Assembly: GCA_026990765.1 (NCBI GenBank)
Contig: JALXCV010000108.1
Coordinates: forward strand, 1 to 64,000
Length of the DNA: 64,000 bases
Source: Hyphomicrobiales bacterium
Lineage (GTDB): Bacteria > Pseudomonadota > Alphaproteobacteria > Rhizobiales > Aestuariivirgaceae
Reading direction: 5' to 3'
This document shows positions 1-64,000 of this stretch, one piece after another. The notes beneath the pieces were generated by a model. It was not told where the DNA came from and made no database searches. It was given only the letters and a program-made list of their open reading frames with translations. Position 1 is the first letter of the stretch, and each line of letters begins with the position of its first letter. A program made the position numbers and the translations under genes.

Positions 1-57
1 ATCCGCGAAGGTGGCCGTACAGTTGGCGCCGGTGTTGTCGCTGGAATTATTGAGTAA
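1..57 (+). CDS. tuf: Elongation factor Tu, C-terminal end (partial)
   Basis: Only the last 18 codons and a TAA stop are present. The visible peptide IREGGRTVGAGVVAGIIE is the hallmark end of EF-Tu domain III, the GTPase that delivers aminoacyl-tRNA to the ribosome. Most bacteria have Lys or Ser where this copy has Gly (VAGIIE). Its place just upstream of rpsJ is the usual str-to-S10 junction in alphaproteobacteria. The start lies outside the window. Confidence 0.93.
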   Translation: MREGGRTVGAGVVAGIIE

Positions 58-73
58 CCGATTTGAAGGAAAT

Positions 74-97
74 GAGGCGCTTGGCGGCGCCTCTTTT
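74..97 (+). terminator. Rho-independent terminator or attenuator between tuf and rpsJ
   Basis: A perfect 7-bp GC-rich stem (GAGGCGC at 74-80 and GCGCCTC at 87-93) with a 6-nt loop is followed directly by TTTT. It lies 17 nt after the tuf stop and ends 16 nt before the rpsJ start. There is little room for a promoter after it, so it may be a partial terminator that attenuates read-through from tuf into the S10 operon. Confidence 0.65.
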
Positions 98-112
98 AAT
101 GGATAGAATATT

Positions 113-421
113 ATGCAAAGGCAAAATATCCGTATCAGGCTTAAGGCGTTCGATCACCGTGTGCTCGACACATCGGCAGCTGAGATCGTCAATACAGCCA
201 AGCGGACAGGTGCAAATGTATCTGGCCCGGTGCCGCTGCCAACCAGAATTGAAAAATTCTGCGTTAACCGGTCGCCTCATGTGAACAAGAAGTCACGTGA
301 GCAGTTCGAAATGCGCACCCACCGGCGTTTGCTGGATATAATTGACCCGACCCCACAGACAGTTGACGCGCTGATGAAGCTTGATCTGGCTGCGGGTGTA
401 GATGTTGAAATCAAGCTCTAG
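113..421 (+). CDS. rpsJ: 30S ribosomal protein S10
   Basis: 102 residues, the usual S10 length, opening with [16 protein letters not shown] and carrying the conserved PLPT segment and the [11 protein letters not shown] strand. S10 sits in the 30S head; in other bacteria it also acts as NusE in transcription antitermination. It is the first gene of the S10 operon, 55 nt after tuf and just after a hairpin terminator. The ATG gives a standard N-terminus, although the Shine-Dalgarno sequence is weak. Confidence 0.97.
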
Positions 422-452
422 TTTTAAAGAGCAAATTTGAGGAGTCTGAGTG

Positions 453-1190
453 ATGCGTTCAGGTGTCATCGCACAGAAAGTTGGAATGACCAGGGTGTTT
501 ACCGATGACGGTACACACGTCCCTGTGACTGTGCTCAAGCTGGATAATTGCCAGGTTGTTGCACAAAGAACCCAGGAAAAGCATGGCTACACAGCTTTGC
601 AACTGGGTGTGGGAACTGCCAAGGTAAAAAGAATGTCCAAGGCAGAACGCGGTCAATTCGCTGTTGCAAAGGTAGAGCCAAAGCGCAAGCTGGCTGAGTT
701 CAGGGTAAGTGAAGACAATCTCATTGAGGTTGGAGCTGAAATTACAGCAGATCACTTTGTTGCCGGTCAGTTTATTGATGCAACAGGCATCTCCATTGGT
801 AAAGGTTTTGCCGGGGCGATGAAACGCTGGAACTTTGGCGGTTTGAGAGCATCACATGGTGTGTCAATCTCGCACAGATCGCATGGTTCAACCGGTCAGT
901 GTCAGGATCCGGGCAAAGTGTTCAAGGGCAAGAAAATGGCAGGTCACATGGGTGCCCGTCAGGTTACTACGCAGAACCTTGAAGTTGTCTCGACTGATGC
1001 AGAACGTGGTTTGATACTTGTCAGAGGGGCAATTCCCGGCTCCAAGGGCGGGTGGGTTACAATCCGCGATGCTATCAAGCGCAAATTGCCTGAAGGTGTT
1101 CCGTTTCCAGGAGCCGTTCGTGGTGGAAATGATAATGAAGCTGGCGCAGAAGCAGGCAATGATGCCGAAGCTGCAGCAGCCAGCGAATAA
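453..1190 (+). CDS. rplC: 50S ribosomal protein L3
   Basis: Primary 23S rRNA-binding protein near the peptidyl-transferase centre. The product starts [16 protein letters not shown] and keeps the loop [13 protein letters not shown] chose the ATG at 453 over the GTG one codon earlier because it gives the family N-terminus and lies 8 nt after a GAGGAG-like ribosome-binding site. The last 20 or so residues form an acidic Ala/Glu/Asn-rich tail, an extension also seen in alphaproteobacterial L3. Second gene of the S10 operon, 12 nt before rplD. Confidence 0.96.
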
Positions 1191-1202
1191 GGGTTTGCTC
1201 AG

Positions 1203-1820
1203 ATGAAAACGGATGTTCAAACACTTGATGCCAAAAAGTCAGGCTCAGTTGACCTGCCTGATGCGATTTTTGGACTTGAGCCACGTGCAGATATTCTGCA
1301 CCGGATGGTGAATTACCAACTGGCAAAGCGTCAGGCTGGTACTCACTCCACCAAGTCACGCGGGGAAATCTCCCGCACTGGTGCCAAATTTGGCAACCAG
1401 AAAGGTGGTGGTGCCCGTCATGGTTCAAAACGTGCCGGTATATTTGTTGGTGGTGCAAAATCATTTGCTCCAAAACCGCGCGATCACTCAATCGGAATGC
1501 CCAAGAAGATGCGGGCACTGGCACTTTGCCATGCGCTGTCTTCCAAGGTTAAATCAGAAGAGCTGATTGTACTGGATAGCGCAACTGCCAAGACACCAAA
1601 GACAAAGGACATGAAAGCTGCTTTTGAAAAGCTGGAGCTTGAAAATGCCCTGATTATTGATGGTGCTGAAATTGATGATAATTTTGCCAGGGCAGTTGGC
1701 AATATCGCAAATATTGATGTGCTGCCGGTGCAGGGCATTAACACTTATGACATTCTGCGTCGCAAAAAACTGGTTCTGACCAAGGCAGCGCTGGAAGCTC
1801 TGGAGGCTCGCTTCAAATGA
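1203..1820 (+). CDS. rplD: 50S ribosomal protein L4
   Basis: 205 residues, the usual length. It has the [19 protein letters not shown] helix and the Arg/Gly-rich extended loop ([18 protein letters not shown]) that lines the exit tunnel. L4 is an assembly initiator and, in enterobacteria, the autogenous regulator of the S10 operon; no equivalent leader structure is evident here. Its stop overlaps the rplW start by 4 nt, which suggests translational coupling. Confidence 0.96.
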
Positions 1821-2110
1821 GCAAGGAAAAATATTACGACACCATCATCTCTCCGGTAATTACCGAAAAGTCGACAATGGCGTCTGAAAATAATCAGGTA
1901 ATGTTCAATGTTGCCAAGACAGCCACCAAGCCACAGATCAAAAAGGCCGTAGAAGGTCTGTTTGATGTCAAGGTCAAGGCGGTCAATACACTGGTTCGCA
2001 AAGGCAAAGTCAAACGTTTCAAAGGTTTGATGGGTCGCCAGAGTGATGTGAAAAAAGCAATTGTAACCCTTGAAGATGGCCAGTCCATCGATGTTACAAC
2101 TGGTCTATAG
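1817..2110 (+). CDS. rplW: 50S ribosomal protein L23
   Basis: 97 residues. The sequence [14 protein letters not shown] is the L23 signature, and the C-terminal half has the [11 protein letters not shown] basic strand. L23 lies at the tunnel exit and is the docking site for trigger factor and SRP. It begins inside the last codons of rplD through an ATGA overlap, and rplB follows 17 nt later. Confidence 0.96.
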
Positions 2111-2127
2111 GGTAAGGCGGATTAGAT

Positions 2128-2964
2128 ATGCCACTTAAAAAGTATAAACCACGCACACCAGGCCAGCGTCAGCTGGTTACGGTTGATCGTTCCCGTCTGT
2201 GGAAGGGCAAGCCGGTCAAGACCCTTACAGAAGGTCTGACAAAATCTGGTGGTCGCAACAATCATGGCCGGGTGACTTCTTATCACCGTGGTGGTGGTCA
2301 CAAGCGCTCCTATCGCATGATCGACTTCAAACGTCGAAAATTTGATGTAGAAGCCACGATTGAGCGTCTGGAATATGATCCAAACCGGACAGCTTTCATC
2401 GCACTGATAAAGTATGATGACGGTGAACTGGCCTATATTCTGGCACCTCAGCGCATGGGACCTGGTGACAAGGTTATTTCCGGTGAAAAGGTTGATGTGA
2501 AGCCGGGTAATGCCATGCCGCTGAAATCAATTCCGGTTGGCACCATTGTTCACAATGTTGAACTCAAGCCTGGCAAGGGTGGGCAGATTGCCCGGTCAGC
2601 CGGTACTTATGTTCAGTTCATTGGTCGCGATCAGGGATATGCACTGCTTCGGTTGAAGTCCGGTGAAACCCGCATGGTTCGCGCTGAATGTATGGCAACT
2701 ATCGGTTCGGTTTCAAACTCCGATCACATGAACACCAACAAGGGCAAGGCTGGACGTAATCGCTGGCTCGGTCGCAGACCAACCGTTCGCGGTGTTGTCA
2801 TGAACCCGATTGATCACCCCCATGGTGGTGGTGAAGGCCGTACCTCAGGTGGACGTCATCCGGTAACCCCGTGGGGCAAGCCTACCAAAGGCAAACGAAC
2901 CCGTTCCAACAAGACCACCGACAAACTGATTGTGCGCTCACGCCACAAACGCAAGAAACGCTAG
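2128..2964 (+). CDS. rplB: 50S ribosomal protein L2
   Basis: 278 residues, matching bacterial L2. The Gly/Arg/His-rich C-terminus contains [16 protein letters not shown], which includes the universally conserved His near the peptidyl-transferase centre. The N-terminal part ([19 protein letters not shown]) binds 23S rRNA. It lies between rplW and rpsS in the standard order. Confidence 0.97.
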
Positions 2965-2979
2965 AGGATTTATTCTTTT

Positions 2980-3255
2980 ATGGCACGTTCTATGAAAAAA
3001 GGCCCGTTTGTTGACGGGTATCTGTTAAAGAAAGCGGATGCGGTTCGCGAATCCGGTCGTAATCAGGCAATCAAAACCTGGTCTCGCCGATCAACGATCC
3101 TTCCTCAATTTGTCGGTCTGACATTTGCTGTTCATAATGGCAAAAAGCACATTCCGGTCAACATCACTGAAGATATGGTTGGCCTCAAGCTTGGTGAGTT
3201 CTCACCGACCAGAACCTATTACGGCCATGGCGCCGACAAGAAGGCAAAACGATGA
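2980..3255 (+). CDS. rpsS: 30S ribosomal protein S19
   Basis: 91 residues, opening [17 protein letters not shown] and ending [21 protein letters not shown], both typical of S19. It forms a complex with S13 in the 30S head. Its TGA stop overlaps the rplV start by 4 nt, so the two are probably coupled. Confidence 0.97.
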
Positions 3256-3632
3256 GCAAGAAATCACGTAAACGCTCCCTTGCGGACAATGAAGCAAAAG
3301 CCGTAACACGGCTGTTGCGGACTTCACCAAGCAAGCTTAATCTGGTTGCCCGTTCGATACGCGGCAAGAAAGTGGAAGCAGCGCTTGCTGACCTGCAATT
3401 CTCACGCAAACGCATTGCAGTGGATGTCAAAAAGACACTGGAATCTGCAATCGCAAATGCCGAGAACAACCATGATCTGGATATTAATGAATTGATCGTG
3501 GCTGAAGCCTATGTCGGCAAGAATCTGGTTATGAAACGCTGGAAACCTCGTGCTCGCGGACGGGTTGGCAGCATCAAGAAATTTTTCAGCCAACTGACTA
3601 TTGTTGTGCGCGAAGTTGAGGAGGCCGCCTGA
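3252..3632 (+). CDS. rplV: 50S ribosomal protein L22
   Basis: 126 residues. The L22 core includes [20 protein letters not shown] and the tunnel-lining beta-hairpin [14 protein letters not shown]. This loop forms part of the nascent-chain constriction and is a known macrolide-resistance site. It overlaps rpsS by 4 nt upstream and rpsC by 1 nt downstream (TGATG). Confidence 0.97.
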
Positions 3633-4354
3633 TGGGTCATAAAGTAAATCCAATCGGCATGCGCCTTGGTATCAACCGCACATGGGATTCCAGATGGTAT
3701 GCTGATGGCAGTGAATATGGTGAATTGCTGCATCAGGATCTCAAAATCCGCAAATTTCTCATCAAGAAGCTGAAAGCAGCCGGTGTATCAAGGGTTATTA
3801 TTGAAAGACCTCACAAGAAGTGCCGGGTTACCATTTACTCAGCCCGTCCAGGTGTTGTAATTGGCAAAAAGGGTGCTGATATTGAAAAGCTTCGCCAGGA
3901 AGTCTCCAAAATGACTTCTGCAGAAGTGCACCTCAATATTGTGGAAGTTCGCAAGCCTGAAATTGATGCAACACTGGTTGCAGATAATATCGCCCAGCAG
4001 CTTGAACGCCGGGTTGCATTCAGACGCGCAATGAAACGCTCAGTTCAGTCAGCCATGCGCATGGGCGCAGGCGGCATTCGAATTACTGCCGGTGGACGTC
4101 TTGGTGGAGCAGAAATTGCCAGGGTTGAATGGTATCGTGAGGGCCGGGTGCCATTACATACATTGCGTTCGGACATTGATTATGGAACCGCTGAATCCCT
4201 TACTGCCTATGGTATCATCGGCATCAAGGTGTGGATTTACAAAGGTGAAATTCTTGAACATGACCCGATGGCGCATGAAACCCGCGCAATCAAGTCACAA
4301 GAGGGTGGACGCCCCGGTGGTGGACGTGGTCCACGCCGTGAACGTCGCGGCTAA
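3632..4354 (+). CDS. rpsC: 30S ribosomal protein S3
   Basis: 240 residues, starting [20 protein letters not shown]. The KH domain motif [12 protein letters not shown] is clear, and the C-terminal domain carries [15 protein letters not shown]. The last 20 or so residues are a Gly/Arg-rich basic tail. S3 forms part of the mRNA entry channel helicase. It starts on the last base of the rplV stop codon. Confidence 0.97.
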
Positions 4355-4378
4355 GGGATTTATTTAAGGTAAGAACAA

Positions 4379-4792
4379 ATGTTACAGCCAAAACGAACCA
4401 AATACCGCAAGCAGCACAAGGGCCGCATCAAAGGTGCTGCCAAGGGTGGAACCGAACTCAATTTCGGAACTTATGGTCTCAAGGCCATGGAACCGGAACG
4501 TATTACCTCGCGTCAGATTGAAGCTGCCCGGCGCGCCATGACCCGTCACATGAAACGTGCCGGACGTGTATGGATCAGAATTTTTCCTGATGTACCAGTA
4601 TCGAAAAAACCTACCGAAGTTCGCATGGGTAAAGGTAAGGGTACACCGGAATATTGGGCTGCCAGGGTAAAACCGGGCCGCATCATGTTCGAACTTGATG
4701 GTGTATCTCGTGCAGTAGCTGAACAGGCTCTGGCACTGGGTGCTGCCAAACTTCCAATCAAGACGCGTTTTGTAGCGCGTCTGGGTGAATAG
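4379..4792 (+). CDS. rplP: 50S ribosomal protein L16
   Basis: 137 residues, opening [15 protein letters not shown], with the conserved [14 protein letters not shown] helix. L16 organises tRNA-binding sites on the large subunit. It lies 24 nt after rpsC and 12 nt before rpmC. Length and both termini match the family. Confidence 0.97.
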
Positions 4793-4804
4793 GGGTTAAT
4801 TGCC

Positions 4805-5002
4805 ATGAAGGCCCAGGACGTAAAACAAATGACCGATGATCAACTCCAGGAAGAGTTGCTCAAACTGAAGAAAGAACAGTTCAATCTGCGCTTTCAGCGG
4901 GCATCGGCCCAAATCGATAACACAGCACGCATCCGTCAGGTGCGCCGTTCAGTAGCCCGGATCAAAACCGTGCAGACCGAACGTGCACGGGCAGAGAATT
5001 AG
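4805..5002 (+). CDS. rpmC: 50S ribosomal protein L29
   Basis: 65 residues, a two-helix protein with the diagnostic motif [18 protein letters not shown] followed by [15 protein letters not shown]29 sits beside L23 at the tunnel exit. It is read directly after rplP and before rpsQ, as in the standard S10 operon. Confidence 0.96.
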
Positions 5003-5019
5003 ACTGGAGCATATGAGAA

Positions 5020-5268
5020 ATGCCAAAACGCATCCTTCAAGGTGTGGTTGTTTCGGATAAGTCCGACAAGACAATAACTGTCAATGTCGAACGCCGCTTC
5101 ACCCATCCGGTCATGAAAAAAACGGTACGCAGAACCAAGAAATACCGTGCTCATGATGAGGAAAATCAAGCCAAGATTGGTGACATTGTACGGATCGTGG
5201 AATGTCGGCCATATTCAAAGAACAAAACCTGGAACCTGATCGAAAAAGTCGATCTGTCCCAGTCCTGA
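5020..5268 (+). CDS. rpsQ: 30S ribosomal protein S17
   Basis: 82 residues. The OB-fold strands [20 protein letters not shown] and the motif [15 protein letters not shown] are those of S17, a primary 16S rRNA-binding protein. It is the last gene of the S10 group here. A 59-nt gap without visible structure separates it from rplN. Confidence 0.96.
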
Positions 5269-5327
5269 TTAACCTTCAGAACCGGCTATGGTGCCGGAAC
5301 TGAATAAAGCGAAATAACGGGTGTGCC

Positions 5328-5696
5328 ATGATACAGGCAGAAACAAATCTCGACGTCGCGGACAACTCAGGCGCCAAAAGGGTGCAATGCATCAAGGTGC
5401 TGGGTGGTTCAAAACGTAAATACGCATCGATTGGCGATATTATCGTCGTATCGGTGAAAGATGCCATTCCGCGTGGCAAGGTGAAAAAAGGTACAGTGAT
5501 GCGAGCAATCGTGGTTCGCACTGCCAAGGATATTCAGCGCCGTGACGGTTCTGTTATCCGGTTTGATCGCAATGCCGCTGTTCTGGTAAATCAGCAGGGA
5601 GAGCCGATCGGCACCCGTATCTTTGGCCCCGTTCCACGCGAATTGCGAGCCAAGAAACACATGAAAATCATTTCTCTTGCACCGGAGGTGTTGTAA
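5328..5696 (+). CDS. rplN: 50S ribosomal protein L14
   Basis: 122 residues, the invariant family length. It starts [18 protein letters not shown] and contains [14 protein letters not shown]14 forms an intersubunit bridge and is the binding site of the silencing factor RsfS. First gene of the spc block; its TAA overlaps the ATG of rplX by one base. Confidence 0.97.
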
Positions 5697-6016
5697 TGCC
5701 GGTAAAAATGAAGATCAAAAAAGGTGATCGCGTTACCGTGGTTACCGGCAAGGACAAGGGTGCCAAAGGCAAGGTGCTGTTGGTATTGCCAAAGCAGAAC
5801 AAGGCAGTTGTAGAAGGCGTGAATATTTACAAGCGCCATACAAAGCAGAGTGCTGGACAGGAAGGTGGCATAATTTCGAAAGAAATGCCGATCCATATTT
5901 CCAATCTGGCGCATCTTGACCCGAAAGACGACAAGCCAACCCGTGTTGGTTACAAGATTGATGGAGAGCGCAAGGTACGTTATGCCAAACGCTCCGGTGA
6001 GGTTATTGATGGCTGA
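5696..6016 (+). CDS. rplX: 50S ribosomal protein L24
   Basis: 106 residues. The N-terminal KOW motif ([20 protein letters not shown]) and the middle segment [12 protein letters not shown] identify L24, an initiator of 50S assembly. It overlaps rplN by 1 nt and rplE by 8 nt, so all three are tightly packed and probably coupled. Confidence 0.97.
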
Positions 6017-6584
6017 TAAATATACACCCAGGCTCAAGACACTTTTCAATGAAAAGATACGTCCGGCCCTGACTGAAAAATTCGGTTACACCAACCCTAT
6101 GCAGGTTCCGCAGATTGACAAGATCGTGCTGAATATGGGTGTTGGTGATGCTGTTGGCGATTCCAAGCTGATCAAGACAGCAGTGGAAGATCTCACCAAG
6201 ATAGCAGGTCAAAAGCCTGTTGTAACACTGGCCCGCAAATCTATCGCTACTTTCAAATTGCGTGAAGGTATGCCGATTGGTGTCAAGGTAACATTGCGCG
6301 GTGACCGCATGTATGAATTTTTGGACCGTTTCCTGACAATTGCACTGCCTCGGGTACGTGACTTCAGGGGACTGAATGACAAGGCATTTGATGGCCGCGG
6401 CAATTACGCAACCGGATTGAAGGAACATATTGTTTTTCCTGAAATCGAGTATGACAAGATTGACCGTGTCTGGGGCTTTGATGTGGTTATTGCAACTACT
6501 GCAAAAACTGATGATGAAGCACGTGAATTGTTGAAAGGATTTAATTTCCCGTTTCGCCAGCGTAATCAGCAAAAAGCTGCTTAA
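6009..6584 (+). CDS. rplE: 50S ribosomal protein L5
   Basis: 191 residues from the ATG at 6009; this start gives the family N-terminus ([20 protein letters not shown]). The open frame runs further upstream, but only inside rplX. Motifs include [13 protein letters not shown], the [16 protein letters not shown] loop and the C-terminal [15 protein letters not shown]5 binds 5S rRNA and contacts the P-site tRNA. Its start overlaps rplX by 8 nt; rpsN follows after 41 nt. Confidence 0.96.
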
Positions 6585-6625
6585 GGCATCGGAACGATAA
6601 ATCATTTGAAAGGCAAAACCGGAAC

Positions 6626-6931
6626 ATGGCTAAGACAAGCACGATCATAAACAACAACAAGCGCAAGCGGATGGTAGAGTAATTTGCCGGAAAGCGGGCA
6701 GCTCTCAAAGCAATTACTCGCGATGAAAGCCTGCCTATGGAAGAGCGTTTTGCAGCCCAGCTGAAACTTGCTGAACTGCCTCGCAATTCCTCAAAAACCC
6801 GGGTGCGCAATCGTTGCGAAGTGACAGGACGGCCTCGCGGTTATTATCGCAAGTTGAAAATGTCGCGTATCGCGCTCAGGGAACTGGCTTCACAGGGCCT
6901 TATTCCTGGCATGACAAAGTCCAGCTGGTAA
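6626..6931 (+). pseudogene. rpsN: 30S ribosomal protein S14, interrupted by an in-frame TAA at codon 19
   Basis: Read through, this is a complete 101-codon S14 of the long, zinc-free type: MAKTSTIINNNKRKRMVE, stop, [19 protein letters not shown], then [20 protein letters not shown] and the usual end GMTKSSW. The TAA at 6680-6682 stands at a position that is usually Lys or another polar residue in S14. The frame is intact on both sides, so this is a substitution (for example AAA to TAA) and not an indel. The only downstream in-frame ATG is at 6737, which would lose the N-terminal third. S14 is needed for 30S head assembly, and the gene sits in its normal place between rplE and rpsH. Either the base is a sequencing or assembly error, or S14 is supplied elsewhere, or the stop is read through. 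Confidence 0.9.
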
Positions 6932-6961
6932 TTTAATTATTGATCTAAGGAGAAACGGCAG

Positions 6962-7360
6962 ATGAGTATGACAGATCCTTTGGGGGATATGCTCACCCGT
7001 ATCAGAAATGCGCAGATGCGCGGTAAAAGCAAAGTGGCATCACCGGCTTCCCGGTTCCGTGCCAGTGTGCTTGATGTTCTCAAGCAGGAAGGCTTTATCC
7101 GTGATTATGCCCGCATCGATTATGAAGGCGGCAAGGCTGATCTGGAAATTGAGTTGAAATATTATGATGGTGAACCAGTTATCCGCGAGTTGAAGCGTGT
7201 TTCAACACCAGGGCGTCGGGTTTATTCATCAATTGATGATTTGCCAACCGTTTATAACGGACTTGGTGTGTCTATCCTTTCCACCTCAAAAGGTGTGATG
7301 TCGGATTCAGATGCGCGCGACAGTAATGTTGGCGGTGAGGTTATCTGCACAGTCTTTTAA
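6962..7360 (+). CDS. rpsH: 30S ribosomal protein S8
   Basis: 132 residues, starting [20 protein letters not shown] and ending [26 protein letters not shown] in condensed form, a classic S8. In E. coli S8 binds 16S helix 21 and regulates the spc operon by binding near rplE. The C-terminal [11 protein letters not shown] motif is intact. It follows the interrupted rpsN by 30 nt, with a good AAGGAG ribosome-binding site. Confidence 0.97.
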
Positions 7361-7395
7361 ACGACTATGCTTTAAGTATTTAAGAGGAATGATCC

Positions 7396-7929
7396 ATGTC
7401 ACGGATTGGAAAAAAACCGGTATCACTGCCTGATGGTGTAACAGCCACAGTAGATGGTCAGACTGTTTCAGTTAAAGGCCCTAAAGGCGAATTGCAGACC
7501 CGACTGGTTGATGTTGTGTCTGTTGAGCTGAAAGATGGTGCTGTAGTGGTTAAAAACCGCAATAATTCTAAGCTGTCCCGATCAGCCTGGGGTATGTCAC
7601 GCACATTGGTTGCAAATCTGGTTACCGGGGTAACTGAAGGCTTCAGCAAAACCTTGTTGATCAACGGTGTTGGTTATCGTGCTGCAGTTGAAGGCAAGGG
7701 TCTGTCACTTAACCTTGGTTATTCGCATCCGGTCGTTTATGACATTCCTGAAGGAATCGATATAAAGACACCAAAGCCAACTGAAATTGTAATTTCAGGC
7801 ATCAACAAACAGCAGGTTGGCCAGGTAGCAGCAGAAATTCGGCAGTGGCGCAAGCCTGAACCCTATAAGGGCAAGGGTATCAAATATGCTGATGAGTATA
7901 TCTTCCGCAAAGAAGGCAAGAAGAAGTAA
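7396..7929 (+). CDS. rplF: 50S ribosomal protein L6
   Basis: 177 residues, with the duplicated L6 fold. It opens [14 protein letters not shown] and contains [29 protein letters not shown] and the C-terminal [16 protein letters not shown] motif. L6 lies near the sarcin-ricin loop and the factor-binding site. Standard spc order. Confidence 0.97.
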
Positions 7930-7951
7930 TTCAAAGGACGTATGAAAAGCT

Positions 7952-8317
7952 ATGGGCAATATTAACAAAACAATGCAACGCCGCAAGAATCGCGTCCGTC
8001 GCACTCTTGCCAAAAAGAACGAGCTGGGCCATCCGCGCCTGTCTGTATTCCGCTCTTCCAAGAACATTTATGCACAGATCATTGATGATGTGAACGGTGT
8101 AACACTGGCGGCAGCTTCAAGCCTTGAGGCCGACATGAGAAAATCTCTCAAAACCGGTGCAGATTGTGAAGCAGCTACTGCCATTGGCAAGCTGGTTGCA
8201 GAACGGGCCGGAAAAGCCGGGGTCAAGAAAGTTGTATTTGACCGGGGTGGATATATCTATCATGGCCGCGTAAAAGCATTGGCTGATGGTGCCCGTGAAG
8301 GCGGTTTGAGTTTCTAG
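7952..8317 (+). CDS. rplR: 50S ribosomal protein L18
   Basis: 121 residues. The basic N-terminus ([14 protein letters not shown]) binds 5S rRNA, followed by [19 protein letters not shown] and the C-terminal [21 protein letters not shown] in part. With L5, L18 forms the 5S RNP. It lies between rplF and rpsE, as expected. Confidence 0.97.
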
Positions 8318-8355
8318 ACTAATATTTATTTGAGCAAAGATTAGGTAATAATACA

Positions 8356-8892
8356 ATGAGTGAACGCGACGACAGAGACAGCGAATTTGCCGACCGCCTG
8401 GTCCACATCAACCGTGTGGCCAAGGTTGTAAAGGGCGGACGCCGTTTCGGCTTTGCAGCATTGGTAGTTGTAGGCGACCAGAAGGGCCGCGTAGGATTTG
8501 GCAAGGGCAAGGCCCGCGAAGTACCAGAAGCTATTCGCAAGGCAACAGATGCTGCCAAACGCGAAATGATCCGCGTACCACTGCGTGAAGGGCGCACATT
8601 GCATCATGATGTCAAGGGACGCCATGGAGCAGGCAAGGTTGTGCTGCGTTCAGCACCTCCCGGTACTGGTATTATCGCCGGTGGTCCAATGCGTGCAGTG
8701 TTTGAAAGCCTTGGCATGCAGGATGTTGTGGCCAAATCAATTGGTTCTTCCAACCCATATAATATGGTACGGGCAACTTTTGATGCGTTGAAACGCGAAA
8801 CCAGCCCTCGAGCTGTTGCTGCCCGTCGTGGCAAAAAGGTAAGCGAGATTACTGCTCGCCGCCGGGTTGCTGCCGGAAAAGCTGAAGTTTAA
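8356..8892 (+). CDS. rpsE: 30S ribosomal protein S5
   Basis: 178 residues. The double-stranded-RNA-binding half has [20 protein letters not shown], and the second half has [18 protein letters not shown] and [18 protein letters not shown]5 affects decoding accuracy and mRNA unwinding at the entry site. It is 38 nt after rplR and 21 nt before rpmD. Confidence 0.97.
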
Positions 8893-8913
8893 AGTATTTG
8901 AAAGATTATTGAC

Positions 8914-9120
8914 ATGGCTAAGAAACAAGACAAGGCAACTGGCACTGTGACCGTGGAACAGATCGGTTCAGCCATCCGCCGCCCGAAAGACCAGAGAGCA
9001 ACTCTCACCGGTCTGGGTCTTGGCAAAATGCATCGTGTGCGCACACTTGAAGATACACCTCAGGTGCGTGGCATGATCAAGAAGATTTCCCATCTGGTTC
9101 GCGTTGTCGACCAGGCGTAG
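8914..9120 (+). CDS. rpmD: 50S ribosomal protein L30
   Basis: 68 residues, slightly longer than the E. coli protein because of a short charged N-terminus. The core [20 protein letters not shown], followed by [17 protein letters not shown], is diagnostic of L30. The TAG stop ends at 9120, and rplO starts 30 nt later. Confidence 0.95.
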
Positions 9121-9150
9121 TTGAACGAAACAAGAAGTGAGATAAGACCC

Positions 9151-9639
9151 ATGCGTCTTAACGAATTAGCTGATAATAAAGGTGCCCGCAAAACCCGCAA
9201 AAGAGTTGGGCGTGGCATAGGGTCGGGTCTGGGTAAAACAGGCGGTCGTGGCATGAAAGGGCAAAAATCCCGTTCAGGTGTTGCGATCAAGGGGTTTGAA
9301 GGTGGCCAGATGCCCATCTATCGTCGTCTGCCGAAACGCGGCTTTAATGTTCCAAATCCAAAAGACTGGAATATTGTCAATATTGGCCGGATACAGCAAG
9401 CCATTGATGCAAAGAAAATTGATGCCAAAAAGACCATTGATGCAGCAGCCTTGATAGAAGCTGGTGTTATTGGCAAGGCTCGTGATGGTGTGCGCCTGTT
9501 GGGTAATGGTGAAATCAAGGCAAAGATTGCCATTGAAGTCAACTATGCAACCGGGGCTGCAGTGTCTGCAATAGAAAAAGCTGGTGGTTCGGTTTCAATT
9601 ATCAAAGCAAAAGAACCTCAAGCCGACAAAAAAGACTGA
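9151..9639 (+). CDS. rplO: 50S ribosomal protein L15
   Basis: 162 residues from the ATG at 9151, which gives the family start [14 protein letters not shown] after an AAGAAGTGAG ribosome-binding region. An in-frame TTG at 9121 would add 10 unlikely residues. The Gly-rich N-terminal part ([20 protein letters not shown]) and [18 protein letters not shown] are typical. L15 is a late-assembly 50S protein. A 94-nt spacer leads to secY. Confidence 0.95.
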
Positions 9640-9733
9640 TCAGGAATAGTTTGATTGCCGGCCAGCTTGTAAAGGCGCCATCATGGTACCACATTAAGCG
9701 GCCATAGCAATAAAGTGGCAAAAAGGACCAAAA

Positions 9734-11092
9734 ATGGCTTCAGCAGCAGAACAACTGGCAGCGAACATAAATTTTTCTGCTTTAGGCAAAGCTGAAGAAC
9801 TGAAAAAGCGTATCTGGTTCACACTGGGTGCGCTTATTGTTTACCGTCTGGGCACCTTTATTCCGATACCGGGAATTGATGCGATTTCACTGGCGCAGTT
9901 GGCGCAACAGCAATCAAGCGGAATTCTTGGCTGGATCAACGGTATTGCCGGTGGTGCGCTTGGACGCATGGCGATCTTTGCACTGAATATTTTCCCCTAT
10001 ATTACCGCTTCCATTATCATACAGGTAATGACACCAACTTCACCGTTTCTATCGGCACTGAAAAAAGAAGGTGAGCAGGGCAGGAAGAAAATCAATCAAT
10101 ATACCCGCTATGGAACTGTGGCTCTTGCAGCCTTGCAGGCATTTGGCATTGCTGTCGGGCTTGAAGGGCAGGGGGGTATTGTAACAGAACCGGGGATATT
10201 CTTCAGGCTAAGTACGGTAATCACCCTTACGGGCGGCACAGTGTTTCTGATGTGGCTGGGTGAACAGATTACCTCTCGCGGCATTGGCAATGGCATTTCT
10301 CTGATCATCTTCTCAGGTATCGTATCTGGACTACCTGGCGCAATTGCCGGCACTTTGGAACTTGGCCGCACTGGTCAGCTTTCCACCTTCGTCATTCTTG
10401 GGGTGATTGTCATGGTGCTGGTGGTAGTTGCCTTTGTAGTGTTCATGGAAAGAGCACAGCGCCGGTTGATCGTGCAATATCCAAAGCGCCAACAGGGTAA
10501 CCAGATGATCCAGGGGGATCAGTCGCATCTGCCGCTAAAGCTTAATACTGCCGGGGTTATCCCTCCGATTTTTGCCTCATCAATCCTGATGATGCCAGTA
10601 ACAATTGCCAATTTTTCACAAGGACAGGGTCCTGAGTGGCTTAATGTTATTACTGCCCTGTTGGGGCGCGGACAGCCATTGTTCCTGATTATCTATGTAG
10701 TGTTGATAGTATTCTTTGCGTTCTTTTATACTGCAATGGTTTTTGATCCCAAGGAAACAGCTGATAATCTGAAAAACTATGGCGGATTTATTCCCGGTAT
10801 TCGACCAGGTGCCAAAACCGCAGAATATATTGATTATGTCTTGACGCGGATTACTGTTATTGGGGCAATCTATTTGTCAGCTGTTTGTCTGTTGCCGCAA
10901 ATATTGACTGGAAGAGCTGGATTACCATTCTTCTTTGGCGGAACATCACTGCTGATCGTGGTCTCGGTTACCATGGATACAGTTTCACAAGTACAAAGTC
11001 ATCTGTTGGCCCAGCAATATGAAGGTCTGGTAAAAAGATCAAAAATCAGGGGCAACAGAAAAAGAGGAAGCAAGAGAGGAAGAAGAAAATGA
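9734..11092 (+). CDS. secY: Sec translocon channel subunit SecY
   Basis: 452 residues and about ten hydrophobic segments. Family signatures are visible: IPIPGID near the N-terminus, FALNIFPYITASIIIQVM in TM2, and a C-terminal part with NLKNYGGFIPGIRPG. SecY forms the protein-conducting channel in the inner membrane with SecE and SecG. The C-tail is strongly basic (KRGSKRGRRK). It ends the spc group and overlaps adk by 4 nt (ATGA), so export and nucleotide-kinase genes are coupled as in related bacteria. Confidence 0.97.
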   Translation: MASAAEQLAANINFSALGKAEELKKRIWFTLGALIVYRLGTFIPIPGIDAISLAQLAQQQSSGILGWINGIAGGALGRMAIFALNIFPYITASIIIQVMTPTSPFLSALKKEGEQGRKKINQYTRYGTVALAALQAFGIAVGLEGQGGIVTEPGIFFRLSTVITLTGGTVFLMWLGEQITSRGIGNGISLIIFSGIVSGLPGAIAGTLELGRTGQLSTFVILGVIVMVLVVVAFVVFMERAQRRLIVQYPKRQQGNQMIQGDQSHLPLKLNTAGVIPPIFASSILMMPVTIANFSQGQGPEWLNVITALLGRGQPLFLIIYVVLIVFFAFFYTAMVFDPKETADNLKNYGGFIPGIRPGAKTAEYIDYVLTRITVIGAIYLSAVCLLPQILTGRAGLPFFFGGTSLLIVVSVTMDTVSQVQSHLLAQQYEGLVKRSKIRGNRKRGSKRGRRK

Positions 11093-11733
11093 ACATAATT
11101 TTGCTTGGCCCCCCCGGTGCGGGTAAGGGAACACAGGCCAAAAGGCTTGAAGAATCCAAAAAGCTTATACAGCTTTCAACCGGTGACATGCTGCGCGAAG
11201 CAGTAGCCAACGGCACAGAATATGGCAAAAAGGCCAAAGACATCATGGAAGCTGGTGGTCTGGTATCTGATGATATCGTTCTGTCGATTGTTTCTGAACG
11301 TCTTGATCAGGATGACATCAAGGGTGGTTTCATTCTTGATGGTATACCGCGCAATGTAGCCCAGGCTGAAACGCTGGATACAATGCTGGCTGAAAAGAAC
11401 CTGCCGCTTGATGCTGTGGTTGAACTGGTGGTCGATGATGAAGCTCTGGTTGAGCGTATCACCGGTCGTTATACCTGTGCCAAATGCGGTCAGGGTTATC
11501 ATGACAAATTTGAGCAGCCTGCAAGGGAAGGTGTATGTGACAAGTGCGGAAGCACTGAATTCAAACGCCGCGCTGATGACAATGCAGAGACTGTAAGAAG
11601 TCGTCTCAAGGTTTATCATGAGCAGACTGAACCACTTGTTGGCTATTATGGCAGCAAGGGGATTTTGAAAAAAGTTGATGGTATGGCTGACATTGATGAT
11701 GTCACCAGCCAGATAGGAGAGGCACTGGCTTAA
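11089..11733 (+). CDS. adk: Adenylate kinase, zinc-lid type
   Basis: Converts ATP + AMP to 2 ADP in the cytoplasm. The P-loop GPPGAGKGT is at residues 7-15, and the NMP-binding segment FILDGIPRN at 81-89 (Ile where most have Phe). The long LID carries four cysteines, C130, C133, C150 and C153, the pattern of a structural zinc site, so this is the long zinc-lid form. 214 residues. It starts inside the secY stop region. Confidence 0.97.
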   Translation: MNIILLGPPGAGKGTQAKRLEESKKLIQLSTGDMLREAVANGTEYGKKAKDIMEAGGLVSDDIVLSIVSERLDQDDIKGGFILDGIPRNVAQAETLDTMLAEKNLPLDAVVELVVDDEALVERITGRYTCAKCGQGYHDKFEQPAREGVCDKCGSTEFKRRADDNAETVRSRLKVYHEQTEPLVGYYGSKGILKKVDGMADIDDVTSQIGEALA

Positions 11734-11775
11734 GGGTTAATGCTCAGCAAAGATTGAATGATACCGAATAGGTGG

Positions 11776-11804
11776 TTGACGGATATGAGAATCCGGCGTA
11801 ATAA
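11776..11804 (+). promoter_or_regulatory. Candidate promoter for the rpsM-rpsK-rpoA-rplQ operon
   Basis: TTGACG (11776-11781) and TAATAA (11799-11804) are 17 nt apart in the 225-nt gap between adk and rpsM. The -35 box is close to consensus and the -10 box is weak. The gap is much longer than the others in the cluster, which makes a separate start for the alpha operon plausible. Pattern inspection only. Confidence 0.35.
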
Positions 11805-11891
11805 ACCAACAAATTCGGTTCATCAATGGCTGCTTCTTGTTATGACTTGGTAAAAGTTGCAAGAATGGTGGCCAATTTGTTTTGAAAAGAC

Positions 11892-11935
11892 CCGGGTTTT
11901 TGCATTATTTTGAACCGGGGACAGGCAACTGTCCT
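11892..11935 (+). promoter_or_regulatory. Two hairpins in the rpsM leader, one with a GNRA loop
   Basis: GGACAG (11919-11924), GCAA and CTGTCC (11929-11934) form a perfect 6-bp stem closed by a GCAA tetraloop, 24 nt before the rpsM start. Just upstream, CCCGGGTT and AACCGGGG (11891-11920) can pair with one bulge, and its 3' arm overlaps the GNRA stem, so the two folds compete. There is no T-tract, so neither is a simple terminator. A translational control element is possible but unproven. Confidence 0.4.
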
Positions 11936-11958
11936 GATTGTATTACAGGAGAAATGAC

Positions 11959-12327
11959 GTGGCCCGTATTGCAGGCGTCAACATTCCAACCAACAAGCGT
12001 GTTTTGATTGCGCTTCAGTATATTCATGGCATTGGCCCGGCCAAGGCCCTTGAAATATGCGAAAAGAATAATATCGATCTGGCTCGCCGGGTTAATGAAC
12101 TTACAGATGCTGAAGTTATTCACATCCGTGAAACCATTGACAGTGAGCATGTGGTGGAAGGTGATTTGCGCCGAGAAGTGGCCATGAACATCAAGCGTTT
12201 GATGGATCTTGGCTGTTATCGTGGCTTGCGTCATCGCCGCAAGCTCCCGGTTCGTGGACAGCGTACCCATACAAATGCACGCACGCGCAAAGGCCCCGCA
12301 AAGGCAATTGCCGGCAAAAAGCAGTAA
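11959..12327 (+). CDS. rpsM: 30S ribosomal protein S13
   Basis: 122 residues from a GTG start at 11959, chosen because it gives the family N-terminus (M)[13 protein letters not shown] and follows an AGGAG ribosome-binding site at 11947-11952. Motifs: [17 protein letters not shown] helix-two-turn-helix and the basic end [15 protein letters not shown]13 contacts the P-site tRNA and forms bridge B1. First gene of the alpha operon. rpsD is absent from the operon, as is usual in alphaproteobacteria. Confidence 0.96.
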
Positions 12328-12352
12328 CATTTAAAGGTCTGGAAAATATATC

Positions 12353-12742
12353 ATGGCGAAAGAACCGTCACGCATGCGCCGCAAAGAGCGGAAGAACATC
12401 ACTTCTGGCATGGTTCATGTGAATTCAACTTTCAATAATACTCTGATTACATTTACTGATGTGCAGGGTAATGCCATTTCATGGTCATCAGCCGGTAAAA
12501 TGGGCTTTAAGGGTTCACGTAAATCTACACCATTTGCAGCCCAGATGGCTGCTGAGGATGCGTGCAAGACTGCTATGGAACATGGCATGAAAACTGTGGA
12601 AGTTGAAGTTTGCGGACCAGGTTCGGGTCGCGAGTCAGCACTTCGTGCCCTGCAGGCACTGGGTTTGCAGGTAACTTCAATTCGCGATGTTTCGCCAATT
12701 CCACATAATGGTGTCCGGCCACCAAAACGTCGCCGGGTGTAA
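12353..12742 (+). CDS. rpsK: 30S ribosomal protein S11
   Basis: 129 residues. [20 protein letters not shown] and the C-terminal [20 protein letters not shown] are S11 signatures; the Asn near the end is the residue often deamidated to isoaspartate in E. coli S11. It lies on the 30S platform. It is followed by an 84-nt spacer before rpoA. Confidence 0.97.
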
Positions 12743-12826
12743 GTTATTTATTTAAGTTATTCATTTCATTAGCAGGGCCGGGTGTGCTCAGTCAGCACCC
12801 AATGACAGGCCGGACAGGACGAAAAT

Positions 12827-13858
12827 ATGGAAGAAGAACAAATCGACACCAAGAACTGGATGGAATTGATCAAGCCGGGGAAGCTTGAAATTTCGACTGG
12901 CCGTGACGAATTGAGAAGTGCAACATTGAAGGTTGAACCGCTTGAACGCGGCTTTGGCATGACACTTGGCAATGCTCTTCGCCGGGTATTGTTGTCATCC
13001 CTGCAAGGTGCAGCTATTACTTCAGTGCATATTGATGGTGTGTTGCATGAGTTTTCATCAATTGCCGGTGTGCGTGAAGATGTAACTGACATTGTTTTGA
13101 ATATTAAGGAAATTGCGCTTTCCCTGCATGGTGAAGGCAGCAAAAAGCTTATTCTTCGCAAACAGGGGCCGTGTGTAGTAACAGCCGGGGATATTCAGGA
13201 GACAGCTGATGTTGAAATTCTGAACCCTGATCATCCAATATGTACTCTTGATGATGGTGCAGAAGTGCGGATGGAGTTCACTGTTGAAAGTGGCAAGGGT
13301 TATGCCACTGCTGACCGCAACCGCCCTGATGATGCTCCAATCGGTCTGGTGCCGGTTGACAGTCTTTACAGCCCTGTTCGCCGTGTTTCATACAAGGTGG
13401 AAAATACCCGCGAAGGCCAGATTCTTGATTATGACAAGTTGATCATGAGCATTGAAACTGATGGTTCGGTAACTCCAGAAGATGCAGTTGCCTATTCGGC
13501 CAGAATTCTGCAGGATCAGTTGCAGATATTCATCAATTTTGAAGAGCCTGAAAAGGTTGCACCAAAAGAAGAAGAGCCAGAACTTGAATTTAATGCAGCA
13601 TTGCTGAAAAAGGTTGATGAGCTTGAGTTGTCAGTCCGTTCGGCCAACTGCCTGAAGAACGACAATATCGTATATATTGGCGATCTTATTCAAAAATCAG
13701 AAGCTGAAATGCTGCGCACACCAAACTTCGGGCGCAAGTCACTGAATGAAATCAAGGAAGTTCTTGCCCAGATGGGATTGCATCTGGGAATGGAAATTCC
13801 AAACTGGCCACCAGAAAGCATTGATGAGTTGGCCAAAAAATACGAATCCCAGTTTTAG
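12827..13858 (+). CDS. rpoA: RNA polymerase alpha subunit
   Basis: 343 residues. The N-terminal domain has the dimerisation and assembly motifs [20 protein letters not shown] and [17 protein letters not shown] Glu-rich linker (about 245-255) leads to the alpha-CTD with [15 protein letters not shown] and [15 protein letters not shown], the helices that contact UP elements and activators. The spacer upstream contains GTGCTCAGTCAGCAC (12783-12797), a short dyad of unknown role. rplQ follows after 11 nt. Confidence 0.97.
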
Positions 13859-13869
13859 GAGCAAGGGTA

Positions 13870-14301
13870 ATGCGTCACGGAAAAAAAGGCCGTAAACTTA
13901 ACAGAACGGCATCACACCGCAAAGCCATGTTCGCCAATATGGCAGCGGCGGTTATCAAACATGAGCAGATTGTTACCACTCTGCCCAAAGCAAAAGAAGT
14001 TCGCCGAATTGTTGACAAGCTGATTACACTTGGCAAGCGCGGTGATCTGCATGCACGGCGTCAGGCGATTGCAAAAATGCGCGATGAAGAACAGGTAAAG
14101 AAACTTTTTGAAGTGCTTGGCGAACGCTACAAGGATCGCAATGGCGGGTACACCAGAGTATTAAAGGCCGGCTTCAGATATGGTGATTCTGCACCAATGG
14201 CTGTGCTGGAACTGGTTGATCGCGATGAAAGCGAAAAGGGCAAGGATTCCGGTCCGGTTTATAATGAGGATGATGAAGTGGTTGATGCAGTTACCGCTTA
14301 A
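13870..14301 (+). CDS. rplQ: 50S ribosomal protein L17
   Basis: 143 residues, starting [20 protein letters not shown]. The core has [20 protein letters not shown] and [20 protein letters not shown] 20-residue acidic tail follows ([19 protein letters not shown]), as in other alphaproteobacteria. Last gene of the ribosomal cluster; a strong terminator follows 25 nt downstream. Confidence 0.97.
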
Positions 14302-14325
14302 TCCACAATATCAGCAATGAATTTT

Positions 14326-14358
14326 AAAGGTGACCTTGTCTCAAGGTCGCCTTTTTTG
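14326..14358 (+). terminator. Rho-independent terminator of the ribosomal-protein cluster
   Basis: The 12-bp stem AAGGTGACCTTG (14327-14338) / CAAGGTCGCCTT (14342-14353) has one wobble pair and a 3-nt loop, and it runs into a TTTTTT tract. It lies 25 nt after the rplQ stop. Confidence 0.85.
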
Positions 14359-14508
14359 TTGTAGAGTGTTTCAAGCGCAGTTTGAATCTTGTATACAGCA
14401 AATCCATATAACAATCTTTTAGCGTTTCAGCTACCAGCATGATTGGATATACTCCCTTTACATGTATTGCATAACGCAAATAACAGTATCAAAAACAGGA
14501 ACCGGTAA

Positions 14509-15912
14509 ATGCAGCTGATCAGATTATTTTTAGTGGTTGTTTTGACAGGGCTTTATCTGGTGCCAGCCAATGCCAGAACTGTACCAGAATCAAAGCCGCA
14601 AATCACATTGTCATTTGCTCCAATTGTCAAGAAAACCGCTCCGGCAGTTGTTAACGTATATTCCACCAAAATTACCCGGCAGCGGCGCATGTCGCTGTTT
14701 GAGAATGATCCGTTCTTCCGCAGGTTTTTTGGTGAGGATGGCTTTCTTGGTGGCCGACCTTCCAAACGCAAGCAAAAGTCACTTGGGTCTGGGGTTATTG
14801 TGGAAGGTGATGGTTATATCATCACCAATAACCATGTGATCAAGGATGGTGATGATATTAATGTGGTGCTGGCAGACAAGCGTGAATACAAGGCTAAAGT
14901 CCTGTTGGCAGATCAAAGAACTGATCTGGCAATTCTCAAAATTGATACCAGGGGCAAAATCCTGCCATCGATTAAACTGGGCGATTCAGACAGGCTGGAA
15001 ACCGGGGATCTGGTGTTGGCAATTGGCAATCCGTTTGGTGTTGGCCAGACTGTAACCAGTGGAATTGTTTCTGCTCTGGCACGCAGCCATGTGGGAGTAT
15101 CGCGCTATCAGTTTTTCATCCAGACAGATGCCCCGATAAATCCCGGCAATTCCGGCGGGGCGCTGATCAATATGGCCGGTGAACTTATCGGAATAAATAC
15201 GGCTATTTACTCGCGTTCAGGCGGTTCCAACGGTATTGGTTTTGCCATACCGGTCAATATGGTCAAGTCGGTTATCAGATCGGCCCGAGCCGGTAACAGG
15301 GTTGTACGCCCATGGTCTGGAGCCAGAGTGCAGGAAGTAACAGCTGATATTGCTGCAACTGTTGGCATGGAAAGCCCGCATGGTGCGATACTGGTCTGGT
15401 TGCACAAGGACAGCCCATTAAAAGCTGCCGGGCTGAAACGCGGCGATATTATCGTGGAGCTGGATAACCGGCCTATAGCATCAGCGCAGGAATTCAATTA
15501 CAGGTTTGCTACCAAGGTAATTGGCAAGCAACTTGCTGTTACCTTCCTTAGACGCAACAAGCGTTACAAGGCTAGTGTATCATTGATTGAACCACCTGAA
15601 ACCATACCGCGCAATGAAACCACTATCAGAACCAAAGGTCCCTTCTCAGGGTTGGTAGTTGCCAATATTTCCCCGGCGGTTGCGGTTGATCTGGGGCTTC
15701 AGCTGGATAATCGCGGGGTGGTGGTTACCGGATTTAATGGCGGACTGGCCCGGCGTGCCGGTTTCAAAAAGGGTGATGTGGTTTTAGAGGTTAATGATGC
15801 ACCAATTGCCAATGTCAAAACCCTGATCAGGGTAGTTGGTGAAAGTGAAGGCTGGTGGGATATACGCCTGCAGCGTCGCGGACGAATAATCAGAATGCGG
15901 TTTGGTGGCTAA
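14509..15912 (+). CDS. Do-like (DegP/DegQ) periplasmic serine protease
   Basis: HtrA-family endopeptidase and chaperone of the envelope. A signal peptide is visible (hydrophobic residues 5-18, likely cleavage after PANA at 19-22). The catalytic triad is H109 (TNNHV), D139 (RTDLAI) and S215 (GNSGGAL). Two PDZ domains follow (about 265-355 and 370-465), the second holding RRAGFKKGDVVLEVN. 467 residues. A Phe/Gly/Arg insertion (residues 62-90) precedes the protease core, as in DegP loop LA. It starts about 150 nt after the rplQ terminator, and its last codons overlap rarA, so they are coupled. The choice between DegP and DegQ is left open. Confidence 0.93.
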   Translation: MQLIRLFLVVVLTGLYLVPANARTVPESKPQITLSFAPIVKKTAPAVVNVYSTKITRQRRMSLFENDPFFRRFFGEDGFLGGRPSKRKQKSLGSGVIVEGDGYIITNNHVIKDGDDINVVLADKREYKAKVLLADQRTDLAILKIDTRGKILPSIKLGDSDRLETGDLVLAIGNPFGVGQTVTSGIVSALARSHVGVSRYQFFIQTDAPINPGNSGGALINMAGELIGINTAIYSRSGGSNGIGFAIPVNMVKSVIRSARAGNRVVRPWSGARVQEVTADIAATVGMESPHGAILVWLHKDSPLKAAGLKRGDIIVELDNRPIASAQEFNYRFATKVIGKQLAVTFLRRNKRYKASVSLIEPPETIPRNETTIRTKGPFSGLVVANISPAVAVDLGLQLDNRGVVVTGFNGGLARRAGFKKGDVVLEVNDAPIANVKTLIRVVGESEGWWDIRLQRRGRIIRMRFGG

Positions 15913-17212
15913 TTTGTTCGAAGCATCCGGCATGGCAAATGAGGCCCCAAGACCTCTTGCAGACCGGTTGCGCCCACAATCATTATCGCAGGTTGTCGGG
16001 CAAGACCATCTGGTTGGTAAAAACGGAACGCTGACCCGCATGCTGGCTAATAAGCGGTTAAGCTCGATAATCCTTTGGGGGCCGCCGGGTACTGGCAAAA
16101 CCACTATAGCCCGGTTGCTGGCTGGGGAAACGGGGCTGGAATTTGAGCAAATGTTGGCTATATTTTCCGGGGTGGCCGATCTGAAAAAAGCCTTTGAAGC
16201 TGCAAAAAAACGGCGCCAGGAAGGCAAGGGCACTTTATTATTTGTGGATGAGATTCATCGCTTTAACCGGGCACAGCAGGATGGTTTCTTGCCGCATATG
16301 GAAGATGGCACCATAATCCTGATTGGTGCCACCACAGAAAACCCGTCATTTCAGTTAAATGCAGCGGTGTTATCTCGAGCGCAGGTTCTGGTTTTGAACC
16401 GTCTGGATGAAGAGGCAATGCAGTTGCTGATATCCAGAGCCGAAGAGCTTGTGGAAAAACCATTACCAATAACAGATGATGCCAAAAAAACCCTTTGTGC
16501 CATGGCTGATGGGGATGGGCGGTATTTTCTCAATATGGTGGAGGAAATATATCAGGGAACCGAAGATGGTCATGAACTTGAAGTTGATGAGCTTGCCGGG
16601 TTCTTGCAGCGCAGGGTGCCAATCTATGACAAGTCAAATGACAGTCATTACAACCTGATTTCAGCTCTGCACAAATCTATACGCGGATCAGACCCTGATG
16701 CAGCGCTTTATTATCTTGCCCGAATGCTGGTGGCAGGTGAAAGCCCGCTGTTTCTGGCCCGCAGGCTGGTGCGGATTGCCAATGAGGATATAGGTCTGGC
16801 TGATCCGCAAGCCATAGTACAGGCAATAGCTGGGCTTGAAACCTTCAGATTTCTTGGCAGCCCGGAAGGTGAGCTGGGACTTGCACAGTGTGCGGTTTAT
16901 CTGGCAACGGCGCCCAAATCCAATGCCTTGTACACAAGTTTTAAAACCGCAATGAAGCGGGCAAAGGATAACGGTTCGACTGCACCGCCGAAAATTATCC
17001 TGAATGCGCCAACGAAAATAATGAAGCAGCAGGAATATGGAGCCGGTTATAAATATGATCATGACCAGCCAGACGCATTTTCCGGGCAGAATTACTTTCC
17101 TGAGGATATGGGCCGGGAAATTTATTATCGACCGGTTGAGCGTGGTTTTGAACGTGATATCAAGAAACGGCTTGAATATTGGGCAAAACTGCGCCGGGAG
17201 CGCGGCGGGTAA
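15905..17212 (+). CDS. rarA: Replication-associated recombination protein RarA (MgsA)
   Basis: AAA+ clamp-loader-like ATPase that acts at stalled replication forks. From the GTG at 15905 it starts (M)ANLFEASGMANEAPRPLADR, which matches the family; a TTG one codon earlier is less likely. Walker A GPPGTGKT is at residues 59-66, Walker B LLFVDEIHRF follows, and GATTENPSF is the sensor region. The C-terminal tetramerisation domain has the conserved YLATAPKSNALY and PNAPT-like motifs. 435 residues. Overlaps the protease gene by 8 nt. Confidence 0.94.
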   Translation: MANLFEASGMANEAPRPLADRLRPQSLSQVVGQDHLVGKNGTLTRMLANKRLSSIILWGPPGTGKTTIARLLAGETGLEFEQMLAIFSGVADLKKAFEAAKKRRQEGKGTLLFVDEIHRFNRAQQDGFLPHMEDGTIILIGATTENPSFQLNAAVLSRAQVLVLNRLDEEAMQLLISRAEELVEKPLPITDDAKKTLCAMADGDGRYFLNMVEEIYQGTEDGHELEVDELAGFLQRRVPIYDKSNDSHYNLISALHKSIRGSDPDAALYYLARMLVAGESPLFLARRLVRIANEDIGLADPQAIVQAIAGLETFRFLGSPEGELGLAQCAVYLATAPKSNALYTSFKTAMKRAKDNGSTAPPKIILNAPTKIMKQQEYGAGYKYDHDQPDAFSGQNYFPEDMGREIYYRPVERGFERDIKKRLEYWAKLRRERGG

Positions 17213-17233
17213 ATCATTTCCCGCTAATTTGCT

Positions 17234-17258
17234 TTTCAGCTTCTATACAAGGCTGAAA
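17234..17258 (+). other. Hairpin between rarA and crcB
   Basis: TTTCAGC (17234-17240) and GCTGAAA (17252-17258) form a perfect 7-bp stem with an 11-nt loop, 22 nt after the rarA stop. No T-tract follows, so a terminator is doubtful. The crcB leader does not contain the conserved core of a fluoride riboswitch. Confidence 0.35.
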
Positions 17259-17355
17259 TGCTCTAAACAGGCAGCGACAGTTCAAATCAGATGCCTGATA
17301 TACAGATTTCCGGTTCGGTTTGAGCTGAAACAAATGAAACACAAGAAATAACATC

Positions 17356-17736
17356 ATGCCTGTTTATATGTGGATATCGCTTGGCGGTGCAATCGGGGCC
17401 TTCAGCCGCTATATGGTAACGTCCATGACCGGTCATCTTTTGGGGCACGGATTCCCATGGGGAACAATGATCGTCAATGTTGTCGGCTCGTTCATAATGG
17501 GAGCACTGATTTCCTATATGGGCATCAAATGGAGCACGTCCATGGAGATGCGGGCTTTTCTGACGACTGGTGTTCTTGGTGGATTTACCACCTTTTCAGC
17601 TTTTTCACTGGATTTTGCAGTATTATATGAGCGCAAGCAGATGGTTGCCGCTTTCGGTTATGCTGCCGGATCACTGGGGCTGGCACTTCTGGCGGTGTTT
17701 GCCGGTCTGGTGCTGGTACGGGCGATTGCTGCATGA
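17356..17736 (+). CDS. crcB: Fluoride channel CrcB/Fluc
   Basis: 126 residues and four hydrophobic segments. Family motifs: GGAIGAFSRYMV near the N-terminus, GTMIVNVVGSFIMG in TM2 (with the pore Asn), and GVLGGFTTFSAFSLD in TM3 (with the phenylalanine-box residues). Fluc proteins are dual-topology dimers that export F-. The stop overlaps the rluC start by 4 nt. The neighbours (rarA, rluC) are the usual ones in Hyphomicrobiales and are not linked to fluoride. Confidence 0.95.
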   Translation: MPVYMWISLGGAIGAFSRYMVTSMTGHLLGHGFPWGTMIVNVVGSFIMGALISYMGIKWSTSMEMRAFLTTGVLGGFTTFSAFSLDFAVLYERKQMVAAFGYAAGSLGLALLAVFAGLVLVRAIAA

Positions 17737-18722
17737 GCGCTGTTCAGTTCAAATATGTAAATTTAGAAGAAGATGGCATTCGTCTGGACCGCTGGTTCAA
17801 ACTGAATTACCCACAAATTCCGCATGCACTGCTGAACAAGCTGCTGCGCAAGGGGCAGGTGAGGGTGGATGGCAAAAGGATGAAGGCCAATAGCCGGCTT
17901 GCAAAGGGACAAAGGGTCAAGATTCCACCGGTCAATCTGGATAGTGGTTTCAAACCACGGGCAGATATAAAGGTAAAGCCGCTCAGCCGGGATGAGCGCC
18001 AACAATTCCAGGCAATGATCCTGCATGAGGACAAGCATCTGATTGTACTGAACAAGCCGTCAGGTCTGGCAGTGCAGGGTGGTTCGAAAACCAGAAAACA
18101 TATAGATGGCATGTTGCAGGCTCTGGAAAGTGAATATAAAACCCGGCCCCGACTGGTGCACCGGCTTGACCGGGATACATCAGGGGTGCTGGTAATAGCC
18201 AAGCGACGTTCAGTTGCTGCAAAGCTTGGCAAAATGTTTCAGTCACGCACTATCCACAAGACCTATTGGGCGGCTGTGAAGGGGGTTCCAAAGGTTTTGC
18301 AGGGCAAGATTGACATGAGCCTGATCAAAACCAACACGGCAAAAGGTGAAATGGTTCGCCCGGTTTACACTGATAACCCTGATGCTCAACGCGCTGTAAC
18401 TCATTATGCGGTTATCGACCGGGCATCTGACAGTATCAGCTGGGTATCGTTGCAGCCGGTAACCGGCAGGCAGCACCAGTTGCGGGCGCATATGACTTTC
18501 ACCGGCACGCCAATTTTAGGAGATGGGAAATATGACGGGCTTGAGGATTTGCCAGACGGGGTAGAGCCAAAGCTGCATTTGCATGCAAGGCGCATATCAT
18601 TTCCCCATCCAGCCGGTGGCAGACTGGATGTAACCGCGCCCTTACCTGAGCATATGGTGAAAACCTGGAAAATGTTCGGCTTTGATCCGAACCGGTATGA
18701 TGATGATCTGGAAGATTTATAG
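17733..18722 (+). CDS. rluC: Ribosomal large subunit pseudouridine synthase, RluC/RluA family
   Basis: 329 residues. The N-terminal S4 RNA-binding domain (about 12-75) contains HALLNKLLRKGQVRVDGKRM. The catalytic motif LVHRLDRDTSGVLVIAK places the active-site Asp at D146. KPSGLAVQGG and GRQHQLRAHM are also conserved. RluC isomerises uridines in 23S rRNA; I infer the exact target from family and context. It starts within crcB, and the next gene follows with no gap. Confidence 0.9.
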   Translation: MSAVQFKYVNLEEDGIRLDRWFKLNYPQIPHALLNKLLRKGQVRVDGKRMKANSRLAKGQRVKIPPVNLDSGFKPRADIKVKPLSRDERQQFQAMILHEDKHLIVLNKPSGLAVQGGSKTRKHIDGMLQALESEYKTRPRLVHRLDRDTSGVLVIAKRRSVAAKLGKMFQSRTIHKTYWAAVKGVPKVLQGKIDMSLIKTNTAKGEMVRPVYTDNPDAQRAVTHYAVIDRASDSISWVSLQPVTGRQHQLRAHMTFTGTPILGDGKYDGLEDLPDGVEPKLHLHARRISFPHPAGGRLDVTAPLPEHMVKTWKMFGFDPNRYDDDLEDL

Positions 18723-19379
18723 ATGAAACTGGTAATTTTCGATTGTGATGGCACCCTGATTGACAGTCAGGACAAGATAGCAAGCTCGTTTGAAAGAGCC
18801 TTCAATATCGCCAATATTGCATGGCCGGGGCGCGAAGCAACGCTTAAAGGCATTGGTCTGTCCCTGATGGAATCCATGCGCCGTCTGGCTCCGCAGGAAA
18901 CACCGGAAAAACATGCCGAACTGGTAGAAATCTATCGTGGATTCTACTTTGAAATGAGCAATGATGTAATGGATAATGAGCCTTTTTATCCCGGTGTGCG
19001 TGAAGGTCTGGAGCGATTATCGAGGCGCGATGATCTGTTGCTGGCAATTGCAACTGGCAAATCAAAGCGTGGACTGGACCGGTTTGTTGAACGCGAAAAT
19101 CTGAAAAACATGTTTGTCTCATTGCAAAATTCAGATACTGCCCCGTCAAAACCTGATCCGACCATGCTGTTGCAGGCCATGGATGAGGCCGGCGGCATCA
19201 GACCGGAAAATACCATAATGGTTGGTGATGCCACATATGACATTGATATGGCGCTTGCCGCCGGGGTTACAGCGATCGGTGTCAGCTGGGGCTATCATAA
19301 ACCCCAGGCATTGCTGGATGCCGGTGCCAGGATGATTATTGATCATTTTGATGAGCTGGAAGCGGCAATAGCTGAATAG
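18723..19379 (+). CDS. HAD-family hydrolase (phosphoglycolate phosphatase-like)
   Basis: 218 residues. Motif I FDCDGTLIDS gives the nucleophile D7 and acid/base D9; motif II is IATGKS, motif III holds SKPDPTML, and motif IV is MVGDATYDIDMALAAG. A helical cap of subtype C1 lies between motifs I and II. The fold is the Gph/PGP group of HAD-IA phosphatases, but the substrate cannot be read from sequence. The ATG follows the rluC stop directly, within the conserved rluC-HAD-ATP12 order. Confidence 0.9.
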   Translation: MKLVIFDCDGTLIDSQDKIASSFERAFNIANIAWPGREATLKGIGLSLMESMRRLAPQETPEKHAELVEIYRGFYFEMSNDVMDNEPFYPGVREGLERLSRRDDLLLAIATGKSKRGLDRFVERENLKNMFVSLQNSDTAPSKPDPTMLLQAMDEAGGIRPENTIMVGDATYDIDMALAAGVTAIGVSWGYHKPQALLDAGARMIIDHFDELEAAIAE

Positions 19380-19388
19380 GGGCAGAAC

Positions 19389-20144
19389 ATGACTGCCAAA
19401 ATGCCGGACTGGCAAAAACGTATCAAGGAACAGGCAAAACCCAAATATGCCAAACGGTTTTATCAATCAGTTGAAGTAACTGATGAAGCTGGCGGGTTTT
19501 TGATCAGGCTGGATGGTCGGGTGCTCAAGACACCGATGAAGGCAAAATTGCAGATACCAACCCGCAAACTTGCCGATGCCATAGCCAGCGAGTGGCAGGA
19601 CCAGATCGAATTTATCAATCCGCACAAAATGCTGTTGACCAAATTCACCAATACCGCCATTGACCGGGTTGTTCCCCGCCGGTCTGAAATAATTGCCGAA
19701 ATCACAGAATATGCAGGCAATGACCTGTTATGCTACCGGGTGGAATCACCACAAGAACTGGCAAAGGAACAGGATCAAGCTTACAGGCCGGTTCTGGGCT
19801 GGCTGCACAAAACCCATGGCGCCAGCTTGCAGGTAACTAATGCAATTACCCATACACAGCAACTTCCTGAGGATTTGCAAAAGATTGAAGCGGTTTTGGA
19901 AGAAAAATCAGCTTATGAGCTGACCGCAATCCATATAATGACAAGCCTGACCGGATCAGCAGTCCTGGCGATGGCAGTCGAAGCCGGTTTCATAACACCA
20001 GATGCAGCCTTTAAGGCAGCCAATATCGAAGAAGACTGGAATATATCCCATTGGGGCCAGGATAATGAGGCTAAAATGCTGCGGCAGGACCGGCAGCAGC
20101 AGTTCAGAGCTATTGCCAGATTTCTTGATCTTTTGAATGATTGA
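19389..20144 (+). CDS. ATP12-family F1-ATPase assembly chaperone
   Basis: 251 residues. Similar to mitochondrial ATP12/ATPAF2, which binds the F1 alpha subunit before assembly. Recognisable segments: KRFYQSVEV, IRLDGRVLKTPMKAKLQIPT, LTKFTNTAIDRV, GNDLLCYRVESP and SLTGSAVLAMAVEAG. The family is found in alphaproteobacteria and mitochondria. It follows the HAD gene by 9 nt and appears to be the last gene of the protease-rarA-crcB-rluC-HAD run. Confidence 0.92.
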   Translation: MTAKMPDWQKRIKEQAKPKYAKRFYQSVEVTDEAGGFLIRLDGRVLKTPMKAKLQIPTRKLADAIASEWQDQIEFINPHKMLLTKFTNTAIDRVVPRRSEIIAEITEYAGNDLLCYRVESPQELAKEQDQAYRPVLGWLHKTHGASLQVTNAITHTQQLPEDLQKIEAVLEEKSAYELTAIHIMTSLTGSAVLAMAVEAGFITPDAAFKAANIEEDWNISHWGQDNEAKMLRQDRQQQFRAIARFLDLLND

Positions 20145-20222
20145 CCAAAGTTCGATTTGCTTTAATTGTTATTGCTGGTAAGCATGGCGGATAAAACAAT
20201 TTAACCGGAAAGAGCCTTAAAA

Positions 20223-21755
20223 ATGGATCGGGTAATCAGGGAACTTGCAGAACGTCGCAAAGAAGCCAGTCTTGGGGGTGGGCAGCACCGGATTGATGCC
20301 CAGCACAAGCGCGGCAAGCTGACAGCACGCGAGCGGATTGATCTGTTGCTGGATGAAGGTTCTTTTGAAGAATATGATATGTTCGTTGAGCATAATTGCA
20401 CTGATTTCGGCATGGAAAACAGCAAGTTTCCCGGTGATGGTGTGGTAACCGGCTGGGGTACTGTAAATGGCCGTATAATTTATGTTTTTGCCAAGGACTT
20501 TACGGTATTTGGCGGTTCCCTTTCTGAAACACATGCCAAAAAGATCATCAAGATACAGGAAATGGCAGTGCGAAACCGGGCGCCCATTATCGGGATTTTT
20601 GATGCCGGTGGTGCACGCATTCAAGAAGGTGTGGCAGCACTTGGCGGATATGGTGAAGTTTTCCTGCGCAATACGCTGGCCTCGGGTGTCATTCCGCAAA
20701 TATCAATGATCATGGGGCCTTGTGCGGGTGGTGATGTATATTCACCAGCAATGACTGATTTCATCTTCATGGTTCGTGACACCAGTTACATGTTTGTAAC
20801 CGGGCCTGATGTGGTCAAGACTGTTACCAATGAAACAGTGACGACTGAAGAACTGGGCGGGGCCAGTGTACATACCACCAAATCATCAATTGCTGATGCT
20901 GCATTTGACAATGATGTGGAAGCCTTGTTGCAATTGCGCCGGTTTGTGGATTTTCTGCCAGAATCCAATGTTGCAGAAGTGCCGGTAATACCAAGCTTTG
21001 ATGATGAAGATCGTGAAGAACCATCGCTTGATACGCTGATACCGGAAAATCCCAATCAGCCTTATGACATGCGTGAGTTGATTGGCAAGGTGGTGGATGA
21101 GGGGGATTTCTTTGAAATACAGGAAAATTTTGCCAAAAACATCATAATTGGTTTTGCCCGCATGGAAGGGCGCACGGTTGGTATTGTTGCCAATCAGCCA
21201 ATGGTGCTGGCTGGAGTGCTTGACAGTGATGCCTCACGCAAGGCTGCCAGATTTGTGCGGTTTTGTGACTGTTTCTCAATTCCGGTAATAACCTTTGTTG
21301 ATGTTCCAGGCTTCCTTCCTGGAACTGATCAGGAATATGGCGGGCTGATCAAGCATGGTGCCAAACTGCTATTTGCCTTTGCTGAAGCCACCATACCAAA
21401 AGTGACAGTTATCACCCGCAAGGCCTATGGTGGGGCCTATGATGTGATGTCATCCAAACATATTCGCGGCGATGTCAATTATGCCTGGCCAAGTGCTGAA
21501 ATTGCGGTTATGGGGGCAAAAGGTGCAGTTGAGATCATTTTCCGTAAAGATGCCGGTGATGAAGAAAAGATTGCCGAGCAGACCAAAATATATGAGCAGC
21601 GATTTTGCTCACCCTTTGTGGCGGCTGAACGCGGATTTATCGATGAGGTGATCATGCCGCGCAATACCCGTCGACGGTTATGCCGGGCGCTGAATATGCT
21701 GCGCAAAAAGACGGTTGAAAACCCATGGAAGAAACACGACAATATTCCGCTATAG
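20223..21755 (+). CDS. pccB: Propionyl-CoA carboxylase beta subunit (carboxyltransferase)
   Basis: 510 residues, full length for PccB. Transfers CO2 from carboxybiotin to propionyl-CoA, giving methylmalonyl-CoA. Motifs: [32 protein letters not shown], the acyl-CoA oxyanion region [12 protein letters not shown] with [16 protein letters not shown], and in the C-terminal half [17 protein letters not shown] and [14 protein letters not shown]. The biotin-carrying alpha subunit (pccA) is not next to it and not in this window. A 78-nt spacer separates it from the ATP12 gene. Confidence 0.93.
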
Positions 21756-21820
21756 GCAATTGAGCATCTTATGCCGGTTTCGTCCAATCAGCGAATCATG
21801 ACACAGTTGTTGATCGTTTA

Positions 21821-23026
21821 ATGAAACCGGGTAGCTCAATGCGATTATTTCAAACCATTCTGGCCGTTTTGGTGGTTCTGGGTCTGGCAACTGATCGGGT
21901 TGAGGCAAGGTCACTTAAATCCTGTGTGGCCGGAATCAGGAAATCGGCAATCCGTTCTGGTATCCCTGCAAATATTGTCAATCGCGCCCTGGGCAATGTG
22001 CGGTTTAATGAAAAAGTAGTGCGGTTTTCGCGCAATCAGCCGGAGTTCCGCACCCCGATCTGGGACTATATGGCATTTCTGGTTGATGCCAGACGGGTTC
22101 GTGATGGCAAGGCGATGATGAAGAAATACGCCAGAACCCTGAAAGCGGTTGAAAAGCGCTATGGGGTTGATCGCTATATTCTGACAGCTTTGTGGGGAGT
22201 AGAGAGCGATTATGGAAATATTCACGGTGAATTCTTCCTGCCCCATGCACTTGCCAATGTTGCCTGTGCCGGGCGCAAGCCAAAAATGTTCAAACGTGAA
22301 CTGATTTCAGCCCTGAAACTGGTCAAGCGCGGTGATGTGCGGTTGAAAGACCTGATGAGCTCATGGGCCGGGGCACTGGGTCAAACCCAGTTCATGCCCT
22401 CAACCTATCACCGGCTGGCGGTTGATTTTGATGGTAATGGTCGCCGTGACCTGTTGCACTCAGTGCCTGATGCCCTTGCCTCCAGTGCCAATTTCTTAAG
22501 AAAGTCAGGTTGGCGCAAAGGAGGGATCTGGGGTTATGAGGTAAGACTGCCAAAAGCCTATCGCGGCCCGTTTGGGCGCAAAAGGACTGTCAGTCTTGAT
22601 AAATGGGCCAAAAGAGGTATCAGAAAAATCAATGGTAAAAAGCCCTCTGGTAACATCAGAGCCGGGCTGATAGCACCTGCTGGTCGCACTGGTCCGGCAT
22701 TTCTGGTGTTTCACAATTTCAATGTGCTTTACTCCTATAATGCTGCCGTATCATATACACTTGCCATATCGCATCTGTCTGACCGGTTGCGGGGCAGGGG
22801 TGGTTTTGCTCGCGGCTGGCCAACAAGTGATCCAGGTCTGTCACGCAAACAGCGTGTTGATTTGCAGGTTTTATTGAAAAACAAGGGTTATCGCATCGGC
22901 AAGGTTGATGGCCGCATCGGGCCATTATCAAAAGCGGCAATCAGGAAGGTGCAGAAAAACATTGGCATGCGAGCCACTGGCAGGCCGAGCCTTAAAGTCT
23001 ACCGGTCACTTGGCGGCAAACTGTAA
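21821..23026 (+). CDS. Lytic murein transglycosylase, MltB type, with peptidoglycan-binding domain
   Basis: 401 residues. A signal peptide lies at the N-terminus (hydrophobic stretch LFQTILAVLVVLGLA). There is no lipobox, so the protein is probably soluble in the periplasm. The SLT_2 domain has the catalytic Glu in WGVESDYGN (E128), plus GALGQTQFMPSTY and DFDGNGRRDL. A peptidoglycan_binding_1 domain closes the protein (about 340-398: LQVLLKNKGYRIGKVDGRIG). It cleaves the glycan strand to 1,6-anhydro ends. The start could instead be the ATG at 21839; neither has a strong ribosome-binding site. Confidence 0.9.
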   Translation: MKPGSSMRLFQTILAVLVVLGLATDRVEARSLKSCVAGIRKSAIRSGIPANIVNRALGNVRFNEKVVRFSRNQPEFRTPIWDYMAFLVDARRVRDGKAMMKKYARTLKAVEKRYGVDRYILTALWGVESDYGNIHGEFFLPHALANVACAGRKPKMFKRELISALKLVKRGDVRLKDLMSSWAGALGQTQFMPSTYHRLAVDFDGNGRRDLLHSVPDALASSANFLRKSGWRKGGIWGYEVRLPKAYRGPFGRKRTVSLDKWAKRGIRKINGKKPSGNIRAGLIAPAGRTGPAFLVFHNFNVLYSYNAAVSYTLAISHLSDRLRGRGGFARGWPTSDPGLSRKQRVDLQVLLKNKGYRIGKVDGRIGPLSKAAIRKVQKNIGMRATGRPSLKVYRSLGGKL

Positions 23027-23129
23027 AAAATAAAATTAACTTCAATCCATAAACCATCTCTTAACCATCCTGCTTCACTATGCTGTCTAGTTTAGTAAGT
23101 TTGTTAGTTTGTGTTTTTGGGGTAAGTTT

Positions 23130-24458
23130 ATGAGTACGATCAAGCGCCACGTCATTAAAAGATTCACCAGCGGTCTGGCACTTGCAGCCGCTTCATTGAC
23201 CATCGCGGCCTGTTCTTCAGATGTTGAACGGTTTTCAGAATATCCAAATGTAAATACAGCCTCGGTGCCAAACACCTCCCAGACCGAGGTCGTAACCCGC
23301 AATCGTCTTGCCGGATCACCGGCAGTTGGCCAGGTCAAGCCATCATGGCAGCAGCCAAAACAGGCATGGCGCGCACCAAAGAGCACTTATAAAGCACCAA
23401 AAACCGCTTATAATGCACCGAGTAGTACTTACAGGGCTCCTGCAGCAACAACACCTGCATACAGAACCGGCTCGATTACCGTTCAGTCTGGCCAGACAAT
23501 GTATTCCATTGCACGAGCAAATGGTTTGAGTGTCAATCAGTTGGCCAGTGCCAATAATATGGGTTATCCTTATACTCTCAAGGTTGGCCAGCGTTTGAAA
23601 GTGCCTGGAGTTTCCAGACCTAATTCACCAGCAGCCAGCTTCACACCTCGCACAGCTCGAAACTATGCGCCTGCACCAGTACAACCGACATATAAAGCAG
23701 CCAGTGCACCGGTTCCAAAGAAGAACTTTGCCGGGAAGGGTACGCATATTGTAGGCCGTGGTGAAACCCTGTTCTCACTGGGGCGCAAATATGGGGTTAA
23801 TCCGTTCACTATTGCAAAATATAACGGTATAGCTTCTCCCTATTCGCTTAATGTGGGTCAGCGGGTCAAGATTCCGGCCAATGATAGCAAGGTTGCATGG
23901 AAAAATTCCAGCTCTGCCACACGTCAGGTAGCCGAGAATCGCAATCTGGCCACCAAGAAGCCGGTTCGAATTACCAGAAAAACCACAGACCGTATTGCCC
24001 CGGCACCGGTTGAAAAAGTTGCCAGAAGCCAGCCCGCGGTACAGCCTTCTTCACCGGTTGCTTCTTCAGGCTTCCGCTGGCCTGCCAATGGTCGGGTAAT
24101 CTCTACTTATGGCCGCAAATCAAATGGAATGCGCAATGAAGGTATCAATATTGCTGTGCCTGAAGGAACCAGGGTTCGTTCAGCTGAATCAGGTGTTGTT
24201 GCCTATGCCGGCAATGAGCTGAAAGGCTATGGCAATCTGGTTCTGGTTCGCCACAAGAATGGCTGGGTAACTGCCTATGCCCACAATAAAGAACTGTTTG
24301 TGAAACGTGGTGACACAGTAAAACGCGGTGAAGTTATTGCCAAATCCGGCCAGACCGGCTCGGTAAAAACTCCACAATTGCACTTTGAAGTCAGAAAAGG
24401 TGCCAATGCGGTTGATCCAATGAAATACCTGTCTAGGCGAACAGCTTCGGCACAATAA
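23130..24458 (+). CDS. NlpD-like lipoprotein: two LysM domains and a degenerate LytM (M23) domain
   Basis: 442 residues from the ATG at 23130, after a GGGGTAAG ribosome-binding site. A lipobox TIAAC puts the lipidated Cys at residue 28. The order is: Ala/Pro/Tyr-rich linker with repeated YKAP/YNAP/YRAP units, LysM 1 (about 114-158), LysM 2 (about 204-249), and M23/LytM (about 315-433). The zinc site of active M23 enzymes (HxxxD) reads NEGIN, with Asn at 336 and 340, while His385 (AYAHN) and His418 (LHFEV) remain. Like E. coli NlpD and EnvC it should therefore activate amidases and not cut peptidoglycan itself. In relatives this gene usually lies near pcm or yajC. Confidence 0.9.
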   Translation: MSTIKRHVIKRFTSGLALAAASLTIAACSSDVERFSEYPNVNTASVPNTSQTEVVTRNRLAGSPAVGQVKPSWQQPKQAWRAPKSTYKAPKTAYNAPSSTYRAPAATTPAYRTGSITVQSGQTMYSIARANGLSVNQLASANNMGYPYTLKVGQRLKVPGVSRPNSPAASFTPRTARNYAPAPVQPTYKAASAPVPKKNFAGKGTHIVGRGETLFSLGRKYGVNPFTIAKYNGIASPYSLNVGQRVKIPANDSKVAWKNSSSATRQVAENRNLATKKPVRITRKTTDRIAPAPVEKVARSQPAVQPSSPVASSGFRWPANGRVISTYGRKSNGMRNEGINIAVPEGTRVRSAESGVVAYAGNELKGYGNLVLVRHKNGWVTAYAHNKELFVKRGDTVKRGEVIAKSGQTGSVKTPQLHFEVRKGANAVDPMKYLSRRTASAQ

Positions 24459-24498
24459 TATTAGTCAGTCCCCTGCAAAAAAGACCGACGAAAGAAAG

Positions 24499-24525
24499 GC
24501 CTGGTTTTCCCGAACCGGGTCTTTT
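24499..24525 (+). terminator. Rho-independent terminator after the LytM gene
   Basis: CCTGGTT (24500-24506) pairs with AACCGGG (24513-24519), including one G-T pair, over a 6-nt loop. TCTTTT follows. It lies between the convergent LytM and aspartate aminotransferase genes, starting 41 nt after the LytM stop. Confidence 0.65.
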
Positions 24526-24531
24526 GCCTGT

Positions 24532-25743
24532 TTATGCCAGACTGTTTAATGCCCTGGTAATGCGTTCAAGTGCCAATTTCAAATCATCAACACTTGCGGC
24601 AAAAGAAATACGCAAGGATGTTTCATTGCCAAAGGCTGAGCCGGGCACTGTTGCAACCAGATGTTCTTCCAAAAGCCAGTTGCACATGTCATTGCAATCA
24701 TTGATTCTTGTGTTGCCACTGGTTTTGCCAAAGAATGATGATATGTCCGGGAATGCGTAAAAGGTGCCAGGTGGTGTGTTAAGGCTTATTCCTTTTATGG
24801 CTTCAAGCGCGCTGACAACAAGGTTGCGTCTTTCAAGATAGCTTTGCCGCATGGTTTCCACGTCATCACGCGGGCCGGTAAGGGCGCTGATAGCTGCTTT
24901 TTGAACAAAGGCATTGGCGCCTGCGGTCAAGGCACCTTGAACCTTGGACATGGCAGCAGCAATCGGGGCAGGGCCTGCAGAATATCCAAGTCGCCAGCCG
25001 GTCATGGCAAAGCCCTTGGAAAAGCCGTTAATGGTTATGGTGCGCTCAATCATGTCTGGCAGGCTGCCTATGGAGAAATGTTCCTCATCAAAGGTAATAT
25101 ATTCATAGATTTCATCAGAAATGACCATCAAATGCGGGTGCTGCAAAACAATTGCTGCAATATTTTCAAGTTCGGATCTTGTAAACATCGCCCCTGACGG
25201 ATTACAGGGGGAATTGATAACCAGCAATCTGGTTTTATCTGTGATTGCAGCAGCGATTCGCTCTGCGGGTGGCTTGAAACCCTCATCAGCCCCTGATTGA
25301 ACGATAATTGGAACGCCGCCAGCCATTTTGATTATGCCTTCATAGGCAACCCAGTATGGGGCCAGAAGGATAACTTCATCGCCTGGGTCAATAGTGGCAA
25401 ATATGGCATTGGTGAATGACTGTTTGGCACCATTGGACATGATAATTTCATTCGGCGCATAATCCAGATTGTTTTCAGCTTTCAGTTTTTCTGACAATGC
25501 CTGTTTGATGTCAGCCATGCCGGGAACCGGGGCATAATGGGTAAAACCATCATTCATCGCCTTTGTTGCGGCATCGCGAATATGGCGCGGTGTATCGAAA
25601 TCAGGCTCACCCAGTGTCAGGCTGATTACATCCTTGCCTTGAGCTTTCAACTGGCGGGCTTTTCCTGCCATAACGATGATTGCTGCTTCTTCAACAGCGC
25701 TGGTTCTTCTGGATAACTGGTTTGCGGGATTGAAGCTGGTCAT
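24532..25743 (-). CDS. aspC: Aspartate aminotransferase (PLP fold type I, class Ib)
   Basis: 403 residues from the ATG that gives MTSFNPANQLSRRTSAVEEA; an upstream in-frame codon would add six residues. Motifs: LGEPDFDTP, the cofactor-contacting SNGAKQSFTNA, NSPCNPSGAMF, SDEIYEYITFD, and the PLP lysine in GFSKGFAMTGWRLGY, with the carboxylate Arg in LRISFA. It interconverts aspartate/2-oxoglutarate and oxaloacetate/glutamate; class Ib enzymes in rhizobia often also take aromatic amino acids or prephenate. It is convergent with the LytM gene and divergent from the small lipoprotein. Confidence 0.9.
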   Translation of the reverse strand: MTSFNPANQLSRRTSAVEEAAIIVMAGKARQLKAQGKDVISLTLGEPDFDTPRHIRDAATKAMNDGFTHYAPVPGMADIKQALSEKLKAENNLDYAPNEIIMSNGAKQSFTNAIFATIDPGDEVILLAPYWVAYEGIIKMAGGVPIIVQSGADEGFKPPAERIAAAITDKTRLLVINSPCNPSGAMFTRSELENIAAIVLQHPHLMVISDEIYEYITFDEEHFSIGSLPDMIERTITINGFSKGFAMTGWRLGYSAGPAPIAAAMSKVQGALTAGANAFVQKAAISALTGPRDDVETMRQSYLERRNLVVSALEAIKGISLNTPPGTFYAFPDISSFFGKTSGNTRINDCNDMCNWLLEEHLVATVPGSAFGNETSLRISFAASVDDLKLALERITRALNSLA

Positions 25744-25809
25744 CAATAAGCCTTGAATCACTGTTGGATAGATTGTATCGGGTAAGACTACTATGGCGGA
25801 GATTATTTT

Positions 25810-26178
25810 ATGAGGCTAGGATTTATTGCAGCAATTGCGCTGCTGACAATGCTTGGGGCATGCTCAAGACCAAAACCGGTTATTGTAAATTCGCCATATG
25901 GCAGCGGAACTACTCATTCTGAACCAGTTTTCTATAATGGCAAGCATTACAAGCTTAGTTTCAAATATATTGCCGTCAAAAACCTTTATGATGTGAGTAT
26001 TATCGGTAAAGGTGGCCGCAAGCTCGGCAGCAAACCGGGTGATGCAAAAATTGTCGGGGAAGTGGTATCTTCTGCGATACGCCATTTTACCTGTGCAACC
26101 GGCCAGAAGGCGCATATTTTACCCGGTTCACAGCGTAATTTGAATGGGCGATGGCATATGTTTGCCAGATGCGGCTGA
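25810..26178 (+). CDS. Small predicted lipoprotein, function unknown
   Basis: 122 residues. The N-terminus is a lipoprotein signal: a short charged start, hydrophobic AAIALLTM, and lipobox LGAC at residues 15-18. The mature part has YNGKHYKLSFKYI and ends with two further Cys (FTCATGQ and FARCG), which could form a disulphide. No family is recognised with certainty. It is divergent from aspC, and its stop lies 4 nt from the end of the convergent universal stress gene. Codon use resembles its neighbours. Confidence 0.75.
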   Translation: MRLGFIAAIALLTMLGACSRPKPVIVNSPYGSGTTHSEPVFYNGKHYKLSFKYIAVKNLYDVSIIGKGGRKLGSKPGDAKIVGEVVSSAIRHFTCATGQKAHILPGSQRNLNGRWHMFARCG

Positions 26179-26182
26179 AAAT

Positions 26183-26710
26183 CTATTCAACCACAAGTGC
26201 AGCGCAAGGTGCTCTTTTCAGAACATCTTTGGCAATTGAGCCAAGGAAAAACTCCTTGATAGGGTTTGCCTCATGATGACCAATAACCAACAGGTCAACA
26301 GCTTCCTTTTCAGCTGTTTGCACGATCACATTGGCTGCATCGCCTTTTTCCAGAACCAGTGTAACCTTGTCCACTCCAGCCAGCATGGCTTCGGCTTTGG
26401 CCCGTTCGAGAACATCTTCACCATAAAGCTTGCATAAGGTATCGGTTGCTTCAACATAGTCGGCAATGGCGCTGATGCCGTCGGCTTCTTCTACCGCAAA
26501 TTCAGGCAATTCCTGACCGGATACTTTGCGCCTGAAAGCCTTGCCGGCTTTTTGTTCGGCAAATTGCAGTTGCAATTCACTGGGTGGGGATTTGGTGCAG
26601 GCATACAGGATTACCAGTTCGCTGGCATTGTCATGTGCCTGCTGGGCGGCTTTCTCCAGAGTCCTGACGGAATGAGGTGAGCCATCAAGGGCTACCAGTA
26701 TCTTGTTCAT
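26183..26710 (-). CDS. Universal stress protein (UspA family)
   Basis: 175 residues, one Usp domain. Starts MNKILVALDGSPHSVRTLEKA and ends VDLLVIGHHEANPIKEFFLGSIAKDVL plus APCAALVVE (split here). The usual ATP loop G-2x-G-9x-GS has Glu in place of the second Gly (GHHE), so nucleotide binding is uncertain. An insertion around residues 40-85 lengthens it beyond the common 140-150. A clear GGAGGT ribosome-binding site precedes the start. Confidence 0.9.
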   Translation of the reverse strand: MNKILVALDGSPHSVRTLEKAAQQAHDNASELVILYACTKSPPSELQLQFAEQKAGKAFRRKVSGQELPEFAVEEADGISAIADYVEATDTLCKLYGEDVLERAKAEAMLAGVDKVTLVLEKGDAANVIVQTAEKEAVDLLVIGHHEANPIKEFFLGSIAKDVLKRAPCAALVVE

Positions 26711-26758
26711 TGTTACCTCCGGCCATTGCTGTGGCTACAAGCATTAGAGCAAACTAAT

Positions 26759-26772
26759 TTAGAATTTTCTAA
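26759..26772. promoter_or_regulatory. Inverted repeat upstream of the universal stress gene
   Basis: TTAGAA-TT-TTCTAA, a perfect dyad of 6-bp arms, lies about 50 nt upstream of the usp start, where an operator would be expected. The half-sites resemble those of the iron-control element bound by Irr (TTTAGAA/TTCTAAA), but the spacer here is 2 nt, shorter than I recall for that element. Confidence 0.35.
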
Positions 26773-26841
26773 TATATGTGTCGCAAATCTGGCCAAATCA
26801 AGCCCAAAGTAAAATTACGTTAAGACAGGGGCAGGCGCTGA

Positions 26842-27672
26842 TTACAGCTTTCTGCCAAGCTGACCGGCAAGATCAACTACAAATTGCCATGCAACACGGC
26901 CAGAGCGGCTGCCACGGGTTGCTGCCCATTCAATGGCTTTGGCTCTTAACTGACTGGAATCAATATCAAATTTATAATAGTCAATGTAACCTTCAACCAT
27001 TTGCAAATATTCATCCTGTGAACATTGGTGAAAACCCAGCCATAATCCGAAACGGTCAGATAATGAGACTTTTTCCTGAATGGCCTCGGAAGGATTAATG
27101 GCGGTTGAGCGTTCATTTTCCATCATGTTTCGCGGAATCAGATGGCGGCGGTTTGAGGTTGCATAGAACAGAACATTTTCCGGGCGACCTTCAATGCCGC
27201 CATCAAGGGCAGCTTTCAGTGACTTGTAAGAAGTATCATCGCCATCAAATGACAGATCATCGCAAAACACAATGAAGCGGAACTGCTCTGACTGGCGCAA
27301 TATACGCATCAGCTGTGGCAGGGTTTCTATATCTTCGCGGTGGATTTCAACCAGTTTCAGATTGCCGCCAGTTTTTGCATGTACTGCCTTGATCAGCGAG
27401 CTTTTGCCCATTCCGCGCGCGCCCCACAATAATACATTATTGGCTGAAAAACCTTTGGCAAAATGAGAGGTGTTTTCCAAAAGAATATCGCGTGTGCGGT
27501 CGATTGCCTTTAGCAGTTCAAGCTCTACACGATTGACTTTGGTGACTGGTTGCACATAGCCTTCTGCCTGCCAGACAAAGGCATCACTGTCTGTAAAGTC
27601 ATTATCCTTAACCGGTGCCGGCGCCATTCTGTCAAGAGCATCGGCCATTCGTTTCATCAGTTTTGCAATCAT
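26842..27672 (-). CDS. DUF815-family P-loop ATPase
   Basis: 276 residues. Walker A GARGMGKSS and a Walker B-like IVFCDDLSFDG are present, followed by LFYATSNRRHLIPRNM, which is typical of DUF815 AAA proteins. The C-terminal part (SDRFGLWLGFHQCSQDEYL and the ATRGSRSGRVAWQFV segment) is also conserved in the family. The function is unknown; the family is widespread. It is divergent from yajC, a pairing I recall from other Hyphomicrobiales. Confidence 0.88.
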   Translation of the reverse strand: MIAKLMKRMADALDRMAPAPVKDNDFTDSDAFVWQAEGYVQPVTKVNRVELELLKAIDRTRDILLENTSHFAKGFSANNVLLWGARGMGKSSLIKAVHAKTGGNLKLVEIHREDIETLPQLMRILRQSEQFRFIVFCDDLSFDGDDTSYKSLKAALDGGIEGRPENVLFYATSNRRHLIPRNMMENERSTAINPSEAIQEKVSLSDRFGLWLGFHQCSQDEYLQMVEGYIDYYKFDIDSSQLRAKAIEWAATRGSRSGRVAWQFVVDLAGQLGRKL

Positions 27673-27732
27673 GTTTTTATTCCTTGAGCACTGGAATATT
27701 CAATAGTGCGGGCAAAGCAGTGATGCAAGGCG

Positions 27733-27763
27733 TTGAAAATACCGGTAACATGTATATATACAT
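27733..27763 (+). promoter_or_regulatory. Candidate promoter for yajC-secD-secF, with a 14-bp palindrome
   Basis: TTGAAA (27733-27738) and TATATA (27755-27760) are 16 nt apart, about 100 nt before yajC. The -10 region sits inside the perfect palindrome ATGTATATATACAT (27750-27763), which could be simple AT-rich promoter DNA or an operator. Pattern inspection only. Confidence 0.4.
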
Positions 27764-27862
27764 CCCTAACTTGAAGGTTTTTAACAGAATCGGTCTTATC
27801 AGCAGCGATATTACCAGCTATAGCTTGCGACCGAATGAATGCAACGTCACAATGAGGGACAA

Positions 27863-28201
27863 ATGTTCACAACTCCTGCATATGCACAAGCCGCCGGTGG
27901 AGGTGGTGATGCCACAAGCATCATAACTTCACTATTCCCGCTCATACTCATCATGGCTGTTTTCTGGTTCCTGCTAATTCGTCCGCAACAAAAACGGATG
28001 AAAGAACATCAGGCTCTGGTTGCCGGTATCAAGCGGCGTGACAGTGTGGTTACTTCTTCTGGTATTTTTGGCAAGGTCACCAAGGTTATTGATGACAATG
28101 AAGTCATGATAGAGATTGCCGACGGGGTGCAGGTCAAGTTCCTGAAAAGTGCAATCAGTGAAGTCAGAACCAAGGGGTCAACACCTCCCAAGGCAGAATG
28201 A
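27863..28201 (+). CDS. yajC: Preprotein translocase accessory subunit YajC
   Basis: 112 residues from the ATG at 27863 (MFTTPAYAQAAGGGGD), preceded by GAGGG; the longer upstream frame is not needed. One TM segment (about 20-38, SLFPLILIMAVFWFLLI) is followed by RPQQKRMKEHQ and the conserved GIKRRDSVVTSSGIFGKV. YajC associates with SecDF in the inner membrane. It heads the yajC-secD-secF operon. Confidence 0.95.
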   Translation: MFTTPAYAQAAGGGGDATSIITSLFPLILIMAVFWFLLIRPQQKRMKEHQALVAGIKRRDSVVTSSGIFGKVTKVIDDNEVMIEIADGVQVKFLKSAISEVRTKGSTPPKAE

Positions 28202-28242
28202 TCTGCAAGCTATTTTATAAAGCCATTTTTCGGAACCATTAA

Positions 28243-29865
28243 ATGTTTCAGCTATCTTATTGGAAAACCCTGCCGATACTGGCAATGGTGCTTTTGGGTA
28301 TCCTGTTTTCCCTGCCCAATATTTATCCAGAAAGCTTTCGCCAGTCGCTTCCCGGGTTCATTCCGTCTTCCAAACTGGTTCTGGGACTGGATCTGCAGGG
28401 GGGATCGCATATTGTTCTGGAGATTGAGAAAACCAAATTCAAGCAGGATCTTCTGAAACAGCTTGTTGGTGACATTCGCCAGAAATTGCGTGAAAACAAA
28501 ATCCGCTATACCGGGCTGCGGCGCATTGGCAGTGATGCTGTTACAGTGACCATCAAAAACCCGGAAGACATGGATAAAATCCTGCCCAAGCTGAAACGTC
28601 TGCGCATGGATACGTCAGGTGGCCTGTTAAATATGGGAATTGGCGCAGGCGCTTCTACCGAAATCTACAAGGTTACTGTGGATGGCCAGAAAGTCAGCTA
28701 TCACTTCACCGAAGCAGGGCTAAACAACAAGATCGGTCAGGCAATCGGGGCCAGTTTGAAAATTATTACCTTGCGTATCAACTCACTTGGCACTACAGAG
28801 CCGGTTATTCAGCGTCAGGGAATCGACAGGATACTGGTACAGGTGCCGGGTTTGAAAGACCCGGACAGGTTAAAGAAGCTGCTGGGCAAGACCGCCAAGC
28901 TTACATTCCAGCTGGTTTGTGACTCCCAGCCAACCGGAGAGAATCAAAGACCTCCGCTTGACTGTGAGGAACTGGCTCAGAAAAATGTTCCCGGTGTTCC
29001 ATTATGGGTAAAGACTTCAAGGCGCGATTCTGTCGATGGTGCCAATCTGGTGGATTCACAACCGGGATTTGACAGCCGCAATGGTGAACCGATTGTGACT
29101 TTCCGGTTCAACACCAAGGGTGGTCTGGATTTTGGCAGGCTGACACGCGATAATGTTGGTCGCCCGTTTGCCATTGTGCTGGACAGGGAAGTTGTCAGTG
29201 CGCCGGTAATTCAGACACCTATTCTTGGTGGTTCCGGCCAGATTTCCGGCAGATTTACAGTGCAGGAAGCCAATGATCTGGCAATTGTGTTGCGCTCGGG
29301 TGCTTTGCCGGCTGAACTTACCATTGTTGAACAGCGCACAGTTGGAGCATCGCTAGGCGCTGATTCAGTCAAACACGGGTTTGAAGCCGCCGTGCTTGGC
29401 TTGATTCTGGTGGTTATTTTCATGTTTGTGACTTATGGGCTGTTTGGCATTTTTGCCAATCTGGCGCTGTTTGCCAATCTGGCAATGCTTATCGGTGTAT
29501 TGTCAGGCCTTGGTGCAACTCTGACACTTCCGGGCATTGCCGGTATTGTGCTGACCATGGGGATGGCGGTTGACTCCAATGTGCTGGTGTTTGAGCGTAT
29601 CCGCGAAGAAGTAAGAGCTGGAAGATCACCGCTAAATTCCATTGATACCGGTTTCCAGCGAGCCCTTGGCACAGTGCTTGATGCCAATATTACTACCCTT
29701 ATTGCAGCCGTTGTGTTGTTTGCCCTGGGCTCAGGCCCGGTCAAGGGATTTGCAGTAACGCTTGGTGTCGGGATTGTCACCACAGTATTTACAGCATTCA
29801 CCTTTACCCGCCTGATTGTTGCCTTGTGGGTAATTCGCTACCGGCCAAAAACAGTGCCGATGTAA
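28243..29865 (+). CDS. secD: Protein export subunit SecD
   Basis: 540 residues. The N-terminal TM is followed by LGLDLQGGSHIVLEI (the D1 motif), a large periplasmic domain with RINSLGTTEPVIQRQG and IVLRSGALPAEL, and a C-terminal block of five TM segments with TLPGIAGIVLTMGMAVDSNV and FERIREE. SecDF uses the proton gradient to pull exported proteins through SecYEG. It is 41 nt after yajC and 28 nt before secF. Confidence 0.96.
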   Translation: MFQLSYWKTLPILAMVLLGILFSLPNIYPESFRQSLPGFIPSSKLVLGLDLQGGSHIVLEIEKTKFKQDLLKQLVGDIRQKLRENKIRYTGLRRIGSDAVTVTIKNPEDMDKILPKLKRLRMDTSGGLLNMGIGAGASTEIYKVTVDGQKVSYHFTEAGLNNKIGQAIGASLKIITLRINSLGTTEPVIQRQGIDRILVQVPGLKDPDRLKKLLGKTAKLTFQLVCDSQPTGENQRPPLDCEELAQKNVPGVPLWVKTSRRDSVDGANLVDSQPGFDSRNGEPIVTFRFNTKGGLDFGRLTRDNVGRPFAIVLDREVVSAPVIQTPILGGSGQISGRFTVQEANDLAIVLRSGALPAELTIVEQRTVGASLGADSVKHGFEAAVLGLILVVIFMFVTYGLFGIFANLALFANLAMLIGVLSGLGATLTLPGIAGIVLTMGMAVDSNVLVFERIREEVRAGRSPLNSIDTGFQRALGTVLDANITTLIAAVVLFALGSGPVKGFAVTLGVGIVTTVFTAFTFTRLIVALWVIRYRPKTVPM

Positions 29866-29893
29866 GGCTTAAACAGAGAATAGAGACCAAGAA

Positions 29894-30829
29894 ATGTTCA
29901 AACCCATCCAATTCATACCGGATGAAACCAGCATCAACTTTATGAAATATGCCCGATTGGGCATTATTGCTTCAGTTGTTGCCATGATACTCTCGGTTGT
30001 CCTGTTGATTTCTTCCGGCCTTAATTTCGGTATTGACTTCAAGGGTGGGACTTTAATCGAGATCGGAACTCCTGAAAAAGCTGACCTTGGCGATTTGCGT
30101 AAAAAAATCGGGGCGCTCAAGCTTGGTGATTTTGAATTGCAGACATTTGGTGCTCCAACTGATGTGCTTATTCGTATTGAAACCCAGCCAGGGGGTGAAA
30201 AGGCCCAGCAAAACGCCATTAACAAGGTAAAAGCCACGCTAGGCGACAAAATTGATTATCGCCGGGTGGAAGTCGTTGGCCCAAAAGTCTCTGGCGAACT
30301 TGCCGAGTCAAGTATGATTGCAGTGCTGATATCCATTATGGCGGTGATGGTATATATCTGGTTCAGATTTGAATGGCAGTTTGCCATTGGTGCGGTGGCT
30401 TCGCTATCGCATGACGTTCTGTTGACAATGGGCGTATTTGCTGTATTGCAGATTGAATTTGGTCTCCCGATCATTGCTGCAATTTTGACAATCGTTGGTT
30501 ATTCACTCAATGATACTGTGGTGGTCTATGACCGGGTGCGTGAGAATATGCGCAAATACAAGAAAAAATCTCTTGGTGAACTGATTGACCTGTCTCTTAA
30601 CCAGATGCTTCGCCGTACAATCATGACCTCGGTCTCCACCTTGCTGGCATTGCTGGCATTGTATTTCTGGGGCGGGGAAAATCTGCGCGGATTTACCTTC
30701 ACCATGATCTGGGGGGTAATAGTGGGGACTTATTCATCAATCTTTATTGCAGCACCTCTGCTTATCTACATGAATGCCACACTGTCCAAACCTGCAGATG
30801 AGGAAGCAGACAGTGTAACCACCGGATGA
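29894..30829 (+). CDS. secF: Protein export subunit SecF
   Basis: 311 residues. LNFGIDFKGGTLIEI is the SecF D2 motif; the five C-terminal TM segments carry YIWFRFEWQFAIGAV, VGYSLNDTVVVYDRVREN and LNQMLRRTIMTS. It forms the SecDF complex with the upstream gene. The stop overlaps the next start by 4 nt (ATGA), so the NDUFAF3-like gene is co-translated. Confidence 0.96.
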   Translation: MFKPIQFIPDETSINFMKYARLGIIASVVAMILSVVLLISSGLNFGIDFKGGTLIEIGTPEKADLGDLRKKIGALKLGDFELQTFGAPTDVLIRIETQPGGEKAQQNAINKVKATLGDKIDYRRVEVVGPKVSGELAESSMIAVLISIMAVMVYIWFRFEWQFAIGAVASLSHDVLLTMGVFAVLQIEFGLPIIAAILTIVGYSLNDTVVVYDRVRENMRKYKKKSLGELIDLSLNQMLRRTIMTSVSTLLALLALYFWGGENLRGFTFTMIWGVIVGTYSSIFIAAPLLIYMNATLSKPADEEADSVTTG

Positions 30830-31218
30830 GCATCAAGGCTTATTTTCCCGAGCGGGTAGCGATTGACTTTTATGGCAATGGCGGATTTCGTTTCGCTGAA
30901 ATGTCTCACACCGGTTCAATGCTGATATTGCCTGATGGCATACATGGCTGGCATCCGGTAGCATTTGAAGAAATCACCCCGGATGATTTCAGTACTTTGT
31001 TTGATACAGTTACTGGCTCAACCTTTGTGCTGTTTGGCACAGGTGCAAAACAGCAATGGCCGGGCAGGGAATTGAAAGCAGCATTTGCCCGCCGCAATAT
31101 TGCTGTTGAGGTGATGGATACCGGAGCAGCGGTTCGCACCTATAATGTATTACTGGCAGAACAGCGCCCGGTTGCAGCAGCACTACTTGCAGTTGAGAGC
31201 TACAAAAGCCAAGATTAA
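30826..31218 (+). CDS. Mth938/DUF498 family protein, NDUFAF3-like
   Basis: 130 residues. The fold is recognised from IDFYGNGGFRFAEMSHTGSM, LILPDGIHGWHP and the central FVLFGTGAKQQWPG, which are typical of the Mth938/C3orf60 group. The mitochondrial relative NDUFAF3 is a complex I assembly factor. Its position next to secF, and next to a squalene-synthase-like gene of the NDUFAF6 type, is conserved in alphaproteobacteria as far as I recall. A role in Nuo or membrane-complex assembly is an inference. Confidence 0.86.
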   Translation: MSIKAYFPERVAIDFYGNGGFRFAEMSHTGSMLILPDGIHGWHPVAFEEITPDDFSTLFDTVTGSTFVLFGTGAKQQWPGRELKAAFARRNIAVEVMDTGAAVRTYNVLLAEQRPVAAALLAVESYKSQD

Positions 31219-31221
31219 CCC

Positions 31222-32043
31222 ATGAAGGCTGATTCGAAAAACTTGGTCAAAACTCACAATCTTGACCGCTATCTGGCGACCCTGCTGGCTCCTGGTGACA
31301 AGCAGGAAGATTTGTTTGCGCTTTATGCCTTTGATTGTGAAACAAGGCGGATTGCGCAGCAGGTAAGCGAATCGAGGCTTGGCGAGATCAGAATTCAGTG
31401 GTGGTATGACAATATCAATCTGATCTATCAGGAAAAAACACCGGATAATCCTGTAGCAGCTGATCTGGCCAGAGTGATCCATCAATATGATTTGCCGCGT
31501 CACAAGTTTATCAACCTTTTGGAGGCACGCCGGTTTGATCTTTACAGTGACCCGATGCAGTCTATGGAAGCACTGCTGAATTATGTTGATGCAACAAGTG
31601 CCGTCATGGTGCAGATGGCAGTTCAAATTCTTATCGGTTTTGATGCTCTTTCAATTGATGATCTGGCGCTGAATGCGGGCAGGGTTGAGGGATTATGCGA
31701 TGTAATTGCTTTGCTTGCCAGACACACAGCAAGGGGCCAGTGCTATCTGCCGCAAGAGATAATGCAGCGCCATGGATTAGAGACAGTTGAAACCGGCAGG
31801 CCGCTTGATCTGGTACTGGCTGAAATCAGGCATGAGGCAACAAAAAATCTGGTAATAATCAACCGGCAAACTGGCCGTATTGATAAAAAAGCCTTGCCGG
31901 CTTTCTGGCCATCGAGCCTTGCCGGTCAGTATCTGAAACTGACATCAAAACCGTCATTTGATGCGCTGAAACTGCACAGCGGCGCCTCACAATTGTCAAA
32001 GCAATGGTACCTTATGAAAAAATCTTTTCTTGAACGGGTTTGA
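31222..32043 (+). CDS. Squalene/phytoene synthase-like protein, NDUFAF6 type
   Basis: 273 residues with the trans-isoprenyl synthase fold (LFALYAFDCETRRIAQQV, EIRIQWWYDNI, and YVDATSAVMVQMA). The two Asp-rich motifs needed for prenyl-diphosphate chemistry are missing: the second site reads LARHTARGQCYLP where enzymes have DVxED. It is therefore probably a non-catalytic relative of mitochondrial NDUFAF6, a complex I assembly factor. It starts 3 nt after the NDUFAF3-like gene, and the two should be co-expressed. Confidence 0.85.
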   Translation: MKADSKNLVKTHNLDRYLATLLAPGDKQEDLFALYAFDCETRRIAQQVSESRLGEIRIQWWYDNINLIYQEKTPDNPVAADLARVIHQYDLPRHKFINLLEARRFDLYSDPMQSMEALLNYVDATSAVMVQMAVQILIGFDALSIDDLALNAGRVEGLCDVIALLARHTARGQCYLPQEIMQRHGLETVETGRPLDLVLAEIRHEATKNLVIINRQTGRIDKKALPAFWPSSLAGQYLKLTSKPSFDALKLHSGASQLSKQWYLMKKSFLERV

Positions 32044-32049
32044 ATTTCT

Positions 32050-33855
32050 ATGACCATTGCTACACGACTTAACAAAATTATTCCTGATCTTTCCAAGACC
32101 TTTTTGCGCTTTCCGGTGCCTGCCGCCATCTCCATATTCATGTGTGGTTTCATGGTGCTGAAGGTGCTGGGTTTTTATCATTTTTCTTCATCCCGCATGG
32201 GGGAAATTGTCCTTGCAGGCATAAGCGCATTCTTTCTTGCAGGAGCTGCGCATTTACTGGCTGAAAGCAGGCAATGGTCGAGGATCAAGGCATTTATCAT
32301 TGCAAGTGTGTCAGCAATCCTGATTGCGATTTTAATGTTGAACGCTGCACAGTTTTCGGCCAATCCGTTATTCATCCTGCCAGCCATTGGATTATTGTTG
32401 ATGGTAGCAGGTTTCATGAAGCCGGGAACATCGGCAAATGCGCTTTGGCTGTTCAATTTTTCACTGGGGCTGGCAATCATACTGGCGACAATTGTCGGGC
32501 TGGTGTTTGGTGGTGGATTATCTGCAATTATTGCCGGACTTAAATTCCTTTTCGGATTACACTTTGGCAATGATGCCTATCAGATCATCTGGATAATTGC
32601 AGTTGCCATGGTTGGACCGCTTTATGCCTTATCGCTGGTGCCGCATGATCTGGAAGAACAACTCAAATTGCCGCGCCCTGATGATCTTTTGAATCGCGGA
32701 GTGTCGATCCTGATCAATTATGTGCTGGTGCCGGTTATATTGATCTATGTGATTATTCTGCACGCATATGCAATCAAGATAGGTTTCATGCTGGCTCTGC
32801 CAAAGGGCAAGGTCGGGATTATGGTTCTGATATTTGCCCTTGGTGGAACAGCTACCTGGCTGATAGCCCGGCCATGGCTGGAAACCGGTACGGTGCTGTT
32901 AAAGCTGTTCACCAGATACTGGTTCTGGTTCACCATAATTCCAACAGTACTTCTGGTGCTGGCGGTTAGTGAAAGAATTGGTAATTACGGGGTGACACCT
33001 GAGCGCTATGGTCTGGTGTTGCTTGGCATATGGCTGGCCATGATGATTGTTTATTTCACATTAAGGCGTATGGAAGCAAAACCGAAAATAATTCTTGCCA
33101 GTCTAGGATTCTTGCTGTTTGCCGCATCTTTTGGTCCATGGGGCGCAAAAGGTTTTTCAATAAACAACCAGCTTTCCCGCCTGCAAACAATATTACAGAG
33201 CAAGGGCTATATAAAGGATGGCAGAATTGCTGCCAGCCTGCCTGACAAGGATTCTGTGCCGGAAGTCATTCGGGAAAATGCGGTTTCAATTATCCGGTTT
33301 CTTCGGCAGCAGGATGCACTTGACAGGTTGAAACCCATATTTTCGGCTTATGATGGTGAAATCTTCAACGGGTTATCCAAATATGCAATTGAAAGAAACA
33401 TCATAAAGGCTTTGAACATCAAGACAGCAAGATCTGTCAAATTCGGCTCCAGATGGATAAATTTCAAGGCCAGTAAGGCAAGCGGATTTTCTGTTACAGA
33501 AAAGGCCAGTTTATACGGGCCGTATGTATTGAATAACCTCATTAGCCGCAATGGTGAAGCCGGTAATCCAATAATGTCTTATGATGGTGAAAAACTGGTT
33601 GTCAAAAGCAATGGCAAAATCTGGGAGTTTGATGCAAAAGAGATTTTGCTCCAGGCAGAAAAGGCAATGAAGCACACTGCTAACAACAAAACTCAGCCAG
33701 CTTTGAAATTTGCTGTTGAGAATGATGCCGGCAAGGCTATGCTGATTGTCACCAATGTTAATGGACCACACAGCAAGGATAAAATCACAATAACATATAT
33801 TCAATGCTGGTTGTTGATCGAACCAGAGTTGGAACAAGGGTCGCTAAAGCAATGA
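32050..33855 (+). CDS. DUF4153-family integral membrane protein
   Basis: 601 residues. About twelve hydrophobic segments fill residues 20-370, among them IILATIVGLVFGGGLSAIIA and LVPVILIYVIILHAYAIK, with a soluble domain of about 230 residues at the C-terminus. The pattern VPHDLEEQLKLPRPDDLLNR followed by YVLVPVILIY is typical of DUF4153. The function is unknown. It follows the NDUFAF6-like gene by 6 nt. Its 3' end overlaps the convergent dprA by 12 nt. Confidence 0.82.
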   Translation: MTIATRLNKIIPDLSKTFLRFPVPAAISIFMCGFMVLKVLGFYHFSSSRMGEIVLAGISAFFLAGAAHLLAESRQWSRIKAFIIASVSAILIAILMLNAAQFSANPLFILPAIGLLLMVAGFMKPGTSANALWLFNFSLGLAIILATIVGLVFGGGLSAIIAGLKFLFGLHFGNDAYQIIWIIAVAMVGPLYALSLVPHDLEEQLKLPRPDDLLNRGVSILINYVLVPVILIYVIILHAYAIKIGFMLALPKGKVGIMVLIFALGGTATWLIARPWLETGTVLLKLFTRYWFWFTIIPTVLLVLAVSERIGNYGVTPERYGLVLLGIWLAMMIVYFTLRRMEAKPKIILASLGFLLFAASFGPWGAKGFSINNQLSRLQTILQSKGYIKDGRIAASLPDKDSVPEVIRENAVSIIRFLRQQDALDRLKPIFSAYDGEIFNGLSKYAIERNIIKALNIKTARSVKFGSRWINFKASKASGFSVTEKASLYGPYVLNNLISRNGEAGNPIMSYDGEKLVVKSNGKIWEFDAKEILLQAEKAMKHTANNKTQPALKFAVENDAGKAMLIVTNVNGPHSKDKITITYIQCWLLIEPELEQGSLKQ

Positions 33856-34965
33856 GAAACGCTGCCCGGTATGTTCTTCAAGCCGTCCTGCCAGTTTCAG
33901 ATCCAGCAAATATTGATGGATTTCACCAGCCGAACCCCCGGTTTCACGGATCAGGTCGTCAATATGGGTCGGGGCAGGGCTTAGAAGTTCAATAATATGA
34001 TCGCGCAGTGAAATACTGGCTGGTCTTTCATAATCGATCATGTCGGTGAAACCGTCATCTGAGGCAAACATGTTTGGTTGCAGCGGACCATTCTTAGCCA
34101 GATCATCCAGTACCTGCAAAATGTCATTACCGCAGGTGACCAGTGTTGCTCCATCCCTGATCAGCCGGTTGGTGCCGCCAGAGCGTGGATCAAGCGGGGA
34201 GCCGGGAACTGCAAAAACTTCGCGATTCTGTTCTGCCGCCATTCGCGCAGTTATCAATGAGCCTGAGCGGGTGGCAGCTTCAATGACTACTGTACCAAGG
34301 GCAATACCTGAAATCAGCCGGTTGCGACGCGGAAAGTGGCGGGCCTGGGGCCTGACTCCGGGGGTCATTTCGGTAACAATTACCCCTTCTGTGCCGATCT
34401 CGTGATACAGCTCGGCATTTTCCGGCGGGTAGATATTGTCGATACCACCGGCAATGACTGCAATAGTGCCGGTGGCAAGACTGGCCTGATGGGCTGCTGT
34501 ATCTATGCCGCGGGCAAGCCCTGATACGGTCACATAATCGGCCTGTCCCAATTGTGCGGCAAGGGTGCGGGTGAATTTAAGGCCAACGGCTGAAGCATTG
34601 CGTGATCCAACCAGTGCAACTGATTGTCTGTTCAGCAATTCACGGCGCCCCTTGACGCAAATAAGCGGTGGTGCACCATCAATATGGCGCAGTAATTCAG
34701 GATAATCAGCCTCGCCAATGGCTATGAATGCAGCGCCATTTTTTTCCGCCTGTTGCATGTCATGTTCAGCCGCCGCTGCCGGGCAAATTTTCAAACGCCT
34801 TTTAAGCCCGCCACGGCGTGAATGTTCAGGAAGTGCTGCCAGTGCCTGTTCAGCGCTGCCATAGCGGTTTATCAGTTTAAGGAAGGTGACGGGGCCAACA
34901 TTTTCACTTTTGATCAAACGCAGCCAGTTGAGGCGCTGGCTATCATTTAACATTTCCCCGGTCAT
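33844..34965 (-). CDS. dprA: DNA processing protein DprA (Smf)
   Basis: 373 residues. SAM-like N-terminal part ([20 protein letters not shown]), Rossmann-like core with [29 protein letters not shown] and [17 protein letters not shown], and a C-terminal winged-helix (DML1) domain (about 305-370). DprA loads RecA on incoming single strands during natural transformation. It starts 4 nt inside plsY, giving a coupled pyrB-pyrC'-plsY-dprA run. No other competence genes are seen in the window. Confidence 0.94.
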
Positions 34966-35567
34966 TTATTGCCGGAGGAAAGCTTGATTTTGGATTCAGT
35001 GCCCGAAAGCAGTCGCATGATATTGTCGCGGTGTTTGAAATAGATTATTGCAGCCAGTACCAGCAGGAATACAGCCATTTTCGGGCCGACAAGAAAATAA
35101 CCGGCAACCGGCAGCACCAGCGAGGCGATGAGAGCTGAAAGTGATGATATTTTGAAGGTAAAGGCTATGAGCAACCACATACCGGCAAATATCAGGGCAA
35201 GAGGCCAGAACAGACCAAGCAGAACGCCCAGATAGGTGGCAACGCCCTTGCCGCCCCTGAATTTCAGCCATACCGGGTAGATATGACCGATAAAGGCGGC
35301 AAATCCTGCAAGCATGGCAGCCTGACTTCCCGCCATGCTGCCAGCAATCATGGTCGGGATGGTGCCTTTCAGAATATCAGCCAAAACGGTTGCAATGGCC
35401 AGGCTTTTGGAACCGGTGCGCAAAACATTGGTGGCTCCAATATTACCAGAACCGATCTTGCGAATATCGCCATGTCCTGTCATTCTGGTAAGTATCAGGC
35501 CAAATGGAATGGACCCGAACAGATAGCCAATTACCAGCCATTGAATATTTTGCAGAATAAAACTCAT
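34962..35567 (-). CDS. plsY: Acyl-phosphate:glycerol-3-phosphate acyltransferase PlsY
   Basis: 201 residues, about five TM segments. Conserved loops: [31 protein letters not shown] and [15 protein letters not shown], the last two forming the active site and acyl-phosphate pocket. It makes lysophosphatidic acid, the first step of phospholipid synthesis; PlsX is not in the window. It overlaps pyrC' by 4 nt upstream and dprA by 4 nt downstream. Confidence 0.95.
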
Positions 35568-36877
35568 GGCTTATCGTAACTATATACTACCTGTCCGGCA
35601 ACAATTGTTTTTTCAACCCGGCCTTCCAGTGAGCGGTATTCAAAGGGTGAGTTTTTGGAACTGGAGCGCAAGGTGGTGTCTTCAACCTGCCATGAGGTTT
35701 CAAGATCGGCAATGACAAAATCAGCCGGGGAACCGGGAGCCAGCTTGCCAGTTTCCAGTCCTAAAAGTCTGGCCGGTGCACAGGACATGGCTTCAATCAG
35801 ACGCGAAAGCTTGATCTGGTCTTGATGATAAAGGCTAAGAGCTGCTGAAAACATGGTTTCAAGTCCGATTGCGCCAAATTCTGCTTCAGCAAAGGGCAGG
35901 CGTTTGGTATCTGCACTTTGCGGATCATGGCCAGAAACTATGATGTCAATTATGCCGTCATTTAATCCTTCAATCAGCGCCAGCCTGTCATCTTCACTGC
36001 GCAAGGGCGGTGACAGCTTGAAGAAGGTACGATAAGCGCCAACATCAAGTTCGTTCAATACCAGATGATTGACCGAAACACCGCATGAAACCGGCAATCC
36101 GGCCTGTTTGGCGCGTTTGATGACTTGAAGCGAGTCGGCACATGATATTTGTGAGGCATGATATCTCGCACCTGTCAGTTCAACCAGCCTGATATCACGC
36201 TCCAGCATAATGGTTTCAGCCTGCCGGGGAATGCCGGGAAGTCCAAGCCGGGTGGCGATTTCACCTTCATTCATGACCCCGGTTGCCAGTGAAGCATCTT
36301 CCACATGCTGGACAATCAGCATGTCAAAAGTTGAGGCATAGGACATGGCGCGGCGCAATATTTGTGGATTGGCAACCCCGACACGGCCATCAGTCAGGGC
36401 CACGGCGCCAGCTTCGCGCAACATGCCGGTTTCGGTCATGATTTTGCCCCTGGCACCCTTGGTTATGGCAGCCATTGGAGCGATGCGAACCAGAGCTGTG
36501 TCGCGAGCGCGGCGCAGGATGAAATCGACAATTGCCGCATCATCGATCACCGGGTCGGTATTGGGCATGACTATCATGGTGGTGACACCACCGGCACTTG
36601 CAGCCTCTGATGCACTGGCAAGGGTTTCGCGATATTCCATTCCCGGCTCACCAGTGAAAACCCGCATGTCAATCAGGCCGGGAAACAGGGTTTTGCCGTA
36701 ACAATCTGAAACCTCAGCTGATCCGTGCATGGACTGCTTGTTGATATCTGCACCAACTGCAACAATGCGGCCACTGTCAACCAGCACACCGCCTTTTGCA
36801 TCCAGCCCACTGGCAGGGTCGACAAGACAGGCATTTACAAAAGCGCGGCGGCCATTTCTGTCATTGCTCCAGCGCAT
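35564..36877 (-). CDS. Dihydroorotase-like PyrC' (PyrX), catalytic residues lost
   Basis: 437 residues with the amidohydrolase fold of type I dihydroorotase ([25 protein letters not shown]). The metal-binding HxH is replaced by R72 and F74 (MRVF), and the usual SDHAPH reads SGHDPQ at 315-320, losing the catalytic Asp and the final His. This pattern fits the inactive PyrC' partners known to associate with aspartate carbamoyltransferase. The active dihydroorotase must then be elsewhere. It starts on the last base of the pyrB stop (TGATG), consistent with a PyrB-PyrC' complex. Confidence 0.9.
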
Positions 36878-37857
36878 CAGCTATTGCCTCCATCATTATT
36901 GGTGAGTGAGGGCAGATTGCGGGCAAGCGCATCAAGCACAGCCATGCGCACAGCAACCCCCATTTCCACCTGTTTCTGGATAACTGAACGTGGACCATCG
37001 GCGATGGTTGAGTCTATTTCAACCCCGCGATTCATCGGGCCGGGGTGCATGACAATGGCATTGGGGCTTGCACGCTCCAGCTTGTTCTGATCAAGGCCAT
37101 AAAACCGGTAAAATTCACGCGCGGATGGGATGCAGGCCCCATCCATGCGTTCCAGTTGCAGACGCAGCATCATGACAGCATCGACATCTTTCAGGCCATC
37201 ATACATCGAGGTAAATACCTTGACGCCCAGCCGGTCAATATCGGCAGGAAGCAGCGATAGCGGAGCCACCAGATGAACCGTGGCCCCCATTTTGTGCAGC
37301 AATAACAGGTTGGATCGCGCAACGCGTGAATGTTTTATGTCGCCGCAAATGGCAATTTTCAGACCTTCAAGCCGTTTGAAATTACGGCGAAGGGTAAGCG
37401 CATCTAGTAGCGCCTGTGTCGGGTGCTGGTGCTGGCCGTCACCGGCATTGATGACAGCGCCAGATACTTTTTGTGCCAGAAGTTCGGCAGCACCGGAAGC
37501 ATGATGACGAACAACCAGAATATCAGGGTGCATGGCGTTCAAGGTCATGGCGGTATCGAGCAGGGTTTCACCCTTGGAGACCGATGATCCCTTGACTGAC
37601 ATGTTCATCACATCAGCGCTCAGCCGCTTGCCGGCCAGCTCAAATGAACTCTGGGTACGGGTTGAGGCTTCAAAAAACAGGTTGATGTGAGTGCGCCCGC
37701 GCAGAATTGACTGTTTCTTTTCAGTCTGTCGGTTCAACTCGACATAATTGTCGGCCAGATCAAGCAGTGCGGTGATTTCAAGCGGTGAAATATCTTCAAT
37801 AGCCAGCAAATGTCGCCCGGCGAGGATTTGTTTGGGGTGTTTTTCAATATCAGACAT
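36877..37857 (-). CDS. pyrB: Aspartate carbamoyltransferase catalytic subunit
   Basis: 326 residues. Carbamoyl-phosphate-binding [15 protein letters not shown] (most have EPSTRT), [12 protein letters not shown] for the 80s loop, [29 protein letters not shown], and [12 protein letters not shown] near the end. Catalyses carbamoyl phosphate + aspartate to carbamoyl aspartate in pyrimidine synthesis. No pyrI is present; a non-catalytic PyrC' follows, as in ATCases of the PyrB-PyrC' type. It heads a coupled four-gene operon. Confidence 0.95.
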
Positions 37858-37908
37858 TAAAACGTGTCTATAGTCCGGTTTCAGTAAGGCTGCAACGGAA
37901 AAACCGGT

Positions 37909-38841
37909 TTATTCCACTGCCAATAGAGAAATAATGATCGGCAGGGTAATAGCCGAAGCAATTATCTGAACGGTTATAATGTTGGCCATCAGTGCCGAAT
38001 TGCCGCCCAGCCTGCGGGCAAAAATATAAGAAACAGCGGCTGTTGGTACGGCACCGGCGATAATGGTTATGGTTCTCGGCAGGCCGGTCACATCATAAAT
38101 CATGCACCAGCCGGCCATGATCAGCGGCAGGATAAGCAATTTGGCGACCACGGCATAAAGTACCGGGCGATACTCCTTGGCCATGGTTGTAAAGCGCAAA
38201 CCGGCACCAACACTCATCAAGGCAATGCCAAGCGCTCCGGCACTGGCAAGGTCAAGGCTGTCGGCAACGGGTTTGGGGAGTTTTAATCCTGAGAAATTTA
38301 TCAGTGCGCCAGTGATGATTGCCAGAATAAACGGGTTGGTTATCAAATCGCGGGCAATTTTAAGCACTGAAGGGCGTTTGTCTGACAGATAGGCACTCAT
38401 GAAGATGATGGTTGAAGCATTTGAAAGCGGTGCGATCGAGGCTGCAGCAATTGCGCCAAGAGCCAGCCCCTTGTGACCAAACAGCATCGGCATGATGGCA
38501 AGGCCGATAAAAGTATGCCAGCGGCCTGTTGCCTGAAAAACCGAGGTGTAGGATGGGCGGTCAGTATGTAAAAGGGCTGATAGTGGTTTGGCAAAAAGGG
38601 CTGTAAAAACCTGCATGCTCAACATGCCCGAAACCATTACCGCCGCCATTGAAAATACTGGCAGACCTGAAAGATCAGCTTTTGCCAGAGACATCATCAT
38701 CAGTACCGGGAACATTACATAAAATGACAGCTGATCAACCCCGCTCCAGTGTTCATCACGAACAAGGCCGACTGTTTTAAGAAGTTTGCCAAGCGCAATG
38801 GTAAGGAACAAGGGCAGTAATGTATAAAAAGCCCAGCCCAT
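37909..38841 (-). CDS. AEC-family transporter (auxin efflux carrier-like), copy 2
   Basis: 310 residues, about ten TM segments in two halves. Recognisable AEC traits are the N-terminal FYTLLPLFLTIALGKLLKTVG, the middle ATGRWHTFIGLAI, and the C-terminal LPRTITIIAGAVPTAAVSYI. Substrates in this family include malate, malonate and auxin; none can be assigned. It starts on the last base of the upstream AEC gene and is clearly its paralogue. Confidence 0.87.
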   Translation of the reverse strand: MGWAFYTLLPLFLTIALGKLLKTVGLVRDEHWSGVDQLSFYVMFPVLMMMSLAKADLSGLPVFSMAAVMVSGMLSMQVFTALFAKPLSALLHTDRPSYTSVFQATGRWHTFIGLAIMPMLFGHKGLALGAIAAASIAPLSNASTIIFMSAYLSDKRPSVLKIARDLITNPFILAIITGALINFSGLKLPKPVADSLDLASAGALGIALMSVGAGLRFTTMAKEYRPVLYAVVAKLLILPLIMAGWCMIYDVTGLPRTITIIAGAVPTAAVSYIFARRLGGNSALMANIITVQIIASAITLPIIISLLAVE

Positions 38842-39785
38842 CAGATGCCACCAAGGAATGTTTTTGTTATCCAGATCATCAAGGGGATGGTAGCAAAGGA
38901 CAAAACGGTCTGGATGGTTGAAGTGGCTGCATATAGCTGAGTATCACCGCCCATCTTGCGGGCAAGTATATAACCATTCATGGCAGTGGGAACTGCAGCG
39001 CAGATAATCAGAACTGTGAGTTGAAGCCCGCTTACACCAAGCGCAATGGCATAACCACCCATCAATAGCGGCATCAGGAATAATTTGTTGACAACACCAA
39101 AGACCACAAAACCGGAACTTCTTGTTGCGGCCTTGAAACTCAAGCCTGCACCAAGTGCCAGCAGACTGGCGGCAAGGGCGCCGCGACCCATGAGATCCAT
39201 ATAGGTCATTAGCGGGTCCCAGACAGGTATTTTGAGCAGATTGATGGATAGCCCGGCGACACATGCCAGAACAATCGGATTTGTAGCAACGGCCCTGGCA
39301 ATAGCAGACAGGGGCTGGTGTGTGTCTAAGCTGTAGGCTGCAAGTACCAGAATATTTACCGTATTGAGCACCGGGACCAGAACCGCCATTGCCACAGCTA
39401 CAATCGCACCACCTTCTGCCCCGTAAAGTTTAAGTACAATCGCCATGGCAATAAATCCGTGCCAGCGTGACGAGGTCTGGAAAATTGAAGTAAACTGGGG
39501 GCCGTGCATTGAAATGGCTGATCTTAAAAATGGTCGCAATATCAGCAGGATTATCATCAAGGTGGCAGCACCTGAAACCAGACTGATTGACAGTTTTCCA
39601 AGCTCAAGGGATTGCATATCAGCCTTGATCAGGGTTTGGGTCAGTAATGCAGGAAAGAAAAGCCAAAAACATATCTCTTCCAGCACCTGCCAGCGATCAG
39701 CGGCAATAAACCCGGATTTGCGCAAGGCAAAACCTGTTACGATCAGGGCAAAGATCGGAATAACGCTTTCAAATACGGCAATCAT
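38841..39785 (-). CDS. AEC-family transporter (auxin efflux carrier-like), copy 1
   Basis: 314 residues, about ten TM segments. It shares with copy 2 the motifs SIFQTSSRWHGFIAMAI, NPIVLACVAGLSINL and AAVPTAMNGYILARKMGGD, so the pair arose by tandem duplication. Divergence is high enough that it looks old, and the proteins may work together. The start overlaps the ruvX stop by 4 nt, giving the order ruvX-AEC1-AEC2. Confidence 0.87.
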   Translation of the reverse strand: MIAVFESVIPIFALIVTGFALRKSGFIAADRWQVLEEICFWLFFPALLTQTLIKADMQSLELGKLSISLVSGAATLMIILLILRPFLRSAISMHGPQFTSIFQTSSRWHGFIAMAIVLKLYGAEGGAIVAVAMAVLVPVLNTVNILVLAAYSLDTHQPLSAIARAVATNPIVLACVAGLSINLLKIPVWDPLMTYMDLMGRGALAASLLALGAGLSFKAATRSSGFVVFGVVNKLFLMPLLMGGYAIALGVSGLQLTVLIICAAVPTAMNGYILARKMGGDTQLYAATSTIQTVLSFATIPLMIWITKTFLGGI

Positions 39786-40273
39786 GAAGTCTGGCTTTTG
39801 ATAACAGAAAGGCGGTCAAGCGCACCTTGCAGAATATAGGTGGCAGCCATTTTATCAATGACCCTGGCGCGGGCAGCGCGTGAAGAATCAGCTTCCAGCA
39901 ATACCCGCTCAACTGCAGCGCTGGACATGCGTTCATCCTGAAAGAGAAAGGGCAGGGAAGTCTTTTGCTGCATATTGCGGACAAAGGCTCTGGTTGATTG
40001 CACACGCGGGCCTTCCGAGCCGTCCATATTGACGGGCAATCCGATGATAAAGGCTATGCAGCCATGCTCATTTGCCAATTCAACCAGCCGCATGGCATCA
40101 GCTGTAAATTTCTTTCGCCTGATGGTTTCAACCCCGCTTGCCACCTGCTGCATGGAATCAGAAAGGGCAACGCCAATGGTTTTGGAACCAAGGTCAAGAC
40201 CAAGCAGCCTGTCACCTGGTTTCAAATTGCGGCTCAGGGTTTCAAAATCAATGGTATTTGATGTATCAGTCAT
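39782..40273 (-). CDS. ruvX: RuvX/YqgF RNase H-fold nuclease
   Basis: 163 residues. GLDLGSKTIGVALSD has the first catalytic Asp, IGLPVNMDGSEGPRVQ is the second motif, and FQDERMSSAAVERVLL is the third. Members process 16S rRNA 3' ends or act as Holliday junction resolvase-like enzymes. It is divergent from gatC and heads a minus-strand run with the AEC pair. Confidence 0.92.
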   Translation of the reverse strand: MTDTSNTIDFETLSRNLKPGDRLLGLDLGSKTIGVALSDSMQQVASGVETIRRKKFTADAMRLVELANEHGCIAFIIGLPVNMDGSEGPRVQSTRAFVRNMQQKTSLPFLFQDERMSSAAVERVLLEADSSRAARARVIDKMAATYILQGALDRLSVIKSQTS

Positions 40274-40303
40274 TTGCCTACCTTTAATGCATTGGCCGGT
40301 ATG

Positions 40304-40319
40304 TGCAATAGATATTGCA
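40304..40319. promoter_or_regulatory. Palindrome between ruvX and gatC
   Basis: TGCAATA-GA-TATTGCA, a perfect dyad of 7-bp arms, lies in the 113-nt divergent region, 31 nt from the ruvX start and 68 nt from gatC. Its position between divergent promoters suits an operator. The regulator is unknown. Confidence 0.35.
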
Positions 40320-40386
40320 GCGCTTAATTACCAGTGCTATCAAGCAATCTGATTTCCCTTCAATTTACCAAATAAAGAGACGGCGA

Positions 40387-40674
40387 ATGTCTGTTGATCA
40401 GAAAACTGTCAAAAAGATTGCACATCTGGCCCGGATAAGGGTTGATGATGAAGATGTGCCACGCTTGCGCGATGAGCTTAATTCGATTCTCAAATGGGTT
40501 GAAATGCTCTCAGAGGTTGATACTGACAATGTCGAGCCAATGACCTCAGCGGTGCAAACCTCGATGAAAAAGCGCCCTGATGTGGTAACGCTTGGCGGAC
40601 ATCCTGAACTAATCGTAGCAAATGCACCGGCCAGTGAAGATAATTTCTTCATGGTTCCAAAAGTTGTGGAATAG
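40387..40674 (+). CDS. gatC: Aspartyl/glutamyl-tRNA amidotransferase subunit C
   Basis: 95 residues from the ATG at 40387 ([19 protein letters not shown]), the family start; the open frame extends further upstream without support. The middle [20 protein letters not shown] and VEPMTSAV are typical. GatC tethers GatA and GatB in the enzyme that converts Glu-tRNA(Gln) to Gln-tRNA(Gln). It lies 11 nt before gatA; gatB is not in the window. Confidence 0.95.
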
Positions 40675-40685
40675 GGCTTATCAAA

Positions 40686-42155
40686 GTGACTGAACTGACA
40701 AACAAGAAGATTTCTGAAATTCGCGATGGCCTTAAAGCCAAAGAATTCAGCGCGGTTGAACTGACCAGTGCCTATATTGAAGAAATTGAAAAGGCCGAAC
40801 CGCTTAATGCCTATGTATTCAAGACACCGCAACAGGCTATGGAAATGGCAAAGGCCAGTGATCAGCGCATAGCCAAAGGCGAGGCCGGACCGCTGGAAGG
40901 TGTGCCGCTTGGCATCAAGGATCTTTATGCCACCAGGGGAGTGCATACCCAGGCGTGCAGCCATATTCTTGATGGTTTCAAGCCTGAATATGAATCACAT
41001 GTAACCTCCAACCTGTTCGGGGATGGAGCGGTGATGCTGGGCAAACTGAATATGGATGAGTTTGCCATGGGTTCATCCAATGAATCTTCCTATTATGGCA
41101 ATGTTGTCAATCCGTGGCGGCGCAGCGGTTCCAGTGATGATCTGGTGCCGGGTGGATCATCTGGTGGATCAGCCGCAGCGGTTGCAGCCCATATTTGCGC
41201 CGGAGCCACAGCAACTGATACTGGCGGTTCAATTCGCCAGCCTGCCGCCTTTACCGGAACAGTAGGCATCAAGCCGACTTATGGAAGGGTATCACGCTGG
41301 GGTATTGTAGCATTTGCCTCATCGCTTGATCAGGCCGGACCGATCACCCGTGATGTGCGCGATGCAGCAATCATGCTTGGCTCCATGGCCGGGCATGATC
41401 CGATGGATACAACCTGCGTAGATGCGCCGGTGCCAGATTATGAAGCAGCACTAACCGGCGATATTGACGGGCTTCGGGTAGGAATTCCCAAGGAATACCA
41501 TATGGATGGCATGTCCGGTGAAATTGAAGCCTTGTGGGATCAGGGCAAGGAGTGGCTGAAATCGCGCGGTGCAAAAATTGTTGACGTATCATTGCCACAT
41601 ACCAAATATGCGCTGCCGGCCTATTATATTGTGGCCCCGGCTGAGGCATCATCCAATCTGGCCCGATATGACGGGGTTCGCTATGGTTTGCGGGTCAATG
41701 GCAGCGATATTGCCGAAATGTATGAAAACACCCGGGCGGAAGGTTTTGGTGATGAAGTCAAGCGCCGGATCATGATTGGTACTTATGTGCTGTCAGCGGG
41801 TTATTATGATGCCTATTATGCCAAGGCGCAAAAGGTTCGCAGTCTGATCAAGAATGATTTTGATGAAGCCTTCAAAGATGTTGATGTTATTCTAACTCCA
41901 ACGACGCCAAGTGCGGCTTTTGCTCCAGGTGAAATAACTGATCCGGTTGAAATGTATCTGAACGACATTTTCACCGTTACCCTGAATATGGCCGGATTGC
42001 CGGGAATTTCAATTCCGGCAGCGCTGGATGCAAAGGGGCTGCCACTGGCCTTGCAGTTGATCGGCAAGCCGTTTGATGAAGAAACCCTGCTTAAAACCGC
42101 ACATGTGATGGAACTAGAAGCCGGGTTTACCGCCAGACCTGAACGCTGGTGGTAA
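40686..42155 (+). CDS. gatA: Aspartyl/glutamyl-tRNA amidotransferase subunit A
   Basis: 489 residues from a GTG start. Amidase-signature enzyme: the Lys is in [14 protein letters not shown], the serine-rich region is [15 protein letters not shown] with the cis-Ser and nucleophilic Ser in [15 protein letters not shown]. GatA releases ammonia from glutamine for GatB. The end ([16 protein letters not shown]) is intact. Confidence 0.96.
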
Positions 42156-42161
42156 GGTTTG

Positions 42162-42386
42162 ATGGCGGGGCTGTTTTACAGAATATTGTTTGGCGGTCTC
42201 ATGGCTTGCGCCGGTTTGCTGGCGATGATTTTGGGGATTGTTCTGTATCGCAAATGGTGGCTTGCCGACATATCCTTTAGCCAACTTGGCGGTGAGGGCA
42301 GGGTAATCATATTTATGGGATTGCTGACAGTCGCCTGTCTGGTTTTGGCCGGGTTTATCCGGCATGCTGGCAGGAAAAACAGCTGA
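42162..42386 (+). CDS. Small two-TM membrane protein, unknown
   Basis: 74 residues. Two hydrophobic segments (about 4-28 and 47-66) are separated by a polar loop with RKWWLADISFSQLGGEGR. It starts 6 nt after the gatA stop and uses the TAAGG overlapping that stop as ribosome-binding site. No family is recognised. Its place next to gatA appears to follow the local operon, but no function can be inferred. Confidence 0.65.
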   Translation: MAGLFYRILFGGLMACAGLLAMILGIVLYRKWWLADISFSQLGGEGRVIIFMGLLTVACLVLAGFIRHAGRKNS

Positions 42387-42401
42387 AAAACTATGTTGAT
42401 A

Positions 42402-43514
42402 CTAACTGTCTGTGCCGGTTTGTTCTGAGCAGATTTTCTTTAGATTGGCAAACTCTATTGCCGAGAGGATTTTGCGGGTTTGTGTTGCTGGCAATGGCTT
42501 AAACTTCTTGATGCGGTCCTCGGTAACAGGGTGAGTGGACAGAAAATCAATAATCTTGCCGGTAGTGCCCTCAATATGTTTGCCCTGAAGTCTTTTCACC
42601 TTTTCAAAAAAACTGCGCATTCCACCAGGATCAATTTTGGCCTTGACAAGGGTGCTCAAGGCAAAGTCATCAGCTTGTATTTCAGCTGATCGTGTGTATC
42701 TAAGCAATGCTGTCAATCCGGCAATCGTTCCCAGTGTGTTGGTGTCAGTACCGCCTGCAAGGATCGATAATACTATTTGCAAACCGGCCAGACGCACCAT
42801 GCCGGCTTCGGGATGCAAATAGGTTACATGGCCCATCTCATGGGCAACAACCCCGGCAATTTCCTCCGGGCTTTGTGCCAATTCTACCAGCTTGCTGGTA
42901 AGTACAATACGGCCATCAGGCAAAGCAAAGGCATTTAGCATGTTTTTGTCAAATACCCTGATGGTGAAATCGGGCGGATAGTCAGTTCCAGATGCCACCC
43001 GGCTTGCCAGTCGCAGCAAGGCTTTTTTCCCGGCAGGAGAATTACATTCACGTGCCTTGCCAAGAATGGACTGTTCGGCAGTCTCGGCCAGTCTGACCCG
43101 CCATGAAGCTGGAAGTTTTTTTGCAATTTTGCCCGGCGCATAATTCAACACACCATATGCAGTAACAATCAGCAAAATCAGGGTTGCAGCAATTATTCCG
43201 GTTATCCTGATAAATCTGGAACTGTTAAAGTCGCCACCAAACTTTGGGTTTTGCAGGATTATTGCATCCAATACCGGGCCGGCAGGGATTATCATTCGGG
43301 CACCTTGCCTGTTGCGATGTTTTAACCGCAAGCCATCCGGGCCGGGTTTGCGTTCAACCGGCTGAATATCCTTATATTCCCATGTTTGCGAACGACCCAG
43401 ATGGGTGATAACCAGACCGTCACGACTAACCACAACAGTTACCTCATGTGCAGAAGCTGTCTGCCCGTCAAAAAGTCTGGCCTGGGTTCTGTGGGACAAG
43501 TTGTTAAATGCCAT
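42402..43514 (-). CDS. M48-family zinc metallopeptidase, membrane anchored
   Basis: 370 residues. One TM segment (about 103-123), then a peptidase domain with HEMGH at 225-229 (Glu226 catalytic) and the third zinc ligand likely in EIQADDFAL. The N-terminal 95 residues are a soluble domain that may bind a partner. Related proteins act in envelope quality control, but the substrate is unknown. It starts 11 nt inside the upstream DUF898 gene, so the two are probably one operon. Confidence 0.87.
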   Translation of the reverse strand: MAFNNLSHRTQARLFDGQTASAHEVTVVVSRDGLVITHLGRSQTWEYKDIQPVERKPGPDGLRLKHRNRQGARMIIPAGPVLDAIILQNPKFGGDFNSSRFIRITGIIAATLILLIVTAYGVLNYAPGKIAKKLPASWRVRLAETAEQSILGKARECNSPAGKKALLRLASRVASGTDYPPDFTIRVFDKNMLNAFALPDGRIVLTSKLVELAQSPEEIAGVVAHEMGHVTYLHPEAGMVRLAGLQIVLSILAGGTDTNTLGTIAGLTALLRYTRSAEIQADDFALSTLVKAKIDPGGMRSFFEKVKRLQGKHIEGTTGKIIDFLSTHPVTEDRIKKFKPLPATQTRKILSAIEFANLKKICSEQTGTDS

Positions 43515-44649
43515 CTAGATCAAATGCGTCCAATAATCCTTCACCGCGTTTGTCAATCGGGGCGGTGGATTGCTGAATGGCTGCAATATCTACCCAGCCA
43601 TCAACTTCAAGTCGGTCACACATATAGCGGAAAATGCGCTGCACAGTATATGGAGTGGCTATGCCAAATGTTAATATAATCAATAATATGTTACCCAGCC
43701 ATAGCCATATTAGACTGGGTGCTGTGCTGTTGAGGCGGAAACTGGCGGTTTCAAATCTGGTATAGCTGGCAAATTGTGCCATCTCGAAAGCTGAATAAAA
43801 AGCCCAGATAACACCATAAGTGACTATTACAAGAAAAAGCCCGCCATATATAATTGCAACAAGTAATGCTACCTGGCTTCCTTCGGCATTTTCCAGATCC
43901 TTGAGATCGCCCTGAAAAATTTCGCCGCTTGCCAGCCCGGATGAGGCAAAGATGGCTATAAAAACAATAATCGCTATCAAGGTGCCAAACCAACAGGCAG
44001 CATAACGGGTATATAGCGGGCTGGAACTGCCGGAAAAAAGAAACGGGGTTTCACCAAATTTCATTTCACTGGTAATACGGTCCTGCAGCTTGAGGCTCAT
44101 TGCCGGATTGCTCCAGCCAAAGGTAATTGCGCCAAGAAACAATTTGCCAAGATAAAGCAGTGAATAGCTCCATGAAGAGCCGGTAAGCGATCCCCTTATG
44201 CCGCGCCAGACAGTCCGTGAAAGCCGATAACGCCTTGCCCGGTAAATTGCCATGCCATAAAAAACCATCATTAGAGCGGCAAAAACCATCTGCACGATAA
44301 CTGCTATCTCCTCATTGCCACTGGCCTGCAACCAGCCAACCAGAATGATGAATGGCAGGAAAATTATGCCGAAAACTACCAGAAACCCCAAAAACAGCTC
44401 TTTTCCGGTGCCGGTATATTCAAGAAAATCACCATTGATGGAGATACATGACCAGACATGGCGGCGCGTATTGGTCTTGGCCCAGAAGCGGTAGAAACCT
44501 AATGTAAGAATATTAAACAGGGCATTTTTAAGTGACAGCCTCAGCAGACCGGGGCGTTCAACATATTGAATATTAATGGTTTCTCCACCTGTTGCCGTGG
44601 AGCGTGGCATTTGAGGAACCGAACCTCTTTGCCCGAAAGAAAATGACAT
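43504..44649 (-). CDS. DUF898 (YjgN-like) membrane protein
   Basis: 381 residues. About six TM segments, with the repeated DUF898 element seen in LKNALFNILTLGFYRFWAKT and again in LGNILLIILTFGIATPYTVQ, plus TRRHVWSCISINGDFLEYTG. Function unknown. It is the first gene of a two-gene minus-strand operon with the M48 peptidase, a combination that recurs in proteobacteria. Its N-terminal 25 residues are polar and poorly conserved. Confidence 0.85.
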   Translation of the reverse strand: MSFSFGQRGSVPQMPRSTATGGETINIQYVERPGLLRLSLKNALFNILTLGFYRFWAKTNTRRHVWSCISINGDFLEYTGTGKELFLGFLVVFGIIFLPFIILVGWLQASGNEEIAVIVQMVFAALMMVFYGMAIYRARRYRLSRTVWRGIRGSLTGSSWSYSLLYLGKLFLGAITFGWSNPAMSLKLQDRITSEMKFGETPFLFSGSSSPLYTRYAACWFGTLIAIIVFIAIFASSGLASGEIFQGDLKDLENAEGSQVALLVAIIYGGLFLVIVTYGVIWAFYSAFEMAQFASYTRFETASFRLNSTAPSLIWLWLGNILLIILTFGIATPYTVQRIFRYMCDRLEVDGWVDIAAIQQSTAPIDKRGEGLLDAFDLDGI

Positions 44650-44945
44650 TTGCTACCTGTAAATTCAAGAATCAGCCAATTGTTAATTACAGTTTAGTAT
44701 CCTACAGATTGCAGTTAATCAACCAGTGGTGATTGTTGCCTATTGGCAACAGGTGATACTTTTTTACATCAACGTCTTGAGATTAAGGCAATCGTTCTTT
44801 TTTCTGCCCAAAATTCATCCGACTATCGTGGTTTATGACATACAGGGTTGTAGCCAGTCGCATGATGCGATCAGTTGTAATTCTTGTCGCTGTCAGTGTT
44901 AAACAGATTATTTTAAGTGCTTGAATGCCTGAAGGAAAAGCGTAA
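44650..44945. promoter_or_regulatory. Divergent intergenic region with a dyad at 44734-44751
   Basis: 296 nt between the DUF898 gene and the Sel1-repeat gene. It holds the perfect hairpin or operator TGTTGCC-TATT-GGCAACA (7-bp arms, 44734-44751) and an AAGGA ribosome-binding site at 44932-44936. I see no gene in it. The dyad is about 85 nt from the DUF898 start. Confidence 0.4.
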
Positions 44946-45827
44946 TTGTCCAACGCGCTCACTAACAAAACCAACTCTGGGAACTTGCTGGCACTTTCAT
45001 GTCTGATGATGGCCAGCCTTGGCATGCCGCAAGGTGCACTTGCTGGCAGTGACAATGAACCCAGAGCCGGGTTCTTTAATATTTTGCCCGGCAGATCAGA
45101 GCTGAAACTTCCCAATCTTGGGGATATTTCACTTTGGAAAAGTGATATGCAAAAGGCCAAACAGGCTTATTTGAAGCATGATTTTGGCAAGGCCCGCAAA
45201 TATTTACTCAAAGCCAAGAAAAATGGCAATTTTCTGGCTGGCTGGTATTTGGGGCACATTTATCGACTGGGGCTTGGGGTCAAGGTAGATCCGGTCAAGG
45301 CTTTCAAATATTACCGGGAAGTTGCGATTGAGTATTCAGATGCTGAAGAAAACAACCGCGTATATAAAATCACCCTTGATTCACTGGTACGGGTGGCAAT
45401 GGGTTACAAGAACGGCATTGCCAAACAGGTTAAACGCGATCCGCAAAGGGCTATGCGGTTATTAAGGAAAGCTGCAAATCGTGGCCATCCAGCTGGCCAG
45501 TATGAACTTGGTATGCTGTATATTGAAGGTGTTGGCACCAAAAAGAATCCCCGTGAAGGCTTGCGCTGGATATTGCAGGCAGCACGCAAGCATTATCCTC
45601 CAGCATTGGCCAGGATTGGTGATTTTTACTGGAATGGCAAACTTCTCAAAAAGAGCCGAAAACATTCAGCCATGATGTATATAATCGCATCGCGCGTTGC
45701 CAGTGAAGTTTCATATCCATATGTGTTCGACCGGCTGGATGAGATAGCCGCACAAATGTCCGAGAAAAACTTTGCCAAGGGCGAAGACATGGCAGAACGC
45801 TGGCTCAGGCGTTATCCGCCTCGCTGA
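44946..45827 (+). CDS. Secreted Sel1-like (TPR-like) repeat protein
   Basis: 293 residues from a TTG start at 44946, chosen because AAGGA lies 9 nt before it; the alternative is the ATG at 45006. A hydrophobic stretch LLALSCLMMASLGM ends near GALA, a likely signal peptide. Sel1-type repeats are visible as GWYLGHIYRLGLGVKVDPVK and GQYELGMLYIEGVGTKKNPR. Such proteins scaffold protein-protein contacts, often in exopolysaccharide or envelope pathways. The end overlaps the convergent xth by 23 nt. Confidence 0.82.
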   Translation: MSNALTNKTNSGNLLALSCLMMASLGMPQGALAGSDNEPRAGFFNILPGRSELKLPNLGDISLWKSDMQKAKQAYLKHDFGKARKYLLKAKKNGNFLAGWYLGHIYRLGLGVKVDPVKAFKYYREVAIEYSDAEENNRVYKITLDSLVRVAMGYKNGIAKQVKRDPQRAMRLLRKAANRGHPAGQYELGMLYIEGVGTKKNPREGLRWILQAARKHYPPALARIGDFYWNGKLLKKSRKHSAMMYIIASRVASEVSYPYVFDRLDEIAAQMSEKNFAKGEDMAERWLRRYPPR

Positions 45828-46599
45828 CGGTTACCACCAAGGGCACATGATCAGATGGTTTTGTCCAGCCGCGCACATGCTTGTCTATCCGGCATTCCTC
45901 CAGCCGGTCAACAGCTTGCGGTGACAGCAGGGCATGATCAATTCTGATACCGTTATCGCGCTTCCAGGCACCTGCCTGATAGTCCCAGAAAGTATAGATT
46001 CCGGCGTCTGTATTCACAGCTCTTAAAGCATCAGTCAGACCCAGATTCAACAAGCTGCGAAATCTGGCTCGTGATTGCGGCAGTGCAAGTGCATCATTCA
46101 CCCACAATTCAGGGCGTTTTGCATCTTGTGATTGCGGGATGACATTATAATCCCCAGCCAGTACCAGCGGTTCTTCCAGTTTCAGCAATTGTTTTGCATG
46201 CGCTATCAACCGGTCCATCCATGCCAGTTTATATGAGTATTTGGGGGAATCCACCGGATTGCCATTAGGCAGATAAATAGAGGCTACACGGATAATTGTA
46301 TCATCCAGTTGAACCACTGCTTCAAGATAGCGGGACTGCTCATCACTGTCATCGCCGGGCAGACCATAACTGACTTCATCAAACGGGCGTTTTGATAATA
46401 TGGCAACACCGTTGAAGGCTTTTTGCCCATGCACTGCCACATTATATCCGGCATCTTCCAGTATCTGGGTGGGAAAGCCTTCATTTACCGATTTGATTTC
46501 CTGCAGGCAGCAAATATCAGGGTTTGCTTCCTTGAGCCATTCAAGCAGAACCGGCAGACGGGCCTTGATGCCGTTAATATTCCAGGTAGCAATTTGCAT
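45805..46599 (-). CDS. xth: Exodeoxyribonuclease III (AP endonuclease family)
   Basis: 264 residues from the ATG at 46599 (MQIATWNINGIKARLPVLLE), two bases after the stop of the Fe-S carrier gene; a longer frame would run into that gene. Catalytic motifs: CLQEIKS (metal Glu), YLPNGNPVDSPKY, LAGDYNVIP (Asp/Asn) and the terminal PSDHVPLV (His). It nicks abasic sites and degrades DNA 3' ends. Confidence 0.94.
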   Translation of the reverse strand: MQIATWNINGIKARLPVLLEWLKEANPDICCLQEIKSVNEGFPTQILEDAGYNVAVHGQKAFNGVAILSKRPFDEVSYGLPGDDSDEQSRYLEAVVQLDDTIIRVASIYLPNGNPVDSPKYSYKLAWMDRLIAHAKQLLKLEEPLVLAGDYNVIPQSQDAKRPELWVNDALALPQSRARFRSLLNLGLTDALRAVNTDAGIYTFWDYQAGAWKRDNGIRIDHALLSPQAVDRLEECRIDKHVRGWTKPSDHVPLVVTVSEADNA

Positions 46600-46600
46600 G

Positions 46601-46930
46601 TCAGATAGAAAAGCTGGTGCCGCAACCACATGAGGCTGTGGCATTGGGGTTGTTGATCTGGAATGATGCGCCGATCAGTTCATCGGTAAAATCTATTTCA
46701 GAGCCAAGCAGATAGACTAAAGATACAGAATCGATCAATATGGTAGCTCCATCGCGTTCGATCGTGTGATCATCATCATTTATTGCCGATTCCAGGTCGA
46801 ATTCATATTGAAACCCCGAACAGCCACCGCCGGAAACAGAAACCCGCAAGGCTTTTTTATCTGGATTGCCGGCAATAATTTCTTTAATTCGTTCCGCTGC
46901 ATTGGCGGTCATTGTAATGTCTGCATTCAT
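46601..46930 (-). CDS. erpA: A-type iron-sulfur carrier (ErpA/IscA family)
   Basis: 109 residues. The three cluster-binding cysteines are C37 (GGGCSGFQYEFD) and C101/C103 (SCGCGTSF). It delivers Fe-S clusters to apo-enzymes. ErpA fits best because no isc or suf genes are near, but IscA cannot be excluded. It is followed at once by xth, as in many alphaproteobacteria, and is divergent from dgt. Confidence 0.9.
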   Translation of the reverse strand: MNADITMTANAAERIKEIIAGNPDKKALRVSVSGGGCSGFQYEFDLESAINDDDHTIERDGATILIDSVSLVYLLGSEIDFTDELIGASFQINNPNATASCGCGTSFSI

Positions 46931-47007
46931 TTGGTTACATCCTGATATGGTTATTACCTATTTCGGTGGACCAGCAGGCAATGTCAAGACACAGGAATTT
47001 ATAGATT

Positions 47008-48201
47008 ATGCCCGAACAGGCCATTTTTGCTCAAAAGCCTGAAAACAGCAGGGGGCGGTTTCACGGACCAGCCGGATCAAGACTGCGTTCACCATTTCAG
47101 CATGACCGCGACCGGATCATCCATTCCAGTGCTTTCAGGCGGTTGAAACACAAGACCCAGGTTTTTGTGTTTCATGAGGGGGACCACTTTCGCACCAGAC
47201 TTACCCACTCACTGGAAGTGGCACAGGTTGCCCGCACTCTGGCGCGGTTTATGGGACTGAACGAGGATCTGACCGAGGCATTGGCGCTGGCGCATGATCT
47301 TGGACATACTCCATTTGGACATGCTGGCGAAAGGGCGCTTGATGAGTGTATGGCTGCCTATGGCGGTTTTGATCACAATGCCCAGGCTTTGCGGATTGTT
47401 ACCAGGCTGGAGAAATCCTATGCCGAATTTGACGGGCTTGATCTGACATGGGAGACACTGGAAGGGCTGGTCAAGCATAATGGACCATTGATGGATGATG
47501 AGGGCAGGTTGACTACGCGCTATATCAAAAAGGGAATTCCGGCAGCCATTACCGGCTTTGCCCATTCATTTGAACTTGAATTATCCACATATGCTTCCGG
47601 TGAAGCCCAGATTGCCGCAATTTCGGACGATATTGCCTATAATGCCCATGATATTGATGATGGTCTGCGAGCCAGACTGTTTGATGTGATTGATCTGGGT
47701 GATGATCCGCTTGCCGGTGAGGCATTATCGCAAAGTCTTGCCAGATGGCCAAAGCTTGAGCGACCAAGGCTTATCCATGAAACCGTGCGCGGGGTCATGA
47801 CGGCAATGGTTGATGATGTAATTTCTGAAACTGCAAAACGGCTGAAACAGCTTGATCCTGGATCACCGGGTGATATTCGTCATGCAGACCGGAAAGTAGT
47901 GGATTTTTCTGCACAAATGCACGAGAAAAACAAAAAACTGCAATCCTTCCTGTCCAGCCAGATGTATAATCATGAAAAGGTGCTGACCATCATGAACCGG
48001 GCTGGCAGGGTGGTAAAGGATTTGTTTGATACCTATATGAACGATCCGCGCTTATTACCTGAGGAATGGCAGATTGATGAGGTAATCGGTGATGAAGACA
48101 AAAAAGCCCGGCTGGTTTGTGATTTTATTGCCGGGATGACTGATCGATATGCTATGGACCAGCACAAGCGTTTGTTTGACCTCGACCCGCTTTTCCGCTA
48201 A
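47008..48201 (+). CDS. dgt: Deoxyguanosinetriphosphate triphosphohydrolase-like protein
   Basis: 397 residues. HD-domain dNTPase: RDRIIHSSAFRRLKHKTQVF, RTRLTHSLEVAQVAR (first His), LAHDLGHTPFGHAGERAL (HD pair) and, further on, DDIAYNAHDIDDGLRA. It hydrolyses dNTPs to nucleoside and triphosphate. It is divergent from erpA and 45 nt before argS, in the conserved erpA-dgt-argS order. Confidence 0.93.
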   Translation: MPEQAIFAQKPENSRGRFHGPAGSRLRSPFQHDRDRIIHSSAFRRLKHKTQVFVFHEGDHFRTRLTHSLEVAQVARTLARFMGLNEDLTEALALAHDLGHTPFGHAGERALDECMAAYGGFDHNAQALRIVTRLEKSYAEFDGLDLTWETLEGLVKHNGPLMDDEGRLTTRYIKKGIPAAITGFAHSFELELSTYASGEAQIAAISDDIAYNAHDIDDGLRARLFDVIDLGDDPLAGEALSQSLARWPKLERPRLIHETVRGVMTAMVDDVISETAKRLKQLDPGSPGDIRHADRKVVDFSAQMHEKNKKLQSFLSSQMYNHEKVLTIMNRAGRVVKDLFDTYMNDPRLLPEEWQIDEVIGDEDKKARLVCDFIAGMTDRYAMDQHKRLFDLDPLFR

Positions 48202-48246
48202 ATCCGCCTGACTTTAGAACAATCATAAAATAACTGGATACCGGCG

Positions 48247-49995
48247 ATGAATCTTTTCACGCATTTCAAGGCAGTTTTACTTACAATATTGGACGATCTT
48301 GTAACAAAGGGTCAATTGCCCGAGAATATCGACTTTACCCCGATTGTGGTTGAACCGCCGCGTGACCGCTCACATGGCGACATTACTACCAATGCGGCCA
48401 TGGTGCTGGCCAAACCGGCACGCCGTAATCCGCGAGAAATTGCGGCAATCATTGCTGCAAGGCTTGAAGCTGACAATGATATTGGCAGTGTTGAAATTGC
48501 CGGTCCCGGATTTATCAATATGCGGTTGCAATCAGGATTCTGGATGAAGGTTCTGTATTCGGTCATGCAAAAGGGTGAGGATTTTGGCAAATCTTCCATT
48601 GGGCAGGGGCAAAAGGTGAATGTGGAATATGTATCTGCCAACCCGACCGGTCCTTTGCATGTCGGCCATTGTCGCGGGGCTGTAGTTGGTGATGCACTGG
48701 CCAATCTGCTGGCTGATGCCGGGTTTGATGTAGTGCGTGAATATTATATCAATGATGCCGGTGCCCAGATTGATGTTCTGGCCCGTTCAGCCTTTCTTCG
48801 CTACAGGCAGGCAATGGGTGAGGATATAGGAACCATTGGTGAGGGGCTTTATCCCGGTTCATATCTGATACCGGTTGGCAAGGCTCTGGCTGATGAATAT
48901 GGCGCGCGGCTCAAGGAAATGCCGGAAGATGAATGGTTGCCACTGGTTCGTGAAAAATCCATGGCAATGATGATGGATATGATACGCGATGATCTGGCAG
49001 CACTGAATATTCATCACGAGGTTTTCTTTTCAGAAAAATCCCTGCATGAAGGCGGCGGCATTGAAGAATCTGTAGCTGCACTTGAGGAAATGGGACTGGT
49101 TTATGAAGGCCGCTTGCCTCCACCCAAGGGGCAATTGCCCGATGATTGGGAAGATCGCGAACAGACCCTGTTCAGGTCAACCGATTTTGGCGATGATGTT
49201 GACCGCGCACTTAAAAAGTCAGATGGCAGCTATACCTATTTTGCAGCTGATGTTGCCTATACAAAAGACAAGATTGACCGCGGTTTTGACCAGCTTATCT
49301 ATATTCTGGGAGCTGATCACGGCGGCTATGTGAAAAGGCTGAAAGCACTGGCAAAGGCATTTTCCGGTGGTGATGCCGAACTGACTGTATTGTTATGTCA
49401 GCTGGTGAACCTGATGCGAGGTGGAAAACCGGTCAAGATGTCAAAAAGGGCAGGGGATTTTGTAACCTTGCGCGATGTGGTGGATGAGGTTGGACCTGAT
49501 GTTGTCCGGTTCATGATGTTGTATCGTAAAAGCGAGGCACCGCTTGATTTTGACTTTGACAAGGTTACCGAACAATCACGCGATAACCCGGTGTTTTATG
49601 TGCAATATGCCCATGCGCGCATCAGCTCGGTGTTCAAAAAGGCTGCTATCGAGCTGAAAAGTCCAGAAAATTATAAAAATGTTTCAATCGATGATCTGGC
49701 AGTGCTGACCGACAGTGCCGAGATGAAACTTATTCAGAAAATGGCAGAATATCCACGAATTATTGAGTCGGCAGCCCAGGCACATGAGCCGCATAGGGTG
49801 GCTTTTTACCTGTATGAACTTGCCGCAGACTTCCACAGCCTGTGGAATAAGGGCAAAGAAACGCCAAATTTAAGATTTATTATTAATGATTCAGTAGATA
49901 TTACTTATGCACGTCTCGCTTTACTGCATTCGATTCGATATATTCTGGCCAGTGGCCTGCGAATTCTGGGGGTGAGGCCAGTTGAAGAAATGTAA
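48247..49995 (+). CDS. argS: Arginyl-tRNA synthetase
   Basis: 582 residues. Class I motifs: [13 protein letters not shown] (HIGH) and [13 protein letters not shown] (KMSKS). The N-terminal Arg-tRNA synthetase N domain holds [17 protein letters not shown], and the DALR anticodon-binding domain closes the protein. Length is typical. It ends 17 nt before the SPOR gene. Confidence 0.96.
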
Positions 49996-50012
49996 AGGCG
50001 GAATTACAGTAT

Positions 50013-52175
50013 ATGGCTGACAATTCAAGCAATAATCCAGGTGGCCGAAGAAACTGGCGCGACAGGATCGGCGTCAAAAAAGGAATACCAAGGCTGTCTG
50101 ACGAGTTTGCACGCAAGCGCGACCCGGCTCTGGATGCAGGCAGGAAACCGCCTGTTACCCAGGCAAAGCCTGCGCAACCGGCGGCAACAGCCCATCGTGA
50201 GCGCCCAGCTCCGGCACCGGCACCGACGGCAGCAGCGCCAAGGGCGCCGATAAAGCCTGTTGCCAAGCCGGCACCAATGGCTCCTCGCCGTGCAGTTGAA
50301 CATCCAGCACCAGCAGCGCCAAGACCTCATGCGCCAACAAGGCCGCAGGCACCAGCCAGCCAGCCATCGGGCAGCAAGCCAGATGCGTTTGGTGAAAGGC
50401 TCCGCGCCCAGCGGGCAGCAGCAGAAGAACTGGCAAACAGAAGAGCTGCCGAGACCCGACAAAGACTTACAAGCATGGCAGGTCAGCCTGCTAGTGACGG
50501 GCCAAGATTCTCGTTTTCTCCATCTGAAATTGAAGCAGCCGAACGCGAAAAGAGGCGTGTTGAAAACCAGCACACTCAAGAAGCAAGTGAACCAAAAGCC
50601 GAAGCCGCACCGCAAGCACAACCGGCACCGCCGCCGCGTCCTGCAAGGCGTCCACCGCTTTCAGGGATTTCCGGTGCACCCCGGCCATATCAGCCAAGTG
50701 ATACTTACAGAAAATCATATGGCTATCAGGAATATGACCGGCCAGCCTCCAGTGTGCAGCCACCGGCTGATGATTTTGACAGGCCACCGGCACCGCCGCC
50801 GCAGCGGCCTGCATATGTTCCACCAGCTGAAAGGCCAGGATATCGCAGCCCGCATTCACGCGAACTTGAGCAGATCGGTGCTGGTGATGATGAATTGTTT
50901 GATGATAATCGTTCCGGCTTGCAAACCAGACCACGCCGTGCCAGTCAGGAAGACTATTCAGCTGCCTATCGCGATTATGATGATGCGTTTGAAATGGAAG
51001 AACCCACCCGCAAAAGCGGTGTGTGGATATTCCTTTTATTATTGATAATTGTATTGGCAGCAGCAGGTGCCGGATCATACTGGTATGTGCAAAACAGCAT
51101 CAAGAACGGGGTCAAGACCGGCGGCAAGGTCCCAACCCTGACGGCACCGCAAGAACCTGCCAAGGTAACCCCAAGGGTTGACCCGCAACCGGGAACATCA
51201 GGTCCGGTCAAACGCAAGAAAATCTATGACCGCATATTGGGTGATCAGACGCTTGAGCCTGAAAGGATTGTACCGACGGAAGAAAAACCGGCTTTGCCCC
51301 CGGTAGTAACGCCAGTACAGCCTTCATCTCCTGAAACTGTTCCAGGTGTGCAACCACTACCATTACCGTTGCCACCGCCCCCAACCTTGCCGGGACAGCA
51401 GGGCGCTGCACCGTCAACAGGAAACAAGGTTGCCAGAACACAGATCGGATCACCGCCTGGACAGGTGATCAGCCAGACATCGGCGCCCCCTGCAACTCAG
51501 GTTCTAACAACAACAAATCAAAATACAGGGGGCTCACAAGCCCCCTTACCTTTGCCCGGAGTTGAAACACCTGCAATATCGACCTCGACCGCAGCTCCTG
51601 TTGCTCAAGTCCCATTGCCCAAGGCCAAACCGCGTTCGGTTATTGCCAGTGCACAGCGCGCAGCAGAGAGAAAGAGACTTGCAGCTTTAAGTCGCAGCTC
51701 ATCTGCTCAACAGCCGACTGTTCCGGTGGCTCCCATAGCCAGAGCACCTATTACCGGTTCAGGTCCGGTACAGCTTGCACCGGGACGGGCGGTGCAGGGC
51801 GGCAATAATTTCAGCGCTGTCAGACCGATACAGCCACCAGTGGCGCCTTTGCCGCGCACTGTATCACCACCGGTTGCAAGTTTGCCAGCTGCACCACGGG
51901 CAACAACACCGCAAGCAAGCGGCCAGAATTATGTAATCCAGTTTGCATCATTCAGGAACCGCGATCAGGCAGTTGCCGAATCCAGACGATTATTGTCAAG
52001 GCACGGTCGGTTATTGAGCGGTCTGCGCGAACAGATTGTTGAACGCGATCTTGGCGATGCCGGAAAGTTTTATATTTTGCGGATGGGAAGCATTCCTTCG
52101 CGTGCCAGAGCCGCGCAATTGTGCAACTCGCTGATTGCATCTGGTGAAAAAGATTGCCTTGCACGCAAACAGTAA
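50013..52175 (+). CDS. SPOR-domain inner-membrane protein with long Pro/Ala-rich arms
   Basis: 720 residues. The cytoplasmic N-terminal part (1-330) is Pro/Ala/Gln/Arg-rich and low complexity. A single TM (about 334-356, VWIFLLLLIIVLAAAG) is followed by a periplasmic Pro-rich linker and a C-terminal SPOR domain (about 637-717) with NYVIQFASFRNRDQAVAESR and FYILRMGSI. SPOR domains bind denuded glycan strands at the division septum. The layout resembles FtsN but is larger; its place between argS and nagZ is standard in the order. Two cysteines lie in the domain end. Confidence 0.88.
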   Translation: MADNSSNNPGGRRNWRDRIGVKKGIPRLSDEFARKRDPALDAGRKPPVTQAKPAQPAATAHRERPAPAPAPTAAAPRAPIKPVAKPAPMAPRRAVEHPAPAAPRPHAPTRPQAPASQPSGSKPDAFGERLRAQRAAAEELANRRAAETRQRLTSMAGQPASDGPRFSFSPSEIEAAEREKRRVENQHTQEASEPKAEAAPQAQPAPPPRPARRPPLSGISGAPRPYQPSDTYRKSYGYQEYDRPASSVQPPADDFDRPPAPPPQRPAYVPPAERPGYRSPHSRELEQIGAGDDELFDDNRSGLQTRPRRASQEDYSAAYRDYDDAFEMEEPTRKSGVWIFLLLLIIVLAAAGAGSYWYVQNSIKNGVKTGGKVPTLTAPQEPAKVTPRVDPQPGTSGPVKRKKIYDRILGDQTLEPERIVPTEEKPALPPVVTPVQPSSPETVPGVQPLPLPLPPPPTLPGQQGAAPSTGNKVARTQIGSPPGQVISQTSAPPATQVLTTTNQNTGGSQAPLPLPGVETPAISTSTAAPVAQVPLPKAKPRSVIASAQRAAERKRLAALSRSSSAQQPTVPVAPIARAPITGSGPVQLAPGRAVQGGNNFSAVRPIQPPVAPLPRTVSPPVASLPAAPRATTPQASGQNYVIQFASFRNRDQAVAESRRLLSRHGRLLSGLREQIVERDLGDAGKFYILRMGSIPSRARAAQLCNSLIASGEKDCLARKQ

Positions 52176-52228
52176 GCCGTTCACACTTTACCCGGTAAAT
52201 TGCTGATTCGCATCAGATTGGGGAACAG

Positions 52229-53245
52229 ATGGCTATTGGCGCATTTATAAGTGGTTGTGCGGGCACGCAATTATCCGGGGATGAAGAAAGCTTCCTGCGA
52301 GATGCCAATCCGTGGGGATTGATTCTTTTTGCCCGCAATATTGATGATCCTGAGCAGGTTTTGCGGCTCACCAGCAGGTTTCGCGAAATTACCGGGCGTG
52401 ATGATGCGCCGGTCCTGATCGATCAGGAAGGTGGCAGGGTGCAAAGAATGCGGCCACCCCACTGGAGCGAATATCCCGCGGCTCGAAAGTACAGTGAACT
52501 TTATGATCGTTTTCCGGTTCAGGCATTGAAACTGGTCCGCCTGTTTTCGCGAATGATGGCTGATGATCTTGAGCGTGTTGGAATCAATGTTGACTGCCTG
52601 CCGGTGCTTGATGTTCCACATCCGGGATCGCACGAGATTATTGGTGACCGGGCCTATGGTGTTACCCCGGAACGGGTTTCTATCCTGTCAAGATCGGCAG
52701 TAGCGGGCCTGATGGATGGGGGGGTGCTGGGTGTAATCAAGCATATTCCAGGACATGGTCGCGCCTTGAGTGACAGTCACAAGGAATTACCGGTGGTTGA
52801 TACCGGGCTTGATGAGCTGAGTTTTTGTGATTTTGTTCCCTTTGCCGCTCTGGCCGATATTCCAATGGCAATGACGGCACATGTGGTTTATTCGCAACTT
52901 GACCCGGATAATCCGGCCACCATGTCAAGGCTGGTTATTGAGGACCTGATTCGAACCGGAATAGGTTATGACGGGCTGTTAATGTCAGATGATTTGTCAA
53001 TGCAGGCTCTTAAGGGTGATTTCAGATTGCGCGCGCAAGGCTCTATTGCGGCTGGTTGTGATGTAACGCTGCATTGCAATGGTGATATGAATGAAATGAT
53101 AGCGGTTGCTGAAGGAAGTGGCCAGCTTGCCGGCAATGCTTTGCGAAGGGCTGAGGCGGCTCTTGCCTCAATTACCACAAAAACCCCGTTTGATCGCGAT
53201 TATGCCATGGCTGAACTGGCATCTTTTATGGGTGGTTGCGCATAA
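52229..53245 (+). CDS. nagZ: Beta-N-acetylhexosaminidase NagZ
   Basis: 338 residues, glycoside hydrolase family 3. LIDQEGGRVQRM is the family signature, KHIPGHGRALSDSHKELP carries the flexible His loop of NagZ, and the nucleophile is the Asp in LLMSDDLSM. It removes GlcNAc from muropeptides during peptidoglycan recycling. It lies between the SPOR gene and scpA. Confidence 0.94.
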   Translation: MAIGAFISGCAGTQLSGDEESFLRDANPWGLILFARNIDDPEQVLRLTSRFREITGRDDAPVLIDQEGGRVQRMRPPHWSEYPAARKYSELYDRFPVQALKLVRLFSRMMADDLERVGINVDCLPVLDVPHPGSHEIIGDRAYGVTPERVSILSRSAVAGLMDGGVLGVIKHIPGHGRALSDSHKELPVVDTGLDELSFCDFVPFAALADIPMAMTAHVVYSQLDPDNPATMSRLVIEDLIRTGIGYDGLLMSDDLSMQALKGDFRLRAQGSIAAGCDVTLHCNGDMNEMIAVAEGSGQLAGNALRRAEAALASITTKTPFDRDYAMAELASFMGGCA

Positions 53246-53307
53246 GAGCTGGGGAAAAGTAAACTAAGCTGGAGCGAATCACTTTCAGATCGGCCTATAT
53301 AGCAGTC

Positions 53308-54138
53308 ATGACAAACAGTAAACCAGAAGAGTTGCCATGGCCTGACGGGTCAGGACCGGTGCGCCAGCAGCCTGAAAAGGCCGCCAAGGGTGCGCTGATA
53401 GTTGATGTTGCCGGCTTTGAAGGTCCGCTTGACCTGCTGCTTGATCTGGCGCGGCGGCAAAAGGTTGATCTTGCAAAAATATCGGTTCTGGCACTGGCAG
53501 AGCAATATCTTGAGTTTATCGCCCAGGCCCGGCGTATGCGCATGGAGGTAGCGGCTGATTATCTGGTGATGGCAGCATGGCTGGCTTATCTGAAATCACG
53601 TTTGCTGGTGCCGCAAGAAGATGATGATGAGGAAATGCCGGCAGAAGAACTGGCCGCTTTGCTGGCTTTTCAGTTGCAGAGGCTTAATGCCATGCGTGAG
53701 GCTGGCGCCCAGCTAATGGCCCGCAACCAGCTTGGCAGGGATGTTTTTGCTCGCGGGGCGCCCGAACCGCTTATTGTCGAGACTAAATCAGAATATAGTG
53801 ACAATCTGGTTGATCTGCTGCAGGCCTATGCGCACCGCAGAGAACAGGAAATTGCCCATAATGATTACTTCATAGCAAAATTGCCGGTCTGGTCGATCAA
53901 GCAGGCGCGTGAAACCTTGGAAATGCTGATAGGCAAAATGGATGACTGGGGCCGAATGGATCAGTGGCTGATGGATTATATGAGCGATCCGGGCGAGCGC
54001 CGTTCAGTAGTTGCATCATCATTTTCAGCCAGTCTGGAACTGGCGCGCGAAGGTGTGATTGAACTGCGACAGGATGATTTGTTCAAGCCGATTTTCATGC
54101 GCAGATCACAAAATACAATCCAGGCTGTGGCCGGGTAG
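53308..54138 (+). CDS. scpA: Segregation and condensation protein ScpA
   Basis: 276 residues. The kleisin core starts at FEGPLDLLLDLARRQKVDLA and has EQYLEFIAQARRMRMEVAADYLVMAAWLAY in shorter form, with the winged-helix end VIELRQDDLFKPIFMR. It bridges SMC heads. The N-terminal 30 residues are an extra charged stretch. It is followed by scpB after 9 nt. Confidence 0.94.
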   Translation: MTNSKPEELPWPDGSGPVRQQPEKAAKGALIVDVAGFEGPLDLLLDLARRQKVDLAKISVLALAEQYLEFIAQARRMRMEVAADYLVMAAWLAYLKSRLLVPQEDDDEEMPAEELAALLAFQLQRLNAMREAGAQLMARNQLGRDVFARGAPEPLIVETKSEYSDNLVDLLQAYAHRREQEIAHNDYFIAKLPVWSIKQARETLEMLIGKMDDWGRMDQWLMDYMSDPGERRSVVASSFSASLELAREGVIELRQDDLFKPIFMRRSQNTIQAVAG

Positions 54139-54147
54139 GGGGAAGAT

Positions 54148-54924
54148 ATGGCAAAAACCAGTGCGGTTTCCAGTAATCTGGCAGAAATTGACTATAATAT
54201 TGCTAATGCACCAGATGAGATTGCCCAGGCAATTTCCAATGTAACCATGCACCCGGGAACTGATCGGGCTTATCATTTGCGGGTTGCCGAGGCATTGCTG
54301 TTTGCATCTGCTGAGCCTTTGGGGCCGGAAGATATAGCCCAGTGCCTGCCAGATGGTACTGATATTGAAGCAATAATTGAAGAAATTGCTGCAAATTATG
54401 CTGATCGCGGGGTTAATCTGGTTTGTGTAAACAACAAATGGACATTCAGAACGGCTGATGATCTAAGCTTCCTGTTGCGGCGTGAAGCGGTTGAACAAAA
54501 GAAACTGTCAAAAGCTGCTTTGGAAACCTTGTCGATCATTGCCTATCATCAACCAGCTACCAGAGCAGAAATTGAAGAAATTCGTGGTGTGTCGGTTTCA
54601 AGGGGAACCATTGATATTCTGCTGAATATTGGCTGGATCAGACTTAAAGGCCGCCGCCGGGTTCCCGGAAAACCGGTCACATATGGAACTACAGACAAGT
54701 TTCTTGAACATTTCGGTCTGGCGTCCATAAAGGACCTTCCCGGACTTGAGGAACTTAAAGGTGCCGGTCTGCTGTCATCAAGAGTGCCTTCTGACTTTTC
54801 CATTCCCTTGCCTGATGATGGCGATCTGCTGGGACCGGATGAATTGCCGTTTGAAGAAGAAGACGAAGCCGAAGAGCCGCTGGAAATGTATTTGCCTGAT
54901 TATCTGGAACCAAAAAGAAAATAG
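54148..54924 (+). CDS. scpB: Segregation and condensation protein ScpB
   Basis: 258 residues. Two winged-helix domains with RVAEALLFASAEPL and AALETLSIIAYHQPATRAEI, then RGVSVSRGTIDILLNIGWI and the GRRRVPGKPVTYGTT strand. About 45 residues precede the usual start, and a Glu-rich acidic tail follows. ScpB dimers cap ScpA in the SMC complex. A 246-nt spacer without a gene follows, before tatA. Confidence 0.93.
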   Translation: MAKTSAVSSNLAEIDYNIANAPDEIAQAISNVTMHPGTDRAYHLRVAEALLFASAEPLGPEDIAQCLPDGTDIEAIIEEIAANYADRGVNLVCVNNKWTFRTADDLSFLLRREAVEQKKLSKAALETLSIIAYHQPATRAEIEEIRGVSVSRGTIDILLNIGWIRLKGRRRVPGKPVTYGTTDKFLEHFGLASIKDLPGLEELKGAGLLSSRVPSDFSIPLPDDGDLLGPDELPFEEEDEAEEPLEMYLPDYLEPKRK

Positions 54925-55170
54925 CCAGAATATCCAATATTAAATCAGCATGGCAAAAAGCTGTTGAATATCTGCAAAAACCTGATAATCAACACCAGAT
55001 TGTACCTGCCTATTGATATTCGCCAATGACAGCACACATACACATATTAAGTAAAAGGTTGAATTGCTGTTCGTGATTGTTGCAGCAGCGATTGGTTTCT
55101 GCAATAGTGCAGCCAAATCTGATCCCGGTGGGGGATCGTTCATTATTGTTTCTTAAGGGAGTTTAGTAAT
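54925..55170. other. Intergenic gap between scpB and tatA
   Basis: 246 nt with no open frame I can support and no clear hairpin. The AAGGGAG at 55156-55162 is the tatA ribosome-binding site. A tat promoter probably lies here but is not obvious. Confidence 0.5.
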
Positions 55171-55413
55171 ATGGGTGCGTTTTCGATTTGGCACTGGCTG
55201 ATCGTTCTGGTCGTTGTACTGGTACTGTTTGGCGGCAGTGGCAAAATCTCCAGCCTGATGGGTGATGTTGCCAAGGGCATCAAGAGTTTCAAAAAGGGCA
55301 TGAAAGAAGAGCCTGAAGAAGAAGAAGTTGCTGCCGGTGCCGTCAAGACTATTGAGCATGAAGCGGAAGAAGCTGCTTCAACAGTTGCTTCCAAGGCAAA
55401 AGAAAAAGCTTAA
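55171..55413 (+). CDS. tatA: Twin-arginine translocase subunit TatA
   Basis: 80 residues. A short N-terminal TM ([20 protein letters not shown]) is followed by the amphipathic helix ([19 protein letters not shown]) and an acidic/Ala-rich tail. It forms the Tat pore for folded proteins. It has the family FG hinge. First gene of tatABC; tatB starts 30 nt later. Confidence 0.95.
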
Positions 55414-55443
55414 ACCAGTTATTTTTAAGGGATATCTCCCAAC

Positions 55444-55908
55444 ATGTTTGATTTTGGCATTGGCTCAACCGAACTGATGTTGATCGCAATGGTTGCGCTC
55501 ATTGTGGTAGGTCCCAAAGACCTGCCAAAATTGCTGCGCACGCTTGGCAAATATGTTGGTAAAATCAAAGCCATGGCCCGCGAGTTTCAGGACCATATTG
55601 AGGACGCTGCCAAGGAAACAGGGGTCAGTGATCTCAAAGACGAGCTTGGCAAGGCTACCGATTTTGATTTTGATGAGGATTTCAAATCGCATGAGGAAGA
55701 TCTTGCCAAGATTTTCCAGGATTCTACCCTTGATCCCACAGAAAAAGCTGATGATGAAATAGAAAAGAAACCGGTTAAAAAGCAACCGGCCAAAAAAGCG
55801 GCCAGCAAGAAAGCCGCAGCTGGCAAAAAAGCTACGGCAAAGAAACCGGCCAAAAAGACGGCTGCGAAAAAACCTGCCAAAAAAACAGCAAAGAAGGACA
55901 AAAGCTGA
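55444..55908 (+). CDS. tatB: Twin-arginine translocase subunit TatB with histone H1-like tail
   Basis: 154 residues. The N-terminus FDFGIGSTELMLIAMVALIV and VGPKDLPKLLRTLGKYVGK are typical of TatB. Residues from about 106 to the end are almost only Lys, Ala, Pro and Thr in repeated KKPAKK/KKTAAKK units, like an H1 or AlgP tail. TatB receives the signal peptide from TatC. The tail adds strong positive charge on the cytoplasmic side; its effect is unknown. Confidence 0.93.
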   Translation: MFDFGIGSTELMLIAMVALIVVGPKDLPKLLRTLGKYVGKIKAMAREFQDHIEDAAKETGVSDLKDELGKATDFDFDEDFKSHEEDLAKIFQDSTLDPTEKADDEIEKKPVKKQPAKKAASKKAAAGKKATAKKPAKKTAAKKPAKKTAKKDKS

Positions 55909-55926
55909 GCGATTGCGGTATAGAAA

Positions 55927-56727
55927 ATGACAGATAAAGAAATTGACGATACCCAGGCTCCACTTATTGAGCATCTGACGGAACTGCGCACCCGACTGAT
56001 ATATTCATCCGTTGGTTTTATCATTGCCTTTATTTTTTGCTTTGCCTTTGCCAATCCGATTTTCAATGCACTGCTGCTGCCATATAGATGGGCAGTTGGT
56101 GACAGCCAGGATTTGCAGCTGATTTTTACCGCTCCGCAGGAGTTTTTCTTCACGCAGTTGAAGATCGGGATGTTTGGCGGTTTGTTTGTGGCTTTCCCGG
56201 TTATTGCCTCGCAGATATATAAATTTGTGGCTCCAGGCCTTTACAAGAATGAAAAAGATGCTTTCAGACCTTACCTGATTGCAACACCGTTTTTGTTTCT
56301 GGCAGGGGCGGCACTGGTGTTTTTCCTGATCATGCCGGTGGCAATGAGGTTTTTCCTCTCATTTCAGCAAACTGGCGAAAATGGCAAGGCGGCAATTGAA
56401 TTGCTGCCCCGGGTCAGTGAGTATCTTTCACTGGTCATGACCCTGATTCTGGCATTTGGCATTTGTTTTCAAATGCCGGTGGTGCTCACCCTTTTGGGAC
56501 AAATCGGGGTGGTGTCTTCAGATGGCCTGCGCAGCAAGCGCAAATATGCGATTGTGGGTGTGGTGGCTCTGGCGGCCATATTTACCCCGCCAGACCCGTT
56601 CTCACAGCTTGGATTGGCCATACCGCTGATTGGTCTGTATGAACTGGCTATCATATCAGTTTCGCGCAAGGAAAAGGCCCGCAAGGCAGCGCTTGAAGAT
56701 GATGATAATGATGATGATGACGAGTAA
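55927..56727 (+). CDS. tatC: Twin-arginine translocase subunit TatC
   Basis: 266 residues, six TM segments. Opens with APLIEHLTELRTRLIYS (the conserved HLxELRxR region), then FTAPQEFFFTQLKIGMFGG and the loop KFVAPGLYKNEKDAFRPYLI. The end is an acidic tail rich in Asp. TatC is the receptor for twin-arginine signals. A 172-nt gap with a hairpin follows. Confidence 0.96.
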   Translation: MTDKEIDDTQAPLIEHLTELRTRLIYSSVGFIIAFIFCFAFANPIFNALLLPYRWAVGDSQDLQLIFTAPQEFFFTQLKIGMFGGLFVAFPVIASQIYKFVAPGLYKNEKDAFRPYLIATPFLFLAGAALVFFLIMPVAMRFFLSFQQTGENGKAAIELLPRVSEYLSLVMTLILAFGICFQMPVVLTLLGQIGVVSSDGLRSKRKYAIVGVVALAAIFTPPDPFSQLGLAIPLIGLYELAIISVSRKEKARKAALEDDDNDDDDE

Positions 56728-56823
56728 AGCTTAAAGGTTCATCATTTATCTGAACTAATACACTTTACCAACTGGCATGTCGGGCATATACAGGTCCACA
56801 AATAACAGTGGTAAAAGTTTTAT

Positions 56824-56847
56824 CCTGATTGGCAATCATCAATCAGG
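56824..56847 (+). promoter_or_regulatory. Hairpin in the serS leader
   Basis: CCTGATTG (56824-56831) and CAATCAGG (56840-56847) form a perfect 8-bp stem with an 8-nt loop, 53 nt before serS. No T-tract follows immediately (GATGCGTATTTTT), so it could be a weak terminator of tatABC or a leader element. Confidence 0.4.
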
Positions 56848-56899
56848 GATGCGTATTTTTCAGATGCAGGTTTCTTGAACAGTTTCATAAAGGTGTGTG

Positions 56900-58180
56900 A
56901 TGTTTGATCCAAAATGGATTCGCGAGAATGCGGCAGAATTTGACCGTGGCCTGGCAAGGCGCGGGGTTGAACCAATGGCTGCAATGGTCATTGCGCTTGA
57001 TGATGCAAGACGTGAACATATTCAAAAGCTGCAGGATGCCCAGGCACGGCGCAATTCAATTTCAAAAGAGATTGGCAGGGCAATAGCCAATGGCCAGAAT
57101 GATCTGGCAGCGCAGTTAAAAGCCGAAGTTGCCGAGATCAAGGAATTTGTGCAGACAGGTGCCGATGTTGAACGCCAGCATGACACAGCCTTGCGTGATC
57201 TGTTGGCAGGCATAGCCAATATCCCGCTTGATGAAGCACCAGACGGTGCCGGGGAAGAAGACAATGTGGAAGTTCGCCGGGTGGGTGAGGTTCCAGCATT
57301 TGATTTTGAACCAAAACAGCATTTTGAGCTAGGTGAACAGCTGGGGATGATGGATTTTGATCTGGCAGCTAAAATGTCAGGGGCAAGATTCGTGGTCAAT
57401 CAGGGGCAACTGGCCCGGCTTGAACGGGCGCTTGGCCAGTTCATGCTTGATCTGCAAACTACAGAACATGGCTACAGGGAAGTAAATCCGCCACTGCTGG
57501 TGCGCGATAATGCGCTGTTTGGCACCGGGCAATTGCCGAAATTTGGTGAAGACCTGTTCGCCACTACAGATGGTCGCTGGCTGATTCCAACAGCTGAAGT
57601 GCCTTTGACCAATATGGTCAGGGAAAGCATTCTGGATGAAAGTGATTTGCCGCTTCGAATAACCGCTCTGACACCGTGTTTTCGCTCTGAAGCCGGATCG
57701 GCTGGCAAAGACACACGCGGCATGATCCGACAGCACCAGTTCTGGAAGGTGGAAATGGTGACAATCACCACACCTGAAGCAGCACGTGGTGAACTGGACC
57801 GGATGACGGGATGTGCCGAAGAGGTTCTGAAACGCCTTGGTCTGGCATATCGGGTACTGGCACTTTGTACAGGTGATATGGGCGTCAGCTCCAGACTTAC
57901 TTTTGATATTGAGGTCTGGCTGCCGGGGCAGAATACCTATCGTGAAATTTCCTCATGTTCGGTTTGCGGTGATTATCAGGCAAGACGCATGTCGGCGCGC
58001 TACCGGCCCCAAGACAGCAAGAAAACCGAATTTGTTCATACGCTGAATGGTTCAGGGCTGGCGGTTGGCCGGGCACTGGTTGCGGTTATGGAGAATTACC
58101 AGAATGCAGATGGTTCAATCACCATTCCTGAAGTTTTGCTGCCCTATATGGGTGGCTTGCAGAAAATCGAGGCCAAATAA
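56900..58180 (+). CDS. serS: Seryl-tRNA synthetase
   Basis: 426 residues from the ATG at 56900 ([20 protein letters not shown]), after AAGGTG; a GTG one codon earlier is possible. The N-terminal coiled-coil arm runs to about 110. Class II motifs: [20 protein letters not shown] (motif 2) and [17 protein letters not shown] (motif 3). The stop overlaps the surE ATG by 1 nt. Confidence 0.96.
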
Positions 58181-58947
58181 TGCGCATATTGCTAACCAAT
58201 GATGATGGAATTCATGCTCGCGGACTGGAAGTTCTGGAATCAATAGCCCGCAGCCTTAGTGATGATGTGTGGATTGTGGCGCCTGAAAGCGAGCAATCAG
58301 GGGCATCACGCTCACTAACCCTGTCAGAACCATTGCGTCTTCGACAGGCCGGTGATAAACGCTTTGCGGTTTCCGGTACCCCTACAGATTGCGTATTGAT
58401 GGCAATATCAAAAGTATTGCCGGGCAAGCCGGATCTGGTGTTGTCAGGGGTTAATCAGGGCCAGAATATCGCCGAAGATGTGACCTATTCAGGCACCATT
58501 GCCGGGGCCATGGAAGGTTGCATGCTGGAAGTTCCCTCAATTGCGCTAAGCCAGACCTATGGCATGCTGCCTGATTCTAAAATTTCATGGGATGTGGCAA
58601 AAACCCAGGGGCCGCAAGTTGTCAAAAAGCTTTGCAATATGGATCTGGGGCCGGGTGTGTTTCTCAATGTCAATTTCCCTGACTGCAAGCCGGACGAGGT
58701 TGAGGGAATGAGTGTGACCCGTCAGGGCAAACGTGATGAAAGCATTTTCAAGCTGGATGAACGCCGCGATGGGCGAGGGGTGCCATATTTCTGGTTTGGT
58801 TTCCAGCGTTCCAAGTCCAATCCCCCAGTTGGGACTGATTTGTGGGCGGTTTACAATAACCGGATTTCGGTTACACCATTGCACCTTAACCTGACCCAAA
58901 CAGATGCCATGGACACTGTTCGCACTGTGTTAAACAAAACAGAGTAA
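58180..58947 (+). CDS. surE: 5'/3'-nucleotidase SurE
   Basis: 255 residues. Metal-binding NDDG at 7-10 ([19 protein letters not shown]), [31 protein letters not shown] and [19 protein letters not shown] define the family. SurE dephosphorylates nucleotides and short polyphosphates; it is usually paired with pcm in stationary-phase survival. It is fused to the serS stop by a 1-nt overlap and is followed by pcm. Confidence 0.95.
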
Positions 58948-58985
58948 GATCAACTGCATATTGTTTATCAGACCATTTGCAAGAC

Positions 58986-59627
58986 ATGATCACCAAGCAC
59001 AAGAAGATACAACTCATCATGGATTTGCGGAACAAGGGCATCCGCGATCAGGCTGTGCTGGAGGCAATTGAGCGCACTCCACGTGAGTTATTCGTGCCAA
59101 AAATGTTTGCTGACAGGGCATGGGATGATCAATCCCTTCCCATTGCCAACGGCCAGACCATATCCCAACCCTATATTGTGGCGTTGATGACCCAGTTGCT
59201 TGGGCTGAATTCGCGCTCGAAAGTTTTGGAGATCGGCACCGGGTCGGGTTATCAGGCAGCGATATTATCGCGGCTGTGTCGCCGGGTTTACACTATTGAA
59301 CGGTTCCGCTCGCTGTTGCAGGAAGCCGAGGAACGTTTCAGACAGTTGAAATTGCGCAACATAACAGCAATGGTTGGTGATGGTTACAAGGGCTGGCCCC
59401 TGCAGGCACCGTTCAAACACATAATCGCTACAGCGGCAGCCCCTGAAGTACCACCAGCCTTGATAGAACAACTGGATGAGGGCGGGGTGCTGGTTATTCC
59501 GGTTGATGTGGCTCGCAATGAACAAATCATCCAGAAAATAACCCGTACAGCAGACGGATTAAAGACTGAAAACATGCTGCCGGTGCGGTTTGTTCCCATG
59601 GTCAAGGGCGTGGCGCGCGAAAATTAG
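58986..59627 (+). CDS. pcm: Protein-L-isoaspartate O-methyltransferase
   Basis: 213 residues from the ATG at 58986 (an in-frame TTG at 58977 is possible, and no strong ribosome-binding site decides between them). The PIMT signature is VLEIGTGSGYQAAILSRLCRRVYTIE in shortened view, with the substrate region DQSLPIANGQTISQPYIVA. It starts repair of isoaspartyl residues. In relatives an nlpD-like gene often follows; here an IS element does. Confidence 0.93.
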   Translation: MITKHKKIQLIMDLRNKGIRDQAVLEAIERTPRELFVPKMFADRAWDDQSLPIANGQTISQPYIVALMTQLLGLNSRSKVLEIGTGSGYQAAILSRLCRRVYTIERFRSLLQEAEERFRQLKLRNITAMVGDGYKGWPLQAPFKHIIATAAAPEVPPALIEQLDEGGVLVIPVDVARNEQIIQKITRTADGLKTENMLPVRFVPMVKGVAREN

Positions 59628-59693
59628 GTTCTGCTGAAATTCATTGGCAAAAATTTTTGGATTTGCGAGCCAAACCAAACATGAAAAACTCTA

Positions 59694-59712
59694 GGCTGTA
59701 GTGACAATTTAA
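59694..59712 (+). repeat. Left terminal inverted repeat of the IS
   Basis: 19 bp, an exact reverse complement of 60547-60565. With the flanking CTA/TAG the match extends to 22 bp because the target site is palindromic. Confidence 0.93.
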
Positions 59713-59773
59713 CGAATAGGGATTCACAAACCGGTTAAAAAGTGATTCAAGACTGATTTTGGGGAAATTGGTC

Positions 59774-60546
59774 ATGATTCGTAAACTTGATCCTGATGCA
59801 CTTCGTGATGATCAGTGGCAGCGGTTGGAGTGTTTTATTCCTGGCGGGCGCAAGGGCAAGCGCGGTCCTCGCAGCAATAATCGGCTTTTCATTGATGCGC
59901 TATTATGGATGGCCCGTTCTGGCGCACGCTGGCGTGATTTGCCTGAACGGTTTGGTCCCTACCAAACTGTCAAGCGGCGCTACTATCGCTGGATTGAAAA
60001 CGGGGTCATTGAAAAGATTTTCAAATCGCTGGCCAAAGAAGCCGATTTTGAATGGTTACAAATCGATGCAACCATCATCCGGGCACACAAGCACGCTGCC
60101 GGGGCGCGGCAAAAAAGGGGGGAGCTGCATCCCAGGGATTGGGTCGTTAAAAGGGCGGATACTCCACAAAACTCCACGCTGTAAGCGATGGTTTGGGCCT
60201 GCCGGTCCGCTTTGGCGCCGGCCCGGGTCAGGAAAACGACATGAAACAGGCTGTTAGCCTGATCACCGGGTTCAGCGCTGACTATGTGATAGCAGACCGC
60301 GCCTATGATGCTGACAGCCTGATGGATGCGATCCTTGAAGCGGGCGGTGAGCCCGTCATTCCACCACGCAGGCACCGAAAACATCAACACCCTTATGACA
60401 AGGAGCTGTACAAGGAACGAAATCAGGTCGAGAGACTGTTCGCAAAACTCAAGGAATTTAGAAGAATTGCAACTCGATATGACAAACTGCTGGCAAACTT
60501 CCTTGGCTTTGTAAAACTTGCTGCTGTAATCTTGTGGCTCAAATAG
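59774..60546 (+). pseudogene. IS427-like transposase, frameshifted and with a nonsense codon
   Basis: orfA (59774-60184, 136 residues) has the N-terminal DUF4096-like part (LDPDALRDDQWQRLECFIPG, LFIDALLWMARSGARWRDLP) and the first catalytic Asp in LQIDATIIRAHKHAAG. The rest lies in the -1 frame after the slippery run A6G6 (60111-60122), a normal programmed-frameshift site in this group. In that frame a TAA at 60148-60150 stands where relatives read GLGRSKGG, so even the shifted product stops early. Past it, YSTKLHAVSDGLG, VIADRAYDAD (second Asp) and ERNQVERLFAKLKEFRRIAT (Glu) are intact up to 60546. This copy is probably unable to move on its own. Confidence 0.88.
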
Positions 60547-60565
60547 TTAAATTGTCACTACAGCC
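60547..60565 (-). repeat. Right terminal inverted repeat of the IS
   Basis: 19 bp, an exact reverse complement of 59694-59712. Followed by the TA target duplicate at 60566-60567. Confidence 0.93.
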
Positions 60566-61896
60566 TAGTGCCTGACTTCATCAATTATTGATATGACCTT
60601 GTGCAGAACCGGTTTTCCTTGCGTATCTATAATCTGATCTGTCATCCGGTCTGCATGTTCATAGCCACCATATTGCATAAGCATTTTGGCCTTGGTGATC
60701 ATTTCATCCTGACTCATGGCTGATTCCGGGTCGCCCTTTGCATTGTCAACCTGATGGGTAATCACTGATCCATCCTGCAATGTAACTTTAAGCCTTGCGC
60801 CCCAGTTCACGGGATAATCCAGTTCCAGTTGCCTGTCTGTCACTACTGAAACCAGATTGCGCAATTTGCTTAAGTTTTCCCGTTTGCCATCTTCAAATGA
60901 GGCAAAATCAACGACACCTTCACTCAATGCCGCAGCAACACAATGCTGCAGGGAAAATTTGGCCTTGAACTGGCTTTCAGGATGCTGATTGTCACAAAGG
61001 GCAATGGCTGCTTCATATGCAGATAGTTCAATATCTCTTATTTCCCTTGTATCTTTGATTTTCGAATTCAGTTTAAGGCCGCATTCAATGGCTGGATGTG
61101 TATGACGACATGATGGCCAGGGCTTAATTGATGTAAGATGCACCTGCCATGGCTCATGAGTTTTTATTGCCAGCTGCCCCGGTTCACTATTGCCACAAGT
61201 GGCAGCAAAAAACCCGCGATCACCTTCCAGGATTGTATCTGGACCAGTAAAACCATTACTGGCAAGGCCTGATGCCACAAGACCTGCCTCAGCTGCACGA
61301 CCGGCGTGCATGTGTTTGCTCTCGGCACCACTTGCAAGGAATTCCCATAAACCTGCTGCCTGTGTTCCCGCATTGCCCAGCGCATTTATACATTGGTCCT
61401 GATCAAGCCCCTGCATGAATGCACCGGCCATGGCCGAACCAAACCCGCCACAGGTCGCCGTATTCTGCCAGATTTTATAATGCTCGGAGCCAACAGCCAT
61501 TCCCACCCGTATCATGGCTTCATAACCGGCAATAACTGCATCCAGCATCTTTTGATAATTGCTGTCCTTGTCACTCAAGGCCAGTATAGCGGGCACTACA
61601 ACACATCCAGGATGCACCACCGAGGCCCGATGCAGATCATCCACTTCCAGAATGTGGCTCAAGGCGCCAAGGACAAATGCCTTTCGTGGCCGATCAAGCT
61701 CCGTGAGCCTGCCTGAGCTGACAAGACCGCGCGCCCAGCCAATTATCTTGCGCCCGGCAACCGAATTTGTCCCGGCAATCATATTGGCAATCGCATCAAG
61801 AGTTAAAATTGCAGCCGCTGTTCGATCTGTGCCATTGATTGCTTTATTGTAAATATCTGCAGTCAATTGCCCGGTAAGTGTGTTTTTCTGGTTCAT
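60565..61896 (-). CDS. MmgE/PrpD family protein
   Basis: 443 residues. Family traits: an N-terminal helical part with LGALSHILEVDDLHRASVVHPGC in shortened view, the core TCGGFGSAMAGAFMQGLDQD, AAEAGLVASGLASNGFTGP, and KPWPSCRHTHPAIECGLKL. Members include 2-methylcitrate dehydratase PrpD and relatives on itaconate or unknown acids; the exact substrate is unclear. With a propionyl-CoA carboxylase gene in the window, a 2-methylcitrate role is possible but no prpB or prpC is seen. Its TAG stop is built from the IS target TA and the first base of the IS. Divergent from rlpA. Confidence 0.87.
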   Translation of the reverse strand: MNQKNTLTGQLTADIYNKAINGTDRTAAAILTLDAIANMIAGTNSVAGRKIIGWARGLVSSGRLTELDRPRKAFVLGALSHILEVDDLHRASVVHPGCVVVPAILALSDKDSNYQKMLDAVIAGYEAMIRVGMAVGSEHYKIWQNTATCGGFGSAMAGAFMQGLDQDQCINALGNAGTQAAGLWEFLASGAESKHMHAGRAAEAGLVASGLASNGFTGPDTILEGDRGFFAATCGNSEPGQLAIKTHEPWQVHLTSIKPWPSCRHTHPAIECGLKLNSKIKDTREIRDIELSAYEAAIALCDNQHPESQFKAKFSLQHCVAAALSEGVVDFASFEDGKRENLSKLRNLVSVVTDRQLELDYPVNWGARLKVTLQDGSVITHQVDNAKGDPESAMSQDEMITKAKMLMQYGGYEHADRMTDQIIDTQGKPVLHKVISIIDEVRH

Positions 61897-61951
61897 GGCC
61901 CACCTTAGCAGAGCATTTATAAAACATTAACCACCCTTGTTCTGTAAAATT

Positions 61952-61970
61952 TTACGAAAATCATTCGTAA
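61952..61970. promoter_or_regulatory. 19-bp dyad between mmgE/prpD and rlpA
   Basis: TTACGAA-AATCA-TTCGTAA, perfect 7-bp arms, lies about midway in the divergent region, 56 nt from the mmgE/prpD start and 44 nt from rlpA. This is a good operator candidate. No regulator gene is adjacent. Confidence 0.45.
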
Positions 61971-62013
61971 TGGATAAAGCACAAACTTTGAGCAAATTTT
62001 GGTGGGCAAACTG

Positions 62014-62886
62014 ATGCAGAAGAAAATACTATCCCTGGCTATAACCGCTGCTGCCACACTGGCGCTGGCAGCCTGTTCGAGCGATTCAAAGGTTTCTGAT
62101 CCGTTTGCCGGAAAGGGAAGCCCTGAATTCAAGGGAGCAGGCAAGATGCCAAAGGGGGGAGGGCGCCGTCATATCGGCAAACCCTACACAGTAGGCGGCA
62201 GAAAATATTACCCACATGCTGACCCTACCTATAACAAGGTTGGCATTGCCTCATGGTATGGACCCAAATTTCATGGTCGCAGGACTGCAAATGGTGAATG
62301 GTTTGATCAGGAATATCATTCAGCTGCCCACAAGACATTACCGATTCCCAGCTATGCCAAAGTCACAAATCTGGAAAATGGACGCCAGTTGATTGTACGT
62401 ATTAATGATCGCGGACCGTTTGTGGGTGATCGTATCATTGATCTGTCCAAAAAATCAGCCAGAACCCTTGGAGTTTTGCGCAAGGGCAAGGCCCGCGTCA
62501 GGGTGCAATATCTTGGACCGGCTCCACTTAATGACAAGGGTAGCCATCTGGCAATGATGAACCGTAAATTGCACAATGGCGCCGGCAGCCGCACTCTGGT
62601 TGCCAGCACCAGTTCCTACAGTTCGACCCGCGCCCTGAGTACAGGGCGCCCGGCAAGTGGGTATTACGTACAGGTTGGCGCCTATGGTGAAGCTGAAAAT
62701 GCCCGAAGGGCCAAACAGAAACTGCGTGATCTGGGGCCGGTAGTAATTCTGCCAGCAAGCAGTTCGTATGGAACCATCTACCGGGTACGTGTCGGACCGG
62801 TAAAAACCCAGGATCAGGCAGTTGATCTGCAGCAGCGTGCTGTGTCATACGGCATTTACGATGCCAAAGTCGTTAATATCTATTGA
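62014..62886 (+). CDS. rlpA: RlpA-like septal lipoprotein with SPOR domain
   Basis: 290 residues from the ATG at 62014 (MQKKILSLAITAAATLALAA), with lipobox LAAC and the lipidated Cys near residue 21. The double-psi beta-barrel has GIASWYGPKFHGRRTANGE and the conserved INDRGPFVGDRIIDLSKKSA. A SPOR domain closes the protein (about 213-289, GYYVQVGAYGEAENARRAKQ). RlpA is a lytic transglycosylase that prefers naked glycan. The rlpA-dacA order is standard in alphaproteobacteria. Confidence 0.93.
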   Translation: MQKKILSLAITAAATLALAACSSDSKVSDPFAGKGSPEFKGAGKMPKGGGRRHIGKPYTVGGRKYYPHADPTYNKVGIASWYGPKFHGRRTANGEWFDQEYHSAAHKTLPIPSYAKVTNLENGRQLIVRINDRGPFVGDRIIDLSKKSARTLGVLRKGKARVRVQYLGPAPLNDKGSHLAMMNRKLHNGAGSRTLVASTSSYSSTRALSTGRPASGYYVQVGAYGEAENARRAKQKLRDLGPVVILPASSSYGTIYRVRVGPVKTQDQAVDLQQRAVSYGIYDAKVVNIY

Positions 62887-62985
62887 TAACAAGTTATCTT
62901 GCCGCACTTACTTGCTTTTGGGTTCATTATTCCTCTAGTCTGTCAGACAAGGGAAGAGGGTAAATGGATTTGAGGCTTTGAACGG

Positions 62986-64000
62986 ATGAGACAGCTGTTT
63001 GCAGTGGCATGCGTTTGTGTGTCAGCATTGGGGTTCGCAGGTAATCCTGGATATGCCCGGGATTTTGAAACTGCGGCAAAGCAGGCAATTTTACTGGATT
63101 CACGTTCCGGCCAGGTATTTTTTGAAAAAAATGCCGACGAATTGATGCCTCCCGCCTCAATGAGCAAGATCATGACCATGATCGTGGTTTTTGAGGGGCT
63201 TAAGGATGGTTCACTACACCTGGATGATGAATTTCTGATCTCTCCTGATGCCTGGCGGCGTGGTGGTGCACCATCTGGTTCCTCGACCATGTATGCCAAA
63301 GTCAATTCAAGGGTGAAACTGGAAGACCTAATAAAGGGTGTGATTATCCATTCTGCCAATGATGCAGCAATTGCCATTGCCGAAGGTATTTCCGGCTCAG
63401 AAGAAGCCTTTGCCGAACTGATGACCAAAAGGGCCAGACAGCTTGGTTTGAAAAAGTCAGTTTTCAAAAATGCCACCGGTCTGCCAGACCCTGAACATCG
63501 CATGACAGCGCGCGAACTGTCACAGATAACCCGTTATCTGATTGAGGTATTCCCCGAACAATACAAGATTTATTCCACTCGTGAATTTACCTGGAACAAA
63601 ATCCGGCAATCAAACCGCAATCCTCTTTTGGGCAAATATCCAGGTGCCGACGGGGTTAAAACCGGTCATACCAAAAAAGCCGGCTACGGACTGGTTGCAT
63701 CGGCAAAACGTGATGGCAGGCGACTGGTTGCAGTTCTAAATGGCATGCGGTCCAAGGGTGAGCGCTATCGTGAAAGCGCCAAAATGCTGGATTGGGGTTT
63801 TCGCCGCTTCAAGCGGGTAAGACTGTTTGCTCAAGGAGAACATGTCGGTGATGCCCGTTTGTGGGGTGCCAGACAAAGATGGGTGCCACTTGTTGCCAAA
63901 AATGACATATCGATTCGTCTGTCAGATGAGGAACGCAAATCCGCTTCAATGTCTGTCGTCTATAAAGGTCCGATAAAAGCCCCGGTTGCCCGAGGTAAAA
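62986..64000 (+). CDS. D-alanyl-D-alanine carboxypeptidase (PBP5/6 type), partial
   Basis: At least 338 residues; runs off the window. Signal peptide at the start (MRQLFAVACVCVSALGFAG, cleavage near YARD). Penicillin-binding motifs: SxxK in PPASMSKIMTM, SxN in IHSANDAAIA, and KTG in GVKTGHTKKAGYGL. It trims the terminal D-Ala of stem peptides. The C-terminal PBP5_C domain has begun. It follows rlpA by about 100 nt. Confidence 0.94.
   Translation, partial: MRQLFAVACVCVSALGFAGNPGYARDFETAAKQAILLDSRSGQVFFEKNADELMPPASMSKIMTMIVVFEGLKDGSLHLDDEFLISPDAWRRGGAPSGSSTMYAKVNSRVKLEDLIKGVIIHSANDAAIAIAEGISGSEEAFAELMTKRARQLGLKKSVFKNATGLPDPEHRMTARELSQITRYLIEVFPEQYKIYSTREFTWNKIRQSNRNPLLGKYPGADGVKTGHTKKAGYGLVASAKRDGRRLVAVLNGMRSKGERYRESAKMLDWGFRRFKRVRLFAQGEHVGDARLWGARQRWVPLVAKNDISIRLSDEERKSASMSVVYKGPIKAPVARGK

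Follow-up and report, generated by a model that had tools for sequence, protein, structure and literature searches.

The gene for ribosomal protein S14 (rpsN) in the stretch of DNA analysed here, a window of 64,000 nucleotides from the draft genome of a Hyphomicrobiales bacterium (the source genome), is interrupted by an in-frame TAA at its 19th codon, which most probably arose as an artefact during the making of the draft. Comparison with related genes argues for an error of the assembly or consensus at the level of a single base, a reading which we consider probable and in which the wrong base is inferred from the sequences. Such a one-base consensus error would have turned a sense codon, which by the relatives may have stood for Gln, Lys or Asn, into TAA, and the living organism would make an ordinary full-length S14 from a sense codon at position 19. 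If it is not an error, the stop would be at most a mutation of very recent date, and a new way of reading genes is not indicated.

Apart from the stop, rpsN has the appearance of an ordinary gene. The frame translated from 6626-6931 comprises 102 positions and ends with a TAA at 6929-6931; its only internal stop is the TAA at codon 19 which the first-pass annotation had described, and beyond it the frame continues unchanged. With this stop written as X, the product scores 146.6 bits against the NCBIfam model for 30S ribosomal protein S14 (NF006477, cut-off 77) and the match spans model positions 1-101 of 101, while the alignment to the proteins of the congeners is gap-free, so that the absence of an indel claimed in that annotation is borne out. 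The same applies to its statement that the rest of the gene is intact and its neighbours normal, since the family model is matched and the flanking frames of rplE and rpsH are both open (Table 1). The surrounding genes, named from their ORF translations, follow the usual order of the S10, spc and alpha operons, and rpsN sits in its place in the spc operon, between rplE and rpsH. The gene thus resembles the long form of uS14 (NF006477/PF00253) in its full-length model match and its operon place and differs from it in one respect, the TAA at codon 19 of the assembly, which leaves the frame interrupted and is absent in the relatives examined.

Table 1. Features of the rpsN locus in the window, and the recoding site of prfB elsewhere in the source genome.
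Feature	Position	Strand	Remark
rplE (uL5)	6009..6584	+	intact upstream neighbour of rpsN
rpsN (uS14, long form, single Cys)	6626..6931	+	101 codons and a terminal stop; internal stop at codon 19
In-frame TAA, rpsN codon 19	6680..6682	+	no stop at this codon in the 109 other S14 loci
64-aa ORF from Met38 of rpsN	6737..6931	+	first possible in-frame restart
rpsH (uS8)	6962..7360	+	intact downstream neighbour of rpsN
prfB frameshift site	source contig C80, locus L154 (C80:9900-12000), just before RF2 frame 754-1824	-	

For the comparison of codon 19, 110 S14 loci were used, namely that of the source genome and 109 others. One of these (L105) encodes an S14 that is one codon longer and therefore out of register; it was kept in the counts of codon 19 and of the conserved columns and dropped from the segment identities, which accordingly refer to 108 sequences. 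A stop at codon 19 is found in none of the 109 related loci. The residue is Gln in 55 of them, Lys in 38, Arg in 11, Ser in two, and Asn, Glu or Ala in one each, which means that 104 of the 109 loci carry Gln, Lys or Arg. The position had been described beforehand as variable and usually Lys-like; by these counts it is a site for Gln or Lys/Arg and not a mainly Lys-like one. The codons themselves are CAG (36 loci), AAA (20), CAA (19), AAG (18), CGT (7), CGC (3) and AGC (2), with AAT, CGG, GAG and GCC occurring once each. A single substitution suffices to change AAA or CAA, present in 39 of the 109 loci, into TAA; of the three congeners, two show AAA (Lys) and one AAT (Asn). Starting from the AAT TTT of the congener G003, an origin from two indels is conceivable, one inserting a T ahead of AA and the other removing a T from the run behind it, but this would need two events instead of one substitution, and the frameshift pair in rpsN was considered and set aside.

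The gene past the stop is as constrained as an intact one. Between the source genome and G003, 55 of the codons 20-101 differ, 44 of them synonymously and 11 nonsynonymously; in the intact pair G003 and G001 the corresponding figures are 46 codons, 35 synonymous and 11 nonsynonymous. At the 29 S14 columns with a conservation of 95% or more among the 109 sequences, the S14 of the source genome shows no departure, which also holds for 92 of the 109 others (the out-of-register L105 has 24). Its residues at positions 6 and 8 occur in no other sequence; among the other S14 proteins 61 have no such unique residue, 26 have one and 22, including L105, have two or more. Compared with the 108 in-register sequences, its residues 20-37 are on average 58% identical and its residues 38-101 are 78% identical; the intact S14 of G003 gives 56% and 75%. 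Since the rpsN of the source genome shows no sign of decay, its stop would have to be very recent or not real.

A stop inside so conserved a frame is unexpected. In the family, an S14 match was obtained in 60 of 69 genomes, and an internal stop in the source genome only. In the order, 370 of 397 genomes gave an S14 match, and among the matches listed internal stops occur in two genomes, the source genome and G411, a draft that is 86% complete and consists of 350 contigs. In the latter, rpsN (locus L187 on contig C123, from locus position 803) loses its frame around codon 97, from where another frame carries on to the VKSSW that is expected as C-terminus. Two unrelated rpsN lesions in two drafts are what sporadic draft error predicts, the lesion of G411 being likewise known from the consensus only. 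A search of the codon-19 region in a viral collection gave no matches, and our literature search for a premature stop in rpsN returned no report.

From 126,564 assemblies, Cooley and Wright (2024, PMC11017572) conclude that assembly errors account for many of the pseudogenes in which a frameshift or an internal stop is found, and they name coverage, platform and assembler as the causes. They also describe Illumina runs as well repeatable and report that spurious stops did not occur when paired-end reads were simulated at high coverage. The case of rpsN resembles the spurious pseudogenes described there in that a single internal stop lies in an otherwise intact and constrained gene of a multi-contig draft; it differs in that theirs were tested by reassembly from reads, whereas rpsN is judged from the consensus alone.

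Proteins of the congeners cover 20.3 kb of the contig, and within this part S14 is the sole protein with a stop in its own frame, all other stop-bearing rows being, as judged by their position, shadow frames inside or opposite known genes. A coding-potential scan of 490 kb (15.8% of the 3.1 Mb genome) tested 2976 stops and yielded 12 candidates, among which no broken gene could be recognised, with a sensitivity such that 158 of 300 random internal positions passed. Nine of the 12 have a start codon at most four codons from the stop and come down to ordinary neighbouring genes. One candidate on contig C80 is presumably sufD followed by sufS, one on C90 we take to be a sensor kinase followed by another gene, and one on C51 was rejected as a broken gene, lying opposite an open frame of 601 codons. 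A codon-usage scan with a stricter threshold gave no candidates. The S14 stop itself was missed by both scans, the 54 bases before it scoring -0.6 in their own frame. That no second error was recognised speaks against a draft error, though the scan sets only a weak limit on the error rate; because of its sensitivity and because it missed S14, several errors per megabase are possible.

The S14 protein is essential, and this bears on the question of whether the TAA could be a real, very recent nonsense mutation, or the allele of a minority or of a dying lineage that was caught by the consensus. We regard this as unlikely. The one substitution from AAA or CAA would be enough, and the lack of decay in the remaining gene is as expected after a recent event, but an essential gene present in one copy would not be expected to carry a nonsense mutation in the consensus of a population, and the assembly holds no second S14 allele. 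It is more doubtful still that a bacterium with a real UAA in its only rpsN is at hand, which would have to decode this UAA efficiently by a near-cognate tRNA or to use a split S14 composed of residues 1-18 and a restarted piece of residues 38-101. If the TAA were real, it would indeed imply either high-level decoding of UAA or a split protein of the small subunit. With a base error as the preferred explanation, the case is rather one for caution, in that an internal stop in an essential and otherwise constrained gene of a draft should be taken as a probable base error and not be annotated as a pseudogene.

Of the three explanations offered in the first-pass annotation (an error in base calling or assembly, another S14 gene such as a zinc-type paralogue, and read-through), the error is the one best supported, by inference, while a second gene was not found and read-through gained no support. 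The source draft, 97.22% complete and in 169 contigs, contains a single PF00253 match, so that a zinc-type paralogue that might act as a substitute is absent from it; the three congeners have one S14 match each, and of the 60 family genomes in which S14 was matched, 59 likewise have just one. A second functional S14 could lie in the missing part of the draft and make the copy in the window dispensable, and gaps do exist, as the completeness, the number of contigs and the absence of Tyr and Ile tRNAs from the 39 tRNAs found indicate. A dispensable copy should drift, however, and drift is seen neither in the substitutions nor in the conserved columns or segment identities, which makes this explanation highly improbable.

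The exception among the family genomes is G014 (74% complete), whose two S14 matches on contigs C527 and C44 represent either a true duplicate or a mixed bin. Nine of the 69 family genomes gave no S14 match (G008, G015, G016, G026, G031, G032, G039, G059 and G065). As eight of the nine also lack rplE and seven lack rpsH, this looks like missing sequence at the ribosomal operon rather than a loss of S14. In G026, rplE and rpsH are located at contig ends, and in G015 the match is absent although the draft is scored as 100% complete.

We see even less room for read-through of the TAA, in which a tRNA, either a suppressor or a near-cognate one, would insert Gln or Lys and so give a full-length S14. 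The constraint on the frame beyond the TAA would fit, as would the presence of one other recoding site in the genome, that of prfB, and the RNA around and after the TAA is somewhat more stable than shuffled sequences (z -1.92, with 9 of 200 shuffles folding as well or better). Yet a T directly after TAA makes for strong termination, none of the 109 related loci has a stop at codon 19, whereas a programmed readthrough stop should be conserved among relatives, and no other readthrough genes were recognised in the scan of 490 kb, which likewise revealed no other broken frame. Among the 39 tRNA loci, at all of which ARAGORN confirmed tRNA genes, there is no TTA anticodon, in a set that is incomplete for lack of Tyr and Ile. 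The two matches to the release-factor domain in the source genome are RF2 and RF1 by the NCBIfam models, prfB reaching 516.4 bits (cut-off 370) and prfA (TIGR00019) 494.8 bits (cut-off 423.25). When all six frames of the 490-kb sample are counted, 220 open frames reach 300 codons or more, and 82 of them end in TAA, in agreement with the earlier statement that it is a normal stop here. A reassignment of TAA, for which a cognate TTA tRNA or the loss of a release factor might be expected, thus finds neither in this genome as far as its incomplete tRNA set goes; a changed genetic code, already considered unlikely beforehand, and a suppressor tRNA were set aside on the grounds of RF1, RF2 and the 39 anticodons. 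Nothing supports a special code or recoding at the TAA, and a literature search on readthrough brought up only papers that were off the subject by their titles and the beginnings of their abstracts.

A restart at Met38, with the ribosome using a 64-residue S14 alone or together with the 18-residue N-terminal piece, is scarcely credible, for although the 64-residue piece by itself exceeds the family cut-off (108.5 bits against 77) and the model of the short zinc-type S14, 61 positions in length, finds its match in the long form at residues 57-101 only, the N-terminal part of the protein would be lost, residues 20-37, which would then not be translated, are as conserved as in the intact G003, and the pairing with the anti-Shine-Dalgarno sequence is weaker than at all 23 other starts tested. 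The ATG at 6737 (codon 38), 54 bases past the stop, is the next in-frame ATG, GTG or TTG, and its upstream pairing amounts to -0.1 kcal/mol; 22 of the other starts lie between -3.5 and -12.2 kcal/mol, and that of rpmD is at -0.9. The earlier view that there is no usable restart with which the N-terminus would be retained is in accordance with these values.

One other recoding site was noted in the source genome, the usual programmed +1 frameshift of prfB. An AGGAGG stretch precedes its sequence, CTT TGA C, and DWDAAN is the continuation in the RF2 frame. Like rpsN it presents an in-frame stop within an essential gene of the same genome, but the RF2 frame moves on by one base, whereas that of rpsN is unchanged past the stop.

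In a FastTree phylogeny of the proteins L5, S8, L6 and S5, which covers 107 of the 110 loci, the source genome, that of an alphaproteobacterium, is nearest by distance to its three congeners, and the nearest named loci are those of a Methyloceanibacter draft, Hongsoonwoonella and Parvibaculum.
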